From: Lactococcus garvieae subsp. garvieae
GTDB taxonomy: Bacteria; Bacillota; Bacilli; Lactobacillales; Streptococcaceae
Assembly: GCF_029024465.1 (NCBI RefSeq)
Contig: NZ_CP118950.1
Span: forward strand, 682,001 to 746,000
Length of the DNA: 64,000 bases
Direction: 5' to 3'
This document shows positions 1 to 64,000 of the stretch, piece after piece (the stretch's first letter is position 1; every line of letters starts with the position of its first letter). Below the pieces are notes generated by a model, which saw only the letters and a program-made list of their open reading frames with translations, made no database searches and was not told the DNA's origin. A program made the translations under genes and the position numbers.

Positions 1-1
1 T

Positions 2-244
2 AATGCATTACGACACTCACAAGCAGATAATATTGAAGTTATTCTGAAAGAGCAGTATGAGAATATTATTCTTAGAATAGCAGATGATGGTGTCGGTTTT
101 GATACACGAGACAGTAAATCAGCCAGCTATGGGCTGGTCAATATAAAAGAACGTGCACTTTTGCTGGGGGGAGATGTTAAAATTATTAGCGCCCCAAATC
201 AAGGGACAAGTGTTGAGATACGTATTCCACAAGTAAACCAATAA
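2..244 (+). CDS. cesS: Sensor histidine kinase, CesS/LiaS type (C-terminal part only)
   Basis: Only the last 80 residues are present; the gene begins before the window. They form the HATPase_c domain of a NarL-group kinase: an N-box (NALRHS), a G1 box (DDGVGFD) and a G2 region (GLVNIKERA). It ends 18 bases before a LuxR-type response regulator, which fits the LiaS/VraS/CesS cell-envelope stress kinases that autophosphorylate and pass phosphate to LiaR/VraR/CesR. The symbol rests on genus context and the partner gene; the sensor half cannot be seen. Confidence 0.8.
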   Translation, partial: NALRHSQADNIEVILKEQYENIILRIADDGVGFDTRDSKSASYGLVNIKERALLLGGDVKIISAPNQGTSVEIRIPQVNQ

Positions 245-262
245 AAAGTTAAAAAGGAAAAA

Positions 263-898
263 ATGGATAAAATAAAATTATTAATTGTCGATGATCATCA
301 AATGGTCCGCTTAGGGCTCTCTAGCTTTATGAATATTCAACCCGATATTGAAGTAGTAGGGGAGGCAGCTGATGGTGAATCAGGTTATCTTAAAGCGAAA
401 AATTTAAAACCAGATGTCATTCTAATGGACTTGGTTATGGACCGTCTGGATGGCATTGGTGCGACGCAAAAAATCTTAGCGGAAATGCCAGAGCAGAAGA
501 TTTTGATTTTGACGAGCTTTTTAGATGATGAAAAAGTCTTTCCGGCATTGGCTGCTGGAGCAAAAGGCTATATTCTCAAAACTTCTCAGGCTGCCGAAAT
601 TGCCAGCGCTATCCGTAAAGTTGCCAGCGGGCAAGATGTTTTATCTGGGGCAGTGAAAGAAAAAATCAATCAACAAAAACATCGAAAACCTGAACTGTAT
701 GATAATCTTTCAAAAAGAGAAATGGAAGTGTTGAAAATATTAGCCCAAGGACTTTCTAATCAGGAGATTGCGGATCAACTTTTTATAAGTCTGAAAACAG
801 TTAAAACACATGTCTCTAACATCTTCAATAAATTAGAAGTGAATGATCGGACGCAAGCTACAATTTATGCTATCCAACACAAACTGGTTGATCAATAA
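263..898 (+). CDS. cesR: Response regulator, CesR/LiaR family (NarL/FixJ)
   Basis: A 211-residue two-domain regulator. The receiver domain fills about residues 1-120, with acidic pocket VDDH near residue 10 and the phospho-acceptor Asp in VILMDLVM near residue 54. A LuxR-type HTH follows at about 148-205 ([20 protein letters not shown] and [13 protein letters not shown]). In lactococci CesSR senses lipid-II-active bacteriocins and lysozyme and induces envelope-protective genes, which include an Spx paralogue; an Spx gene lies at 9.2-9.6 kb. The start has an AAGGAA ribosome binding site and the gene is co-directional with the kinase. Confidence 0.87.
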
Positions 899-963
899 AA
901 AACATTGTAAAGCAGAAATCAGCAACCCTAATTGTATGTACAATAGCGAAAATAGCCTACATC

Positions 964-972
964 TGTTATAAT
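964..972 (+). promoter_or_regulatory. Extended -10 promoter of HAD gene; likely leaderless transcript
   Basis: TGT followed by TATAAT at 967-972, with no clear -35. The ATG of the next gene is at 979, only 6 bases after the -10 hexamer, so transcription should start at or within a base of the start codon. No Shine-Dalgarno sequence could be in the message. Confidence 0.65.
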
Positions 973-978
973 AGAGTC

Positions 979-1782
979 ATGAAAGATTTAATCGAAAGAG
1001 CTTCAAAAATCAAAATTATTTTTTTTGATATTGATGATACTTTACGTGACCTAAAAACAGGCTATATCCCCGAAAACTTGCCCTTTATCTTTGAAACTTT
1101 ACGACAAAAAGGAATAAAAACAGGTATTGCGACAGGACGAAATTACTATAATGTTCTCCCTGAAATTCGCAATTTAAATCCTGATTTTTTTGTAACAATT
1201 AATGGTGCTTTGGTGCAAAACCAGGCGCAGGAGATTATTTACAAAAATCCTTTGGATAAAGAAACAGTTGATGAAATAGTGTCTTGGTTAAAGAGTGAAG
1301 GTGCTGAATATCTTTTTGTAGGAAACGAGAACTTAAAAGCTTCTAAATGGAAAGGATTAACTGAAAGAGTTATTCCCGATGATTATGGCGAACTTGAAGT
1401 TAATCCCGATTACTACAAAACACATGATGTATTTCAACTGCTTACAATATCTGAACATGATCAAGAACTTCGATTGCCTCAACGTTTGGCGCAACAAGTA
1501 AGAATGGTACGGTGGCACCCGAATTCTTCTGATATTGTTCCGGTTTTAGGGAGCAAAGCCAATGGTTGTATGAAAGTATTAGAATATCTTGGGCTTTCAC
1601 CAGAAAACATGATGAATTTTGGCGATGAACTTAATGATAAGGAGCTTTTTGATTTGGCTGGGCTTTCAGTAGCTATGAAAATTTCACATCCTGTCATTTT
1701 GGAAAAAGCAGACTATGTCACAGATACAGTCCAAAATGATGGTGTTTTAAAAGCTTTACGCGCCCTACAACTCATCGATTAA
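979..1782 (+). CDS. HAD-superfamily hydrolase, Cof-type phosphatase
   Basis: 267 residues with HAD motif I FFDIDDTL near residue 15 (two Asp nucleophile/acid positions), a Cof-type cap in the middle, and C-terminal motif [13 protein letters not shown] near 215. Cof-type (HAD-IIB) enzymes dephosphorylate small phosphorylated metabolites; the substrate cannot be predicted here. The start is the first ATG after a strong extended -10 box and lacks a ribosome binding site, so translation is probably leaderless. The cyclophilin gene follows on the same strand after 61 bases. Confidence 0.85.
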
Positions 1783-1843
1783 ACTTACAAAAATGAAAGT
1801 CTCATCTCCGAGATTTTTGATAAAATTTAGAAAAGAGAAACAA

Positions 1844-2434
1844 ATGACTTACCCACAACTTAATCTTGAAGCATATGCTGGAACAATAGCAATCATCCAT
1901 ACGAATCATGGTGATATGACGGTGAAACTCTTTGACGAGCTCGCGCCAAAAACAGTTCAAAACTTTGTTGAACTCAGCAAAAAAGGCTACTACGATGGTA
2001 TTATTTTCCACCGTATTATCAAAGACTTTATGATTCAAGGTGGCGACCCAACTGGTACAGGTATGGGTGGTGAATCCATCTATGGTGAAAAATTTGAAGA
2101 TGAATTTTCACAAGATGTCTTCAACATTCGTGGTGCCTTGTCAATGGCAAATGCTGGACCAAATACAAATGGCAGCCAGTTCTTCATTGTTCAAAACCAA
2201 AACCTTCCTTATCCAAAATCAGCATTGATTGATGGGGGTTGGCCTGAAGAAGTTGCTGAAGTCTACACACAAGGCGGAACACCACATCTTGATGGCCGTC
2301 ACACTGTATTTGGTCAACTTGTGGATGAAAAATCATTTGAAGTTTTAGATAAAATTGCCGCTGTACGTGTCGGAATGCAAGACCGTCCAGTGGATGACGT
2401 AGTCATCGAAAATATTGAAATTATCGAGAAATAA
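1844..2434 (+). CDS. Peptidyl-prolyl cis-trans isomerase, cyclophilin type
   Basis: A 196-residue cyclophilin that isomerises X-Pro bonds during protein folding. Core motifs are [19 protein letters not shown] and [19 protein letters not shown], which hold the active-site Arg and Phe/Gln positions. There is no signal peptide, so it is cytoplasmic. The start is ATG 1844 behind AGAAAAGAGAAACAA; an open frame reaches back to 1793 but adds 17 residues outside the domain and has no ribosome binding site. It may share a transcript with the S1-domain gene, which begins one base after its stop codon. Confidence 0.9.
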
Positions 2435-2435
2435 A

Positions 2436-2831
2436 ATGATGGATAAATCCGTAAAAATTGGTGATAAAGTCACTGCTGAGATAATCGGGCTCCAAGATTA
2501 TGGTGCTTTTGTAAAGTTTGCGGACCGACAAAATACTGAACATAAGGGCTTAATTCATATTTCCGAAGTTCAGTCAGGTTTCGTCAAAAATATTCGAGAA
2601 GTTATCAAAGTAGGGCAACATGTAAAAGCCCAGATTATAGATATTGATGAGTACAATGGTAAAGTCAGCCTATCTATTCGTAGTCTTGAAGAAAATCCAC
2701 AAAATCATTACTTTTATCGTAAAAAACGATTCACAGATTCTCGTAATAAGATTGGCTTTAAGAGTTTAGCCGAGAAAAGAGAACTTTGGATTGAAGAAGG
2801 CGAAAAATATCTGAAAGAAAAAGCAAACTAA
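2436..2831 (+). CDS. S1 RNA-binding domain protein (YugI/CvfD, general stress protein 13 type)
   Basis: 131 residues with one S1 (OB-fold) domain at about 1-75, showing the diagnostic stretches GDKVTAEIIGLQDYGAFVKF and GLIHISEV, then a basic tail. Single-S1 proteins of this size in Gram-positives (YugI; CvfD in pneumococcus) bind RNA or ribosomes and act as post-transcriptional regulators; the role here is inferred from family. Start is ATG 2436 (a second ATG follows at once), almost abutting the cyclophilin stop, suggesting translational coupling. Confidence 0.82.
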   Translation: MMDKSVKIGDKVTAEIIGLQDYGAFVKFADRQNTEHKGLIHISEVQSGFVKNIREVIKVGQHVKAQIIDIDEYNGKVSLSIRSLEENPQNHYFYRKKRFTDSRNKIGFKSLAEKRELWIEEGEKYLKEKAN

Positions 2832-2848
2832 ATCCAAACGAGGTGAAG

Positions 2849-3454
2849 ATGAACAACAATGTCTTAAAATATACCAAACGAGTTTTTAACGTGATTACAA
2901 TTTTGGGTTTTATTGCTACTATTGTTGGTAGTGTTTACCTCTGGCATCTCGGTGCTTTTCAAGATCAAGAAATTTTGAAACGTCTGGTTACAGCGCATGC
3001 TTTTCTTGGCCCAATAATTTTCTTCTGTATGCAAATTATTCAAGTGATTATTCCGATTATTCCGGGAGGCTTAACAATTGCAGCAGGAGTCTTAATATTT
3101 GGACCTTTCTGGGGCTTTGTTTATAATTATGTCGGTATTGTTGTTGGTTCAGTGATACTTTTCCATCTTGGACGAAAGTATGGACAGTCCTTAGTTCAGG
3201 TCTTTGTCAAAGAGAAAACCTACAACAAGTATATGGCGTGGCTCGAAAAAGGGCAAAAGAGATTTAATCTCGCTTTTCTACTTTTAATTCTCTCACCCAT
3301 CGCGCCTGATGATGCTTTGGTCCTCATTGCCAGTCAGACGCGCATGAGTTGGAAATTCTTTAACTGGGTGATGATTTTATGTAAGCCACTGCCGATTTTA
3401 TTCTATTCCTATGCTTTAATCTTCGGTGGAAACTTACTTGGAAATTTGTTCTAA
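2849..3454 (+). CDS. TVP38/TMEM64 (DedA-like) membrane protein
   Basis: A 201-residue integral membrane protein with an N-terminal transmembrane helix at about 13-35 and a SNARE-associated/VTT core at about 55-190. The core has the re-entrant PIIPGG segment near 70 and GRKYG near 112. VTT/DedA-family proteins are linked to phospholipid translocation and membrane homeostasis, but the precise substrate of this protein is unknown. ATG 2849 was chosen because ACGAGG lies just upstream; an in-frame GTG at 2843 overlaps that site. A terminator follows. Confidence 0.8.
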   Translation: MNNNVLKYTKRVFNVITILGFIATIVGSVYLWHLGAFQDQEILKRLVTAHAFLGPIIFFCMQIIQVIIPIIPGGLTIAAGVLIFGPFWGFVYNYVGIVVGSVILFHLGRKYGQSLVQVFVKEKTYNKYMAWLEKGQKRFNLAFLLLILSPIAPDDALVLIASQTRMSWKFFNWVMILCKPLPILFYSYALIFGGNLLGNLF

Positions 3455-3477
3455 CAAGAACTTTAAATAATGCACAA

Positions 3478-3505
3478 TAATGGTTTTGCGAAAGCAACCA
3501 TTTTT
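3478..3505 (+). terminator. Intrinsic terminator after TVP38 gene
   Basis: Stem built from AATGG/CCATT and TTGC/GCAA closed by a GAAA tetraloop and followed by five T. It separates the cyclophilin-S1-TVP38 group from rodA. Confidence 0.7.
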
Positions 3506-3558
3506 ATGTAAATAATGTATAATAGAGCCTATAGACTTTCTAGTGATGGAGCTTCATT

Positions 3559-4872
3559 TTGAATAATAAAACAAATACAATAAATAACAAGAAAAAGCAG
3601 TCTAAAAATAAGTTGACTTTTGACAGTCGTATTGACTATGCGCTCATTTTGCCCGCTTTTCTTTTAACTGTTATCGGTCTTTATGCCATTTGGGTAGCTG
3701 TAAGTCATGATTATCCGACCCAAGCAGTTAAGATGGTAGGACAGCAAGGGACCTGGATTATTGTCGGCGTTATTTTAGCCTTAATTGTCATGCATATGGA
3801 TTCGAGGTTGCTTTGGAATCTCACGCCGGTTCTGTATGGGTTTGGGCTTATTCTGATGGTGCTACCCATATTCTTTTACAGCCCTTCGATGTATGAGCTG
3901 ACAGGTGCAAAGAACTGGGTTGCCTTTCATAACACCAATCTTTTCCAGCCCTCGGAGCTGATGAAGATAGCCTATATATTGTTTTTAGCAAGGATTGTTG
4001 TTTCCTTTCAAAACAAACTGAAAAAACGTTATCTTAAAGATGATTTTATCTTAATTGGCCAAATTGCCTTGGCTACTGTGCCTATTGCCATCCTGGCAGC
4101 TTTGCAAAAAGACTTTGGTACCTTCATGGTTTTCCTTGTGATTGCAGCGGGAATCATTCTCGTTTCAGGAGTATCTTGGAAAATTATCTTGCCTGTCCTC
4201 CTCGCAGCTGTTCTTGTAGCAGTAGGTGTTGTGGCTATGGTTATGAATCCTAAGGGACAAGAACTATTAGGTACTGTTTTCAGCCAATATCAGGTTAATC
4301 GTTTCTTAGCTTGGCTTCATCCTTTTGAGTACACACAGACATTCTCTCTGCAACAATCGCGTGCTTTGATTGCTATCGGTGTAGGTGGTCTCTTTGGGCA
4401 TGGATTTGGCGTGGCAAATGTCAACGTCCCTGTCCGTGAATCAGATATGATCTTTACCGTCATCGGAGAAGATTTTGGTTTTGTTGGTGCAACTTTTGTC
4501 ATTTTACTTTATTTTATCTTGATTTATCGTATGATTCGTGTGACTTTTCAGTCCAATAATCAGTTCTATATCTTTATATCCACAGGTATTATTATGATGA
4601 TTCTGTTCCATGTTTTTGAAAATATTGGTGCAGCGATTGGCTTAGTACCATTGACGGGTATTCCTTTACCGTTCATTTCGCAAGGGGGTTCGGCATTGAT
4701 CAGTAACATTATTGGTCTAGGGCTCGTACTTTCTATGAAATATAATCAATTGCCTGAGTTCGTATTAGTTCGTGAAGCAGGTAGAAAGAAATTAGAACAT
4801 AAAAGAGCACGTCTTTCTCGTTCATCCTATAAAAGAGTGAAACCAAAGGGGAGACGGAGAATAAGCAAATAA
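3559..4872 (+). CDS. rodA: Peptidoglycan glycosyltransferase RodA (SEDS family)
   Basis: 437 residues with about ten transmembrane helices. SEDS proteins polymerise lipid II; RodA drives peripheral (elongation) wall synthesis with a class B PBP. Family motifs visible: GAKNWV (about 115), LFQPSELMKI (about 130), PVRESDMIFTVIGEDFGF (about 295) and ENIGAAIGLVPLTGIPLPF (about 355) then SQGGSA. FENIG and the FISQGGSA ending match streptococcal RodA better than FtsW. A basic C-terminal tail follows. Translation starts at TTG 3559: GGAG lies 7 bases upstream and no later ATG precedes the first helix. A TATAAT box is at 3518-3523. Confidence 0.88.
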   Translation: MNNKTNTINNKKKQSKNKLTFDSRIDYALILPAFLLTVIGLYAIWVAVSHDYPTQAVKMVGQQGTWIIVGVILALIVMHMDSRLLWNLTPVLYGFGLILMVLPIFFYSPSMYELTGAKNWVAFHNTNLFQPSELMKIAYILFLARIVVSFQNKLKKRYLKDDFILIGQIALATVPIAILAALQKDFGTFMVFLVIAAGIILVSGVSWKIILPVLLAAVLVAVGVVAMVMNPKGQELLGTVFSQYQVNRFLAWLHPFEYTQTFSLQQSRALIAIGVGGLFGHGFGVANVNVPVRESDMIFTVIGEDFGFVGATFVILLYFILIYRMIRVTFQSNNQFYIFISTGIIMMILFHVFENIGAAIGLVPLTGIPLPFISQGGSALISNIIGLGLVLSMKYNQLPEFVLVREAGRKKLEHKRARLSRSSYKRVKPKGRRRISK

Positions 4873-4901
4873 AAAAAGCTTTTCTAAGGAAAAGCTTTTT
4901 T
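4871..4901 (+). terminator. Intrinsic terminator after rodA
   Basis: AAAAGCTTTT and AAAAGCTTTT arms around CTAAGG followed by a T run, immediately after the rodA stop codon. Confidence 0.85.
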
Positions 4902-5017
4902 ATGTTGAGCAACCGCATCAATAGGCGTAAGCCTCTGAATTTTATAAGCTAGAAATTTCACATACTTCACAAAATATGATAGTCTATAAGTGAAGGAACA
5001 AAGGAGGAATTATTAAG

Positions 5018-5449
5018 ATGAAATATGCAGTAAGATATGCTTCGCGTGGGGGAAATACACGTGCAGTTGCTGATGAAATTGCGAAAAAAATTGATGTGAA
5101 AGCAGAACGAATCTCTGAACCTTTAGAAGAGGAAGTAGATGTTTTATTCCTTGGAGCAGGTGTTTGGTTTGCCTCTGTAACAAAAGACATGAAGGAATAT
5201 TTGGCAGCTTTGGACAGTGGTAAAATCAAGCAAATTGTTGCTTTTTCTACGTCTGGTCATTTGGAATCTGCGATTAAAAAAATTACTGCAGCAGCAAAAG
5301 ACAAAGGCATTAAAGTGAATGAAGAATCTTTTGATTTGCATTTAAACATGCAAGGCATGACATTTTTTGCTCCTGCTGGTGGTGATTTAACAAAAGAACA
5401 AATCAATGAAGTCGATGCCTTTGTTGATAAAGTTCTTGCCAAACTATAA
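5018..5449 (+). CDS. Flavodoxin-like protein
   Basis: 143 residues with a flavodoxin fold. The N-terminal phosphate-binding loop for FMN follows the first strand (VRYASRGGNTRAVADEI), and an aromatic loop GAGVWFAS near 48 would stack on the isoalloxazine ring. Flavodoxins carry electrons between redox enzymes; the partner is not evident from the neighbourhood. A strong GGAGG ribosome binding site lies upstream and the gene is flanked by terminators, so it is probably transcribed alone. Confidence 0.85.
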   Translation: MKYAVRYASRGGNTRAVADEIAKKIDVKAERISEPLEEEVDVLFLGAGVWFASVTKDMKEYLAALDSGKIKQIVAFSTSGHLESAIKKITAAAKDKGIKVNEESFDLHLNMQGMTFFAPAGGDLTKEQINEVDAFVDKVLAKL

Positions 5450-5472
5450 GATTAATTTACGCCCTTTTATTG

Positions 5473-5501
5473 AAAAGCTCCTTATTTTTGGAGCTTTTTT
5501 T
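5473..5501 (+). terminator. Intrinsic terminator after flavodoxin gene
   Basis: AAAAGCTCC and GGAGCTTTT arms with an 8-base loop and a seven-T tail. Confidence 0.9.
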
Positions 5502-5554
5502 GTTTCTTTAAATTATATAGTGCATTAAAAAAGTATTACATGAGCGAAACCTTA

Positions 5555-5571
5555 TGTAACGTAAATGTAAT
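5555..5571 (+). promoter_or_regulatory. Candidate WalR (VicR/YycF) box
   Basis: TGTAAC-GTAAA-TGTAAT is an exact fit to the WalR consensus TGTWAH-N5-TGTWAH, the tandem hexamer bound by the WalKR cell-wall regulator. It lies about 40 bases upstream of the -10 box of the PcsB/Usp45-like gene. In streptococci pcsB is a core VicR target, so site and gene agree. Confidence 0.7.
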
Positions 5572-5609
5572 GCTAAAAGAGTTTATTGTAATGAAAACAA
5601 AAGGTTTTG

Positions 5610-5618
5610 TGATACAAT
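5610..5618 (+). promoter_or_regulatory. Extended -10 promoter of PcsB/Usp45-like gene
   Basis: TGA followed by TACAAT. No good -35 is present, which is usual for activator-dependent promoters; a WalR-type site is about 40 bases upstream. Confidence 0.6.
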
Positions 5619-5663
5619 AGTAATGTTCGAAAAAGAAACTAGGAGGTAGTAAATTTAAAATTT

Positions 5664-6860
5664 ATGAAAAAGAAATTAATTGCAACATTGATGCTCTCAA
5701 CAGTTGTTTTGACTGCTGGGGCTCCTTTGTCTAGTGTAAATGCAGATTCAACAGAACAAAAAATTGTTGAACAAGATTCTAAGATTGCTGCTGTGAAGGA
5801 TGATGCTGCTCAAGCTCAAACACAAGTAAATGCTGTTGAATCACAGGTTGCCACTCTAAAAGCTAAACAAAGTTCTATGCAAAAACAAGTGGAAAAACTA
5901 TTAGAACAGCAAAAAATCCAGTCTGAACAGATTCTAAAATTGGACAAGGATATTGAAGAACGCAGTCACGCACTAGAAGCACAAGCACGAAGTGCTCAAA
6001 CCAATGGTTTAGCAACGAATTACATTTCAGCAATTTTAGATTCCAAATCTTTAACGAATGCAATTCAAAAGATTACCGCTATGTCGACTGTCGCAGGGGC
6101 TAATAAAGCTATGATTGAGCAGCAATAACAGGATCAAAAGAATGTTCAAGCCAAACTCAAAGATAACATGGAAAAATATGCGGAAGTCACACGTTTGCAA
6201 CAAGAGTTGAGCAGTCAAGCTGATGAGTTGGCGACACAAGAAGCACAACTCAAAGTGGCTCAGCTTAATTACCAAGCCACAATCACGTCTGAGGAAGGCA
6301 AAAAACAAGAACTGTTAGCTCAAAAAGCTGAGGCTGAGCAAGCGGCACAAGAAGCCCTTCAAGCACAGAAAGCAGCAGCGCAAGAATCAGCCGTAGTACA
6401 ACAGGAAAAAGCTAAAGAAACTGTATCTGAGAACAAACCAAATCCAGTAGCACCACCAGTTATTGATGAAGGCAATCAAACTGTAGACCCAGGCGTTGAT
6501 GAACCAACGCCACCAACCCCGCCAGTTACTAATCCGAAGCCTCCGGTTTCACCGACTAACCCTTATCCACCCGGACAATGTACAGCTTATGTTTGGGACC
6601 GTCTAGGTGGTAATATGCCAACTTATGAAGGTAATGCTGCTGATTGGGCTCGTTATGCTAATGCTGGTCCAGCTGTGGGTAATATCATTGTCTTCCCTGC
6701 AGGAGTCCAAGGTGCAGATTCTTATTATGGTCACGTTGGAGTTGTAGAGCAAGTTTTGGGCAATGGTCAAGTTGTAATTTCCGAAGGAAACTTTAATGGT
6801 GGCTGGGGCTCACAACGCACAGTCTCAACATCAGGTGTTTACTTTATTAATCCATCATAA
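5664..6860 (+). pseudogene. Secreted CHAP-domain wall hydrolase, PcsB/Usp45-like, with in-frame stop
   Basis: Reads as one 398-codon gene interrupted by TAA at 6126-6128 (codon 155); the frame on both sides is the same. The first part has a signal peptide ending about SSVNA-DS and a long coiled coil, including LEAQARSAQ and KSLTNAIQKITA as in lactococcal Usp45. The second part continues the coiled coil, then a Pro-rich linker, then a CHAP domain with catalytic Cys in PGQCTAYVW and His in YYGHVGVVE. Such proteins split peptidoglycan at division. The stop context is CAG CAA TAA CAG, so one C-to-T change in a CAA codon explains it. The upstream part alone (154 aa) would be secreted without its catalytic domain; an internal ATG at 6168 has no signal peptide. 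Sequencing error, real nonsense mutation and readthrough are all possible. Confidence 0.8.
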
Positions 6861-6864
6861 AACG

Positions 6865-6903
6865 AAAAAAGAAGTAAAGAGAATCTTGCTTCTTTTTTAT
6901 TTT
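6865..6903 (+). terminator. Intrinsic terminator after PcsB/Usp45-like gene
   Basis: AAAAAAGAAG and CTTCTTTTTT arms with a 13-base loop; the T run is part of the arm. Confidence 0.65.
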
Positions 6904-7004
6904 TCAACTCTAACTTAGAAAGAATAAGGTTTTTGCTTCAATATATCTGCTTAATAAGGTATACTAAGTTAAAAGATTATCATTTAACTTTTAAGGAGGA
7001 AGGG

Positions 7005-7904
7005 ATGCTCGAAGTGAAGAATCTCCGAAAAACATTCGGAGAACTTGTTGCTGTTGATGATCTGAGTTTTACTATTGAAGATGGTGAAATTTTAGGTTTT
7101 ATCGGACAAAATGGATCGGGAAAAACAACAACATTTAGATTAATATTGGATTTTTTGATGCAAGATTCAGGAAGCGTGCTCTGGAATGGTAAGCCACTCT
7201 CAAGTGATGAGTATAATATTATTGGTTATTTACCGGAAGAAAGAGGCCTGTATCCGAAAGACAGTATAGAAACGCAGTTACGTTTCTTTGGTCAATTAAG
7301 AGGTAAAACGCGGAAAGAAATCGATGAGAAAATCGATTATTGGATGGAAAAGTTTGAAGTTAAAGGTAAGCGAACAGATAAGGTCAAAACTTTATCAAAA
7401 GGTAATCAGCAGAAGGTTCAGCTTATTGCTACGCTTATTCATGAGCCGAAACTCGTTATTTTGGATGAACCGTTCTCCGGCCTAGATCCTGTGAATGCAG
7501 AACTGCTTAAAACAGCTGTAGCTGAACTCCGTGAGCAAAAAGTCTGCGTTGTCTTTTCAGACCATAATATGATGAATGTCGAAAAAATGGTGGATAAGAT
7601 GATCATGGTAAAAGAAGGTAAGAAAATACTGGATGGGACCGTTGATGCTGTACGCCAAAGTTTTGGCCGGACCAAGGTATTTATTGAGGCACCGGTGTCA
7701 GAGGAAGAATTAGTACAACTGGAAGGCGTAAAAGAAGTACAAGTGGAACGTAATGGTACTTATGAGTTAACTTTAGAAAATGAAGCAGCTGGAAAAGCTG
7801 TCTTTGACTATGTTACCCAATCAGGCTATATCCAGATGTTTTCACAACAACCACCAAGCTTGGAAGAAATATTCAAAATGAAGGCGGGTGATGCTCATGA
7901 ATAG
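7005..7904 (+). CDS. ABC transporter ATP-binding protein, NatA/YhaQ type
   Basis: 299 residues: an ABC ATPase domain at about 1-215 with Walker A GQNGSGKTTT (about 38), signature LSKGNQQKVQ (about 134), Walker B LVILDEPFSGLDP (about 153) and an H-loop in SDHNMMN. A C-terminal extension of about 80 residues is typical of NatA-type exporters. It pairs with the permease gene that overlaps its end. The usual role is export of sodium or toxic compounds; the substrate is inferred only from family. Start ATG 7005 sits behind AAGGAGGAAGGG; the frame is open further upstream but without another good site. Confidence 0.87.
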   Translation: MLEVKNLRKTFGELVAVDDLSFTIEDGEILGFIGQNGSGKTTTFRLILDFLMQDSGSVLWNGKPLSSDEYNIIGYLPEERGLYPKDSIETQLRFFGQLRGKTRKEIDEKIDYWMEKFEVKGKRTDKVKTLSKGNQQKVQLIATLIHEPKLVILDEPFSGLDPVNAELLKTAVAELREQKVCVVFSDHNMMNVEKMVDKMIMVKEGKKILDGTVDAVRQSFGRTKVFIEAPVSEEELVQLEGVKEVQVERNGTYELTLENEAAGKAVFDYVTQSGYIQMFSQQPPSLEEIFKMKAGDAHE

Positions 7905-9165
7905 TAAGTTTTGGACGATTGTGAAAGAAGTCTTTCGTAAAAATGTTAAATCAGTTGCCTTTTTAGTTATGGTTTTTCTCCCACTGCTTATTGGATTAGT
8001 TATTTATGTTATTGCAAGAGTAGCAGATGGTGGGGCAGGCGATACTGATCGTATTGCGGTAGTGACAAAAAGCAAGGAGATTGGAAGTGCGCTGACTGAA
8101 GTTAAAGGCAATATTAAATATGAAGTAATGGACAGAACAGCGGCAAACCGTAAACTGAAAGACGAAGATGTTGGCGCAATATTAGCTTTAGAGATGGAAC
8201 AAGGGAAAATAAGCTCAACCTTAGAAACCACACGTTCTCTTGACACGGCAACTCAAATGACAGTCTCACAGACGCTTACTGCACTACAGCAAAGTGTCTT
8301 TGCCACTCAATTAGGCTTATCACCAGAAGAAAAAACGAGCCTCCTTTCTCCAGCGAAGTTAGAGCCCGTGCATGTGGAGTTTGACGCGGATGGCAATCGC
8401 ATTCAAGGTACAGATTATTCTGGTCTGAGACAGGTTATAGCAACAGTCTTGATTGTCATGATTTGGATTTTTGTTGCAACTTATGGCAGTATTGTGGCGC
8501 AAGAAATTGCTAGCGAAAAAGGAACGCGTATCATGGAAGTGGTTCTTTCAAGCGTTAAAGCCGAAACGCATTTTTATGGAAAACTAGTAGGGATCATCTT
8601 AGTCTGCTCAGTCAATGTTCTTGCTTATGCCATTCAGATTGGAGTAGGTTATCTCCTCTTCAGAGACAATGACATGGTGCGCAGTTTCCTTAACGGTTTA
8701 AATCTTCAAGAAGTCTTTACAGGACAATTTTGGCTCGTCATTCCGATTGTCATCTTAGGCATTCTTCTGTTTACATTCTTGGCAGCTCTTTCTGGTTCAC
8801 TGATTTCTCGTGTGGAAGATGTGCCTAAAGCACAAACACCAATGACGATGATTGGTCTTCTGGGTTATATGCTTTCTGTAATTTTTGCTTCTCAACCTGA
8901 TAATATCGTGATGACCGTGACAAGTTATATCCCCTTTATTTCGAGTTTTGTCTTGCCAATGCAAATTGCAACAGGTGTAGCAAGTAATTTACAGGTCTGG
9001 ATTTCTATGGGTATTATGTTTGTAACGATGTTGTTTATTCTCTTGTTCTCTGCACGACTTTATAAATCAAATGTTTTAATCTACAGTAGCGATGGCTTGC
9101 TTAAAGTTTTGAAACAATCGCTTCATAATATCAAAAATGAAGACAAGTTAAAAAATAAAGCTTAA
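7897..9165 (+). CDS. ABC-2 type permease, NatB/YhaP type
   Basis: 422 residues. One helix at about 20-40, a long extracytoplasmic region at about 45-175, then five or six helices at about 180-400, the ABC-2_membrane_3 layout of NatB. The conserved ASEKGTRIMEVVLSSVK segment lies at the cytoplasmic end of a helix near 205. Overlaps the ATPase gene by 8 bases, so the two are translationally coupled. ATG 7897 was taken; GTG 7888 and ATG 7891 are in-frame alternatives closer to the AAGGCGGG site. Confidence 0.85.
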   Translation: MNSKFWTIVKEVFRKNVKSVAFLVMVFLPLLIGLVIYVIARVADGGAGDTDRIAVVTKSKEIGSALTEVKGNIKYEVMDRTAANRKLKDEDVGAILALEMEQGKISSTLETTRSLDTATQMTVSQTLTALQQSVFATQLGLSPEEKTSLLSPAKLEPVHVEFDADGNRIQGTDYSGLRQVIATVLIVMIWIFVATYGSIVAQEIASEKGTRIMEVVLSSVKAETHFYGKLVGIILVCSVNVLAYAIQIGVGYLLFRDNDMVRSFLNGLNLQEVFTGQFWLVIPIVILGILLFTFLAALSGSLISRVEDVPKAQTPMTMIGLLGYMLSVIFASQPDNIVMTVTSYIPFISSFVLPMQIATGVASNLQVWISMGIMFVTMLFILLFSARLYKSNVLIYSSDGLLKVLKQSLHNIKNEDKLKNKA

Positions 9166-9171
9166 GAGAAA

Positions 9172-9209
9172 AAACCAAGCACTCTGAATTCAGAGTGCTT
9201 GGTTTTTTA
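9172..9209. terminator. Bidirectional terminator between permease gene and spx
   Basis: AAAACCAAGCACTCTGA and TCAGAGTGCTTGGTTTT arms with almost no loop, with A and T runs on both sides. It serves the plus-strand exporter operon and the minus-strand Spx gene, whose stop codon touches it. Confidence 0.92.
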
Positions 9210-9644
9210 TTAACTTGCATGAATATGGAAGTCGCGTTCCAATACAATATCACGTACTTTACGACTAATATCGTTCAATCTTATCTCCCGAACAGGACGT
9301 GGGAGAAATTTTCGGATATCATCGTCATTGTAACCAATCTGAAGGCGCTTGTCATCCAGAATAAGGGGCCGACGTAAAATTGAACGATTTTCTTTCATGA
9401 TTGTAACCAGAGTATTTAAAGAAAATTGCTCAAGGTTTAAGGATAAGCTCTGATAAGCACGGCTTCTTTTGGAAATAATTTCCTCCGTACCATTTTCAGT
9501 TAAAGCGAGTATTTCAAGAAAGTCCTCTTTCTTAATATCATCTGTGAGAAGATTTATTTCTTGAAAATCTACACCGTTGTCAACGAGCCATTTTTTTGCT
9601 TTTTGGCTTGAGCTGCAACCAGCAACTGTATAAATTTTTATCAT
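9210..9644 (-). CDS. Spx/ArsC-family transcriptional regulator
   Basis: 144 residues with the thioredoxin-like Spx fold: an N-terminal active-site region, RSRAYQS near 70, and RRPLILDDKRLQIGYNDDDI near 100, which is diagnostic of the family. Spx binds the RNA polymerase alpha C-terminal domain and redirects transcription under thiol or envelope stress. The redox switch reads CSSS here instead of CXXC, so only the first Cys is kept, as in some paralogues of lactic acid bacteria. Lactococci carry several Spx copies; the SpxB copy is a CesSR target that induces oatA. Which paralogue this is cannot be settled from sequence alone. The start has a strong AAGGAGG site. Confidence 0.85.
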   Translation of the reverse strand: MIKIYTVAGCSSSQKAKKWLVDNGVDFQEINLLTDDIKKEDFLEILALTENGTEEIISKRSRAYQSLSLNLEQFSLNTLVTIMKENRSILRRPLILDDKRLQIGYNDDDIRKFLPRPVREIRLNDISRKVRDIVLERDFHIHAS

Positions 9645-9695
9645 ATTATCCTCCTTGGCGGAAATCTTATTTATTTCTAATTTACTTATGAGTTA

Positions 9696-9723
9696 ATTAT
9701 AACATTTTTTCGAAAAGTGTCAA
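9696..9723 (-). promoter_or_regulatory. Consensus sigma-A promoter of spx-family gene
   Basis: On the minus strand TTGACA-N16-TATAAT, a near-perfect promoter about 50 bases before the start codon. The spacer contains the palindrome TTTTCGAAAA, which could be an operator. Confidence 0.85.
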
Positions 9724-9978
9724 GGGTATTATTAAAAAAATTTAATCATAAATTTATAATTGAATGTAAAACCGGTACCTTTTGCTTGAAACACAGGTTT
9801 TTTAATATGTTTAGAGAAACAGAACAAAATGATTTCCCCAAAAAAAACAAAGGGTTTTTTCTTTTTTTATTTATTATCTAGAATACGCTTTCTATTTAAT
9901 GTAATTCTTATTACTTCTTGTTGATACAAAATTTTTTCACTGAATTCTCTCAAGGGAGAGTTCTCCCAAAGTTTTCAT

Positions 9979-10007
9979 TTGACTGCTTCTTTAGAAAATG
10001 ATATTCT
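9979..10007 (+). promoter_or_regulatory. Promoter of carB
   Basis: TTGACT-N17-TATTCT, 20 bases before the PyrR-binding sequence of the carB leader. The preceding 250 bases (9724-9978) are A+T-rich and hold no gene that I can support. Confidence 0.75.
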
Positions 10008-10027
10008 ACTAAAGATAAAACTTTTAA

Positions 10028-10138
10028 ACTGGTCCAGAGAGGCTAGCAAGGTTGTGAACATGAATATTAAATCCTTTTGAATCAAAAGGGAATACTCTAT
10101 CTTCTTTGCACTTGCTGTTTCTGGCAGGTGCTTTTTTC
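10028..10138 (+). promoter_or_regulatory. PyrR-dependent attenuator in the carB leader
   Basis: GTCCAGAGAGGCTAGCAAGG (10032-10051) fits the PyrR RNA-binding consensus and is identical to the copy before pyrK. A CCTTTT/AAAAGG hairpin follows at 10072-10090, then a terminator with arms GCACTTGC and GCAGGTGC and six T. With UMP bound, PyrR favours the terminator; without it an antiterminator forms. This ties carB to the pyrimidine regulon. Confidence 0.9.
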
Positions 10139-10228
10139 TTAAAATTCTTAGGAAATGAGAAATTCCTGGCAGAGAGCGGTACAAAGTTTATCTCACAGCT
10201 GCTTTGGAATTTTAGAAATGGGGATACT

Positions 10229-13200
10229 ATGCCAAAACGTACGGATATTAAGAAGATTATGATTATCGGTTCAGGACCGATCGTTATTGGTCAGGCTGCT
10301 GAATTTGACTATGCTGGTACTCAAGCCTGCTTAGCACTTAAAGAAGAAGGCTATCAAGTTATTTTGGTCAATTCTAATCCAGCAACGATTATGACTGACC
10401 GTGAAATTGCTGATAAGGTTTATATTGAGCCAATTACGCTGGAGTTTGTCAGCAAAATCCTGCGCAAAGAAAGACCAGATGCCCTCTTGCCAACCTTAGG
10501 TGGTCAAACAGGGCTCAATATGGCGATGGAATTAGCGGAAAGCGGTATTTTGGAAGAACTTTCGGTTGAACTTTTAGGTACAAAGTTATCTGCTATTGAT
10601 CGGGCAGAAGACCGTGAATTATTTAAAGAACTCTGCGAAAGTATTGGAGAACCTTTGTGCGAATCCGAAATTGCCACAACGGTTGAAGAAGCAGTTGCTC
10701 AAGCAAAAGAGATTGGCTACCCAATCATCGTCCGTCCAGCCTTTACGATGGGGGGAACTGGAGGTGGAATTTGTGACAACGAAACGGCACTTCGTGAGGT
10801 AGTGGCCAATGGCTTAAAACTTTCTCCAGTGACCCAATGTTTGATTGAAAAATCTATTGCCGGTTATAAAGAAATAGAATACGAAGTGATGCGGGACTCG
10901 GCAGATAATGCGATTGTAGTTTGTAACATGGAAAACTTTGATCCTGTAGGCATCCATACAGGGGATTCGATTGTGTTCGCACCTAGTCAAACCTTGTCAG
11001 ATGTGGAATACCAAATGCTTCGTGATGCGTCATTAAAAATCATTCGTGCTTTGAAAATCGAAGGGGGCTGTAATGTTCAGCTTGCTTTGGACCCACATTC
11101 TTACAAATATTATGTGATTGAAGTAAATCCACGTGTCTCACGCTCCTCTGCTTTGGCTTCTAAAGCGACAGGCTATCCGATCGCTAAGATGTCGGCCAAG
11201 ATTGCAGTCGGAATGACATTGGATGAAATCATCAATCCTGTAACAAACACGACTTATGCTATGTTTGAGCCCGCTCTTGACTACGTTGTCTCTAAAATTG
11301 CCCGTTTCCCCTTTGATAAATTTGAAAATGGTGATCGTAATCTCGGTACGCAAATGAAAGCGACGGGAGAGGTAATGGCTATCGGTCGTAATATCGAAGA
11401 AAGCCTACTCAAGGCAGTGCGTTCATTGGAGATAGGTGTGAGCCACAACCGTTTAGAAGGCGCTGAAGAAGTTACAGAAGAGTTCTTATACGAAAAAATT
11501 ATTAAAGCACAGGATGACCGTCTCTTCTATATTTCCGAAGCAATTCGCCGTGGTATTCCCATTGAAGAAATTGCGTCATTAAGTAAGATTGATATTTTCT
11601 TCCTAGACAAATTGCTACATATCGTTGAGATTGAAAAAGAGTTAGAACTGAATGTTTTTGACCCAGAAATTTTGAAAACAGCCAAGAAAAATGGTTTTTC
11701 AGATAAAGAAATTGCTCGCCTTTGGAATGTGACAGAGTCAGAAGTGCGTCGTCGTCGCAAAGATGGTGAAATTCTTCCGGTTTACAAAATGGTAGATACT
11801 TGTGCTGCTGAATTTGAAAGTAGCACACCATATTTTTACTCATCTTATGCGTGGGAGAACGAATCTGAAAAATCTGAAAAGGAAAAAATCCTTGTTTTAG
11901 GTTCAGGGCCAATCCGTATCGGTCAAGGCGTCGAGTTTGACTATGCGACCGTTCATTCTGTTAAAGCAATCCAAGCTTTAGGCTATGAAGCAATTATCGT
12001 CAACAGCAATCCAGAGACAGTTTCTACTGATTTTTCAATTTCGGATAAACTCTACTTTGAACCTTTGACTTTCGAAGATGTCATGAACATTATTGATTTA
12101 GAGGAGCCTAAAGGTGTAATCGTTCAGTTTGGTGGACAGACAGCCATTAATTTAGCGCAACCTTTAGAAAAAGCAGGCGTACCTATCTTAGGGACACAAG
12201 TAGCAGACCTTGAACGTGCAGAAGATCGGGATTCATTTGAAAAGGCTTTGTCCGACTTGGATATTCCACAACCGCCGGGAGCAACAGCCACTAATGAAGA
12301 AGAAGCGGTTGCCAATGCTGAAAAAATAGGTTATCCTGTCCTGTTACGACCATCTTTTGTCTTAGGTGGGCGCGCTATGGAAATCATCGACAATGAAGCT
12401 GATTTGCGTAATTATATGAACCGTGCAGTTAAGGCGTCGCCAGAACACCCAGTATTAGTAGATAGCTATTTGACGGGACAAGAGTGTGAAGTTGATGCTA
12501 TTTGTGATGGAAAAGATGTTTTGTTGCCAGGAATCATGGAGCACATTGAACGTGCGGGGGTGCATTCGGGAGACTCCATGGCTGTTTATCCACCGCAAAC
12601 CTTCAGTCCTGAAATTATTGAGACAATCGTGGATTATACTAAACGATTGGCAGAAGGTTTAAACTGCATCGGTATGATGAACATTCAGTTCGTCATCCAC
12701 GAGGAAAAAGTTTATGTTATCGAAGTCAATCCACGGGCTTCACGCACAGTACCTTTCTTATCAAAAGTTACAGGAATTCCGATGGCACAACTTGCCACAC
12801 AGATGATTTTAGGGAAAACACTAGCAGAGCTTGGTTATGCCTCAGGTCTTGCCCCAGAATCTGAACTTGTCCACATCAAAGCGCCTGTCTTCAGCTTTAG
12901 TAAATTAGCAAAAGTGGATAGTCTTCTCGGTCCAGAGATGAAATCAACGGGTGAAGTGATGGGCTCAGATACAACCTTAGAAAAGGCGCTTTATAAGTCT
13001 TTTGAAGCTTCCAAACTACACATGGCTGACCATGGGTCAATTCTCTTTACAGTGGCCGATGAAGATAAAGCAGAAGCCTTAGAGATGGCAAGGCGCTTTG
13101 CTGAGATTGGCTATTCACTCGTAGCGACTTCTGGAACTGCACAGTACCTCAAAACCGCAGGCCTTTATGTTCGAGAAGTTGGTAAAGTAACGGAGTCAAC

Positions 13201-13414
13201 GGAAGACACAGTTATCGATGACATTCGTAAGGGACGTGTTCAAGCTATTGTCAATACCATGGGAAGTAAACGCGTATCAACACAAGAAACGGACGGCTTC
13301 CTTATTCGTCAAGAAGCAATCAGTCGTGGTATTCCACTCTTTACAGCTTTAGACACAGCAGAAGCTATCCTCCGTGTGCTGGAGAGTCGCTCATTTACAA
13401 TGAATATCATTTAA
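10229..13414 (+). CDS. carB: Carbamoyl-phosphate synthase large subunit
   Basis: 1061 residues, normal for CarB. It makes carbamoyl phosphate from bicarbonate, glutamine-derived ammonia and two ATP, for pyrimidine and arginine synthesis. The two homologous synthetase halves each start with a GSGPI(V/R)IGQ nucleotide-binding loop (residues about 13 and 554), with ATP-grasp domains in each half and a C-terminal MGS-like allosteric domain at about 930-1061. Start ATG 10229 gives the canonical [11 protein letters not shown]-terminus; the open frame before it overlaps the attenuator. The small subunit gene carA is not here; in Lactococcus carB is known to stand alone. Confidence 0.96.
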
Positions 13415-13416
13415 AC

Positions 13417-13446
13417 AAAAAAGGCAGTTCTCGTCTGCCTTTTTTG
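13417..13446 (+). terminator. Intrinsic terminator after carB
   Basis: AAAAAAGGCAG and CTGCCTTTTTT arms with a 7-base loop. Confidence 0.92.
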
Positions 13447-13489
13447 TTGTGAAGTTGACTTGATGGAAGATGCGAAGCGGGGCCACTTT

Positions 13490-13498
13490 TGGTACAAT
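13490..13498 (+). promoter_or_regulatory. Extended -10 promoter; likely leaderless transcript
   Basis: TGG followed by TACAAT at 13493-13498. The ATG of the pseudouridine synthase gene is at 13506, 7 bases beyond, so the transcript would start at the start codon. An AGGAG at 13501-13505 abuts the ATG and is too close to act as a ribosome binding site. Confidence 0.6.
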
Positions 13499-13505
13499 AG
13501 AGGAG

Positions 13506-14039
13506 ATGATATTACTATTTAATAAACCCTTTGACGTACTCACAAAATTTACTGATGCTGAAAATCGTAAAACACTAAAAGATTATATTGATATACCTAA
13601 TGTATATGCAGCTGGACGACTCGATAAGGACAGTGAAGGCTTACTTTTACTGACAGATGATGGAAAGTTAAACCATAAGCTAACGGATCCAAAATCCAAG
13701 TCTTACAAGACCTATCTTGTACAGGTGGAGGGAGAATTTACTGAGGCCGCAGCGCAAAAACTCCGTGCAGGTGTTTTGCTTAAAGATGGTAAAACACTTC
13801 CGGCGAAAGTAAGACGCGTTTCAGAGCCAGAGTGGCTCTGGGAGAGAACGCCACCTATTCGTGAGCGAAAATCAATACCCACAAGCTGGGTTGAAATTTC
13901 TATCAAAGAAGGAAAAAATCGTCAAGTACGTCGAATGACAGCCCATGTTGGTTTTCCAACATTACGCTTAATCCGTACAAAAATTGGAAATTATGAATTG
14001 GGAAATCTTCCTTCAGGAAAGTATAAAATAATAAAATAA
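13506..14039 (+). CDS. Pseudouridine synthase, RsuA family, RluE-like short form
   Basis: 177 residues forming only the RsuA-type catalytic domain, without the S4 RNA-binding domain of RsuA/RluB; this short form matches RluE, which modifies 23S rRNA. The catalytic Asp lies in [17 protein letters not shown] near residue 37, and the basic [11 protein letters not shown] motif near 138 is diagnostic. ATG 13506 gives the family-typical [12 protein letters not shown] start. The target uridine is inferred. It is separated from carB by a terminator and has its own promoter. Confidence 0.87.
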
Positions 14040-14061
14040 AAAGAGCACATGCTCTTTTTTA
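14038..14061. terminator. Bidirectional terminator
   Basis: AAAAGAGCA/TGCTCTTTT arms flanked by A and T runs, between the convergent pseudouridine synthase gene and the YdjH-like gene. Confidence 0.8.
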
Positions 14062-14066
14062 TTTTA

Positions 14067-14864
14067 TTAAAAACTCCGTCCACCGCCAGAACCACCGCCA
14101 CCAGAGAAGCCTCCACCACTAGAGTTATTATTTCTAGGAATGCGGCGTGTAGTAATGAAGGAGTTGACCAACGTATCGCTTTGTTTGGACAAGTTGAGTT
14201 TTCCGTTCTCTTGATAACCATAATTCCAGTGTGCACCCATCTTTAATTGATAGCGAGAAACCAGAATAATAACAAAGGCACCAGCCGAGATGAGGGCAAG
14301 AATAACGGCAATGAGAATATAAGCCGGACGGAAGGAACGATGGAAAGTAACGGCTCCCGTTTGTGGGTCAACTGTATATTTTCGTCCTCCAGGTATTCCC
14401 TGTTCATAATAATGTGTCACTTGTGCATAGAAACTCTCGATGGCCTGTTGATAATTCCCATCGGATAATTGGGGCTGCACAACATCTAAAATCGACTCAA
14501 TCCGAGAAGAAGTAATGTAATGCTTCAAATTTCCTGTTGCCCAGATATAAAGCTTCCGTTGTGACATATTAATCATTAAGACAATACCATTATTCCCTTG
14601 CCCAACTTTTTGGGCTAAATAATTAACCGCAAAATCTTTGGGTGACTCAGTATTATCCATAGTTGTGACTACAAATATCCCAGCTTTGGTCTGATTTGCA
14701 AGAAGTTGAGCTTCTTGCTCAAGGGATTGTGTTGGGCCAGTCAAAAGACCAGCCTGATCATCAATACCTACTTGTTGTGCAAAACTTTTTTTAGTGAAAG
14801 CAAACAGGGCAAAAAGTGTAATTACTGTAAAAAGTAGTGTTAAAAATATTCGTTTCTTTTTCAT
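14067..14864 (-). CDS. TPM-domain membrane protein, YdjH/YgcG type
   Basis: 265 residues: signal peptide or anchor at about 5-28, an extracytoplasmic TPM domain at about 30-150 (VGQGNNGIVLMINMSQRKLY region), a transmembrane helix near 175-195, and a C-terminal Gly/Ser tail ending GGGGSGGGRSF. TPM proteins with a GGG-rich end are known as YgcG/YdjH; their biochemical role is unclear. ATG 14864 overlaps the stop of the upstream zinc-ribbon gene (ATGA), so translation is coupled; a GTG 12 bases earlier is the alternative. Confidence 0.82.
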   Translation of the reverse strand: MKKKRIFLTLLFTVITLFALFAFTKKSFAQQVGIDDQAGLLTGPTQSLEQEAQLLANQTKAGIFVVTTMDNTESPKDFAVNYLAQKVGQGNNGIVLMINMSQRKLYIWATGNLKHYITSSRIESILDVVQPQLSDGNYQQAIESFYAQVTHYYEQGIPGGRKYTVDPQTGAVTFHRSFRPAYILIAVILALISAGAFVIILVSRYQLKMGAHWNYGYQENGKLNLSKQSDTLVNSFITTRRIPRNNNSSGGGFSGGGGSGGGRSF

Positions 14865-15961
14865 GAGACAAACCACCCCACAATCACTCCAAGTATAAGC
14901 ACGGAAATGAAAATAAGAAGTGCCACCAGAACGAGTTTCATTTTATCCACAGGAAGGATCCCAGCAGTTTTACCTGTTTGGCCATTCATCGCATAATAGA
15001 AAAGTTTATCACTATTTTTTTGACGATAGGTCACGAGCCAGAGGGGTAAAAGCACATAATCACTTTCCAAATTCTTAATATTTTGTTGAGATTGGACACT
15101 GGTAACAGCAGTATAACCTTGGATTGTGTCCCGCATGAGTGCTTCGGAATACTGACGTAATTCGCTATCCACGCGTTCTTTGATTTCCGCATACTCAATA
15201 TCTCTTTTTTCAGTTAAAAAACCTGAAAGATACTGATTTTTAAAAGATACTGCCTTAGATAAATCGAAGGGTTGAACGGCGCCGACCATTTTTTCAGGTT
15301 CATTTTTTTTCAAGGCATTTTTAACTAAGTCTTGAAAAGTGCTCTTCCCTTCTCGGATGACTTGGTATTGTTTGGTTTCTGTGTATTCTAAATCTCCAAC
15401 AATCCAGACCCGGATCCTATTGGCACGTGCTTGTAATTGTCCTTCTAAATCTGCACCGACAACCCAATAAGGGAAATAAACACCTTGAAGTTGCTTGATT
15501 TGTTTTTTATCAAAGAAATCTTTGGGGACAAATTTCTTTTTGCCCACCCAGTCGAGGAAAGCTTTTTCAGCATCCTTCTGTTCAATCTGGAAGGGGAGCA
15601 CTTTTTCGGGGAGAAATTTCCCGGAGAGGCGCTCTGAAAGAACGACGGGATTGTGACAATAATAGCAGAAAGTAGAAGCAGTAGTTGCATCTGTCACAAT
15701 TTCGGCGCCACATGAAGGACAAACAAAGAGCCCAACCTGATCGTCAATCGGTGATTCTGCAGTATCCGCTTCTAGAGGAACATCTGGGACACTTTTTTCT
15801 GATATTCCTTTGTCTTCTTGTTTAGCTTCAAAGGCAGTAACTTCCTCCTCCGTAAAAGTAGACAAGCAGTACTGGCAATGAAACTTTTGACTTTTAGGAT
15901 CAAATAAGAGGGGACCGCCACAGTTAGGACAGAGATGGGTGAGAACCTTTGACTGGCTCAT
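14861..15961 (-). CDS. Zinc-ribbon membrane protein, YdjG type
   Basis: 366 residues. Two zinc ribbons lie in the N-terminal third: CPNCGG/CQYC near 11-32 and CPSCGAE/CYYC near 80-105. A long soluble region follows, ending in one C-terminal transmembrane helix at about 340-362. It matches Bacillus subtilis YdjG, partner of YdjH and YdjI next to pspA. Annotation as a TFIIB-like or helicase-like protein in databases reflects only the ribbon. The gene lies between the SPFH gene and the TPM gene with tight spacing, so the three form an operon. Confidence 0.8.
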   Translation of the reverse strand: MSQSKVLTHLCPNCGGPLLFDPKSQKFHCQYCLSTFTEEEVTAFEAKQEDKGISEKSVPDVPLEADTAESPIDDQVGLFVCPSCGAEIVTDATTASTFCYYCHNPVVLSERLSGKFLPEKVLPFQIEQKDAEKAFLDWVGKKKFVPKDFFDKKQIKQLQGVYFPYWVVGADLEGQLQARANRIRVWIVGDLEYTETKQYQVIREGKSTFQDLVKNALKKNEPEKMVGAVQPFDLSKAVSFKNQYLSGFLTEKRDIEYAEIKERVDSELRQYSEALMRDTIQGYTAVTSVQSQQNIKNLESDYVLLPLWLVTYRQKNSDKLFYYAMNGQTGKTAGILPVDKMKLVLVALLIFISVLILGVIVGWFVS

Positions 15962-15982
15962 AATTTACCTCTTTTCTGATTT

Positions 15983-17212
15983 TTATAAAGGTTTAGCAAC
16001 GAAAGGTTGCCCACATTCCGGACAGAATTTTGGCACACCATTCGCTAAATTAACGACTGCATTACAAGCTGAACAAGCCATTTCAATCTTTAAGTTAGCT
16101 GCGGCTTCAGGTTTTTTCTCCCCACAGTTAGAACAGAATTTACCCGCGTTTTCTGTACCACAAGCTGAACATGTCCACATATCTTCCGATTTTGTCGCAG
16201 TCTTTTCTTGCTGAGCCATTTGAGCTTGGTTTGATGCACTGGCTTGACCAAGAACATCTCCCGCTTGGTTCATTCCCATACCCATTCCCATAAAGGCTTG
16301 CATGGCTCCACCCGTATTGCTTCCAGCTGCTTCAATACCACGTGCCACAGCGCCTTGCATATAGCCTTCACGGACACTTGGATCACCGAGCATTGCCCCT
16401 TGATTACGCATATTGATTAGCTTTTGGCTATCATCTGTGTAACTGATTGAGCTTACAGCAACAGCGACTACTTCGATTCCACGAAGTTTACGCCATTCTT
16501 CGTCAAGTGTATCTGCCATATATTTTGAAAGTTCAACAGATTTTGAAGGGAGGAAAGAAACGCGCTCACCTTGCGCGGAGTAGAGATTGATTGATGTATT
16601 TAATGCTGTTAAAAATTCTTGGAGATATTGTTCGTTGATATCTGAAATTTCAACTTGCGTTTGATTTTTAGGAATAGCATTAGCATAGAACAAGATAGGG
16701 TCTGTAATTCTTATCGAATATGTTCCGTGCGTACGGAGAAAGAGTTCCGCATTGTAGAAGTTATCAAAGTATTGTAAAGGCGTTGCTGTTCCAAACTTAA
16801 TACCTTTAATTTCTTGAAGGTTAATATAGAAAACTTCTTGTTTTTGAGGTGTCACACCACCAAATTTAAAACGGAAGAAGGCTTCTTGAACAGATTCTTT
16901 AAGTCCACCGTTAAACATAGAAGGTGCAGTATCATTTTTGACCGTATAATAACCTTCCTCTGCGGTATAGTCAATAATTTTACCACCGTCAACGAGGAGC
17001 ATCATCATATTAGGATAAACATGCACGACAGATCCATCTGTGATGACGTCCGAAGTTCCTTTACGATTGCTACCACGTTTATCGTCCTTGCGCACCATAA
17101 CACCTTTTGTCATGACGGTTTGATCGGACATATCTTCTGGTTCGATGACTTCAAGCCATTGATCGGCCAACGTTCCTCCGATGCTACTTGTCGCTGCTTT
17201 AATGATACCCAT
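15983..17212 (-). CDS. SPFH-domain protein with C-terminal zinc ribbons, YdjI type
   Basis: 409 residues: an SPFH (stomatin/flotillin-like) domain at about 20-270, a Gly/Met/Gln-rich linker (GMGMGMNQAG region near 305), then two zinc ribbons, CSACGTENAGKFCSNCG (about 347) and CSACNAV..CPECGQ (about 382). B. subtilis YdjI localises PspA at stressed membranes together with YdjG and YdjH. Here the three-gene set is kept but no pspA is next to it. The start has a CAGGAGAAA site and a -10 TATAAT about 40 bases upstream. Confidence 0.82.
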   Translation of the reverse strand: MGIIKAATSSIGGTLADQWLEVIEPEDMSDQTVMTKGVMVRKDDKRGSNRKGTSDVITDGSVVHVYPNMMMLLVDGGKIIDYTAEEGYYTVKNDTAPSMFNGGLKESVQEAFFRFKFGGVTPQKQEVFYINLQEIKGIKFGTATPLQYFDNFYNAELFLRTHGTYSIRITDPILFYANAIPKNQTQVEISDINEQYLQEFLTALNTSINLYSAQGERVSFLPSKSVELSKYMADTLDEEWRKLRGIEVVAVAVSSISYTDDSQKLINMRNQGAMLGDPSVREGYMQGAVARGIEAAGSNTGGAMQAFMGMGMGMNQAGDVLGQASASNQAQMAQQEKTATKSEDMWTCSACGTENAGKFCSNCGEKKPEAAANLKIEMACSACNAVVNLANGVPKFCPECGQPFVAKPL

Positions 17213-17248
17213 ATTTTTCTCCTGTCTTTATTTAAATTACACGCTTTC

Positions 17249-17257
17249 ATTATACCA
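17249..17257 (-). promoter_or_regulatory. Extended -10 promoter of the YdjI-type operon
   Basis: On the minus strand TGG-TATAAT, 37 bases before the start codon; no clear -35. Confidence 0.6.
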
Positions 17258-17303
17258 TATAAAGAAAGGAATTTTTTACAACTTGAGTAGGATTTATTGC
17301 TTC

Positions 17304-17332
17304 TTGTAATTCCTCTTAATTTAGGTTATAAT
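17304..17332 (+). promoter_or_regulatory. Promoter of pyrK-pyrDB-pyrF
   Basis: TTGTAA-N17-TATAAT, followed 20 bases later by the PyrR-binding sequence. Confidence 0.8.
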
Positions 17333-17348
17333 ACTTTAAAACCTTTAA

Positions 17349-17474
17349 CTTAGTCCAGAGAGGCTAGCAAGGATACGATAAATTATATCTCCCTTTATTT
17401 CGCGTACTTTTGTATGCGTAAAGGAAGATAGACGCTTTGTGTACACCTGCAGCCCTCTGCAGGTGTTTTTTATT
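17349..17474 (+). promoter_or_regulatory. PyrR-dependent attenuator before pyrK
   Basis: PyrR-binding sequence GTCCAGAGAGGCTAGCAAGG at 17353-17372, then a terminator with arms ACACCTGCAG (17443-17452) and CTGCAGGTGT (17457-17466), loop CCCT and a T run. From 17475 to 17630 only a weak 30-codon frame (17482-17574) is seen, without a ribosome binding site; I do not call it. Confidence 0.92.
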
Positions 17475-17630
17475 GTCATTCTATGAGAAGGACAACACGC
17501 AAGAAAGCGAAGCGACTTCTGAACCGTCAGTCATTCTTTTTGCTTGAATGCGTTGGCTTATTGCAGCTAAAGTAATCGTGAACTGAAGAACACATTGACT
17601 AATAGATTCGTTTTATAAAAAGGAGGAGTG

Positions 17631-20065
<2,435 letters not shown>

Positions 20066-20070
20066 TAAAG

Positions 20071-20099
20071 AAAAAGCTCTGAATGAACCAGAGCTTTTT
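20071..20099. terminator. Bidirectional terminator between pyrF and rsmG
   Basis: AAAAAGCTCTG and CAGAGCTTTTT arms with a 7-base loop; overlaps the rsmG stop codon on the minus strand. Confidence 0.9.
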
Positions 20100-20811
20100 A
20101 AAGTGGCTTTTTATTAGGGATACCCGCTTTACGTGGGTACTTTTTCGGTGTTTCTTTTTTCTTTTCAATGAGAGCAATATGCCGCTCGTCGCCATTTGGA
20201 AGTTGATAATCAATTTGTTCGATAAACTTGCTTCCTAAGACGGCAATTGCATGTTTAGCGTCAGAAAGTTCTTCATCAAACTTAGCCGCTTTAAGCGACA
20301 AGAGATGCCCATTTTTCTTCAGAAAAGGAATTGTGAGTTCAGAGAGTACACTGAGGCGCGCAACTGCGCGTGCTGTAACAATGTCAAATTGAGCCCGGTA
20401 GAGGGGATTTTGGCCAAAGTCCTCAGCGCGACCGTGCAATAAAGTCACTTGCTCTAAGTGCAACTCTTTTGATAAAAGAGACAAGAAGTTGATGCGCTTA
20501 TTCAGCGAATCAATAATAGTTACTTGTAGCTCTGGGAAAATAATCTTCATTGGCAGACTAGGAAATCCTGCTCCAGCACCAATATCAAGAATTTTTAGAG
20601 GCTCATTTTGAATGAGCTTATAGAGAATTGGTGCAATTGAATCATAGAAATGTTTGAGAAAGACTTCTTTTTTCTCTGTAATTGCCGTCAGGTTAATTTT
20701 TTCATTCCATTCAACGAGAAGCTCAAAATAGCGTTCAAATTGTTCTTTTTGTTGTTCACTTAAGAAAATGTCAAAAGTTTCAAGTTGCGCATAAAATTCT
20801 TCAGGGTTCAT
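20098..20811 (-). CDS. rsmG: 16S rRNA (guanine527-N7)-methyltransferase
   Basis: 237 residues, GidB/RsmG family, which methylates G527 of 16S rRNA. The SAM-binding motif [16 protein letters not shown] is near 70, and [12 protein letters not shown] near 143 is typical of RsmG. Loss in other bacteria gives low-level streptomycin resistance. The ATG shares its A with the stop codon of the upstream polyprenyl synthase gene (TAATG), so the two are coupled. The terminal basic stretch [15 protein letters not shown] is normal for the family. Confidence 0.93.
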
Positions 20812-21770
20812 TATAAGTTCCGTTCCAAAAGTTTTCTTGTAACACTGCTAATGTTATCACGTGTTTGGCCCTCAGGGAGTTTGTTAATAAGAGTGAGAGC
20901 TTGATTGGTATAATATTGAGCCAACTCTTTAGTTTTAGTCAGCGCTCCAGAGTTTTGAATGAAGCTGTAAACTTCTTCAAATTGTTCTTTTTGAATCAAG
21001 GTTTTCACCTGATGAGGATCAATCTCTAAAGCAAAAAGAACAGGTGCAGAAAAGATACCTTGCTTGATGTCTTCATGTACAGGTTTGCCTAGGGTTTGGC
21101 TGTCGCTGGCATAATCAAGATAATCATCCATAATTTGGAAAGCAATCCCAATGTCCATCCCAATATTATAAGAAAGTTCAGATAAGTGAACATCTTGCAT
21201 AATTAAAGGAGCAATTGAGGATGACATAGCAAAAAGTTCACCAGTTTTTCCAGAAATATTTTGAATATAATCATCAAGCGTTTGTTCAAAATCAAAGTGT
21301 TTGTTGAGTTGTCCAAGTTCTCCGCCTAAAAGGCGTTCAATAGAGCCGATGTTTTTGGTCAAATTTGGCAAATCAAACGAATATTTTGATAAGAGTTTAA
21401 AAACTGCCACAAAGAGATAATCGCCAGCATAAACAGCAATTGAGGGATCGTATTTTTTCGAGAGCGTCTCAACACCGCGACGTGTGTCTGCTTGGTCAAC
21501 AATATCGTCGTGAATAAGCGTTGCAGTGTGCAACATTTCGACACTTGCAGCAAGCGCGATTTTACTTTTATTATCCATAGCAGTAAAATCGGAAAACATT
21601 AATAAATAAGCCGGACGTAGCATTTTTCCACCTGCATCAAACAGGTCAAAAATGGCTGACTTGATTTCTTTGTTTTTGATGCCAACCTGTTGCTTCATCA
21701 GCTTTTGAACTTTGACTAAGGAAGATTCTAGTTTTGGATATTCTGACCAAATTGTATTTTTTACGTCCAT
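20811..21770 (-). CDS. Polyprenyl diphosphate synthase, HepT/DmkB type
   Basis: 319-residue trans-isoprenyl synthase. First Asp-rich motif [13 protein letters not shown] near 85 and second motif DDYLDYASD near 212 bind Mg-diphosphate. It would make the side chain of (demethyl)menaquinone. It lies directly after a Gx-transporter gene (10-base overlap) and a NusG-II gene. That gene set occurs in quinone loci and, in Listeria, in the flavin-based extracellular electron transfer locus (dmkB). Chain length cannot be read from sequence here. Confidence 0.88.
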
Positions 21771-22291
21771 TTTTTACTTTCTTTAATAAATAATAACTGA
21801 ATTGGCGCTACACGCTGAATGATTTGGTTGCCACCAACACCGATGGCAAAGCCTGCGAGCATACCGAAAAAAGAGAGCCAGGGTAAATAAAGCATTACGG
21901 AGCTTGTACCTGTAATAAGCGAAGCAACAAGCAGTTGTCCGAGATTATGAAAGAATCCTCCGACAACAGAAATACCAATGAGAGAGACCCATTTGGGGCC
22001 TAATTGCTTCATGAGGTACATGGCTAAGAGGCTTAAAATTGCTCCTGCCGCAGAGTAGATAACCACAGAAACACCTGTGAATAAAGCAGTAATTAGCAAG
22101 CGCAAGACTTGCATTGTCCAAACTTTACGCCAATCTAAGGTGAAAATGGCAATAATCATTACCAGATTAGCTAAGCCAATTTTGGCTCCCGGAGCAAAAG
22201 CGAAGAAGGAAGGAATCCAGCTCTCAAAAATCCCCATAACAACAGCTACCGCAGTGAGAAGTGCTATATAAATATTTTCTTTTACATTCAT
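21761..22291 (-). CDS. Gx transporter family membrane protein (Hpre_diP_synt_I; EetB-like)
   Basis: 176 residues with five or six hydrophobic helices. The N-terminal segment FFAFAPGAKIGLANLV is typical of Hpre_diP_synt_I, once thought to be heptaprenyl diphosphate synthase component I and now seen as an ECF-like transporter family. In Listeria the equivalent gene, next to a NusG-II gene and dmkB, is eetB, needed for electron transfer to extracellular acceptors. Overlaps both neighbours by a few bases. Functional assignment is inference from gene order. Confidence 0.8.
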   Translation of the reverse strand: MNVKENIYIALLTAVAVVMGIFESWIPSFFAFAPGAKIGLANLVMIIAIFTLDWRKVWTMQVLRLLITALFTGVSVVIYSAAGAILSLLAMYLMKQLGPKWVSLIGISVVGGFFHNLGQLLVASLITGTSSVMLYLPWLSFFGMLAGFAIGVGGNQIIQRVAPIQLLFIKESKKWT

Positions 22292-22674
22292 CCGCTATAA
22301 TCCACTCCAGATTCTGATTGATCTCCAATGATTTGAATGACTAAATCATGAGGTAAACAAACGATAGTATCGTTAACTTTTGAAATAAAGCCACGTTGTA
22401 CATCAATTTGATCGCGACAAGAAGCCTTAACAACAGCAATCGCTCCATCCTTTACCTCTATTTCATTGTAATCCCCATCTTCAGAGCGGTAAGTCCAGCG
22501 CTGATTTTTGCTTAAATCAAATGTTTTTATCACTTTCCCTTGCACACGTAATTGGGCCTTTGTCCCAGAGCTATTGTGAGGCAGGAGAAAAAAAACAGAA
22601 AAAGAAGCACAAAATAAGGCAAGAATAATGATAATATCCAGAGCTTTAATCTTGATTTCTTTGAAAAATTTCAT
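22288..22674 (-). CDS. NusG domain II-containing membrane-anchored protein (EetA-like)
   Basis: 128 residues: one N-terminal transmembrane helix at about 13-32 and an extracytoplasmic NusG-II domain at about 40-125, with VVKASCRDQIDVQRGFI and VCLPHDLVIQI as in the family. Cys and His residues in those motifs are conserved in family members I recall. ATG 22674 follows GGAGGGG; an ATG 9 bases earlier is part of that site. It overlaps the Gx-transporter gene by 4 bases and heads the operon. Confidence 0.78.
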   Translation of the reverse strand: MKFFKEIKIKALDIIIILALFCASFSVFFLLPHNSSGTKAQLRVQGKVIKTFDLSKNQRWTYRSEDGDYNEIEVKDGAIAVVKASCRDQIDVQRGFISKVNDTIVCLPHDLVIQIIGDQSESGVDYSG

Positions 22675-22752
22675 CCCCTCCATGATAGCATAATTTAGGC
22701 AAAATAAGAAGTTCGGAATGATTTGATTTTACAAGGAAAAGGGGATAAGAAG

Positions 22753-22779
22753 AGCTGTCCAAGCAAATGCTGGACAGCT
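22753..22779 (-). terminator. Hairpin after galU
   Basis: AGCTGTCCA and TGGACAGCT arms just after the galU stop codon. The tail is not a clean T run, so terminator strength is uncertain. Confidence 0.55.
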
Positions 22780-22784
22780 TTGAA

Positions 22785-23711
22785 TTATTTTTCAGTTTTG
22801 CTTTCAGACTTTGAAAGTTCTTTTGCTTTGGCGATGATGTAATCATGCAATTCATCTTTGATTTGGGGATGATTAAGGCCATATTCGATAGTTGTTTCAA
22901 CAAAACCAAATTTATCGCCGACATCATAACGTTTGCCTGTGAACTCATGTGCAAAAACGCGTTGTGTTTTATTTAAAGTTTCAATCGCATCTGTCAATTG
23001 GATTTCGTTACCTGCACCAGGTTTTTGTTTTTCTAAAACTTGGAAAATTTCTGGAGTTAAGAGGTAGCGACCGATGATAGCTAAATCAGAAGGCGCATCC
23101 TCAACGGCAGGTTTTTCAACGAATTCTGCGACATTGTAAAGACCTTTGGAAACTTCACCTTCTGGAGCAATAACACCATATTTATCCACATCATCATGTG
23201 GAACTTTCATTACAGCGATTGTTGAAGCGTGTGTCTTTTCGTAGTCGGAAATCAATTCTTTTGTGAGTGGTGTACCATCCCCCATGATGTTCATGAGATC
23301 ATCACCGAGCATTACAACAAAAGGTTCATCACCAACAAAGGCTTTTGCTTGTAGAACCGCATGTCCGAGCCCCATTGGGTGACTTTGACGAATGAAGTGA
23401 AGATTGATATCTGTTGTTTCTTCAACTAATTTTAAAAGCTCTGTTTTCCCTTTTTCTTTAAGGTTTTGTTCCAACTCAATGTTTGAGTCAAAGTGGTCTT
23501 CGATCGGACGTTTAGCTTTACCTGTAACGATTAAGATATCTTCAATTCCTGATTTTAAGGCTTCTTCAACAATAAATTGAATGGTTGGCTTATCAACAAT
23601 AGGTAACATTTCTTTAGCTAGGGCTTTAGTAGCAGGAAGGAAACGTGTGCCCAGACCAGCTGCGGGAATAATTGCTTTTCTTACTTTTTGTTTTGGATTT
23701 GCTTTAATCAT
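22785..23711 (-). CDS. galU: UTP-glucose-1-phosphate uridylyltransferase
   Basis: 308 residues. It forms UDP-glucose for polysaccharide, teichoic acid or glycolipid synthesis. The nucleotide-binding [17 protein letters not shown] motif is near 19, and catalytic Lys regions include EFVEKP near 175. Transcribed with gpsA 23 bases upstream; the pair is common in lactococci and streptococci. Confidence 0.94.
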
Positions 23712-23734
23712 TTTAAAAATTTGCTCCTTTTGAT

Positions 23735-24754
23735 TTAGATACTGAATTCGTTTTCGGTACGTGTTTCGCGACGCATAATGTCTAAGATGCCTTCACGTGC
23801 ATCCATATTTTCATAAAGTACTTTGTAGATTGTCTCAGTGATGGGCATATCGATATGCATACTTTGCGCGAGTTCGTAAGCGGCTTTGGTTGTTGAAACA
23901 CCTTCGATAACCATTCCCATATTTGCTTCGATATCCGCAAGCTTCTCCCCACGACCGAGAGCATCACCCGCTCGCCAATTGCGTGAATGAATGGATGTAC
24001 CGGTAACAATCAAGTCACCTACACCAGACAAACCACTATAAGTAAGTGGTTGAGCGCCCATAGCAACGCCTAAACGGGTAATTTCTGCTAAACCACGCGT
24101 GATGATTGCTGCTTTAGCATTATCCCCAAAACCAAGACCATGTAAAGCCCCAGCACCGACTGCAATAATGTTTTTCAAAGCACCCGCTGTCTCTACACCA
24201 ACAACATCCGTGTTGGTATAGAGTCGGAAATAATCGTTAGAAAAAATTTCTTGGGCATACTTCGCCGTTTCTAAATCGTTTGAAGCAGCAGAAATTAAGG
24301 TAATATCACGTCGAATTGTTTCTTCGGCATGAGAAGGACCAGAAACCACAACAATTTCGCTTCGGTATTCTTCTGGGATCTCTTCTTCGAGTATTGAAGA
24401 AATACGTTCATGTGTCCCTTGTTCAAGCCCTTTAGATGCATGCATAACGGTCACTTTATGTTTAAGAACTTTTGCGACTTGTTGAGCAACCAAACGTGTC
24501 ACTTTTGTTGGAACAACGAAAAGAATGGCATCAACATCAGACAAGGCAGACTCGAGATCGGTATAAGCAGAAATTTTCTGATTTAAAGTGATCCCTTTGA
24601 AGTAACGTTCGTTGGTATGCTTTTCATTAATTTCAGCAATTTGGTCAACATTGTTTCCCCAAATACGAACTTCATGTCCATTGTCATTAAGAACTTGAGA
24701 AAGAGCAGTTCCCCATGATCCAGGGCCGAGCACGGCAATTTTTTGTGGATTCAT
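23735..24754 (-). CDS. gpsA: Glycerol-3-phosphate dehydrogenase (NAD(P)+)
   Basis: 339 residues. Reduces dihydroxyacetone phosphate to sn-glycerol 3-phosphate for phospholipids. The N-terminal dinucleotide fold [13 protein letters not shown] is near 10, and the catalytic Lys region [13 protein letters not shown] is near 190. First gene of a gpsA-galU operon. A minus-strand TGG-TAAAAT upstream could be its promoter. Confidence 0.94.
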
Positions 24755-24900
24755 ATTTTTTCCTTTACTAATTTATCCTGGCTTATAAAAGCCCAATACA
24801 TCCTCATTTTACCATAATCTATATTAAAATTCACTGAAAACCCAATTGGGAAAACAAAAAAGAACTTTTGCTTAAAAGTTGTCAAAAATATATTGAACGC

Positions 24901-24929
24901 TTTTATTTACAGCTGGTTCATTGTATAAT
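24901..24929 (+). promoter_or_regulatory. Promoter of deaminase-speG-GNAT group
   Basis: TTTTAT-N17-TATAAT, 40 bases before the deaminase start. The -35 is weak. Confidence 0.5.
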
Positions 24930-24968
24930 AAAGTCTAACTATTTTATCATGAAATAAGGACGGTGAAT

Positions 24969-25451
24969 ATGCAAAGACAAAAACATATTGCGCTTTTGGA
25001 ACGCTGTGTGGAGATTTCCCAAAATGCACGCAATCACGGGAATACTCCTTTTGGTGCACTTTTGACAGATAGCAAGGGAAATATTCTCCTAGAACAAGAA
25101 AATATTGAAATTACAGAGCAGATTTGTACAGGGCATGCGGAAACCAGTTTGGCTGCAAAAGCTTCAACGCTTTATTCCAAAGAATTTCTGTGGCAATGTA
25201 AACTTTATACCACAGCTGAACCTTGTGCGATGTGTACCGGAGCGATTTATTGGGGGAATATCGGAACTATCGTTTATGCTCTCACTGAAAAACGTTTGTT
25301 AGAATTAACAGGAGATAATGAACAAAATCCCACTTTTGATTTGCCTGCACAACAGATTATTGACCGCGGACAAAAGCCCATACAGATTATCGGCCCCTTT
25401 CCGGAAGTAGAGGAAAAAGCTAGAAAAGTTCATGAAGGCTATTGGAAATAA
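24969..25451 (+). CDS. Nucleoside/cytidine-type zinc deaminase
   Basis: 160 residues of the CMP/dCMP deaminase fold: zinc-binding and catalytic HAE in TGHAETSLAA near 56 and PCAMC near 86. The architecture resembles guanine or nucleoside deaminases. TadA-specific residues are not obvious, and the substrate is uncertain. ATG 24969 lies 8 bases after AAGGA; a GTG is two codons upstream. The speG gene follows after 19 bases. Confidence 0.78.
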   Translation: MQRQKHIALLERCVEISQNARNHGNTPFGALLTDSKGNILLEQENIEITEQICTGHAETSLAAKASTLYSKEFLWQCKLYTTAEPCAMCTGAIYWGNIGTIVYALTEKRLLELTGDNEQNPTFDLPAQQIIDRGQKPIQIIGPFPEVEEKARKVHEGYWK

Positions 25452-25470
25452 AAAGCAAGGAGATTCTAAA

Positions 25471-25968
25471 ATGAAAATCAGAGCACTAGAAAGAACAGAC
25501 TTAAAAAATATTCATATCATCAACAATGAAGCTAAAACTATGCATTTATGGTTTCAAGAGCCTTACGAATCATTAGATGAATTAACTGCTCTGTATGATA
25601 AGCACATTCATAGTATGGATGAACGTCGCTTTGTGGTAGATGAGGATGGCGCATTTGCGGGCATAGTAGAATTGATGGAGATCAATTTTATCCACCGTAG
25701 TTGCGAAATACAGCTCATTATTACAGAAGAATATTCTGGTAGAGGCTTGGCACAAGAAGCATTTCATCAAGCTTTAGACTATGCTTTTAAAGTATTAAAC
25801 ATGCATAAAGTTTACCTTTGGGTGGATGTTGATAATGCTCCTGCCGTTCATATTTATGAAAAAGTTGGCTTTAAAATTGAAGGAACAATGAAGGAACATT
25901 TTTTTGCAGCAGGAAGTTACCACGACAGCCATTTTATGGGACTTTTGAAGAAAGATTATTTGAAATAA
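25471..25968 (+). CDS. speG: Spermidine N1-acetyltransferase
   Basis: 165-residue GNAT enzyme closely matching SpeG. The shared stretches include LRPLER-like start, LYDKHIHSMDERRFVV near 43, GRGLAQEAFHQALDYAF near 92 (acetyl-CoA loop) and HIYEKVGFKIEG near 130. It acetylates polyamines to limit their toxicity. Start ATG 25471 follows CAAGGAGATTCTAAA; the open frame reaches further back into the deaminase gene. Confidence 0.85.
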   Translation: MKIRALERTDLKNIHIINNEAKTMHLWFQEPYESLDELTALYDKHIHSMDERRFVVDEDGAFAGIVELMEINFIHRSCEIQLIITEEYSGRGLAQEAFHQALDYAFKVLNMHKVYLWVDVDNAPAVHIYEKVGFKIEGTMKEHFFAAGSYHDSHFMGLLKKDYLK

Positions 25969-25980
25969 AAAGGGGAAAAG

Positions 25981-26469
25981 ATGACAAGTATTCGTCCTGT
26001 ACATCAATCTGAGTTAGAAGAAATAGCACATATTAACGTAGACAATTGGCAAATGACATATGAAAATATCTTGCCCCACGCCTATTTGGAAAGCTTAGAA
26101 TATGGTACATTTCAGAAAAAATGGGAGCAGTTTCTTGCACAGCCCTCACAACATATTCTCGTCAAAGCCTTAGACAATAATATTGCAGGTTTTATTGCTT
26201 ACTCAGAAAGTAGAGATCAGAGCGATAACTTGTACATTGATTCCCTTCACATCTCACAAAAGTTTCAAAGAAAAGGCGTGGGGACTCAGTTATTGTCACA
26301 GGTGTTGCAGCAGGCAAAAGAAGCCCAAAAGACGGTTACCATTGCAATTCTTAAAAATAACGAAAATGCAAGAAGCCTCTATACAAAGTTAGGAGCGGTG
26401 CATTATAAAGATTTTTCCGATAAGTTTGGGGATGTAACCACAGAGTCAGAACTTCTTATTTGGAAATAA
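25981..26469 (+). CDS. GNAT family N-acetyltransferase
   Basis: 162 residues with the GNAT fold: acetyl-CoA loop HISQKFQRKGVGTQLL near 88 and NARSLYTKLGAVHYKDFS near 128. The substrate is unknown. AGGGGAAAAG precedes the ATG, and the gene follows speG by 12 bases, so it is probably co-transcribed. No terminator was recognised directly after it. Confidence 0.8.
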   Translation: MTSIRPVHQSELEEIAHINVDNWQMTYENILPHAYLESLEYGTFQKKWEQFLAQPSQHILVKALDNNIAGFIAYSESRDQSDNLYIDSLHISQKFQRKGVGTQLLSQVLQQAKEAQKTVTIAILKNNENARSLYTKLGAVHYKDFSDKFGDVTTESELLIWK

Positions 26470-26541
26470 ACTTATAATAAATTGAGAAAGAAGATTCCTG
26501 TGTTTTCTTTACTCATGCCACCAAAAAATTATTTACCTCCT

Positions 26542-26751
26542 TTAGTTATACCTTAAAAAACGAGTAAGAAATGAAGTCATACTTCCGATAACTACAACAG
26601 GTAAAATATTTACAATGATCGATGCTATGGTTGGTTCAGGCCCATGGCTATGTTTATCTCCCTTATTGACAAGGCCTTTATATATTCCAAATAAAAAAGA
26701 AATGTGCAAAAAAAGCAGTTGTATTTGACAGCTGCTTTTTTTCTTTTCATA
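26542..26751 (-). pseudogene. Possible remnant of a membrane-protein gene
   Basis: On the minus strand an open frame without a plausible start ends in a C-terminus-like peptide: two hydrophobic stretches around KGDKHSHGPEP, closing with TRFLRYN and a stop. Just after the stop are AAAGGAGG and an ATG opening a 14-codon frame (MSKENTG...) that ends near 26475. This looks like the junction of two genes of a lost operon between a GNAT gene and cfa. I do not recognise the family. Chance open frame is the alternative. Confidence 0.3.
26709..26741 (-). terminator. Intrinsic terminator after cfa
   Basis: AAAAAGCAG and CTGCTTTTT arms with poly-A/T on both sides, located 20 bases after the cfa stop codon. 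Confidence 0.75.
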
Positions 26752-26762
26752 TTAATAAACTT

Positions 26763-27956
26763 TTAATGATGTTGAAGCATATATTGACGCGTCATTGGAA
26801 GACCAACACCGGAAGGACCTTTTGTTAAAAGATATTGAACCACATCAATGTTCCCTGATTCAAAACTAGCCGCACAGGCTTGAAGATAAAGGGTCCACAT
26901 GCGAGCAAATGGACGCCCCATTTCCTTTTCAACTTCGTCAAAAACTTTACTGTAGTTCTCGTTCCAGATTTCGAGTGTTTTCTGGTAGTGACGGCGTAAA
27001 GGTTCCAAATCATCAAGTTGTAATTTTGCAGTCATAATGTGCTCGACATTTTCAGCGATGTTTGGAATGTAACCTCCTGGGAAGATATATTTTTCAATAA
27101 AGGGATCGACACCTGCTCCACGATGTTGACCTGTAATTCCATGAATGAGGGCACGAGAATTTGGTTTGAGATAATCATAAACCTTTTGGAAATACATTTC
27201 CAAATTTTCTTTACCCACATGCTCAAACATGCCCACAGAAGTTACATAATCAAAGGTTCCTTCATTTAAATCGCGGTAATCTGTAAGGAAAACTTTGACT
27301 TTATCCTCGAGTCCGAGTTTTTTTGCCTTATTTACGATATAGTTATATTGTTCTTCAGAAAGAGTAACGCCCACAGTTTCTAAGCCGTATTCTTGTGCCG
27401 CAGTAAAGAGCAATGTTCCCCAACCACAACCAATATCTAATAAACGTCCACCAGGTGTACTGTTGAGCTTGTCAAGGATATGATGTACTTTAGCGATTTG
27501 TGCTTGTTCCAGTGTCATATTCTCATTTTCAAAATAAGCACAAGAATAAGTCATTGTTGGATCCAGCCATTTTTTGTAAAAGTCGTTCCCAATGTCATAG
27601 TGCTGATGGATATCTTTTTTCGATTGCTTTTGAGAGTGGTTGCCCAAGAGTTCGACAATTGATTTTCCGAAGCCTGATTGATTTGTTAAAAAGCTATCTG
27701 CTTTGCGATAAGCGGAAGCAACAAGTTCTTGAATACTTCCTTCAATTTCGATTTCATCGTGCATGTAAGCTTCAGCAAGAACCAGAGTAGGCATGGATGC
27801 TAAATCGCTAAAAGCGAATTTCTTATTGAAAATGATGTGTACTTGAGCTTCCCCATCGCCATATTTCTCTGTTTTGCCATCCCAGTAAGTTACTTTTACT
27901 GGAATATCAAAGGCAGAGGCGAGAGCTTTGTTTAATACTGTTTTTTCAAATACCAA
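26763..27956 (-). CDS. cfa: Cyclopropane-fatty-acyl-phospholipid synthase
   Basis: 397 residues. Transfers a methylene group from SAM to unsaturated acyl chains of membrane lipids, giving acid and stress tolerance. SAM-binding [20 protein letters not shown] lies near 170, with typical [20 protein letters not shown] near 122 and [15 protein letters not shown] near 245. A good promoter lies 35-65 bases upstream. Confidence 0.93.
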
Positions 27957-27991
27957 GTTATTTCCCCTTTTCTAACTTTGCTATAGATAAA

Positions 27992-28020
27992 ACTATACTC
28001 CGAGTTTTTTTGAATGTCAA
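27992..28020 (-). promoter_or_regulatory. Promoter of cfa
   Basis: On the minus strand TTGACA-N17-TATAGT. Confidence 0.85.
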
Positions 28021-28034
28021 ATACTTAAATTTTA

Positions 28035-28067
28035 CAGATAAATGAGGTCGAGTGCTTCATTTATCTG
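28035..28067. repeat. 11-bp inverted repeat between cfa and DUF1294 gene
   Basis: CAGATAAATGA (28035-28045) and TCATTTATCTG (28057-28067) with an 11-base spacer, upstream of both divergent promoters and without a T tail. It may be an operator or the trace of an RNA hairpin. The rest of 27957-28227 contains only promoter elements and a second small hairpin at 28158-28181. Confidence 0.6.
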
Positions 28068-28097
28068 ATAGTCTGTTATGACTTCAAGGCCAGCAAG

Positions 28098-28106
28098 TGA
28101 TATAAT
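28098..28106 (+). promoter_or_regulatory. Extended -10 promoter of DUF1294 gene
   Basis: TGA followed by TATAAT; about 120 bases before the start codon, leaving a leader that contains the GATGA/TCATC hairpin. Confidence 0.5.
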
Positions 28107-28227
28107 GAATAGCGTAAAGATCTATTTATTAAAATAACAAAAATATTAAAATACCCAACGGATGATGAAATTCGTCATCGGCATTTAAAGCACTTTGAAA
28201 ATAAATTTAAAAACAGAAAGATAGGCA

Positions 28228-28512
28228 ATGGCAACAACAGGAATTCTTATTTTAACAGCACTTATTATTTGGAACATTATTGTCTTTCTGTTTTATGCTA
28301 TTGACAAATACAAGGCGCAGCATCACTTGTGGAGAATTCCTGAGAAGGTCCTTATTTCCCAAGCAATACTGTGCGGTGGTTTAGGTGCATTTCTGGGCGG
28401 AAAAATTTGTCGACACAAAACGCAAAAAGCATATTTTCTCGTTTCATGGTATCTTGGCTTAGCCATTGACCTGATTTTAGTGGTTTTGATTTTTAAAACC
28501 TTACTTAAATAA
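28228..28512 (+). CDS. DUF1294 small membrane protein
   Basis: 94 residues with helices at about 5-25, 42-60 and 72-92. The DUF1294 signature DKYKAQHHLWRIPEK (about 27-41) and a GGLGAFLGGKICRHKTQK loop are clear. Function of the family is unknown. The ribosome binding site is weak (ATAGGC). The immunity-like gene follows after 32 bases on the same strand. Confidence 0.85.
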   Translation: MATTGILILTALIIWNIIVFLFYAIDKYKAQHHLWRIPEKVLISQAILCGGLGAFLGGKICRHKTQKAYFLVSWYLGLAIDLILVVLIFKTLLK

Positions 28513-28544
28513 AGCAAAGCAGGCTGTTCAAAAGGAGGTCGCTG

Positions 28545-28844
28545 ATGAAAAATGTAAAGCTATCCGCACGTGAAGAACAGATTTTAAACGATATTTATCG
28601 ATTAATACTGGACGAATCCTTGACGAGCCAAGAACGGAAAGTGCTGACGAAGGCGAAAAATTTGATAGAGGGCGGTGAATATGTCCCGCAGATAGTGCAA
28701 CGTATCCAAGTGAGCTTTACCTTACTTGCCTTAAACGGAAAATTATCGCCAAATGTAAGAAAGTTTAGTCAAAAAATTCCTGAAAGACTCCATGAAATTT
28801 TGCCTTTTGGAAGTGTTCCACTAGGAATAAATCGACCTTTATGA
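28545..28844 (+). CDS. Bacteriocin immunity-like protein (enterocin A immunity family)
   Basis: 99 residues, mostly helical, soluble. The layout matches the EntA-immunity/four-helix family of pediocin-like bacteriocins: EEQILNDIYRLILDES near 10, ERKVLTKAKNLIEGGEY near 30, ALNGKLSPNVRKFSQ near 62, with a variable tail. Such proteins block class IIa bacteriocins at the mannose PTS. No bacteriocin precursor, leader or transporter gene is nearby, so this is an orphan immunity gene, a common state in lactic acid bacteria. Good GGAGG site. Confidence 0.65.
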   Translation: MKNVKLSAREEQILNDIYRLILDESLTSQERKVLTKAKNLIEGGEYVPQIVQRIQVSFTLLALNGKLSPNVRKFSQKIPERLHEILPFGSVPLGINRPL

Positions 28845-28893
28845 TTGAGCTGAAACAGGACGCATAATAATCTGGAAGAGGAGGAGATGAGAG

Positions 28894-29262
28894 ATGAGGT
28901 TATGGCACGAAGATTTAATCACGCGCCTTCCACGGATGCAATTGCTCGGGCAGCACAGAGAATGCTGTGCTTTAAGAGGGAAGGGATGGGGTAAGCCACA
29001 CGCGACTGTAAACTATGTTTTTCATTATTCCCCCTATAAATTATTCCAATATCATCAACGAATAATAGAGGAAATGAAGCGAAGAGGATACAAGCCGGCT
29101 AAGGAATGGGAAAGTCCCTTGTACCGTGGTAACCATTGTTCAAGTTATGACTCACTAGAGACTTTGCCTTTGACTGTCCCGATTTATCCAGAGCACAATG
29201 AAGATTATTTGAGAGAATGCCTGAATAACTTAAAGACTAAAAATGTGCTGATTGAACTCTAA
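28894..29262 (+). CDS. TIGR02328-type protein, pyrimidine-dimer DNA glycosylase-like
   Basis: 122 residues. The N-terminus MRLWHEDLITRLPRMQLLGQ then REC (about 1-24), the HATVNYVF segment near 36, HQRIIEEMKRRGYKP near 53 and PIYPEH near 96 match a family related to T4 endonuclease V. Members may excise UV-induced pyrimidine dimers; activity of this small cellular group is not established to my knowledge. Ribosome binding site is GAGGAGATGAGAG. Confidence 0.65.
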   Translation: MRLWHEDLITRLPRMQLLGQHRECCALRGKGWGKPHATVNYVFHYSPYKLFQYHQRIIEEMKRRGYKPAKEWESPLYRGNHCSSYDSLETLPLTVPIYPEHNEDYLRECLNNLKTKNVLIEL

Positions 29263-29277
29263 ATTATAAGAAGTTAT

Positions 29278-29961
29278 ATGATAAAAAAACAAAAAATATT
29301 TATTGCTCTTTTAGTAATGGGTTTCTTCATCACCTTTGCTCCACATGCTCTGGCATTAGCTGGGGGCCTGCATGGAGGCGGAGTTACAGGAGGTGGAGGT
29401 TTCCATGGGGGAAATGGGGGCGTTCACTCTAGTAATCACGATATATCAAGTATAGAAGGTGGTGTATCAAATAAAGTAATGCTCATGCTTTCTCTTGTAG
29501 GCCTTGGTATCATTATAGCCATTAGTGCAGTTATTAAACCTAAGGTAATATATACTGAGGGAGTTCAGATTGAGGATATACAACTTGCTCATACTATAAA
29601 GAAACAATTTTTATCTATTCAAAATGCATGGAATACCCAAGATATATCAAGAGTCTCGCAATTATATAGTGAAAAACTTTATGCCAAGCATACTAAAATA
29701 TTGTTAAATTACTTAGACAAGCGAAAAATAAATCACACAGAAAAAATTGAAATCGAAGGCCTCAGTCGACTCTACTGGAAGAAATCCAACACATTCGAGA
29801 TAGATATATCTTTTAAAGCTATTGATTACGTAATAGATAAGGACACGCAACACGTACTAAAAGGTCTTCCCAATGCTCAGCAAAAATTTAAACAACGATG
29901 GACATTTGTTATTGATGAAGAAGGAATGAAGGTTGATAAGATTAAGGAATTCAGGATCTAA
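29278..29961 (+). CDS. Tim44-like domain membrane protein
   Basis: 227 residues: signal peptide or anchor at about 8-28, a short Gly/His-rich segment (GGGLHGGG and GGFHGGNGG type) at about 28-55, a transmembrane helix at about 65-85, then a soluble Tim44-like (NTF2-fold) domain at about 100-227. The arrangement resembles bacterial proteins loosely annotated as Tim44-domain; no import role is implied. Start ATG 29278 has only a weak AAGAAG site. Confidence 0.68.
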   Translation: MIKKQKIFIALLVMGFFITFAPHALALAGGLHGGGVTGGGGFHGGNGGVHSSNHDISSIEGGVSNKVMLMLSLVGLGIIIAISAVIKPKVIYTEGVQIEDIQLAHTIKKQFLSIQNAWNTQDISRVSQLYSEKLYAKHTKILLNYLDKRKINHTEKIEIEGLSRLYWKKSNTFEIDISFKAIDYVIDKDTQHVLKGLPNAQQKFKQRWTFVIDEEGMKVDKIKEFRI

Positions 29962-29983
29962 AACTATTATTTTCGAGAGATCT

Positions 29984-30013
29984 GCCTGAGTTTTACATTT
30001 TTATCAGGCCTTT
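29984..30013 (+). terminator. Weak hairpin after Tim44-like gene
   Basis: GCCTGA and TCAGGC arms with a 14-base loop and a short T-rich tail. Confidence 0.4.
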
Positions 30014-30147
30014 CTCAGCACATGCAAACTGTTATTAAAGCAGTATGCTCATAAATAGGGGTGCATATATTAATTTTTAACATAAGGATGAAATCCTTTT
30101 CTATGGATGTAATGCTACGTAACGTCAATTCCTAAAAATCGTTATAA

Positions 30148-30175
30148 AATAAAAAAAGAACACTTCTCAGTGTTC
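30148..30175 (-). terminator. Minus-strand terminator-like hairpin without a matching gene
   Basis: GAACACT-TCTC-AGTGTTC; read on the minus strand it is followed by seven T and an A+T-rich tail. No credible minus-strand gene ends here. It could be the leftover of a lost gene or the end of an antisense RNA. Confidence 0.5.
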
Positions 30176-30204
30176 AGACTTATAAAAAAAGATTGGAAAA
30201 AATC

Positions 30205-30372
30205 ATGAAATTTATTATTTATAGTTGTGAAATAGGCGCAATAATTTTATTGTACTTATTTGCGCCATTAAGTCTTTTGCTTAAAATTATAGGTTTTGTA
30301 ATAATTATTTGCATTGCACAATACGCCATTTCAATGTTAAAAGAGAATGACACGAACGATACGCTTTCTTAA
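30205..30372 (+). CDS. Small hydrophobic protein (55 aa)
   Basis: 55 residues starting MKFIIYSCEIGAIILL, with two hydrophobic segments at about 5-25 and 27-45 and a polar tail KENDTNDTLS. GATTGGAAA lies 8-9 bases before the ATG. I do not recognise it. Followed on the same strand by another small membrane protein gene; both may be short membrane-active proteins of one transcription unit. Confidence 0.5.
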   Translation: MKFIIYSCEIGAIILLYLFAPLSLLLKIIGFVIIICIAQYAISMLKENDTNDTLS

Positions 30373-30443
30373 AGATTTACGCCGAATTTTCTGGTTTTTC
30401 ACAGTAGCGTGACGAACTTTCAAAATAAAAGGAACACGAATTC

Positions 30444-30629
30444 ATGACAAAAAAATATATTAACCTATTGATCACATTACTTTCACTTATTGCTATTGCA
30501 ATAAATTTTATATTTTATAACAGCAATCCTTATGTATCCCTAGTAATCGCTGTTGTTTTACTCTTCAATCTTTACTTTTCACTTCCTAAAAGAACACAGA
30601 AACAAAGTCAAAAAATAACAAATAAATAA
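30444..30629 (+). CDS. Small hydrophobic protein (61 aa)
   Basis: 61 residues with two transmembrane segments at about 5-25 and 28-48 and a basic tail (PKRTQKQSQKITNK). AAAAGGAACACG precedes the ATG. No family recognised. It resembles its upstream neighbour in size and layout but not clearly in sequence. Confidence 0.55.
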   Translation: MTKKYINLLITLLSLIAIAINFIFYNSNPYVSLVIAVVLLFNLYFSLPKRTQKQSQKITNK

Positions 30630-30961
30630 AAAGGAAAATAGAGTAGGTATGATTGAGAAAAAGGAATGGGAAAAATCTTTTTTCTTACAAAAAAATAGAT
30701 CTGCAGTATTCTAAAATATGACCTCATATGACGTAAAGTAATCTCAGATATTTCTACCAAATTTTATAATTAAATACTAGAATTAGTCTTCAAAAACCAA
30801 GCATATAATCTTACGATAAGCATTCTTATATCAAATGAGAAATCATACGAAAGTCTGAAAAGTTTCCTTCAGAATATGATAAAATTAAAGTATAGCCAGT
30901 TGGCTGATGAAATAAGTAAAGAAAGCTTGTTATAACAGGAAAACAAGAATGGAGGCTAAAA
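30630..30961. other. A+T-rich gap before xpaC-telA
   Basis: Contains a 21-codon frame at 30649-30714 (MIEKKEWEKSF...) behind AAGGAAAATAGAG, which may be the start of a truncated gene, and the xpaC promoter near its end. Nothing else is supported. Confidence 0.4.
30877..30885 (+). promoter_or_regulatory. Extended -10 promoter of xpaC-telA
   Basis: TGA followed by TAAAAT, 77 bases before the xpaC start codon; no good -35. Confidence 0.5.
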
Positions 30962-31540
30962 ATGCATATGACAGGAATGATGATGGGTGGAATGCATGGA
31001 TTCATACGAACAATTATAATTCTACTAGTGGCACTTTGGCTGATTAGCTTAATGAGAAACAAAACAAATAAAAAGAATAAAACAGCAAAAAAACCACCGC
31101 GTAAAGAAAATATACAACGTTATCAAGAAGCAGGACTTTCTGAGAGCGACATCGAAATTTTTCGTGACACTTTAGCGGACGCTAAAGAAAACATTGAAAA
31201 ATGGGAAGCAAATACGAAGAAAAATGAAGAGCTAGAGGTTGTTGAATCTGTCACAGGTGGCCTTGAAGCAAGTAAACTCCTCTTCAAACATATCGTGCAA
31301 AATCCAACACAATTGACAAAACAGAATGATTTCCTCTATAAAGATTTGCCCAATATGGTAAAATTAACAGAGAAATATCTGGAAATGCAAAAACAATCTG
31401 TGAAATCTGAAGAAGTGAGCCGTGATATGGATGAAACATTGCTTCTGATCAAGACACTGGCGACGAATATCTCAAAAAATTATCATGAAATTTTGATGGA
31501 TGATGTCAATGTCATTAAGCATGAAGTAAAGTTTGATTAA
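30962..31540 (+). CDS. XpaC-like protein (5-bromo-4-chloroindolyl phosphate hydrolysis family)
   Basis: 192 residues: Met/Gly-rich start, one transmembrane helix at about 13-30, a basic linker, then a helical XpaC domain at about 45-190. The family name comes from a screen in Bacillus and does not define a reaction. XpaC genes sit next to telA in many Firmicutes and the pair is linked to resistance to envelope-active compounds. GGAGG lies 6 bases before the ATG; telA begins 9 bases after the stop. Confidence 0.82.
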   Translation: MHMTGMMMGGMHGFIRTIIILLVALWLISLMRNKTNKKNKTAKKPPRKENIQRYQEAGLSESDIEIFRDTLADAKENIEKWEANTKKNEELEVVESVTGGLEASKLLFKHIVQNPTQLTKQNDFLYKDLPNMVKLTEKYLEMQKQSVKSEEVSRDMDETLLLIKTLATNISKNYHEILMDDVNVIKHEVKFD

Positions 31541-31549
31541 GGAGTGAGA

Positions 31550-32722
31550 ATGGAAAACCCTATTTTAGATGAATTAATTAATGATGATAAAGTCGTGAAA
31601 GAAGCAGAAGCGTTGTCGGAAACCCAAAAGACAGAGCTTGTCGATATGCATCAAAGAGCCTCTTTACGCGCGATAGATGCCTTAAGTCCAGAAGAGCGTG
31701 AAAAAGCGAAGGAATTGGCTAAGCAACTCGATGAGAACAGTGCGCAGTCAGTGATTGCTTATGGGGCAAATGCGCAAGATAAGATTTCAGCTTTTTCACA
31801 AAGTGTTTTGGATAAAGTACAGGCGCAAGATTTAGGGGATGTTGGCGGCTCTTTGACTGATTTGATGTACAATCTCCAACAAGCAAATCCTAATGAATTG
31901 GTTGCTGAAAACAAAAGTGTCTTCCAAAAAATGTTTGGTAAAGTTAAAAAATCAATCTTTGAAGTCACTCAAAAGTACCAAAAAATTGGTGCTGGAATTG
32001 ATAAAATTTCGGCAAAACTCAATAATGAGCAACAAGGTCTGCTTCAAGACAATGAAATGCTTGATAAGCTTTATGATGAGAATCTCAACTACTTTAAAGC
32101 GCTTAATGTTTACATTGCAGGAGCGGAGTTTAAGATTGAAGAGCTCGAACAAGAAATCCTTCCAGCAGCACGTCAAGAAGCACAAGGTGCGGGTGATGAT
32201 GGCGCTTTAGCGGTTCAAAAGGTAAGCGATCTTGAAGCTTATAAAAACCGTTTAGATAAACGAGCGCACGACTTACGTTTGGCACGTCAATTAACGATTC
32301 AGCAAGCACCACAGATTCGCTTGATTCAAAATACAAACCAAGAGCTTGCAGAAAAAATTCAAACATCAATCAATACAGCAATTCCTTTGTGGAAAAACCA
32401 AGTTGCAATTGCCTTGACTCTATTGAAGCAAAAAGATGCTTTAGCGAGTCAACGTATTGTGTCTGAAACAACCAATGATCTTCTACGTAAGAATTCGGAA
32501 ATGCTTAAATCTTCAACGATTGAAGCAGCTGAAGAAAATGAACGTGGACTTATTGATGTAGAAACATTAAAAGTTACACAACAAAATCTTATCGAGACCA
32601 TTCAAGAAACGATGCGCATCCAATCCGACGGACGTCAAAAACGTCAGCAAACGGAGCAAGAATTGGTCAAAATGGAAGATGAAATTAAGCAAAAATTGCT
32701 TGAACTTTCCAATAAAAAATAA
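31550..32722 (+). CDS. telA: TelA-like toxic anion resistance protein
   Basis: 390 residues, soluble, almost entirely helical with coiled-coil stretches; full-length TelA/KlaA family (PF05816). Typical segments include LQDNEMLDKLYDENLNYFKA near 163 and ALTLLKQKDALASQRIVS near 285. Family members are tied to tellurite, nisin and other envelope stress resistance; mechanism unknown. ATG 31550 follows AAGGAG; a GTG two codons upstream lies inside that site. Confidence 0.9.
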   Translation: MENPILDELINDDKVVKEAEALSETQKTELVDMHQRASLRAIDALSPEEREKAKELAKQLDENSAQSVIAYGANAQDKISAFSQSVLDKVQAQDLGDVGGSLTDLMYNLQQANPNELVAENKSVFQKMFGKVKKSIFEVTQKYQKIGAGIDKISAKLNNEQQGLLQDNEMLDKLYDENLNYFKALNVYIAGAEFKIEELEQEILPAARQEAQGAGDDGALAVQKVSDLEAYKNRLDKRAHDLRLARQLTIQQAPQIRLIQNTNQELAEKIQTSINTAIPLWKNQVAIALTLLKQKDALASQRIVSETTNDLLRKNSEMLKSSTIEAAEENERGLIDVETLKVTQQNLIETIQETMRIQSDGRQKRQQTEQELVKMEDEIKQKLLELSNKK

Positions 32723-32725
32723 GCC

Positions 32726-32765
32726 AAAAGTCAAGTATTGATATATACCAATTCTTGACTTTTTT
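32726..32765 (+). terminator. Terminator after telA
   Basis: AAAAGTCAAG and CTTGACTTTT arms with an 18-base loop and a T tail. The TTGACT of the right arm doubles as the -35 element of the nagA promoter. Confidence 0.8.
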
Positions 32766-32783
32766 AGTACCGAGTGTTAAAAT
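32755..32783 (+). promoter_or_regulatory. Promoter of nagA
   Basis: TTGACT-N17-TAAAAT with an extended TGT before the -10; the start codon is 35 bases beyond. Confidence 0.75.
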
Positions 32784-32817
32784 GTTGGGGAATACAAAGT
32801 ATCGGAGGAACCCTTTT

Positions 32818-33969
32818 ATGACTTACTATATTAAAGCAGACAAATTTTTCTATCCTTATGAAGTGAAAACAGGTGGTTTCCTGCAAATCACAGACGGCAA
32901 ATTTGGAAAGTGGATGGCAGAAGCTCCAGCTAGCGCTGAGATTCTGGATTATTCAGGCCAATCCATTGCTCCGGGTCTGGTAGACACACACATTCATGGT
33001 TTTGGTGGAGCAGATACCAATGACCGTAAAATCGAAGGTATCGTCCAAACAATGAGTGAAGGACTTTTGGCAGCAGGTGTTACAAGTTTCTTCCCAACAG
33101 CTGTGACTGCAAGTCATGAAGAATTGTTGGAAGTCGCTGACGAAATTGGTTCAAATGTGGATAAAGCAGCTGGCGCTAAAATTCGTGGACTTTTCTTTGA
33201 AGGTCCTTACTTTACGGAAGAATTTAAAGGTGCTCAAAACCCTAAATACATGCGCGATCCTTCATATAGTGAACTTGCTGAATATGGTGAAGCAGCTAAA
33301 GGTTTACCTATCAAAATTGGGATTGCACCAGAACGTGAAGGGTCAACTGCCTTTGTGAAAGAAGCGGTAGAACATGGCTTTACTATCGCCCTTGGTCACT
33401 CTAATGCGACTTATGCAGACGCAGTAGCAGCTGTTCAAGCTGGTGCTACAATGTGGGTTCATGCTTTTAATGGTATGCGTGGTCTTAATCACCGTGAGCC
33501 TGGTATGGTTGGCGCGGTTTTCAACTTACCAAATACTTATGCAGAATTGATTTGTGACGGCTTCCACGTACGTCCAGAAGCATGTCAGATTTTGATGCGC
33601 GAAAAAGGGACAGACCATGTGGTATTAATCACAGACTCAATGCGTGCTGCTGGATTAAGCGATGGCGAATATTATCTTGGCGAGTTCCCAGTAATCGTTA
33701 AAGAAGGTGCCGCACGTTTGAAAGAAGGGGGCAACCTCGCGGGCTCAATTCTTTTGCTTAAAGATGCAGTGAAAAATGTAGTAGATTGGCAAATTGCAAC
33801 ACCAGCTGAAGCTGTTAAGATGGCTTCCTTGAATGCTGCGAAATCTACAAAGATTGATGATGTTTGTGGTCAAATTAAAGAAGGTTTAGATGCAGACTTT
33901 ATCGTTCTTGATGAACACCTTGAGCTTGTTGCAACTTATCTTGATGGTGAAAAACGTTACCAAGCTTAA
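32818..33969 (+). CDS. nagA: N-acetylglucosamine-6-phosphate deacetylase
   Basis: 383 residues of the amidohydrolase fold. Removes acetate from GlcNAc-6-P to give glucosamine-6-P in amino-sugar use and wall recycling. Metal-binding DTHIHGFGGAD near 57, later His residues in LGHSNAT near 192 and WVHAFNGM near 215, and catalytic Asp in LITDSMRAAG near 270. ATG 32818 follows CGGAGGAA; the frame upstream contains the telA terminator. Confidence 0.93.
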   Translation: MTYYIKADKFFYPYEVKTGGFLQITDGKFGKWMAEAPASAEILDYSGQSIAPGLVDTHIHGFGGADTNDRKIEGIVQTMSEGLLAAGVTSFFPTAVTASHEELLEVADEIGSNVDKAAGAKIRGLFFEGPYFTEEFKGAQNPKYMRDPSYSELAEYGEAAKGLPIKIGIAPEREGSTAFVKEAVEHGFTIALGHSNATYADAVAAVQAGATMWVHAFNGMRGLNHREPGMVGAVFNLPNTYAELICDGFHVRPEACQILMREKGTDHVVLITDSMRAAGLSDGEYYLGEFPVIVKEGAARLKEGGNLAGSILLLKDAVKNVVDWQIATPAEAVKMASLNAAKSTKIDDVCGQIKEGLDADFIVLDEHLELVATYLDGEKRYQA

Positions 33970-33974
33970 TAAAG

Positions 33975-33998
33975 CAGTTCCCTCAGGGAACTGTTTTT
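33975..33998 (+). terminator. Intrinsic terminator after nagA
   Basis: CAGTTCCC-TCA-GGGAACTG followed by five T. Confidence 0.9.
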
Positions 33999-34080
33999 GT
34001 TTCTGTAAAATACCAAAAGCAGTTTTAGACAGTAATAATCTTTTTGTAATCTGAAAACCATTACATTTGAAAAACGCTAA

Positions 34081-34105
34081 ATAAAAACGCTATCATAGCG
34101 TTTTT
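34081..34105 (+). promoter_or_regulatory. Candidate CcpA site (cre) inside an inverted repeat before pfkA
   Basis: ATAAAAACGCTATCA (34081-34095) fits the cre consensus WTGNAANCGNWNNCW with one mismatch. The same bases lie in a perfect inverted repeat AAAAACGCTA-TCA-TAGCGTTTTT (34083-34105), and AAAAACGCTA occurs once more at 34070-34079. The site is about 36-50 bases upstream of the -10 hexamer, fitting CcpA activation known for the las operon of L. lactis. The repeat could also work as a terminator. Confidence 0.5.
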
Positions 34106-34127
34106 ATGAGATTTTTTTTTCTTATCG

Positions 34128-34136
34128 TGATATAAT
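34128..34136 (+). promoter_or_regulatory. Extended -10 promoter of the las operon
   Basis: TGA followed by TATAAT; the start codon of pfkA is 78 bases downstream. Confidence 0.7.
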
Positions 34137-34184
34137 AAACAATGAAATAAAAATTGAACTTTAAATTTGCGATTGCAAATATAA

Positions 34185-35243
<1,059 letters not shown>

Positions 35244-35352
35244 GTTATTGTTAGTAATCTTATTTGGTTGATGTCAGAGTGAAGTTAAAACACTGAATGC
35301 TCACATTGACTAAATAATGAGTACATTTATAAAAATAGGAGAATTACTCAAA

Positions 35353-36861
35353 ATGAACAAACGTGTAAAAATCGTCTCAACACTTGGCCCTGCAGTAGAA
35401 ACTCGTGGCGGTAAAAAATTCGGAGAAAAAGGATACTGGGGAGAAGAGCTTGATGTTGAAACATCAGCACAAACCATTGCTGATTTGATCAAAGAAGGTG
35501 CTGACGTTTTCCGTTTTAACTTCTCTCACGGTGACCACGCTGAACAAGCGGCTCGTATGGCAACTGTACTTCGTGCAGAAGAAATTGCTGGCCGTAAAGT
35601 TGGTTTCTTGCTTGATACTAAAGGTCCAGAAATGCGTACAGAAGTGTACGAAGATGGTGCAGACGAATACAAATATGTTACTGGTGACCAATTCCGCGTT
35701 TCTACAAAACAAGGTTTGAAATCAACGCGTGATAACATTGCCTTGAACGTTGCTGGTGGTCTTGATATCTTTGATGATGTTGAAGTTGGTCAAACTATCC
35801 TTATCGATGATGGTAAATTGGGTCTTACAGTAGCTGCTAAAGACGTTGAAGCACGCGAATTCGATGTTGTTGCACAAAATGACGGTGCTATTGGTAAACA
35901 AAAAGGTGTTAACATTCCTAACACTACAATTCCTTTCCCAGCTCTTGCAGAACGTGACAACGACGATATCCGTTTCGGTCTTTCACAACCAAATGGTTTA
36001 AACTTCATCGCTATCTCATTCGTACGTACTGCTAAAGACGTTAACGAAGTACGTGCTATCCTTGAAGAAACTGGTAACACACACGTTCAACTTTTGGCTA
36101 AAATCGAAAACCAACAAGGTATTGATAACCTTGATGAAATCATCGATACAGCTGATGGTATCATGATTGCTCGTGGTGACATGGGTATCGAAGTACCATT
36201 TGAAATGGTTCCAGTCTTCCAAAAAGAAATCATCCGTAAAGTTAACCAAGCAGGTAAAATCGTTGTTACAGCAACAAACATGCTTGAGTCTATGACTGAA
36301 AAACCACGTGCAACACGTTCTGAAATCTCTGACGTCTTTAACGCTGTTATCGACGGTACTGATGCAACTATGCTTTCAGGTGAGTCAGCTAACGGTAAAT
36401 ACCCACGTGAATCAGTTCGTACAATGGCTACAGTTAACAAAAACGCTCAAACATTGTTGAAAGAATACGGACGTCTTCACCCAGAAAACTTCGATAAAGA
36501 TTCAGTAACAGAAGTTGTAGCATCAGCAGTTAAAAACGCTGCAGAATCAATGGAAGTTAAACTTATCGTGGCTTTGACTGAGTCAGGAGCAACTGCTCGT
36601 TTGATCTCTAAATACCGTCCAGAAGCTGACATCTTGGCCATCACTTTTGATGAAAAAGTTGAACGTGGATTGATGATCAACTGGGGTGTTATCCCAATGC
36701 TCATGGACAAACCAGCTTCAACAGACGATATGTTCGAAGTAGCTGAAAAAGCTGCCTTGGCTTCAGGTCTTGTTGAATCAGGTGATAACATCGTTATCGT
36801 TGCTGGTGTTCCAGTTGGTTCAGGACGTACAAACACAATGCGTATCCGTACAATCAAATAA
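35353..36861 (+). CDS. pyk: Pyruvate kinase
   Basis: 502 residues. Converts phosphoenolpyruvate and ADP to pyruvate and ATP. N-terminal KIVSTLGPA near 5, catalytic Lys region LLAKIENQQGIDNLDEI near 240 and MIARGDMGIEVPFE near 262, allosteric C-domain at about 375-502. AGGAGAA precedes ATG 35353. The gap to pfkA is 109 bases without a terminator, consistent with co-transcription. Confidence 0.97.
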   Translation: MNKRVKIVSTLGPAVETRGGKKFGEKGYWGEELDVETSAQTIADLIKEGADVFRFNFSHGDHAEQAARMATVLRAEEIAGRKVGFLLDTKGPEMRTEVYEDGADEYKYVTGDQFRVSTKQGLKSTRDNIALNVAGGLDIFDDVEVGQTILIDDGKLGLTVAAKDVEAREFDVVAQNDGAIGKQKGVNIPNTTIPFPALAERDNDDIRFGLSQPNGLNFIAISFVRTAKDVNEVRAILEETGNTHVQLLAKIENQQGIDNLDEIIDTADGIMIARGDMGIEVPFEMVPVFQKEIIRKVNQAGKIVVTATNMLESMTEKPRATRSEISDVFNAVIDGTDATMLSGESANGKYPRESVRTMATVNKNAQTLLKEYGRLHPENFDKDSVTEVVASAVKNAAESMEVKLIVALTESGATARLISKYRPEADILAITFDEKVERGLMINWGVIPMLMDKPASTDDMFEVAEKAALASGLVESGDNIVIVAGVPVGSGRTNTMRIRTIK

Positions 36862-36894
36862 TAAAAAAATTCAAGAGCAGTTTTTGCTCGGAAA

Positions 36895-36927
36895 TAAAAA
36901 AGCACCCAATGTGGTGCTTTTTTTTGA
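36895..36927 (+). terminator. Terminator after pyk
   Basis: AAAAAAGCACC and GGTGCTTTTTT arms with a 6-base loop. A smaller hairpin (GAGCA/TGCTC) precedes it. This would separate most pfkA-pyk transcripts from ldh. Confidence 0.85.
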
Positions 36928-36977
36928 TTGATTTTCTTTATTCAAAGCCCAAGAAATATAAACGTATTCCACTTTAA

Positions 36978-36992
36978 ATGTAAGCGTTATAA
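36978..36992 (+). promoter_or_regulatory. Candidate CcpA site (cre) upstream of ldh
   Basis: ATGTAAGCGTTATAA matches WTGNAANCGNWNNCW at all but one position. Confidence 0.5.
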
Positions 36993-37008
36993 TGTGATAT
37001 AAATCACT
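36993..37008 (+). promoter_or_regulatory. Candidate Rex-type operator upstream of ldh
   Basis: TGTGA-TATAAA-TCACT, an inverted repeat of the TGTGA-N6-TCACA type recognised by the redox regulator Rex; FNR/Crp-family proteins bind similar sites. It starts directly after the cre candidate and 31 bases before the -10 box. Confidence 0.5.
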
Positions 37009-37014
37009 TTCCAA

Positions 37015-37044
37015 TGTGACAAGAATGTGAAAAAATGCTATAAT
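37015..37044 (+). promoter_or_regulatory. Promoter of ldh
   Basis: TGTGAC as a poor -35, 18 bases, then TATAAT (37039-37044) preceded by TGC. Two TGTGA motifs (37015, 37025) lie within it. Confidence 0.65.
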
Positions 37045-37049
37045 AATAA

Positions 37050-38069
<1,020 letters not shown>

Positions 38070-38073
38070 GCAT

Positions 38074-38107
38074 AAAAAAATACCTAAATTTAGGTATTTT
38101 TTTTTGT
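38074..38107 (+). terminator. Terminator after ldh
   Basis: AAAAAATACCTAAA/TTTAGGTATTTTTT, a nearly loopless perfect palindrome with a long T run. Confidence 0.92.
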
Positions 38108-38169
38108 GCATTTTTCAATTTTTTTTCGTGTTAAATAATAAGAATGAAAAGTTGGGGAAGAGATATGAC

Positions 38170-39201
38170 ATGGCTAAAAAAGTGCACTATGGCAAAGTAT
38201 TTCAAACGATAAGGAAGAGGAGAAAGCTGTCGCTAAAGGATTTCGAGCATATCGTTCCGCCTAGGAGTCTCTCCCGTTACGAGCGAGGGGAGACTGTTTT
38301 CCCTATCGCTAAACTAGAGGCTTTATTGGAAAGTATAGACTTGAATATTATTGATTTTTATCATGTGGCACATCAAGAAAAAATATATGCTAGATATGGA
38401 AAAATATTTTCCAAAATAAGAAAACAAAACGGTTTTTCCCGAGAATCCTTTATACATCTTTCCATTTCTGAGGCACAACTGAAACTTTTTGAGTCAGGGA
38501 TAATTATGTTTGAGTTTGATAAACTATATGCGATGCTTATGGAGATGGATACAAGTCTGGAAGATTATTGTTCTCTCCTTGACAAAGGAAGTGAAAGTCC
38601 TATAGAATCTTTGCTGAAGCAGATAGATATTGCTTATTACAGTGCCGATACTACGAAGCTGAACAGTTTATATGAGGCGCTTAATGAGTGTAGTGAGTAT
38701 TTTTTCCTCGCCCTTTGCCTCAAAGGAATGTTGGAGAAAGTTTCTGAACAAGAGAGACTAGAAATAAAAAAGTATTTTATTACAAGAGAATATTGGACCA
38801 ATCAAGAGCTCTTTGTTTTTCAATACGGTGCTAAGTTTTTAAGCGCAGACCATTTGAAGTTGGTCTGCGAAAGAGTGCTGTCTTCTAAAACAATTTTTAA
38901 GGAAAAAAACACCAGCCAAAGGCGTTTAGTTTTGGCTGGTCTTGAAATAACGCTCTTAAAGCTAAGTGAAAATAATCTTATTGAAGCAGCATATTTCTTG
39001 GAATTTGCGAGAGAATTTGTCCAAGAAACAGATGAACTTGCAAAAATTGCTTGCCTCTTTGTGGAGTGTTTATTTAAGTACAAACAAACCGGAAAAGCCC
39101 AGTATAAAATAACCATGGAGTCTATTTGTAAAGCCTCTTATATGTATGATGGACTGATGACAAACTGGTATCAGAAAAATTATGAAAGCTATGTAAAGTA
39201 G
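38170..39201 (+). CDS. Rgg/GadR/MutR-like regulator with two tandem HTH domains
   Basis: 343 residues; usual Rgg proteins have about 280-290. The excess is an internal duplication of the N-terminal XRE-type HTH. Copy one is residues 7-64 (YGKVFQTIRKRRKLSLKDF start, SRYERGETVF near 37). Copy two is 75-133 (YGKIFSKIRKQNGFSRESF start, LKLFESGIIMF at the same offset). The rest is the helical TPR-like domain that binds peptide pheromones in Rgg proteins. GGGGAAGAGA precedes ATG 38170. Target genes are not evident. Small frames downstream include a hydrophobic peptide that might be the cognate signal, though it is not a typical SHP. Confidence 0.75.
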   Translation: MAKKVHYGKVFQTIRKRRKLSLKDFEHIVPPRSLSRYERGETVFPIAKLEALLESIDLNIIDFYHVAHQEKIYARYGKIFSKIRKQNGFSRESFIHLSISEAQLKLFESGIIMFEFDKLYAMLMEMDTSLEDYCSLLDKGSESPIESLLKQIDIAYYSADTTKLNSLYEALNECSEYFFLALCLKGMLEKVSEQERLEIKKYFITREYWTNQELFVFQYGAKFLSADHLKLVCERVLSSKTIFKEKNTSQRRLVLAGLEITLLKLSENNLIEAAYFLEFAREFVQETDELAKIACLFVECLFKYKQTGKAQYKITMESICKASYMYDGLMTNWYQKNYESYVK

Positions 39202-39218
39202 GATACCTTTCCTTAAAT

Positions 39219-39353
39219 ATGGATGATCAAAACGTTCTAGAGGATTTATGTTTAAAGGGATTTTTACCATCTGAAGTGTTACTTTTAAAGCAGAGAGGTA
39301 TTAAGAATATTCTTCTCGTGAATATAAAAGTTGATCATGGTATCATGCAGTAG
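39219..39353 (+). CDS. Doubtful 44-codon frame downstream of rgg
   Basis: Encodes MDDQNVLEDLCLKGFLPSEV and about 24 more residues. There is no convincing ribosome binding site and no recognised family. It may be a chance frame or a decayed C-terminus. Confidence 0.2.
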   Translation: MDDQNVLEDLCLKGFLPSEVLLLKQRGIKNILLVNIKVDHGIMQ

Positions 39354-39363
39354 CCTATATTAG

Positions 39364-39380
39364 ATGTAATACCCCATTAC
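39364..39380. repeat. Inverted repeat TGTAAT-N5-ATTACA
   Basis: TGTAAT-ACCCC-ATTACA, perfect 6-bp arms, between rgg and the hydrophobic-peptide frame. It could be a regulator binding site for the peptide gene. Confidence 0.45.
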
Positions 39381-39452
39381 ACAACATAATCTCTCGGACA
39401 GGGTAAATTCGAGGCAGGATAGAATTTCGAATAAGAGGGAGGTGTATAATAA

Positions 39453-39548
39453 TTGATCTTAGTCAGTATAGTTTTTATAGCAATCATAGTTTTAATTATC
39501 GCATTCATTTACTTCCTCAAAAAACTTATTGTGAAAATAAAGAAGTAA
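39453..39548 (+). CDS. Short hydrophobic peptide (31 aa)
   Basis: TTG start 10 bases after GAGGGAGG, a strong site. The peptide has one transmembrane segment (SIVFIAIIVLIIAFIYF) and a basic tail KKLIVKIKK. Size and shape resemble single-helix type I toxins or other membrane-active peptides. The neighbouring Rgg also raises the idea of a signal peptide, but known SHPs end in a hydrophobic C-terminus rather than Lys. A TATAAT at 39445-39450 lies between the site and the start. It ends 35 bases before a terminator. Confidence 0.5.
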   Translation: MILVSIVFIAIIVLIIAFIYFLKKLIVKIKK

Positions 39549-39583
39549 CTTGTGATAAATGATTCGGCTTAATTTTATAAAAT

Positions 39584-39618
39584 AAAAAAAGCATCTCAAG
39601 ATGAAATGCTTTTTTATT
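39584..39618. terminator. Bidirectional terminator between peptide gene and nupC
   Basis: AAAAAAAGCAT and ATGCTTTTTT arms with an internal CATCT/AGATG hairpin; A and T runs on both sides. Confidence 0.8.
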
Positions 39619-40572
39619 TTATTTCGTTTTAATATAGTTAACACCGTCGGCTTTTGGTGCCACAGCTTTTCCAAGAAAGGCCGCAAGTACGATGATTGTT
39701 ACGACGTATGGTGCCATTTGGAGGAAAGCAGAAGGAATTTCTTTAATAACAGGAATTTGTCCACCTACAACAGCGAGTGAGGTAGAAAGTCCAAAGAGGA
39801 GGGAAGCAAGCATCGCTCCAACGGGATTCCATTTACCGAAGATCATAGCAGCCAATGAGATGAAACCTTGTCCTGCGATTGTAGCCACAGAGAAGTTACC
39901 TGAGATAGATTGGGCATAAATTGCACCACCAATACCACCGAGGATACCGGAGATGATAACCCCAGCATAACGCATAAGGTAAACATTGATACCGAGAGTA
40001 TCTGCTGCCTGAGGGTTTTCACCTACAGAGCGGAGACGAAGTCCGAATTTTGTTTTAAAGAGAAGATACCAAGAGAGGAAGGCAACGAGAATTGCGAGGA
40101 AACCTGGGAGTGAAGTTTGTGAGAAGAAAATTTTCCCAATCACAGGAATTTTTGAGAGGACAGGGAAATTCCAGTAACCAATCTGGTTAGTGATGTTTAC
40201 TTGCCCAGCATTATAAAACGTTTGAATTAAGAATACGCCAAGCGCAGGAGCCATTAAGTTAAGAACCGTACCTGAGACGATATGATCGGCGCGGAAGTTA
40301 ATGGTTGCTACTGCATGAATCAGAGAGAAGACCCCACCGATAAATGCACCAAAGAGGATAGAGAGCCAAGGTGTCATCCCACCAAATGTTTCTGTGAAAG
40401 TAAGATTAAAGACGACAGAACTGAAAGCTCCCATTGTCATAATACCTTCTAAACCAACGTTGACGATACCACCACGTTCAGAGAATACTCCACCGATACT
40501 TGTAAAAATTAAAGGCGTTGAGTAAATAAGCATATTTGCAACAATAATTTGCAATGTATCTACAATATTCAT
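39619..40572 (-). CDS. nupC: Nucleoside ABC transporter permease NupC
   Basis: 317 residues, eight or more transmembrane helices, BPD_transp_2 family of the BmpA-type nucleoside importers. N-terminal FSERGGIVNVGLEGIMTMGAF near 27 and GENPQAADTLGINV near 190 are typical. The first codon overlaps the nupB stop. Works with NupB as the membrane channel and NupA as ATPase. Confidence 0.88.
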   Translation of the reverse strand: MNIVDTLQIIVANMLIYSTPLIFTSIGGVFSERGGIVNVGLEGIMTMGAFSSVVFNLTFTETFGGMTPWLSILFGAFIGGVFSLIHAVATINFRADHIVSGTVLNLMAPALGVFLIQTFYNAGQVNITNQIGYWNFPVLSKIPVIGKIFFSQTSLPGFLAILVAFLSWYLLFKTKFGLRLRSVGENPQAADTLGINVYLMRYAGVIISGILGGIGGAIYAQSISGNFSVATIAGQGFISLAAMIFGKWNPVGAMLASLLFGLSTSLAVVGGQIPVIKEIPSAFLQMAPYVVTIIVLAAFLGKAVAPKADGVNYIKTK

Positions 40573-41642
40573 TATGCTTTTTCTCCTTTCTTCTTAATAT
40601 TTGGGAGAACTTTTTCGATAATATATTTCACGGCAATAAAGAAGATGATTGTAGCTGTGACAATCTGTACAATTTGCGGCGGGATATTATCGATATTACT
40701 CATATTACCTGAACCCGTTTGAAGCATTGAGAACAAGAAGGCAGCAAACAGAATACCAACAGGATTTGTTTCACCCAAGAGGGCAACAGCCATACCGTTG
40801 AAACCAATATCTAGTGTTGCCGATTGTGTGACGAAGTTTTGCATGTAACCAAAACCGTACACTACACCACCCAGTCCAGAGAGAGCTCCGGCAACTAACA
40901 TTGACATAATGATGGTCCGTTTGGCTGAAATCCCTGCATACTCCGAAGCTTCTGGATTTAAACCGACAGACTTGATTTCAAAACCAAGTGTAGTCTTCGA
41001 AAGAACAATCGCCATAATGACAAGCACGATTAAAGCAATAAAAAGTCCAATATTCAAGGTTGAATTATTTGTCAAATCTGACAACCAGCCTGTACGGAAG
41101 GAAGCATTTGCGCTTATCAATTTTGTTTGGTCCGTTGAGTTTGGCATCATGATTTTTGAACTAAAGACATCATGAATCAAGAAGGTTGACATAAAGAGGA
41201 TGACATAGTTAAGCATGATTGTAGTGATAACTTCCGAAGTACCTAAGAAAGCACGTAAGATACCAGGAATTGCACCCATGAGAGCTCCAAAGAGCATACC
41301 GATAATAATTACCAAGGGAATCATAATCGGTTTAGGGATGTCAGGGAAACTGAGGGCAAACCACATAGACATAATCCAACCTGCAAGAGCCTGACCTGAC
41401 ATACCGATATTAAAGAGACCGGCCTTCATACCAACAGAGAAACCGAGAGCACAAAGAATCAAAGGCCCCATTGTTTGAAGTGTTTCACCAATAGCACGTG
41501 GTGTACCAAAGGCACCGATAATTAAATCTTCGTAACCATATATTGGATTAAAGCCGAAGATGAGCATGATGATTGCACCAATTAAGAAACCAGAAAGTAC
41601 GGCAATAACAGGCACAAGGATTTTTTTAGTTTTGCTGTTCAT
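40572..41642 (-). CDS. nupB: Nucleoside ABC transporter permease NupB
   Basis: 356 residues with about ten helices; the second permease, with GLFNIGMSGQALAGW near 90 and GLNPEASEYAGISAKR near 245 (the permease-ATPase contact region). ATG 41642 follows GGAGGTAATATCA; the longer upstream frame lies within nupA. It overlaps nupA by 17 bases. Confidence 0.88.
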   Translation of the reverse strand: MNSKTKKILVPVIAVLSGFLIGAIIMLIFGFNPIYGYEDLIIGAFGTPRAIGETLQTMGPLILCALGFSVGMKAGLFNIGMSGQALAGWIMSMWFALSFPDIPKPIMIPLVIIIGMLFGALMGAIPGILRAFLGTSEVITTIMLNYVILFMSTFLIHDVFSSKIMMPNSTDQTKLISANASFRTGWLSDLTNNSTLNIGLFIALIVLVIMAIVLSKTTLGFEIKSVGLNPEASEYAGISAKRTIIMSMLVAGALSGLGGVVYGFGYMQNFVTQSATLDIGFNGMAVALLGETNPVGILFAAFLFSMLQTGSGNMSNIDNIPPQIVQIVTATIIFFIAVKYIIEKVLPNIKKKGEKA

Positions 41643-43155
41643 TGATATTACCTCCGACCATGAGAATTCCGAGTTCTTGTTTGCTTGTCGTTTCAGGACT
41701 GACAATTCCTTGAATTTGTCCATCGTGAATAACAGCAATACGGTCCGAAACATTCAGAATTTCATCTAATTCAAAAGATACAACGAGCACAGCTTTTCCT
41801 TCATCACGTGCTTGAATCAAGCGTTTGTGGATATATTCAATCGCACCGACATCAAGCCCACGTGTGGGTTGAGCAACAATGAGCAAGTCAGGATTACGAT
41901 CGACTTCACGCGCAATAACCGCTTTTTGTTGGTTCCCACCTGAAAGGGATTTGAAAGGAATTTGTTCACTGGCACCGCGGACATCAAATTCTTCCATGAG
42001 TTCGCGAGCTTTAGCATTGATTTTATTGTAGTCCAAGAAACCGTACTTACTTAGTGGCGCCTTATAGTAAGTTTGAAGCGCAATATTTTCAGCAACAGTC
42101 ATTTCGAGTACGGCACCGTCACGGTGACGGTCCTCTGGAACGTGCCCCACAGAGTCTTCGATAATCTTACGAGGCTTGTGAGTGGTGATGTCTTTACCTT
42201 TGAGTTTAACAGAACCAGAATCGATTTTCATCAAACCAGTGATCGCCTTAATCAATTCTGTTTGACCATTGCCATCAATACCAGCAAGACCGACAATCTC
42301 ACCAGCACGCACATCTAAAGAGAGACCTTTTACAGCGAAGGAACCACGTTTTTCTTTAACCGAAATATTATCAATACAGAGCACAACGTCCTGTGGTTGA
42401 GCAGCTTCTTTTTCCGTTTTGAAGGATACGGAACGCCCCACCATCATTTCAGCCAGTTCTTTATTGGACTTATCTCCCAGTTCGACCGTTTCAATAGAAA
42501 CACCTCGGCGAATAACAGTAATACGATCGGCTACCGCACGAATTTCATCGAGCTTGTGGGTAATAAGAATAATGGACTTGCCTTCTTTAACCAAGTTGCG
42601 CATGATTTCCATGAGCTCAGTGATTTCAGAGGGAGTCAGCACAGCTGTAGGTTCATCAAAAATTAAGATATCTGCTCCACGATAAAGTGTCTTTAAAATC
42701 TCGACACGTTGCTGCTGTCCAACAGAGATATCGCGAACAAGTGCATCGGGTTCGACAGAAAGTCCATAACGTTTTGACAATTCCACGATTTTATTTCGAG
42801 CTGTTTTAAGGTCAAGGCTTAAGCCTTTCGTCACTTCACTTCCGAGCATGATATTTTCAGTAACAGTAAAGGCATCAATCAGCATGAAATGCTGGTGAAC
42901 CATACCGATACCAAGCTGAGAAGCTTTTGTTGGAGAGTCTATTTGCTCGAGTTTGCCGTTAACATGAATCTCACCTTCTGTTGGTTCCAGAAGACCAGAG
43001 AGCATGTTCATCAGAGTTGATTTACCGGCACCATTTTCACCGAGCAAGGCGTGAATTTCACCTTTTTTCAGCTCCAAGTTGATCTTGTCGTTTGCGACAA
43101 AGTCACCAAACTTTTTGGTAACGTTGATCATTTGGATAACATTTTCGTTGGCCAT
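41626..43155 (-). CDS. nupA: Nucleoside ABC transporter ATP-binding protein NupA
   Basis: 509 residues with two ABC domains in tandem. First domain: Walker A GENGAGKSTLM near 36, signature ISVGQQQRVEI near 140, Walker B ILIFDEPTAVLTP. Second domain at about 255-500: LSGGNQQKAVIAREV near 400 and a degenerate Walker B region (LLIVAQPTRGLDV). This is the sugar/nucleoside importer type. The substrate-binding lipoprotein BmpA is not encoded next to it. Start has GAAGGAGCC. Confidence 0.9.
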   Translation of the reverse strand: MANENVIQMINVTKKFGDFVANDKINLELKKGEIHALLGENGAGKSTLMNMLSGLLEPTEGEIHVNGKLEQIDSPTKASQLGIGMVHQHFMLIDAFTVTENIMLGSEVTKGLSLDLKTARNKIVELSKRYGLSVEPDALVRDISVGQQQRVEILKTLYRGADILIFDEPTAVLTPSEITELMEIMRNLVKEGKSIILITHKLDEIRAVADRITVIRRGVSIETVELGDKSNKELAEMMVGRSVSFKTEKEAAQPQDVVLCIDNISVKEKRGSFAVKGLSLDVRAGEIVGLAGIDGNGQTELIKAITGLMKIDSGSVKLKGKDITTHKPRKIIEDSVGHVPEDRHRDGAVLEMTVAENIALQTYYKAPLSKYGFLDYNKINAKARELMEEFDVRGASEQIPFKSLSGGNQQKAVIAREVDRNPDLLIVAQPTRGLDVGAIEYIHKRLIQARDEGKAVLVVSFELDEILNVSDRIAVIHDGQIQGIVSPETTSKQELGILMVGGNINEQQN

Positions 43156-43218
43156 GGCGGCTCCTTCTAAAAAATTTTATGACATTATGCCTAAAGTTAA
43201 AAAAGAAAGACTTACTGG

Positions 43219-43285
43219 AAAGCCCTAATATATCTGCACTTTAGACAAAATAATTACATTTTATTATAACAAATATTAGGGCTTT
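43219..43285. repeat. 13-bp inverted repeat bracketing the nupA promoter
   Basis: AAAGCCCTAATAT (43219-43231) and ATATTAGGGCTTT (43273-43285), perfect, 41 bases apart. Between them on the minus strand is TATAAT (43263-43268) preceded by TGT. One arm covers the -35 region and the other lies about 35-45 bases into the transcript. This is a likely operator pair for a regulator of nucleoside uptake. The rest of the 281-base gap 43156-43436 holds only this region and the rqcH terminator. Confidence 0.7.
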
Positions 43286-43402
43286 TATAAAGAACTTTCT
43301 ACACTTGAAAATGAAGCGTTTTCATATATTGTTAAGATTTTCAGTGTTTTAAAGGGTTTTTGACAATTTTTACATGAAAATTGAACGGGACTTTGATAAA
43401 CT

Positions 43403-43438
43403 AAAAAGTTCACAAAAATTATATGTGAACTTTTTTTT
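43403..43438. terminator. Terminator after rqcH
   Basis: AAAAAGTTCACA and TGTGAACTTTTT arms with a 9-base loop, T or A runs on both strands. It ends the minus-strand rqcH gene. Confidence 0.8.
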
Positions 43439-45062
43439 ATTTTATTCTTGCATTTTTGATGACGGACTCATCAGGTGTAACACGAATGGTTTTTTGACCT
43501 GTATAAGTCACAAAACCAGGCGGCGTTCCTGTTGGTTTATGAAGTTTCTTCACATCAATCATATCCACTTGCACCAAGTTAGAATAACGGGCTTTTGAAA
43601 AATAAGCAGCAAGTTCACCGGCAAAAGTAATCGTTTCATCTGACGGATTTGCATTGCCAGTAATGAGGACGTGTGAACCAGGAATGTCCTTCACATGGAA
43701 CCAGAGATCACCTTTACGACTGAGTTTAAAGCTGACTTGCTCATTTTGAAGGTTATTTTTACCGACAAGGATAATGGTTCCATCTTCAGCTTGATACTTT
43801 TCTGGCGGTAGCATTTTTTGCTTTTTATTGTTACGATATTTGGCTTTAACAAATCCTGTTTGGATGAGTTCTTCACGGATGTCAGCAATTTCAACGACGT
43901 CGGCGTGTGTAAGGTTGGCTTCAACAGATTCCAAGTAAGAAATCGTCTGTTTAGTGTTGGCGATTTGATCGCCAAGGAACTTCACAGCCTGTTTTAATTT
44001 TTGGTAACGATGGAAGTAGCGTTGGGCATTTTGTGAAGGACTGAGTGCAAGATTTAAGCTAATCGTGATTGGCTCATTGGTATAATAATTATCTAAAGTC
44101 ACTTCAGGCTTATCGTTTGGAACTTGATGAAGGAAGGTTGTAAGCAACTCTCCTTTTTGGCGGAAGATTTCCGCATTCTCTGTAGCACGTAACTCCGCTT
44201 CCTGTTTTTTAAGCTTATCGCGATTTTTCTTCAGTTCATTTTGAACTTTTTTGATCACTTCGCTGGCAACCTGTTTGACACGATCCCGCTCAGCTTTGTC
44301 TGCATAATAAACATCGAGCATTTCAGATAAGCTAGGAAATTCTTGATAGTCTTCAGCGAGTTGAATGGCAGAAAATTTGTCATTGGGATAGATAGAAGGG
44401 AGAACGTGATGCAGTCTTTCCTTGAATTCTGGAAGTGTCAAGTTCTCTAAAGCTTGGAGACTATCCCGTCCGATACCTTGAAAGGTGGACTGCAAGGTCT
44501 GTGTCTGTAGTGCCTCAAAAATCTTTTCGTCAGAAGCAGTAAAAGGATCAACCTTATCGCTTGCTGGCGGGGCGATATAAGTCGATCCCGGAAGAAGAGT
44601 ACGGTATTGATTTTGCGAAAAACCGACATGTTTAATGGTTTCGATGATTTTATTGCTGCTTTTATCCATGAGGATAATATTACTGTGTTTCCCCATGATT
44701 TCGGCAACCAGTGCAATCTTCATGGCATCACCAATTTCATCTTTGGTTGAGATATGGAAAATCAACTGGCGGTCATTGCCTACTTGCTCAATATCTTCAA
44801 TAAAAGCGCCCGACAGGTACTTGCGTAAAATCATGACAAAATTATTGGGATTTTGAGGATTTTGGAAGTCTGTCTTAGTGATTTGGATTCTGCCGAAAGT
44901 TGGATGCGCAGATAATAATAATTTATGTGATGTTCTTCCTGAACGAACCGTTAAAAGAAGCTCTTGTTCAAAAGGTTGATTAATTTTTTGAATGCGTCCT
45001 CCTTTAAGGATTTCAGAAATTTCAGCTGTCATATGATGTAAAAAAATACCGTCGAAAGCCAT
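43437..45062 (-). CDS. rqcH: RqcH/Rqc2-type ribosome quality control protein (NFACT, FbpA family)
   Basis: 541 residues: NFACT-N domain at about 1-260, coiled coil at about 270-420, NFACT-R domain at about 440-541 with SRKGDLWFHVKDIPGSHVLI near 450. RqcH binds stalled 50S subunits and adds C-terminal alanine tails. The same protein was first described in streptococci as a fibronectin-binding protein (FbpA/PavA). No signal peptide is present. Confidence 0.9.
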   Translation of the reverse strand: MAFDGIFLHHMTAEISEILKGGRIQKINQPFEQELLLTVRSGRTSHKLLLSAHPTFGRIQITKTDFQNPQNPNNFVMILRKYLSGAFIEDIEQVGNDRQLIFHISTKDEIGDAMKIALVAEIMGKHSNIILMDKSSNKIIETIKHVGFSQNQYRTLLPGSTYIAPPASDKVDPFTASDEKIFEALQTQTLQSTFQGIGRDSLQALENLTLPEFKERLHHVLPSIYPNDKFSAIQLAEDYQEFPSLSEMLDVYYADKAERDRVKQVASEVIKKVQNELKKNRDKLKKQEAELRATENAEIFRQKGELLTTFLHQVPNDKPEVTLDNYYTNEPITISLNLALSPSQNAQRYFHRYQKLKQAVKFLGDQIANTKQTISYLESVEANLTHADVVEIADIREELIQTGFVKAKYRNNKKQKMLPPEKYQAEDGTIILVGKNNLQNEQVSFKLSRKGDLWFHVKDIPGSHVLITGNANPSDETITFAGELAAYFSKARYSNLVQVDMIDVKKLHKPTGTPPGFVTYTGQKTIRVTPDESVIKNARIK

Positions 45063-45165
45063 GTTTTACCCCGTGTTTCTTAATAATCTAATGCTTATTT
45101 TAACATAATTATGAAGGCTGTTGGTAAAAATTATGTTAAGATGTCTATAAAGAAAGGTTTAACAG

Positions 45166-46221
45166 ATGAAAAGTTTAAAAGAAGAGATACAAAAGCTTGC
45201 GGCAGACCTCAATATTCAAAAAATTGGATTTACAAAAGCGGATGATTTTGAATACCTTCGTGCCTCTTTGATTGAACAGAAAGAAGCAGGGCATACCTCT
45301 GGCTTTGAGCATAAAAATCTTGATGAGCGTTTACAACCAAAGTTGTCTCTTGAAGATGCAAAAACAATCATATCCATTGGTATAGCCTATCCTAACAAGG
45401 CAGAAGAAAAGCCCGAAAAAACAGAATATCGTCGAGGTTCCTTCTCCCGAGGAAGTTGGGGTGAAGATTATCATCATGTGCTTCGGCGAAAGTTAAAAGA
45501 ACTTGCGGAAGGCATAGAAAAAATAGCGGGTGATTTTAACTACACAGCGATGGTGGATACAGGAACCCTTGTGGATGTCGCTGTTGCTGCGCGTGCAGGT
45601 TTGGGCTTTGTGGGGAAAAATGGTTTACTCGTCAGTAAAGAATATGGTTCTTGGATGTTTTTGGGCGAACTGGTGACCAATTTAGATATTGAGGAAGATC
45701 AGCCTGTCGATTATGGTTGTGGTTCTTGTACCCGCTGTGTTGATTTTTGTCCGACGAAGGCTCTTTTAGGGGATGGGCGTTTAAATGCACAGCGTTGCTT
45801 ATCTTATCAAACGCAAACACGAGGGGCAATGCCAGAAGAATACCGTGAAAAAATTAAAACGGTCATTTATGGTTGTGATATTTGCCAAGTGGTTTGTCCC
45901 TATAATAAAGGAATAAACAGTCATTTTCACCCTGAAATGGAACCAGATCCAGATTTAACAAATCCAGAGTTGCTCCCACTTTTGGATTTATCCAATAAAG
46001 AGTTTGCGAATAAATTTGGCAATATGGCAGGAAGTTGGCGAGGGAAGAATCCCATCCAGCGGAATGCTGTCTATGCCTTGGGCAATGCAAATGATCGCTC
46101 CGTTTTACCTAAGTTACACGACATCGCTGAAAATGATGTCAGGGATTACATGGTGGATGCTGCCGAGTGGGCGATTGAAAAACTGGAAAACAAGCATCGT
46201 ATGAGACCACGAAAAAGATAG
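45166..46221 (+). CDS. queG: Epoxyqueuosine reductase
   Basis: 351 residues. Last step of tRNA queuosine synthesis, needing cobalamin and two [4Fe-4S] clusters: Cys in CGSCTRCVDFCPTKAL near 188 and CDICQVVCPYNK near 238. A catalytic Asp is in AMVDTGTLVDVAVAARAG near 132. C-terminal HEAT-like helices follow. AAGAAAGG precedes the ATG. A basic tail MRPRKR ends the protein. Confidence 0.93.
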   Translation: MKSLKEEIQKLAADLNIQKIGFTKADDFEYLRASLIEQKEAGHTSGFEHKNLDERLQPKLSLEDAKTIISIGIAYPNKAEEKPEKTEYRRGSFSRGSWGEDYHHVLRRKLKELAEGIEKIAGDFNYTAMVDTGTLVDVAVAARAGLGFVGKNGLLVSKEYGSWMFLGELVTNLDIEEDQPVDYGCGSCTRCVDFCPTKALLGDGRLNAQRCLSYQTQTRGAMPEEYREKIKTVIYGCDICQVVCPYNKGINSHFHPEMEPDPDLTNPELLPLLDLSNKEFANKFGNMAGSWRGKNPIQRNAVYALGNANDRSVLPKLHDIAENDVRDYMVDAAEWAIEKLENKHRMRPRKR

Positions 46222-46256
46222 GAGCCTTAGAGCTGCTGTCTTTTTTTGGACAAATA

Positions 46257-46265
46257 TGCTAAAAT
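46257..46265 (+). promoter_or_regulatory. Extended -10 promoter of prfB; likely leaderless transcript
   Basis: TGC followed by TAAAAT at 46260-46265; the ATG is at 46273, 7 bases later. No ribosome binding site can lie between transcription start and the ATG. Confidence 0.55.
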
Positions 46266-46272
46266 AGAGCCT

Positions 46273-47370
46273 ATGGAACTATCTGAAATTAGAAACAAAC
46301 TAGAGGCATATGGTCAGAAAGTCGAAGATTTTCGTGGCTCACTTGACTTAGATCGCCTGGAAGAAGAAATCGCTTTGCTTGATAATGACATGGCTGAGCC
46401 TGATTTTTGGAATGACAATGAAGCTGCGCAAAAAGTTATTGACGAATCAAACGCGCTGAAGGCAAAGTATGAAAACTTCATGTCAATAGCAACACTTCAT
46501 GAGGACAGTGAAGTAATGTTGGAAATGCTTCAGGAAGAAGACGATGAAGATATGCAAGTCGAGCTTGAAGAAAATGTCGAGAAGTTGGGTAAAAAGATTG
46601 AAACTTACGAGTTAGAAATCATGCTCAATCAACCTTATGACCACATGAATGCAATCTTGGAGATTCACCCCGGATCAGGGGGGACAGAGTCACAAGATTG
46701 GGGCAGCATGCTCATGCGCATGTATGAGCGCTGGGGCGCTGCACATGGCTTCAAGGTGGAAGTTTTGGATTATCAAGATGGAGATGTTGCAGGTCTAAAA
46801 TCAGCCACATTAAAATTTGAGGGGCGCAATGCCTATGGCTTTTTACGAGGAGAAAAAGGGGTACATCGCTTGGTCCGTATCTCGCCTTTTGACTCACAAA
46901 ATCGTCGCCATACTTCATTTACTTCAGTAGATGTCATGCCCGAACTTGATGATACAGTGGAAGTCGATGTTCGCGATGCAGATATTAAAATGGACACTTT
47001 CCGCTCAGGTGGTGCAGGTGGACAAAACGTCAATAAAGTCTCAACGGGTGTACGTTTGACACACGTTCCTACAGGGATTGTGGTTGCTTCTACAATGGAC
47101 CGTACGCAATATGGTAACCGAGACAAAGCGATGGCCATGCTGAAATCAAAACTTTATCAATTAGAGATGGATAAAAAACAAGCCGAAGTCGATGAACTTC
47201 GTGGTGATCAGTCAGACATCTCTTGGGGAAGCCAAATTCGCTCTTATGTCTTTATGCCTTACCAACTGGTCAAGGATACAAGAACAGAGTATGAGACAGG
47301 ACAAATCGATAAAGTAATGGATGGCGATCTTGATGGCTTTATCCACGCTTACCTACGTTGGAAAATGTAA
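46273..47370 (+). CDS. prfB: Peptide chain release factor 2
   Basis: 365 residues. Recognises UGA and UAA stop codons: tripeptide SPF in RISPFDSQ near 210 and peptidyl-tRNA hydrolysis motif GGQ in [11 protein letters not shown] near 245. The usual bacterial programmed +1 frameshift near codon 25 is absent: the sequence reads CTT GAC straight through (FRGSLDLD) where frameshifting genes have CTT TGA C. ATG 46273 gives the standard MELSEIR start; an in-frame TTG at 46246 lies upstream of the -10 box. Confidence 0.95.
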
Positions 47371-47448
47371 GTTAGTCATTTTTTAGAAATCCATTTGTAA
47401 CTTTAAAGAAAAAAAGTAAAGTAAATTACACCTAAAAATCTTTTTATC

Positions 47449-47457
47449 TGGTATAAT
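47449..47457 (+). promoter_or_regulatory. Extended -10 promoter of ftsEX
   Basis: TGG followed by TATAAT, about 124 bases before the ftsE start codon. Confidence 0.65.
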
Positions 47458-47510
47458 GAGAAGAACTTTGTTTTTTTTGAAGCAGAAAGAGTGGTTTCAA
47501 AAAAAGAATT

Positions 47511-47538
47511 CTCATCCCTATCTTATAGAGAGGATGAG
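47511..47538 (+). other. Hairpin in the ftsE 5' leader
   Basis: CTCATCC (47511-47517) and GGATGAG (47532-47538) with an inner CTAT-CTT-ATAG hairpin. No T run, so it is not a terminator; a stable leader RNA structure is likely. Confidence 0.45.
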
Positions 47539-47580
47539 GAAGAAAAAAGTTGCAAAACAATTCAATGGAGACTAGGGATA

Positions 47581-48273
47581 ATGAGTATTATTAAATTAAA
47601 TAATGTATCAAAAAAATACTCTAACGGAACAACAGCCTTACGTAACATCTCTCTTGACATCGAAGCAGGAGAATTTGTTTATATTGTTGGACCGTCTGGA
47701 GCTGGTAAGTCGACCTTTATTAAGTTGCTCTACCATGAACTAAAAATTGACAAAGGGACAGGTGTCGTTGCAAAATTTGACTTGATGAAACTTAAACGCC
47801 GTGAAGTTCCCTTACTGCGTCGTTCTGTAGGAGTTGTCTTCCAAGACTACAAACTCTTGCCGAAGAAGACTGTATATGAGAACATCGCTTATGCGATGGA
47901 AGTTGTCGGAAAACGTCCACGTGAAATCAAAAAACGTGTGAATGAAGTTTTGGATCTCGTAGGTCTAAAACATAAATTACGTTCTTTCCCTGATGAACTT
48001 TCAGGGGGGGAACAACAGCGTGTAGCTATTGCACGTTCAATCGCTAATGCGCCTAAACTCTTGATTGCTGACGAACCTACAGGAAATTTGGACCCAGAAA
48101 ATTCATGGGAAATTATGAATTTGCTCGAAAAAATTAACTTGCAAGGAACGACTGTTCTCATGGCAACCCACAACAGCCAAATCGTAAACACATTACGTCA
48201 CCGCGTTGTAGCTATTGAAAACGGACGTATCGTTCGAGACCAAGCGGAAGGAGATTACGGTTACGATGATTAG
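47581..48273 (+). CDS. ftsE: Cell-division ATP-binding protein FtsE
   Basis: 230-residue ABC ATPase: Walker A GPSGAGKSTFIK near 36, signature LSGGEQQRVAIAR near 140, Walker B LLIADEPTGNLDPE near 160. With FtsX it controls wall hydrolases at division, in streptococci the PcsB protein; a PcsB/Usp45-like gene in this window carries a stop codon. ATG 47581 follows GGAGACTAGGGATA. It overlaps ftsX by 8 bases. Confidence 0.94.
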   Translation: MSIIKLNNVSKKYSNGTTALRNISLDIEAGEFVYIVGPSGAGKSTFIKLLYHELKIDKGTGVVAKFDLMKLKRREVPLLRRSVGVVFQDYKLLPKKTVYENIAYAMEVVGKRPREIKKRVNEVLDLVGLKHKLRSFPDELSGGEQQRVAIARSIANAPKLLIADEPTGNLDPENSWEIMNLLEKINLQGTTVLMATHNSQIVNTLRHRVVAIENGRIVRDQAEGDYGYDD

Positions 48274-49201
48274 AAATTTATTTAAACATTTATTGGAATC
48301 ACTGAAAAATCTCCGTCGTAACGGATGGATGACTGTAGCAGCAGTTTCATCTGTAATGATTACTTTGACCTTAGTCGGACTATTTCTCTCAGTTATTTTA
48401 AATACGGCGAAATTGTCAAGTGATATTGAAAAAAATGTACGTATCGTTGCATATATGGATTTGAATGTTCATGATATGGACAAGAAAATTGAAGATCCAA
48501 AAAATCCTAAGAAAGAAATCGATAATCCAAACTATCGTAAAATTTATTCAGAAATTGAAAAAATTTCGGATGTGGCTTCGATTAAGTTCTCAAGTAAAGA
48601 TGAACAGCTTAAGCAATTGACAGAGACATTGGGGAGCACTTGGGCGCTTTTCCAAGGTGATGCTAACCCGCTCTACGATGCTTATATCGTTGAAGCAGAT
48701 AACCCACAGGATGTGGAGAAAGTTGCCAGTGCGATCAAGAAGATTGATGGTATCCAATCTGCAAACTATGGGGGTGCCAATACAGAACGTATCCTTGCTT
48801 TAGGGAATAACGTGAAGATTTGGGGTGGTGCAGCAGCAGCTCTGCTTATCTTAGTTGCAATCTTCCTCATCTCAAACACAATTCGTATCACTATCATGTC
48901 ACGTCAACGTGAGATTCAGATTATGCGATTGGTGGGAGCACGTAATGGTTACATTCGTTGGCCATTCTTCCTGGAAGGCGCTTGGGTTGGACTCTTGGGA
49001 GCCATTGTTCCAAGTGTATTGATTGCTTGGCTTTACAACCTTGCTTTCACAAGCTTCACACCAAGCTTGAAACCACAAAGTCTGTATCTGCTTCCAGCAG
49101 ACAGCTTTGTACCAATGATGGTTGGCTTACTCTTCCTTATCGGTATATTGATCGGTTCACTCGGAGCAGTAACTTCAATGCGTCGTTTCTTGAAAGTTTA
49201 A
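48266..49201 (+). CDS. ftsX: Cell-division membrane protein FtsX
   Basis: 311 residues with four transmembrane helices at about 22-42, 190-212, 240-262 and 280-302. A large extracellular loop at about 45-180 is where streptococcal FtsX contacts PcsB. The RQREIQIMRLVGARNGYIRWPF region near 215 is typical. ATG 48266 lies inside the end of ftsE after GGAAGGAGA. Confidence 0.92.
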   Translation: MIRNLFKHLLESLKNLRRNGWMTVAAVSSVMITLTLVGLFLSVILNTAKLSSDIEKNVRIVAYMDLNVHDMDKKIEDPKNPKKEIDNPNYRKIYSEIEKISDVASIKFSSKDEQLKQLTETLGSTWALFQGDANPLYDAYIVEADNPQDVEKVASAIKKIDGIQSANYGGANTERILALGNNVKIWGGAAAALLILVAIFLISNTIRITIMSRQREIQIMRLVGARNGYIRWPFFLEGAWVGLLGAIVPSVLIAWLYNLAFTSFTPSLKPQSLYLLPADSFVPMMVGLLFLIGILIGSLGAVTSMRRFLKV

Positions 49202-49207
49202 AAAAAC

Positions 49208-49239
49208 AAAAAGTCTTGCTAAGAAGCAGGACTTTTTTT
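49208..49239 (+). terminator. Terminator after ftsX
   Basis: AAAAAGTCTTGCT and AGCAGGACTTTTT arms with an AAGA loop. Confidence 0.9.
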
Positions 49240-49322
49240 GTTGCTCAAGTAACCCTGGCTCTGAAGACTCTGAGCGGAGAAAAGAAGCAGTGCCCGGATT
49301 GGAGAGTGCCTCTGATATTATT

Positions 49323-49372
49323 TTGAAAATCATAAGAAAAACATTACAATAATATTATATAAATGTTATTGT
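49323..49372 (+). promoter_or_regulatory. Promoter and inverted repeat before the AGCAC-repeat leader
   Basis: TTGAAA (49323-49328), 16 bases, TACAAT (49345-49350). An inverted repeat ACAATAA (49346-49352)/TTATTGT (49366-49372) overlaps the -10 and the expected transcription start, as a repressor site would. The promoter reads toward the leader ORF at 49414. Confidence 0.5.
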
Positions 49373-49413
49373 TGTTACTTGATGATAACAAAAGACTTGA
49401 TGAGGGACATGCT

Positions 49414-49512
49414 ATGACTTATAATCAGACAGCACAGCACAGCACAGCACAGCACAGCACAGCACAGCACAGCACAGCACAGCACAGCACAGCACAGCAC
49501 AGCATGTGGTAA
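49414..49512 (+). CDS. Leader ORF running into AGCAC repeats
   Basis: 32 codons: MTYNQ, five copies of TAQHS from the repeat, then MW and TAA. GAGGGA lies 6 bases before the ATG, a good ribosome binding site. As the repeat unit is 5 bp, each gain or loss changes the exit frame. Fourteen repeats (here) end at 49512. Thirteen would end at the TAG at 49515-49517. Twelve or fifteen would enter the third frame, open to TAA at 49634-49636, giving a 70- or 75-residue product that crosses the terminator and the next start codon. A role as a regulatory leader peptide is inferred. Confidence 0.55.
   Translation: MTYNQTAQHSTAQHSTAQHSTAQHSTAQHSMW
49431..49504 (+). repeat. Pentanucleotide tandem repeat (AGCAC)14
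   Basis: Fourteen perfect AGCAC units at 49431-49500 and a partial AGCA. Perfect short arrays of this size are prone to slipped-strand mispairing, as the CTCTT arrays in neisserial opa genes. Repeat number may be wrong in short-read assemblies. Confidence 0.97.
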
Positions 49513-49543
49513 GGTAGACAACCGCACATTTTTACTTGCACCC

Positions 49544-49573
49544 AAACGCTCGGGACCCCTTGGAGCGTTTTTT
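49544..49573 (+). terminator. Terminator between the repeat leader and the secreted-protein gene
   Basis: AAACGCTC (49544-49551) and GAGCGTTT (49563-49570), 11-base loop, six T. It points toward the downstream gene, so transcripts from the leader promoter must pass it. Confidence 0.8.
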
Positions 49574-49613
49574 GGCATTTACATTTATCTATCTATAGAA
49601 ATGAGGAAAACAT

Positions 49614-51254
49614 ATGACACCAGAAAAGAAACGTAAACTACGGAACATCGCACTCCTCTCCTTGCTTGGCTTAATCGGCGGGCCTTTCGCCTTCACAGCC
49701 TTCACAGCCTTCAACCAACAGGCCCTCAATGACCGAGAAAACAATATCCAAGTCGAAGTCGGCGGCCGTGTGCACGACTACTACAATAGAGACACGGAAA
49801 ACAAGGATGTCTTTGTGGAAAACTACGGCGAGCAACCGATCATGGCCCGTATCCGCTTGTCCGAATATTTGGAAACTCAACAAACAGGAGCTGCAGCTCC
49901 GACACCACTGGTTGCGGGGACAGAAAGAGAGCAACTCAACACATGGACCCCTTATATCCCCAGTGCGACAGCGATCGGAATGCGTACAGGAACGGGCGCT
50001 GCCTTTAACCGCTATTCCAACCTGAGCTTTGGGTGGAGTCGAGAGGGGCAATCTGCCCCTTGGTATCTCCCCACCTTTAACCATAACAACCTGGACTTAA
50101 GTACTGCCGCAGCGGGACATGCCCGTGACTTGGCCGATGGTTTAGAGGAGCTGACCCATCCTGGTGACGGTACAGATGCTTACTGGACGGAAGGGGTGAC
50201 GTATACCAATGGTGCTAATGGCACCACCTGGCATGGCGCCCCAGATGGTGCAGAGCGTACCACAGCGCAAAACCTCCAGCAAGAACGCGCCCCACTAACC
50301 ATGGCGCAGTGGTTTGACTTGCCCAATAATCAAAAAATCGGCGATTTCTGGGTTATCGATCACCACACAGGCTGGGCTTACTGGGCCTCTATGCTAGAGC
50401 CAGAAGCAGCCACATCCTACTTGCTGGACGCGGCTGAGATGACCAATGCTATCCAAGAGACGGTCTTCAACGGTACTTATTATTACGGTATCCATGTGGA
50501 TAGCCAACTGCTCAGCCCAGACAATAGCGAGGATTTCATCAATGATGGGGAAATCCATGATCCTAACCTGGATTATTTCCTTGAAGGCTTTAAAAATAAC
50601 GCTGTGGATGATGAGCCTGGAAACCCTGACGATGAGTCTGGAAACCCTGCCTATAATGAAGACAGTGCCCCTTCAGCATTTAACTTCCATCTGATGAACC
50701 CCGGGCGTATCTTTACCATGGCGGGCGAGCAATACCGTTATCTTGAAGACATGGGCAACGGCAATCATATGATTATCCGAAACGATGCCCTCCGTAGTTT
50801 GTCTTGGGATGCGCAAGAAGGTGTACTCACTTCTTGGTATGGCCAACTTGAGCCTGCAGTCCAAGCTATGGTTCAGCCTGTAGCCAACAGCTTTACGACA
50901 GGTGAAGTTGCGGATGCTTCAGTTACCTTTACAGGTGGCACGAGATGGATTCCTGATAATTTAGAGGGAGCCGTTGCGGCAGACCAGACTCAAGTGCTTC
51001 CCGGCGGAACGGCGAGAGCTTTTGCCCTTTCTCTTGCGGATATCACACGCTTATCGGGCCCAGGCTTAGGCTTCCCTAACCATGCACAGCGAGGTTCCGC
51101 TGCACTAGGCTGGTGGTGGCTACGTACTCCTACACCTGGTACGAATGCTTGGATTGTAACTACCCAAGGTGAGGTTCTTGGCGTTCAACCTCGTTCGAGT
51201 GGCAGTTCCAATGGAGGAATTCGTCCAGCCTTAATCATCAACCCAACCAACTAA
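49614..51254 (+). CDS. Secreted protein with DUF6273-like C-terminal domain
   Basis: 546 residues. Basic start and hydrophobic signal-type helix at about 12-32 (IALLSLLGLIGGPFAFTAF), then VHDYYNRDTENKDVFVENYG near 53, a motif of Firmicutes surface proteins. The middle is acidic with a short Asp/Glu/Pro/Asn repeat near 335-350. The C-terminus at about 440-546 (SLADITRLSG, GWWWLRTP, GGIRPALIIN) resembles DUF6273, a C-type-lectin-like fold. No LPXTG or other anchor. Function unknown; an adhesin or surface lectin is a guess. Base and codon use are visibly richer in G+C than the neighbours, suggesting transfer. Site GAGGAAA precedes the ATG. Confidence 0.75.
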   Translation: MTPEKKRKLRNIALLSLLGLIGGPFAFTAFTAFNQQALNDRENNIQVEVGGRVHDYYNRDTENKDVFVENYGEQPIMARIRLSEYLETQQTGAAAPTPLVAGTEREQLNTWTPYIPSATAIGMRTGTGAAFNRYSNLSFGWSREGQSAPWYLPTFNHNNLDLSTAAAGHARDLADGLEELTHPGDGTDAYWTEGVTYTNGANGTTWHGAPDGAERTTAQNLQQERAPLTMAQWFDLPNNQKIGDFWVIDHHTGWAYWASMLEPEAATSYLLDAAEMTNAIQETVFNGTYYYGIHVDSQLLSPDNSEDFINDGEIHDPNLDYFLEGFKNNAVDDEPGNPDDESGNPAYNEDSAPSAFNFHLMNPGRIFTMAGEQYRYLEDMGNGNHMIIRNDALRSLSWDAQEGVLTSWYGQLEPAVQAMVQPVANSFTTGEVADASVTFTGGTRWIPDNLEGAVAADQTQVLPGGTARAFALSLADITRLSGPGLGFPNHAQRGSAALGWWWLRTPTPGTNAWIVTTQGEVLGVQPRSSGSSNGGIRPALIINPTN

Positions 51255-51257
51255 ACC

Positions 51258-51294
51258 AAAAAAAGATTAGGAAAACATATTCCTAATCTTTTTG
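51258..51294. terminator. Bidirectional terminator between secreted-protein gene and nrdF
   Basis: AAAAAGATTAGGAA and TTCCTAATCTTTTT arms with a 6-base loop. Confidence 0.92.
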
Positions 51295-51296
51295 TT

Positions 51297-52283
51297 TTAT
51301 TTTATCCCAATCGTATAGTCGTCATCTGACATGGCTTCAACTTCACCAAGCAAGTAAGAGTTACCGACTTGACTAAAGAAGTCATGGTTTGATGAAGAAG
51401 TAGAGATACCGTTCATGACAACAGAGTTGACATCAGCTGCTGTATCGGGGAAGAGGGGATCTTGACCTAAGTTCATGAGTGCCTTATTGGCATTGTAACG
51501 AAGGAATTTCAAGACTTCATCTGTCCAGCCGATTTCATCGTAAAGCAAGTGTGTATAAGCTTCTTCATTCTCATAAAGTTCGTAGAGCAAGTTGTACATC
51601 CAATCGCGGAGTTCACTTTGTTCTTCTTCAGAGAGTTCGTTGAAACCAAGTTGGAACTTGTAACCGATATAAGTGCCGTGGACACTCTCATCACGAATGA
51701 TAAGTTTGATGATTTCAGCAGAGTTGATCATCTTGTTATTGCCGAGATACCAGAGCGGTGTGAAGAATCCAGAGTAGAAGAGGCAAGTTTCAAGGAAGAC
51801 ACTTGCAATTTTCTTCTGAAGGGCTGTACCATTTTGGTAGATAGCGTTGATGATTTCTGCTTTCTTTTGCATGTAAACATTTGTATCGACCCAATCAAAG
51901 AGTTCTTCAATCTCTGATTTTGTATTTAAGGTACTAAAGATTGTCGAGTAAGATTTGGCGTGAACGGACTCCATAAACTGGATATTGTTGAAACATGCGA
52001 TTTCTTGTGGTGTACGTGCATCATGTTTGAGCACCTCTGCACCGTCTACAGATTGTAAAGTATCCAAGAGAGTCAAGCCAGCAAAAGCTTTAGCAAAAGT
52101 ATCGCGTTCAACTTGGGGCAATTTGCGCCAATCGTCAAGGTCATTGGAAACAGGGACACGTGTGTCCAACCAAAACTGGCTGGTCAGTTTTTCCCAAGTG
52201 TATTTATCAATAGAATCTTCAATTGCATTCCAGTTAATGGCTGCATGGTAAGTAGGGACTTTTTGGTTATTTTGTTCAGACAT
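51297..52283 (-). CDS. nrdF: Ribonucleotide reductase class Ib, beta subunit
   Basis: 328 residues of the ferritin-like R2 fold. It holds the dimetal-tyrosyl radical cofactor: ligands in NIQFMESVHAKSY near 95 and RDESVHGTYIGYKF near 192. Class Ib enzymes use Mn with help of NrdI, encoded upstream. Last gene of nrdHIEF, 14 bases after nrdE. Confidence 0.93.
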   Translation of the reverse strand: MSEQNNQKVPTYHAAINWNAIEDSIDKYTWEKLTSQFWLDTRVPVSNDLDDWRKLPQVERDTFAKAFAGLTLLDTLQSVDGAEVLKHDARTPQEIACFNNIQFMESVHAKSYSTIFSTLNTKSEIEELFDWVDTNVYMQKKAEIINAIYQNGTALQKKIASVFLETCLFYSGFFTPLWYLGNNKMINSAEIIKLIIRDESVHGTYIGYKFQLGFNELSEEEQSELRDWMYNLLYELYENEEAYTHLLYDEIGWTDEVLKFLRYNANKALMNLGQDPLFPDTAADVNSVVMNGISTSSSNHDFFSQVGNSYLLGEVEAMSDDDYTIGIK

Positions 52284-52297
52284 AGTATTTCCTTTTT

Positions 52298-54466
52298 TTA
52301 AACAACACAGCTTTCACATTGGTTTGAGCCAACTTCCTCTTCATCGTCTGTAAAGGTACGGACGTAGTAGATTGTTTTGATTCCTTTATTGTAAGCATAG
52401 TTACGCAAGATACTCAAATCACGTGTTGTCATTTTATTATTTGCAATTTTCCACTCATAAAGGCCTTCAGGTAAAGTTGAACGCATGAAGAGGGTCATAG
52501 ACAAACCTTGATCGACATGTTCCGTCGCAGCGGCGTAAACATCAATGACAGCACGCATGTCTGTATCGTAAGCAGATTTGTAATAAGGAATGGTATCTGT
52601 TGAAAGCCCAGCGGCTGGATAGTAAATCTTACCAACTTTCTTTTCTTGACGTTCTTCGATACGGTTAACGATCGGGTGAATAGAAGAAGAGCAGTCGTTG
52701 ATATAAGAAATTGATCCATTAGGTGCAACGGCCATACGGTAAGAATTGTAAAGGCCACCTTGCATGACTTTTTCTTTTAAGGCAGCCCATTCCGCTGGAC
52801 CAGGGACAGCAATGCCAGCGAAAAGTTCTTGGATTTCCGCTGGAACAGCAGCGAAATAGTCATGATTAAGGTATTTATCAAAGTAAGAGCCGTCAGCATA
52901 AGCAGATTTATCAAAGTCTTTGAAGGTCGCTTGGCGTTCAACTGCAAGTGTGTTTGAGGCCACTAAAGTATAGTAGTTCAAGAGCATAAAGTAAACACTT
53001 GTAAAGTCAACAGCGGCTTTGCTGTCGTAATGGATATGATTTTTAGCGAGGAAAGAATGGAGCCCCATCGCACCAAGTCCAATGGCACGCATTTCGTTAT
53101 TTCCTTTACGCACAGTCGGTACAGAGTCAAGATTTGAAGTTTCAGAGATAAATGTCAATGCACGAACCATTGACTCAATAGAACTTCCAAAGTCTGCGCC
53201 TGAAGTCATCATGTTCATGACATTTGTCGAACCCAAGTTACAAGCAACGTCAGTTCCTAATGTTGAATAAGTTTGATCGTCATTGAGGACAGAAGGGGTT
53301 TGAACTTGAAGGATTTCAGAACAAAGATTACTCATCGAGATAACACCATCGACAGGGTTAGCTTTGTTGACTGTATCGATGTTTACAATGTAAGGATAAC
53401 CAGACTCTTGTTGAAGTTTAGAAAGTTCTTGTTCCAACTCACGTGCGCTGATTTTGATTTTACGAATATTATCGTTTGCCAGCATGTTGTCGTATTCTGC
53501 TGTAATATCGACATGAGCAAAAGGCATGCCGTATTCTTTTTCGACAAAGTAAGGCTCGAAGAGGTACATATCTTCACCTTTAGCTGCGAGCTCGTAGAAT
53601 TTATCAGGAACAGTCACACCGAGTGACAAGGTTTTTACACGGATTTTTTCATCCGCATTTTCTTTTTTCGTTGAGAGGAATTCCATAATGTCAGGGTGGA
53701 AAATAGAAAGATATACTACACCAGCCCCTTGACGTTGTCCAAGTTGGTTAGCATAAGAAAAACTATCTTCGAAAAGTTTCATCACGGGAACCACACCTGC
53801 TGCAACACCATCATAACCCTTGATGGGTGCGCCGGCACCCCGTAAGTTGGTTAAGTTAAGACCAACGCCACCACCATTTTTTGAAAGTTGGAGGGCAGAG
53901 TTAATGGTACGACCAATCGAATTCATGTCGTCTGTCAATTGTAAAAGGAAACAGCTGACGAATTCACCACGACGTTTACGTCCAGCATTGAGGAAAGTTG
54001 GAGTGGCAGGTTGGTAGCGACGATTCACCATAGCAAAGGCCAAGTTACGTGCAAGTGTTGTATCACCATCAGCCATGTAGAGCGCGTTCATCAAGACGCG
54101 GTCTTCAAAGTTTTCAAGGTAGAGTGTACCTTCGTTATTTTTCATGGCATATTGATTGTAGAACTTGTAAGCAGCCATAAAGCTATCAAAACGGAAGCCA
54201 AAGTCCAACAATTCTTGGTGAAGTTGCTCAATGAAACTCATTTCATACTTACGGATGAAGTCCTCTTCCAGATAATCACCTTCTAGAAGCGCTTCAATTT
54301 TTTCGGCATAAGTATCTTTAGTGAAAGTATTAGGCTCGACATTTTCTTTGAAGAAGGCAGTGATTGCTTCCTTATCTTTTGCTAAAGGAATAGAGCCGTT
54401 AACGGGGATATTGATTTGATTGTTAAGTGTGAAGTACGTAACATCTTCAAGATTTTTAAGTGACAT
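52298..54466 (-). CDS. nrdE: Ribonucleotide reductase class Ib, alpha subunit
   Basis: 722 residues. Reduces ribonucleoside diphosphates. Radical and thiol residues lie in the central barrel (NLCSEILQVQTPS near 380, PNGSISYINDCSSS near 590 onward). C-terminal redox Cys pair in NQCESCVV receives electrons from NrdH. It lacks an N-terminal ATP-cone for overall activity control, as usual for class Ib. Confidence 0.94.
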   Translation of the reverse strand: MSLKNLEDVTYFTLNNQINIPVNGSIPLAKDKEAITAFFKENVEPNTFTKDTYAEKIEALLEGDYLEEDFIRKYEMSFIEQLHQELLDFGFRFDSFMAAYKFYNQYAMKNNEGTLYLENFEDRVLMNALYMADGDTTLARNLAFAMVNRRYQPATPTFLNAGRKRRGEFVSCFLLQLTDDMNSIGRTINSALQLSKNGGGVGLNLTNLRGAGAPIKGYDGVAAGVVPVMKLFEDSFSYANQLGQRQGAGVVYLSIFHPDIMEFLSTKKENADEKIRVKTLSLGVTVPDKFYELAAKGEDMYLFEPYFVEKEYGMPFAHVDITAEYDNMLANDNIRKIKISARELEQELSKLQQESGYPYIVNIDTVNKANPVDGVISMSNLCSEILQVQTPSVLNDDQTYSTLGTDVACNLGSTNVMNMMTSGADFGSSIESMVRALTFISETSNLDSVPTVRKGNNEMRAIGLGAMGLHSFLAKNHIHYDSKAAVDFTSVYFMLLNYYTLVASNTLAVERQATFKDFDKSAYADGSYFDKYLNHDYFAAVPAEIQELFAGIAVPGPAEWAALKEKVMQGGLYNSYRMAVAPNGSISYINDCSSSIHPIVNRIEERQEKKVGKIYYPAAGLSTDTIPYYKSAYDTDMRAVIDVYAAATEHVDQGLSMTLFMRSTLPEGLYEWKIANNKMTTRDLSILRNYAYNKGIKTIYYVRTFTDDEEEVGSNQCESCVV

Positions 54467-54519
54467 ATATTTCTCCGGGGCTTTGCGCCCACATGCTAAT
54501 TTTTTATTTTTAGTGAAAT

Positions 54520-54939
54520 TTACGGTTTGAGACTGATATTTGCTCCAGAATCCAATCGAGCTGCAATGTCTTCAACAGCAGCTACATCGCTCGGTGTACC
54601 ATTAAATTCGAAATCGTAAACAATAGGAATTTGGAATTGAGCGGATAATTCTTTTGCGGTAAAGATATATAAAGAAGCAAAATTTCGATTTCCTGTACCG
54701 ACAATGCCTTTGCAGTATTGTGCGTTATTGGCATAGGACATAAACTCAAAGACTGGGTCCATGATGTCCATGCTTTTTTCAGCTCCAGGAGTTTCATCCG
54801 CATAACTTGGGACGATGATCAGGAAATCTTCATTTGCTTCAAATTCGGGATCGTTGGGCAGAATTTCTTCATGCTCTAAATTGGTTTTGTTGACAAAGCG
54901 GCGTGTTTGGCCAGTGATACTGAAATAGATTAATTTCAT
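54520..54939 (-). CDS. nrdI: NrdI flavodoxin-like protein
   Basis: 139 residues. NrdI supplies the oxidant that assembles the Mn2-tyrosyl radical in NrdF. FMN loop in [11 protein letters not shown] near 6, then [13 protein letters not shown] near 42 and [11 protein letters not shown] near 82. Start overlaps the nrdH stop by 4 bases (ATGA). Confidence 0.9.
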
Positions 54940-55154
54940 GCTAATTTTGCCAATTCGCTTGGATTGAAACCAGAGAATGAAACGTCGCCTTTGACAACAA
55001 CAGGTGCAGCACGATATCCCATATCAAGCACTGTTTGAACAAATTCTGGTTTTTCGTCAATGTTAATTTCTTCAAAGTCCACAGTATGTTCTGTGAGCCA
55101 TTTTTTTACCATTTTACATTGCATGCAGTTGTTTTTTGAGTATACAGTGACCAT
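54936..55154 (-). CDS. nrdH: Glutaredoxin-like protein NrdH
   Basis: 72 residues with redox motif CMQC (residues 10-13) in [15 protein letters not shown], and GYRAAPVVV near 50. Electron donor to NrdE. ATG 55154 follows TTGGAGAATAAT; seven further codons upstream contain that site. First gene of the operon. Confidence 0.92.
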
Positions 55155-55190
55155 AATTATTCTCCAATTTTTCATTATTTTTATTCTTTT

Positions 55191-55218
55191 ATTTTAGTAT
55201 AAAAAAAATACCTAGTCA
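55191..55218 (-). promoter_or_regulatory. Promoter of nrdHIEF
   Basis: On the minus strand TTGACT-N16-TAAAAT, about 40 bases before the nrdH start. Confidence 0.7.
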
Positions 55219-55225
55219 AGTTATC

Positions 55226-55273
55226 GATACTAGATATTGTGGTTCATAATTATGTAAAATACTATATATTGTG
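55226..55273. promoter_or_regulatory. Pair of NrdR boxes
   Basis: ATACTAGATATTGTGG (55226-55241) and ATACTATATATTGTGT (55258-55273) resemble the NrdR consensus acaCWATATATWGtgt; centres are 32 bp apart, three helical turns, the usual spacing. They lie just upstream of the nrdH -35. The distal box includes the plsY stop codon. Confidence 0.85.
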
Positions 55274-55900
55274 TTGTTTACTAAGGTTCAAGCCGAAAGG
55301 GACCAAAGATTCTTCTTTATTTTTTATTCTCTGAATGTTACTCTTGTGTCGAACAATGATAATAGTAGCCAAGACTAAAATGATTATCGAAAACAAGGGA
55401 TCATAATGGGGGAGAATAAAGTGGAAATAAGGAAAAACAAGAACACCAATCAGTGCCGCAACAGCTCCTAAAATAGAAGACAGGCTAATCATGCTGAAAA
55501 GGTAAAGCACGAGGAAGAAAACCACGGCCAGATAAAGGAGGAAAACGGGGTTAAATCCAAGAACAACACCAGCTGAAGTCGCAACGGCCTTTCCACCTTT
55601 AAATTTGTCAAAGACTGAAACGGTGTGACCGACGACAGCTAATAATCCAAAAATAAGTGGTGAAACACCATGAACATGGAAAATGAGAGGCAGAAGTGTT
55701 GCCAATGTACCTTTGAGGAGGTCAAAGATGAAAACAATGATGCCGGCTTTTTTTCCAAGAATACGGAAAGTATTCGTTGTACCAGTATTTCCAGAACCAT
55801 ACTCGTGCAGATCTTTTTTAAAGAAAATCTTTCCAATCCAAAGTCCTGCAGGAATCGCTCCAATAAGATAGGCAGCGATGCATAAAATTATTATAGTCAT
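55262..55900 (-). CDS. plsY: Acyl-phosphate glycerol-3-phosphate acyltransferase
   Basis: 212 residues with five or six helices. Makes lysophosphatidate from acyl-phosphate and glycerol 3-phosphate. The family motifs are clear: [17 protein letters not shown] near 32, [14 protein letters not shown] near 98 and the [12 protein letters not shown] end near 182. Divergent from parE. On the minus strand a TGT-TATAAT about 40 bases upstream is its likely promoter. Confidence 0.93.
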
Positions 55901-56045
55901 ATCATCTTTCTTTTACGTTTGTAATAGCTCTACAATTATAACATAAAAGTTAACGAATTTTAGCCTTTCTTTGAAAGAAAATCTTTTCAAATTTAAATTT
56001 TTTAGGAAATTGGGATAAAAAGCTTCATTTGTTTTATAAAGACTT

Positions 56046-56074
56046 TTGACAAAGGCCCTTGAAGAATGTAGAAT
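56046..56074 (+). promoter_or_regulatory. Promoter of parE
   Basis: TTGACA-N17-TAGAAT with TG before the -10. Confidence 0.85.
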
Positions 56075-56128
56075 AGGAAAGATGAATATTTCTGCTGGTT
56101 TAGAGCTAGCTTAAATGGAGAATAATGA

Positions 56129-58066
56129 ATGGTAGATATAAATAATTACGACGACAGCGCGATTCAGGTCTTAGAAGGGCTTGATGCCGTAAGAAAGCGC
56201 CCAGGGATGTATATTGGTTCAACGGATTCAACAGGCTTGCATCACTTGATTTGGGAAATTGTAGATAATGCTGTCGATGAAGCCTTATCAGGCTTTGGAA
56301 CAAAGATTTCGGTCATATTAAATAAAGATGGTTCTGTCACTGTGGAAGATGAAGGACGCGGAATGCCTGTCGGGATGCATGCTACAGGCAAACCGACTGT
56401 TGAAGTTATCTTTACGGTCCTTCACGCAGGAGGTAAGTTTGGCCAAGGCGGATACAAAACATCAGGCGGCTTACACGGTGTAGGTTCTTCTGTTGTAAAT
56501 GCCTTGTCAAGCTGGCTTGAAGTAGAAATTACGCGTGACGGCCATGTTTATCGTCAACGTTTTGAAAATGGTGGACATCCAGTAACCACATTGGAAAAAA
56601 TAGGCAAGGCACCAAAATCGAAAACAGGGACAAAAGTCACCTTTATGCCAGATGCTACGATTTTTTCTACGATTGAGTTTAAGTACCAAACGATTTCTGA
56701 ACGGTTAAATGAATCTGCATTTCTCTTGAAAGATGTCACGCTTTCACTTGCAGATGAACGTGGAGAAGAAGAGGTTAAGGAAGAATTCCACTATGAAAAT
56801 GGTGTGCAAGATTTTGTAGACTACCTTAATGAGGATAAGGACACGCTCACACCCGTTTTATATTTTGCAGGCGAACAAGATTCTTTCCAAGTAGAAGTAG
56901 CTTTACAATATAATGATGGTTATTCGGAAAATATCCTCTCTTTTGTTAATAATGTTCGGACAAAAGATGGCGGAACACATGAAGCCGGACTCAAAACTGC
57001 CTTGACGAAAGCCATGAATGATTATGCCAGGAAAACAGGTCTGCTTAAAGACAAGGATAAAAATCTTGAAGGCTCAGACTATCGTGAGGGTTTGACAGCC
57101 GTTCTCTCGATCCTTGTGCCAGAAGAATATTTACAGTTTGAAGGACAAACAAAAGACAAGCTTGGCTCACCCTTAGCACGTCCAGCAGTTGATGCTCTGG
57201 TCTCTGAAAAATTGACTTTCTATCTTTTGGAGAATGGTGAACTGGCACAAAATTTAATTCGTAAGGCGATCAAAGCGCGTGAAGCACGTGAAGCTGCGCG
57301 TAAGGCCCGTGAAGAATCTCGAACAGGTAAAAAGAATAAAAAAGACAAAGGGCTTCTCTCAGGAAAATTAACACCTGCGCAAACCAAAAATCCTAATAAA
57401 AACGAACTCTACCTTGTCGAAGGAGATTCTGCCGGTGGTTCGGCAAAGCAAGGACGCGACCGTAAATTCCAAGCGATTTTACCCTTGCGTGGTAAGGTGA
57501 TCAATACTGAAAAAGCCAAAATGCAGGATATCCTTAAAAATGAAGAAATCAACACGATGATTTACACCATTGGTGCGGGTGTTGGAGCAGATTTCACCCT
57601 TGCAGATCGGAACTATGATAAAGTAATTATTATGACCGATGCGGATACAGATGGTGCACATATCCAAACCCTGCTTCTGACCTTTTTCTACCGCTATATG
57701 AAGCCTCTTCTCGAAAATGGGCACGTTTATATTGCTTTGCCACCGCTCTATAAGATGAGCCAAGGTAAGGGTAAAAAAGAAAAAGTTGCCTATGCTTGGA
57801 CGGATGCTGAACTTGAAGAACTTCGTCAAACTTTTGGCAAGGGAGCAACCCTTCAGCGTTATAAAGGTTTAGGGGAAATGAATGCTGATCAGCTGTGGGA
57901 GACAACGATGAATCCTGAAACACGTACATTGATTCAAGTTACCATTGATGATGCAGCGCAAGCTGAAAAACGGGTTTCAGTGTTGATGGGAGACAAGGTG
58001 GAACCTCGTCGTAAATGGATTGAGAATAATGTGAAGTTTACCTTGGAAGAAAATACAATCTTTTAA
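56129..58066 (+). CDS. parE: DNA topoisomerase IV subunit B
   Basis: 645 residues: GHKL ATPase at about 1-220 (EIVDNAVDEAL near 45, GRGMPVG near 78, GGLHGVGSSVVNALS near 120), transducer, then TOPRIM (LVEGDSAGGSAKQGRDR near 431, DADTDGAHIQ near 510). With ParC it decatenates chromosomes. The pairing with parC 1.4 kb downstream supports ParE rather than GyrB. Weak TGGAGA site before ATG 56129. Confidence 0.94.
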   Translation: MVDINNYDDSAIQVLEGLDAVRKRPGMYIGSTDSTGLHHLIWEIVDNAVDEALSGFGTKISVILNKDGSVTVEDEGRGMPVGMHATGKPTVEVIFTVLHAGGKFGQGGYKTSGGLHGVGSSVVNALSSWLEVEITRDGHVYRQRFENGGHPVTTLEKIGKAPKSKTGTKVTFMPDATIFSTIEFKYQTISERLNESAFLLKDVTLSLADERGEEEVKEEFHYENGVQDFVDYLNEDKDTLTPVLYFAGEQDSFQVEVALQYNDGYSENILSFVNNVRTKDGGTHEAGLKTALTKAMNDYARKTGLLKDKDKNLEGSDYREGLTAVLSILVPEEYLQFEGQTKDKLGSPLARPAVDALVSEKLTFYLLENGELAQNLIRKAIKAREAREAARKAREESRTGKKNKKDKGLLSGKLTPAQTKNPNKNELYLVEGDSAGGSAKQGRDRKFQAILPLRGKVINTEKAKMQDILKNEEINTMIYTIGAGVGADFTLADRNYDKVIIMTDADTDGAHIQTLLLTFFYRYMKPLLENGHVYIALPPLYKMSQGKGKKEKVAYAWTDAELEELRQTFGKGATLQRYKGLGEMNADQLWETTMNPETRTLIQVTIDDAAQAEKRVSVLMGDKVEPRRKWIENNVKFTLEENTIF

Positions 58067-58101
58067 GTAACCGCATATTTTAAGGAAAGGAAGGTGGTAA
58101 G

Positions 58102-58923
58102 GTGGAGCATTACGTAGTATTTGACTTTGAGACAACGGGATTTAGTCCTCAAAAAAATGAGATTATTCAAATTGGTGCCGTCAAATATGACCAAGCGCAC
58201 CAAGAAATTGCGCGCTTTAATCAGTTGATCAAACCTACGCGTTCTTATCTTCCGACTAAAATTTCAGAACTGACCGGTATTTGGCCGGCTTCCTTACTGG
58301 ACCAACCTGTTCTGGCTGAAGTACTCCCTGATTTTATTGCTTTTTCAAGGGATAGCTTGATGGTGGCTCATAATGCGCCTTTTGATGTCAGCTTCCTTTA
58401 TCAGGCGATAGTGGATTGTGAGATTGGCGATGCCCCTCATTTTCAAGTCTATGATACACTGTCTGAAGCAAAAAAATTAGTGCAGATGCCCAACTATAAG
58501 TTGGAAACCTTCAAGGATGTTTTAGGCATTGATTTGCGGAGTCACGATGCCCTTAACGATTGCCTTATCACCGCACGTCTCTATCAGTACTTGCAAGACT
58601 TGTCACGGCCACCAAAACCGCAACTGGTGTCCAATGAAAGTTTGCAAATGGATTTGTTTGGCGAGCTGGACACGACCATCACAGAAGAAGTACGCCGAAA
58701 ATTGAGTTTACCGATTACCAAAGACTTAGTCTATTATCGCAGAGATACACAGCGAAATTGGCAAAAATTCGAGGTGACAGGACTAGCAATAACGGCAGCT
58801 TATTCAACAGGCTACAGCTTAACGGCCACGCTTTATAATAATGAGACAGTGACCATTCATTCTGACTTTTTGAAGGAAATGCAGAAAGCTAACTTTACAA
58901 ATGAAATAGAAAAAGAGGGATAA
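58102..58923 (+). CDS. DnaQ-type 3'-5' exonuclease (polymerase III epsilon-like)
   Basis: 273 residues: a DEDDh exonuclease domain at about 1-170 with DFETTGF (residue 8), HNAPFDVSFL near 93 and HDALNDCLITARL near 150. The C-terminal part at about 180-273 is less conserved. Such stand-alone proteins proofread or trim DNA ends. GTG start 58102 follows AAGGAAGGTGGTAA; there is no nearer ATG before the first motif. It sits in a parE-dnaQ-GNAT-parC cluster with short gaps. Confidence 0.85.
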   Translation: MEHYVVFDFETTGFSPQKNEIIQIGAVKYDQAHQEIARFNQLIKPTRSYLPTKISELTGIWPASLLDQPVLAEVLPDFIAFSRDSLMVAHNAPFDVSFLYQAIVDCEIGDAPHFQVYDTLSEAKKLVQMPNYKLETFKDVLGIDLRSHDALNDCLITARLYQYLQDLSRPPKPQLVSNESLQMDLFGELDTTITEEVRRKLSLPITKDLVYYRRDTQRNWQKFEVTGLAITAAYSTGYSLTATLYNNETVTIHSDFLKEMQKANFTNEIEKEG

Positions 58924-58924
58924 T

Positions 58925-59386
58925 ATGGAATGGAAGATTAAAAATTTCGAAGAACTCACGCGATCAGAACTCTACAAAATTTTACATGTCCGTTCTGAAG
59001 TTTTTGTTGTCGAACAAGCATGTGCTTATCAAGATATCGACGGTAAAGACCAAAAGTCATTGCATTTGTGGTTAGAAGATGAAGAAGGAGCCATTCAATC
59101 CTACTGCCGTATCTTACCGGCAGGCCTTTCTTATCCTGAGGCTTCTATTGGACGTGTGCTGGTAAAAGAAAGCCAACGTGGCAAAGGAACGGCGCGCAAA
59201 ATGATGCAACAGGCGCTTGAGTTTCTGGCTCAAGCATGGCGAGAACCTGTAGTGCGTATTGAAGCGCAGTACTATCTCCGGGCCTTCTATGCTTCCTTTG
59301 GCTTCAAAGAAGATTCTGATCCTTTTTTAGAAGATGGCATCAAACATGTTGAAATGATTTTGGACTTAAAGGATTTCGCCTCTTAA
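58925..59386 (+). CDS. ElaA-type GNAT acetyltransferase
   Basis: 153 residues. ElaA signature: LYKILHVRSEVFVVEQACAY near 15 and YCRILPAGLSYPEASIGRVL near 60, acetyl-CoA loop SQRGKGTARKMMQQAL near 85, and YYLRAFYASFGFKEDSDPF near 120. The substrate is unknown. Begins one base after the exonuclease stop. Confidence 0.85.
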   Translation: MEWKIKNFEELTRSELYKILHVRSEVFVVEQACAYQDIDGKDQKSLHLWLEDEEGAIQSYCRILPAGLSYPEASIGRVLVKESQRGKGTARKMMQQALEFLAQAWREPVVRIEAQYYLRAFYASFGFKEDSDPFLEDGIKHVEMILDLKDFAS

Positions 59387-59431
59387 AAAAACATTTTGTA
59401 AACTGAAAATGAGATAACTGTTGGAGGACTA

Positions 59432-61915
59432 ATGTCTAATATACAAACTCTACCTTTAGAGGATATTATGGGCGAGCGCTTTGGGCGCTATTCAAAATAT
59501 ATTATTCAGGAACGTGCCCTGCCTGATATTCGAGACGGCTTAAAACCCGTTCAACGTCGCATCCTGTATTCAATGAATAAGGATGGGAATACTTTTGATA
59601 AAGCTTACCGTAAGTCTGCCAAGTCTGTTGGTAACGTTATGGGTAATTTTCACCCGCATGGGGACAGCTCGATTTATGATGCGATGATTCGCTTGTCGCA
59701 AGATTGGAAAATGCTTGAGCCCTTGATTGAAATGCACGGGAATAACGGATCGATGGACGGTGACCCACCGGCTGCTATGCGTTATACCGAAGCGCGTTTG
59801 GCAGAAATTTCTTCGTATTTATTAAAAGATATTGAGAAAGATACCGTTGCTCACGCTTGGAATTTTGATGACACGGAAAAAGAACCCACTGTACTGCCTG
59901 CAAGTTTCCCTAACTTGTTGGTGAATGGTTCAACGGGGATTTCGGCAGGTTATGCAACTGATATTCCGCCGCACAATCTTGGAGAAGTTATTGATGCGAC
60001 AATCTATATGATTGATCATCCTAAAGCTGATGTTGAAAAAATCATGACTTTCATGCCCGGCCCCGATTTTCCGACAGGTGCCATTATTCAAGGCCGTAGT
60101 GAAATCAAAAAGGCTTACGAAACAGGCAAAGGACGCATTGCTGTCCGTTCGAAAGTGGAAGTTGAAAAGCTTAAGGGCGGTCGTGAACAACTCGTTATTA
60201 CAGAGATTCCGTATGAAATCAACAAAGCGACTTTGGTTAAACGGATTGATGATGTGCGAGTAAATGCCAAAGTACCCGGTATCTCTGAAGTACGTGATGA
60301 ATCTGACCGTGAAGGGCTCCGTATCGCAATTGAACTGAAGAAAGAAGCCAACAGTCAACTGGTGCTTAATTATCTTTATAAAAACACAGACTTGCAAATT
60401 AATTATAATTTTAATATGGTGGCCATTGACAATATGACGCCACGTCAAGTTGGTGTCCTTCCTGTCCTGCGCTCTTATATTGCACATCGTCAGGACGTGA
60501 TTGTTAAGCGTTCAAAATTTGACTTGAGTAAGGCGGAGAAACGTTTGCATCTGGTAGAAGGTTTAATCCGCATGGTTTCTATCTTGGATGAAGTTGTTGC
60601 TTTGATCCGTGCATCTGAAAATAAATCAGATGCTAAGGAAAACCTGAAGGTGAGCTATGCTTTCAGTGAAGAGCAGGCAGAAGCCATAGTCACTTTGCAA
60701 CTTTACCGTTTAACCAATACCGACATTGTCACACTGGAGAATGAACAAGCAGAACTTGAAGCTAAGATTTTAGAGCTCCGTGCGATTATCAATGATGAAC
60801 GTACACTTTTTAACTTGATGAAACGGGAACTACGTGAAGTCAAGAAAAAATTTGGCAAGGAAAGACGTTCCGAACTTCAAGATAAAGTCGAAACGATTGA
60901 GATTGAGGCACAACAACTGATTGCAGAAGAGGAAACGGTTGTATCAGTGACGCGTGGGGGCTATATTAAACGCACATCGCCACGCAGCTTTGCCTCTTCC
61001 AATGTCGAAGAAGTCGGTAAACGTGAAGATGACGAATTAATCTTTGTTAAAGCAGGCGCGCGGACCACGCAGCACCTGCTGATGTTCACCAGTCTTGGGA
61101 ATGTTATTTATCGTCCCGTCCATGAATTATCTGATGTCCGCTGGAAGGATATTGGAGAGCATATTTCGCAAACCTTGAACAATTTTTCCAGTGATGAGGA
61201 AATTATCTTTGCACAGGTGCTTGATAATTTTGAAACAGGCGAAAATTATATGGTAGTCACAGCAGCTGGTCAAATCAAGCAAGTTGAACTCGCTTCCTTT
61301 AAACCTTGGCGGACATACCGCTCCAAGTCCATGGTTTATGGCAAACTCAAAGGGGACAAAGACAGTATCGTAACCCTCATGCCGATTGTTAAAGGCGATG
61401 AAGATGTGCTGTTGATTTCTGAAAATGGTTATGCCCTTCGCTTTAATATCTCAGAAATTCCTGTCGTGGGGGCTAAAGCAGCCGGAGTCAAGGCGATGAA
61501 TCTTAAAGCAGGGGATATAGTGAAGGCTGCCTTCTTTGTGCAAACAGACAGCTGGTACCTCCTCACACAACGTGGCTTTATCAAACGGGTAAAATCGGAA
61601 GATATTCCTGAAACAAGTCGAGCGAATCGTGGCTTGCAGGTGCTACGTCCTTTGAAGTCCAATCCGCATACCGTGTTTGCAGCGGGCAGTGTGATAAATA
61701 ACGAGAAGACACTACTCTCAGAGACGGTTGATCTTTTCAGTCCTGCAGAAGCAGAAGAAACGCAAACAGATAAGAGCCAGATTTTGGAAGTGACTTCAGC
61801 CGTGGGCAAAGTCTATCAAACAGAATTGACAGACTTGAAGTTATCTGATCGCGCAAGCAATGGTCATCCCTTAGCAGAAGATATTGATCGTGTATTAGAA
61901 GCAAAAATAAAATAA
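59432..61915 (+). CDS. parC: DNA topoisomerase IV subunit A
   Basis: 827 residues. Catalytic Tyr in AMRYTEARLAE near 118. The quinolone-resistance region reads [13 protein letters not shown] with Ser and Asp in the wild-type positions. Breakage-reunion domain to about 490, then a beta-pinwheel C-terminal domain starting near SVTRGGYIKRTS (about 505). TTGGAGGAC precedes the ATG. The shorter C-terminus and pairing with parE separate it from the gyrA gene downstream. Confidence 0.95.
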   Translation: MSNIQTLPLEDIMGERFGRYSKYIIQERALPDIRDGLKPVQRRILYSMNKDGNTFDKAYRKSAKSVGNVMGNFHPHGDSSIYDAMIRLSQDWKMLEPLIEMHGNNGSMDGDPPAAMRYTEARLAEISSYLLKDIEKDTVAHAWNFDDTEKEPTVLPASFPNLLVNGSTGISAGYATDIPPHNLGEVIDATIYMIDHPKADVEKIMTFMPGPDFPTGAIIQGRSEIKKAYETGKGRIAVRSKVEVEKLKGGREQLVITEIPYEINKATLVKRIDDVRVNAKVPGISEVRDESDREGLRIAIELKKEANSQLVLNYLYKNTDLQINYNFNMVAIDNMTPRQVGVLPVLRSYIAHRQDVIVKRSKFDLSKAEKRLHLVEGLIRMVSILDEVVALIRASENKSDAKENLKVSYAFSEEQAEAIVTLQLYRLTNTDIVTLENEQAELEAKILELRAIINDERTLFNLMKRELREVKKKFGKERRSELQDKVETIEIEAQQLIAEEETVVSVTRGGYIKRTSPRSFASSNVEEVGKREDDELIFVKAGARTTQHLLMFTSLGNVIYRPVHELSDVRWKDIGEHISQTLNNFSSDEEIIFAQVLDNFETGENYMVVTAAGQIKQVELASFKPWRTYRSKSMVYGKLKGDKDSIVTLMPIVKGDEDVLLISENGYALRFNISEIPVVGAKAAGVKAMNLKAGDIVKAAFFVQTDSWYLLTQRGFIKRVKSEDIPETSRANRGLQVLRPLKSNPHTVFAAGSVINNEKTLLSETVDLFSPAEAEETQTDKSQILEVTSAVGKVYQTELTDLKLSDRASNGHPLAEDIDRVLEAKIK

Positions 61916-61921
61916 GAAATG

Positions 61922-61947
61922 ATCCTCAATGAGGGTTGTTTTTTTTT
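61922..61947 (+). terminator. Terminator after parC
   Basis: ATCCTC and GAGGGT arms with a short loop and a long T run. Confidence 0.6.
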
Positions 61948-62046
61948 ATTTAGAAAAAGCAAGATTCTCCTGTCAAAGTGAGGCCCTGACACGTTTAAAA
62001 AAGACAGACAAAAGATTTAAAAACAACTGTAAACAGTAAGAAATTA

Positions 62047-62055
62047 TGGTATAAT
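62047..62055 (+). promoter_or_regulatory. Extended -10 promoter of gyrA
   Basis: TGG followed by TATAAT; a small palindrome ACTGT-AA-ACAGT lies at 62026-62037 near the -35 position. Confidence 0.7.
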
Positions 62056-62088
62056 AGAGACAGTGTTTATACATTGAAAGAGGAGAAC

Positions 62089-64000
62089 ATGGAAGATAAA
62101 AATATCATAAATGTCAATCTTGCTGAGGAGATGAAAACCAGCTTTCGTGACTATGCAATGTCAGTTATTGTGGCACGTGCCCTACCTGATGTACGCGATG
62201 GTTTGAAGCCGGTTCATCGCCGCATTCTTTACGGAATGAACGAGCTTGGTACAACGCCTGATAAGCCACATAAAAAATCTGCCCGTATTACCGGGGATGT
62301 CATGGGTAAATATCACCCCCATGGAGACAGCTCAATTTATGAGGCAATGGTACGTATGGCTCAGTGGTGGAGCTACCGCCACATGCTGGTTGACGGACAT
62401 GGGAACTTTGGTTCCATGGATGGAGACGGCGCTGCCGCTCAACGTTATACCGAAGCACGCATGTCTAAAATTGCCTTGGAAATGCTTCGAGACATCAACA
62501 AAAATACTGTCGACTTTGTGGATAACTATGATGGAACAGAACGTGAGCCCGAAGTACTTCCAGCACGTTTCCCTAACCTTTTGGTTAACGGAACAACCGG
62601 GATTGCCGTTGGTATGGCGACAAATATTCCCCCTCATAACTTAGGGGAAACAATCGATGCAGTTGATTTGCTGATGGAAAATCCAGAGGCGACAACGCGT
62701 GATTTGATGGAAGTTTTACCTGGACCAGACTTTCCTACAGGTGCTCTGGTCATGGGTAAATCGGGTATTCGCCGTGCCTATGAAACAGGGAAAGGCTCAA
62801 TTACGCTTCGTGCGAAGACAGAAATTGAGGAATTACCTGGTGGTAAGGAACGTATCGTCGTTACTGAGTTCCCTTACATGGTTAATAAGTCAAAAGTTCA
62901 TGAGCATATCGTACGTTTAGCACAAGAAAAACGTATAGAAGGTATTACAGCCTGCCGTGACGAGTCAAGCCGTGAAGGGGTACGTCTCGTTGTTGAAGTC
63001 CGTCGTGATGCATCGGCGCACGTGATTTTGAACAATTTGTTCAAACTTACACAGCTTCAAACATCCTTTGGCTTTAATATGTTGGCCATCGAAAAGGGTA
63101 CGCCAAAGATTCTGTCATTGAAACAAATCTTGACCGACTACATCGAGCACCAAATCGAAGTTGTTGAACGCCGTACACGTTTCGATAAAGCCCGTGCTGA
63201 AGCCCGTGCGCATATCTTAGAAGGTTTACGTATTGCCTTGGATAACATTGATCGCATGATCACCATTATCCGTGAATCTGCAACAGATGCAATTGCTCAA
63301 AAAGCGATGATGGACGAATTCCAATTGTCAGACAAGCAATCGCAAGCTATCTTGGATATGCGTTTGCGTCGTTTGACAGGTTTGGAACGTGACAAGATTG
63401 AAAATGAGTATCAAGAGCTGATTGCCTTGATTGCTGATTTGGCAGATATCTTGGCTAAACCAGAACGTGTCAAAGCTATTATTCGAGAAGAATTAGGTGA
63501 AATTAGACGTAAATTTGCAGACAAACGCCGCACAGAGCTTTTAGTTGGAGAAGTCTTGAATCTGGAAGACGAAGATTTGATTGAGGAAGAAGATGTTCTT
63601 ATCACTCTCTCAAACAAGGGATACATCAAACGTCTCAGCAATGACGAATTCCGTGCCCAAAAACGTGGTGGTCGTGGAGTTCAAGGTATGAACATGTCTG
63701 ATGATGATTTTGTACAGCATCTCGTGTCAACCAGTACGCATGATCATTTGCTCTTCTTTACTAATCTTGGACGCGTCTATCGTATGAAGGGCTATGAAAT
63801 CCCTGAATACGGTCGCGCTGCTAAGGGCTTGCCAATTGTTAATCTTTTAAAACTTGATGAAGGTGAAAAGATTCAAACCGTTATTAATGTGGTGAAGTCA
63901 GATGAGGAACGCTATTTGTTCTTTACAACACGTAAAGGCTTAGTTAAACGTACAAATACCCAACAATTTGCCAATATCCGAACTAATGGTCTTAAAGCTC
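62089..64000 (+). CDS. gyrA: DNA gyrase subunit A (5' part; runs off the window)
   Basis: The first 637 codons are present without a stop. Introduces negative supercoils with GyrB. N-terminus [19 protein letters not shown]; catalytic Tyr in [11 protein letters not shown] near 123; quinolone-resistance region [13 protein letters not shown] carries the usual Ser and Glu, so no common resistance change. Breakage-reunion domain to about 500, then the C-terminal pinwheel begins ([13 protein letters not shown] near 505) and GRGVQGMNM. Ribosome binding site AGAGGAGAAC. Confidence 0.96.

Follow-up and report, generated by a model that had tools for sequence, protein, structure and literature searches.

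A pentanucleotide array in a leader reading frame of Lactococcus garvieae has the features of a phase-variable transcription attenuator and recurs at eleven loci of the genome

In the genome of Lactococcus garvieae subsp. garvieae (NZ_CP118950.1; 2.09 Mb), a locus between ftsX and nrdF carries a gene for a secreted protein that is preceded by fourteen perfect AGCAC repeats. The question raised by this locus was whether the number of repeats could decide whether the gene is expressed. The window was the whole stretch of 64,000 nucleotides that was analysed (positions 682,001 to 746,000 of the forward strand), and the features of the locus are given in its coordinates (Table 1). A sequence-only reading of the window had described promoter-like elements, a leader ATG with a ribosome-binding site, the fourteen repeats, a terminator and the gene start. 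All of these were recovered: the repeats and both start codons by the repeat finder and from the sequence, the promoter-like elements as two pairs by a promoter scan, and the terminator by our own script and by folding. Tandem Repeats Finder reported the array at 49429-49504 (period 5, 15.2 copies, 100% matches, score 152), the top one of four rows for the window. The terminator did not appear in the list of a simple scan; its loop has 11 nt and the limit of that scan was 8. Three features absent from the earlier description were a weaker hairpin between the array and the terminator, the multicopy nature of the system, and the overlap of the second promoter-like pair, P2, with the leader Shine-Dalgarno (SD) sequence and ATG. 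A search of Rfam with 49200-49700 returned 14 matches up to an E-value of 10, none of them at the gathering score.

Table 1. Features of the array locus in window coordinates
Feature	Position	Strand	Remarks and source
P1, putative leader promoter TTGAAA-16-TACAAT	49323..49350	+	-10 ends 63 nt before the leader ATG; promoter scan
P2, promoter-like TTGATG-17-TATAAT	49397..49425	+	overlaps leader SD and ATG; -10 ends 5 nt before the array
Leader Shine-Dalgarno GAGGG	49402..49406	+	sequence
Leader ORF at 14 units, 32 aa	49414..49512	+	ATG at 49414, stop at 49510-49512; open to 49636 at 12 or 15 units
(AGCAC)14 array, perfect units	49431..49500	+	Tandem Repeats Finder and unit count
Hairpin 1 and T run	49505..49533	+	stem 49505-49510/49521-49526; holds the stops of both closed frames
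Hairpin 2, predicted intrinsic terminator, T6 tail	about 49544..49573	+	own terminator script and folding
Secreted-protein gene, 546 aa	49614..51254	+	ORF and profile/structure matches
Terminator-like hairpin, both directions	51260..51293		3' of the secreted-protein gene; terminator scan

The array lies within the leader ORF, which has its own SD and ATG, and outside the gene that would be switched. Computation of the frames showed that the number of units sets whether the leader stop falls before the terminator or at or after it: the stop ends at 49512 with 14 units, at 49517 with 13 units and at 49636 with 12 or 15 units, exactly as the sequence-only reading had it. The secreted-protein gene has an SD and ATG of its own, and the open leader frame is not the frame of this gene.

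From this layout the following switch may be proposed. Transcription from P1 would yield a leader mRNA, on which ribosomes would initiate at ATG 49414 and translate through the AGCAC array. Slippage during replication would presumably shift the number of units in steps of 5 nt and, with it, the exit frame of the ribosomes. Two of the three frames would make them stop inside hairpin 1; hairpin 2 would then form, leaving the gene OFF except for leak. The third frame would carry them into and through hairpin 2, which then could not form, and RNA polymerase would enter the gene, giving the ON state. With its 14 units, this isolate would be in the OFF state. That the locus is a phase-variable transcription attenuator of the type known from the pil1 locus of Streptococcus gallolyticus appears highly probable from its sequence and from analogy.

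The hairpins were examined by folding. Hairpin 2 (-11.1 kcal/mol, z -1.56) was modestly better than shuffled sequences, 12 of 200 of which were as good, and hairpin 1 alone had -5.6 kcal/mol and a z of -1.10. The 75-nt post-array stretch of the window folded no better than shuffles (z -0.27), and the terminator fold was stronger in relatives (z -4.07 at L031). When the terminator stem was compared across 17 loci, two-sided changes were found at three of its six pairs (in 1, 3 and 2 loci), and the outermost pair was lost in three loci of genome G008. MAFFT misplaced the 3' arm in L064, L098 and L117, and the stems were paired by a script that takes the best-pairing 3' arm and so leans towards pairing. 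Loci with identical flanks were removed (L043 is a twin of L042), and L043 was included in the final frame count. The terminator script left out arrays with less than 120 nt or with runs of N downstream. Hairpin 1 was found by our script at some loci only, and not at, for example, L029, L033, L104 and most of the G008 leaders.

A promoter between the terminator and the gene was considered as well, since a pair TTGGCA-16-TATAGA is legible by eye just after the terminator. This candidate was ruled out: it would leave no room for the SD of the gene, and at the similar locus L104 a 9-nt insertion, read by eye, breaks the pair. A promoter scan demanding T at the last base of the -10 element does not list it. 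L104 itself was rejected as an orthologous locus, its flanks not matching ftsX/nrdF, and is merely a similar copy.

Whether the open frame of the leader is maintained as a coding sequence was studied in the leaders of the gene family to which the secreted-protein gene belongs. In the genome of this isolate, a single exit frame stayed open across the terminator in eight of the nine family leaders, and the closed frames of these eight stopped 7-17 nt after the array; the ninth (L033) had two open frames. Two open frames were also found at L040, L041, L104, L137 and other loci, which counts against the switch model. Because the layout with one open frame was weak against shuffles at single loci (0.30-0.49 at each of 12 loci), it was not used as proof. 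The open frame of the family leaders encodes the peptide AVDxRLFLLAPKRSG or a relative of it, as seen in 24 chosen post-array segments, of which 23 passed a text filter and one (L049) failed it but fits by eye; this set leaves out the leaders of L. petauri and of the defence operons described below. In 20 unique rows of about 24 codons, with the terminator included, pN/pS was 0.48 in the open frame versus 1.10 and 1.00 in the other two, a contrast between frames and not an independent sample, the rows being related. Gaps ahead of the terminator were 3 nt long in the codon alignment by construction, and they were also 3 nt long in a plain DNA alignment of 19 sequences. The conserved peptide was present in none of 11 other leaders (seven of L. 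petauri with arrays, L040, L041, L137 and L091), and therefore the coding argument is limited to one lineage, with the layout alone applying elsewhere.

Past the 5' arm of the terminator the frame is free, and it shifts within the terminator between groups of loci. Distances from the terminator to the gene fall in all residues modulo 3 (9, 4 and 4 of 17). From these two observations, the endpoint under selection looks to be the terminator and not the gene. At five loci (L054, L055, L064, L098 and L109), the stop of the open frame lies within the terminator loop, and a ribosome ending there should still block the 5' arm.

The window locus is not the only one of its kind. The genome contains 11 such arrays, of 14-54 units, and the module of leader, array and terminator recurs at all of them; because of this recurrence, the module is more than a chance arrangement. 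The 108 forward and 156 reverse genome matches of a 20-nt repeat probe were fully accounted for by these 11 arrays. Nine of them precede members of the family of the window gene (n = 14, 18, 20, 24, 25, 30, 31, 40 and 54), and the other two precede likely phage-defence operons. One of these two (L040/L118, n = 14; L118:445-8002) lies before a Type I-like restriction-methyltransferase with SIR2 and HerA, and the other (L041, n = 27; L041:1769-5133) before a Type II methyltransferase, a ThsB-like TIR protein and a Type II restriction enzyme. Judged by sequence, the frame was stopped at all nine array-bearing family members and at L041 and was open at L040. If each family copy has one ON frame in three, the chance of finding all nine in a stop frame is 0.01-0.03, which counts a little against the switch model.

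Array length was found to change faster than the flanks. The paralogous twins L034 and L035 carry 20 and 54 units, respectively, yet they are 99.9% identical over 900 nt downstream. Upstream of the array, BLAST finds just 37 identical nt between them, as if they had recombined at the leader. The reading frames of four of the nine array-bearing family members (L034, L035, L036 and L037) are broken, and the breaks are shared by the twin copies. In a further family copy, L032 (gene at 42857), the leader is the same, but a decayed non-repetitive stretch replaces the array. Its frame from the ATG reads MTYNQHNTPQHTTTVEDRLFQLAPQRSKPRAFFRS, with the stop past both hairpins; by its sequence, L032 would have the appearance expected of a fixed ON copy.

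The position of P2 raises another reading of the locus, in which P2 is the working promoter. RNA made from P2, if P2 fires, would start in the array and therefore could not carry the leader ATG; the hairpins would then always terminate, and the product would be a short repeat RNA, or the array would tune the output of P2. The -10 element of a P2-type pair ends 2-7 nt short of the array (0-8 allowed), and the spacer of the pair encloses the leader SD and ATG. Such a pair scored at least 9 of 12 at 17 of 18 arrays and at least 10 at 13 of them, versus 6 and 0 of 251 mechanically chosen SD-ATG starts. The 18 arrays included one window-type representative of the family, and some came from pattern searches requiring TTGAY or TATAAT; among 13 arrays found without asking for a -35 or -10 element, 12 scored at least 9 and nine at least 10. 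The next two bins upstream reached at most 8, and bins farther away sometimes reached 9-10. Shuffles at single loci gave values of 0 to 0.25, with L134 as the failure, and L184 and L190 are near twins. P1 is present too: a pair of its type, with a 16-nt spacer and 50-66 nt before the ATG, was seen at 21 of 28 leaders scanned (an uncontrolled count; L034 and L075 gave no row), so that, by sequence, two promoters compete at the window locus. A P2-driven locus would leave unexplained the coding signature of the open frame, the open-locked relic L032 and the SD and ATG found at 23 of 24 arrays, eight of which came from a search requiring them; in the cited parts of the pil1 report, moreover, the start site was mapped to a position upstream of the repeats (PMC3894217). 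We therefore regard this reading as improbable.

Two other explanations keep the leader but change its role. If translational coupling were the main switch, an open leader frame would bring ribosomes to the gene start, and the terminator would be secondary. At 4 of 17 loci the open frame does close on the ATG of the gene (TATGA), at L036 it continues in frame into the gene, and our script found no terminator at the L. petauri loci L070, L071, L073, L075 and L077; in the remaining 12 loci, however, the distance from stop to ATG ranges from -65 to +20 and is not conserved. Coupling as the main switch is thus very unlikely, and reinitiation on the gene, which the sequence-only reading had made part of the design, was not borne out as a conserved element. 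The locus could also be a decaying relic, a repeat before a silent gene at which switching has been lost. The four broken genes and the nine stopped frames would fit this, but the window gene has an intact frame of 546 aa, the arrays are perfect and long, and the open frame is constrained, so a relic is hardly credible. Phase-variable attenuation by a frame-dependent leader, as the sequence-only reading had proposed, is favoured by the pil1 precedent, by the constraint on the open frame up to the 5' arm of the terminator and by the open-locked decayed copy, evidence that comes from sequence and analogy.

If the attenuator is accepted, it may be speculated that P2 tunes the instability of the array. 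P2, the leader SD and ATG, and the AGCAC or AGAGC array could form an interlocked, portable cassette with the array at about the +1 position of P2. Firing of P2 might open the DNA there and set the rate of slippage, promoter strength thereby tuning the switching, and one genome could in this way switch nine lectin-like surface family members and two defence operons independently. This proposal is tentative, and we consider it rather doubtful.

The protein encoded at the window locus was characterized by profile and structure searches. Its N-terminal part is similar to the SipW-dependent BsaA family (TIGR04090; 29.2 bits, under the curated cut-off of 60), and the BsaA profile matched all 11 aligned family members at an E-value of 0.001 or better (best 3.1e-9). 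At its C-terminus, DUF6273 (PF19789) matched residues 498-543 with 24.3 bits, above the gathering score of 23.5. Across the 11 aligned homologues, residues of about 500-546 in the DUF6273 region contain a variable stretch before an invariant RPALI. The predicted structure had a mean pLDDT of 63.6 and was better at about residues 351-430 and 451-546 (block means 67-94). Residues 355-546 of the model aligned with the start of the Thomasclavelia ramosa IgA peptidase (VIA-align; Z 11.6, 163 aligned residues, rmsd 2.9), a match to be taken with caution given the modest pLDDT. Weak matches of the model, possibly due to chance, were to C-type-lectin-like folds such as the phage tropism determinant Mtd (Z 4.9-5.2), which we take to share one fold class. 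Foldseek gave no match at an E-value of 0.001. The N-terminal domain of the T. ramosa peptidase is termed DUF6273 by its authors in the cited part of their report (PMC12402451). The secreted protein is likely a surface adhesin.

Distribution in relatives was also studied. A search of 58 genomes located the protein family in 6, the present one included (G003 being marginal, E 8.9e-4), all within one genus of 28. Family members of G008, L. petauri, L. formosensis, L. garvieae and L. ileimucosae also carry this leader upstream. In G008, eight of the nine loci L042-L050 have an array leader, and L044 has lost both array and ATG; of the eight frames, two stop early, one stops just before the terminator and five run through. 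(AGCAC)6 was present in 7 of 395 Lactobacillales genomes, including this one, and the reversed control in none; the genome scans covered 395, 335 and 332 genomes. Similar leaders precede other genes in streptococci and in Ruminococcus and Dorea MAGs. L087 (a Ruminococcus MAG) and L091 (Streptococcus saliviloxodontae) have SD, ATG, array, hairpins and an unrelated gene in identical order; our script found two terminator-like hairpins at L091 and no terminator at L087, where the hairpins were seen by eye alone. Matches of the pure repeat in IMG/VR (13 stretches) were set aside, their flanks reading mostly like unrelated repetitive DNA. Six L. formosensis contigs (L082, L085, L093, L094, L096 and L103) end inside or beside arrays, so that the draft assembly breaks at these switches. 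At L070 of L. petauri, the SD of the gene is seemingly hidden in a hairpin, as judged by eye.

Homopolymer tracts in promoter spacers are another known kind of phase variation. In G014 and G017, a run of 6-15 T lies inside the promoter spacer in 17 of 20 fetched family copies, with resulting spacers of 10-19. These tracts, at L053, L056-L063, L065-L069 and L079-L081, lie upstream of the gene. They are probably a second kind of phase switch, serving the same gene family in two congeners, and no such tract is present at the window locus.

The attenuator is thus very probably the correct mechanism, in an unusually large deployment of a known kind. The design itself is known; what is new is the scale, with 11 arrays in one genome, nine before family members and two before defence operons. 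A mechanism proven for the pili of one pathogen is thereby suggested as a recurrent module of a secreted-protein family and of restriction/SIR2-HerA and TIR operons, and eleven separate switches per genome would yield many combinations of surface and defence states. Because a state can be predicted for each locus from its array sequence, the model is testable from long reads and RNA data. The promoter embedded beside nearly every array examined is an unexplained regularity and could be relevant to the control of repeat instability.

Several known systems resemble this one. In Opa-type phase variation, pentamers lie within the genes of a multigene surface-protein family. Pentamers and a multigene family are common to both cases, but the Opa array is in the gene and the present one in a separate leader ORF. 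Among the matches listed in literature searches, titles and abstract openings mentioned no such switch in Lactococcus and none with an AGCAC unit. The words gallolyticus, attenuation, terminator and leader peptide are all absent from a 2025 review of phase variation. In Streptococcus suis modS, according to the cited part of the report, western blot showed the frame to depend on a GAGCA array that follows the start codon (PMC8125046). The pentamer array near a start codon and the dependence on frame are shared with the present locus, but the modS array lies inside the gene itself, with no terminator step (PMC8125046).

The closest counterpart is pil1 of S. gallolyticus, for which a phase-variable attenuator with GCAGA repeats in a leader ORF has been proven (Danne et al. 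2014, PMC3894217); the design, which the sequence-only reading had set apart from that of the opa genes, is thus not new. In the cited parts of that report, expression was low at 22 (+3n) units, with the leader stop 39 or 49 bp before the terminator, and high at 21 or 23 units. Mutation of the ATG or ribosome-binding site gave low, homogeneous expression, deletion of the terminator locked it high, and a mutant with three stops showed a single peak that was, unexpectedly, a little higher than the low state; the system also functioned in L. lactis (PMC3894217). As described there, pil1/pil3 share with the present locus a pentanucleotide array in a leader ORF with SD and ATG, a terminator between leader and gene, and a leader stop set by the number of units (PMC3894217). 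The pil1 promoter upstream of the leader has a candidate counterpart here in P1, with which P2 competes. Compared with that published description, the unit is GCAGA in pil1 and AGCAC here, and the one hairpin described for pil1 is matched here by a terminator with a second hairpin before it. The pil1 attenuator controls pili (PMC3894217), whereas the arrays of L. garvieae, as known from sequence, precede a multicopy secreted-protein family and defence operons.
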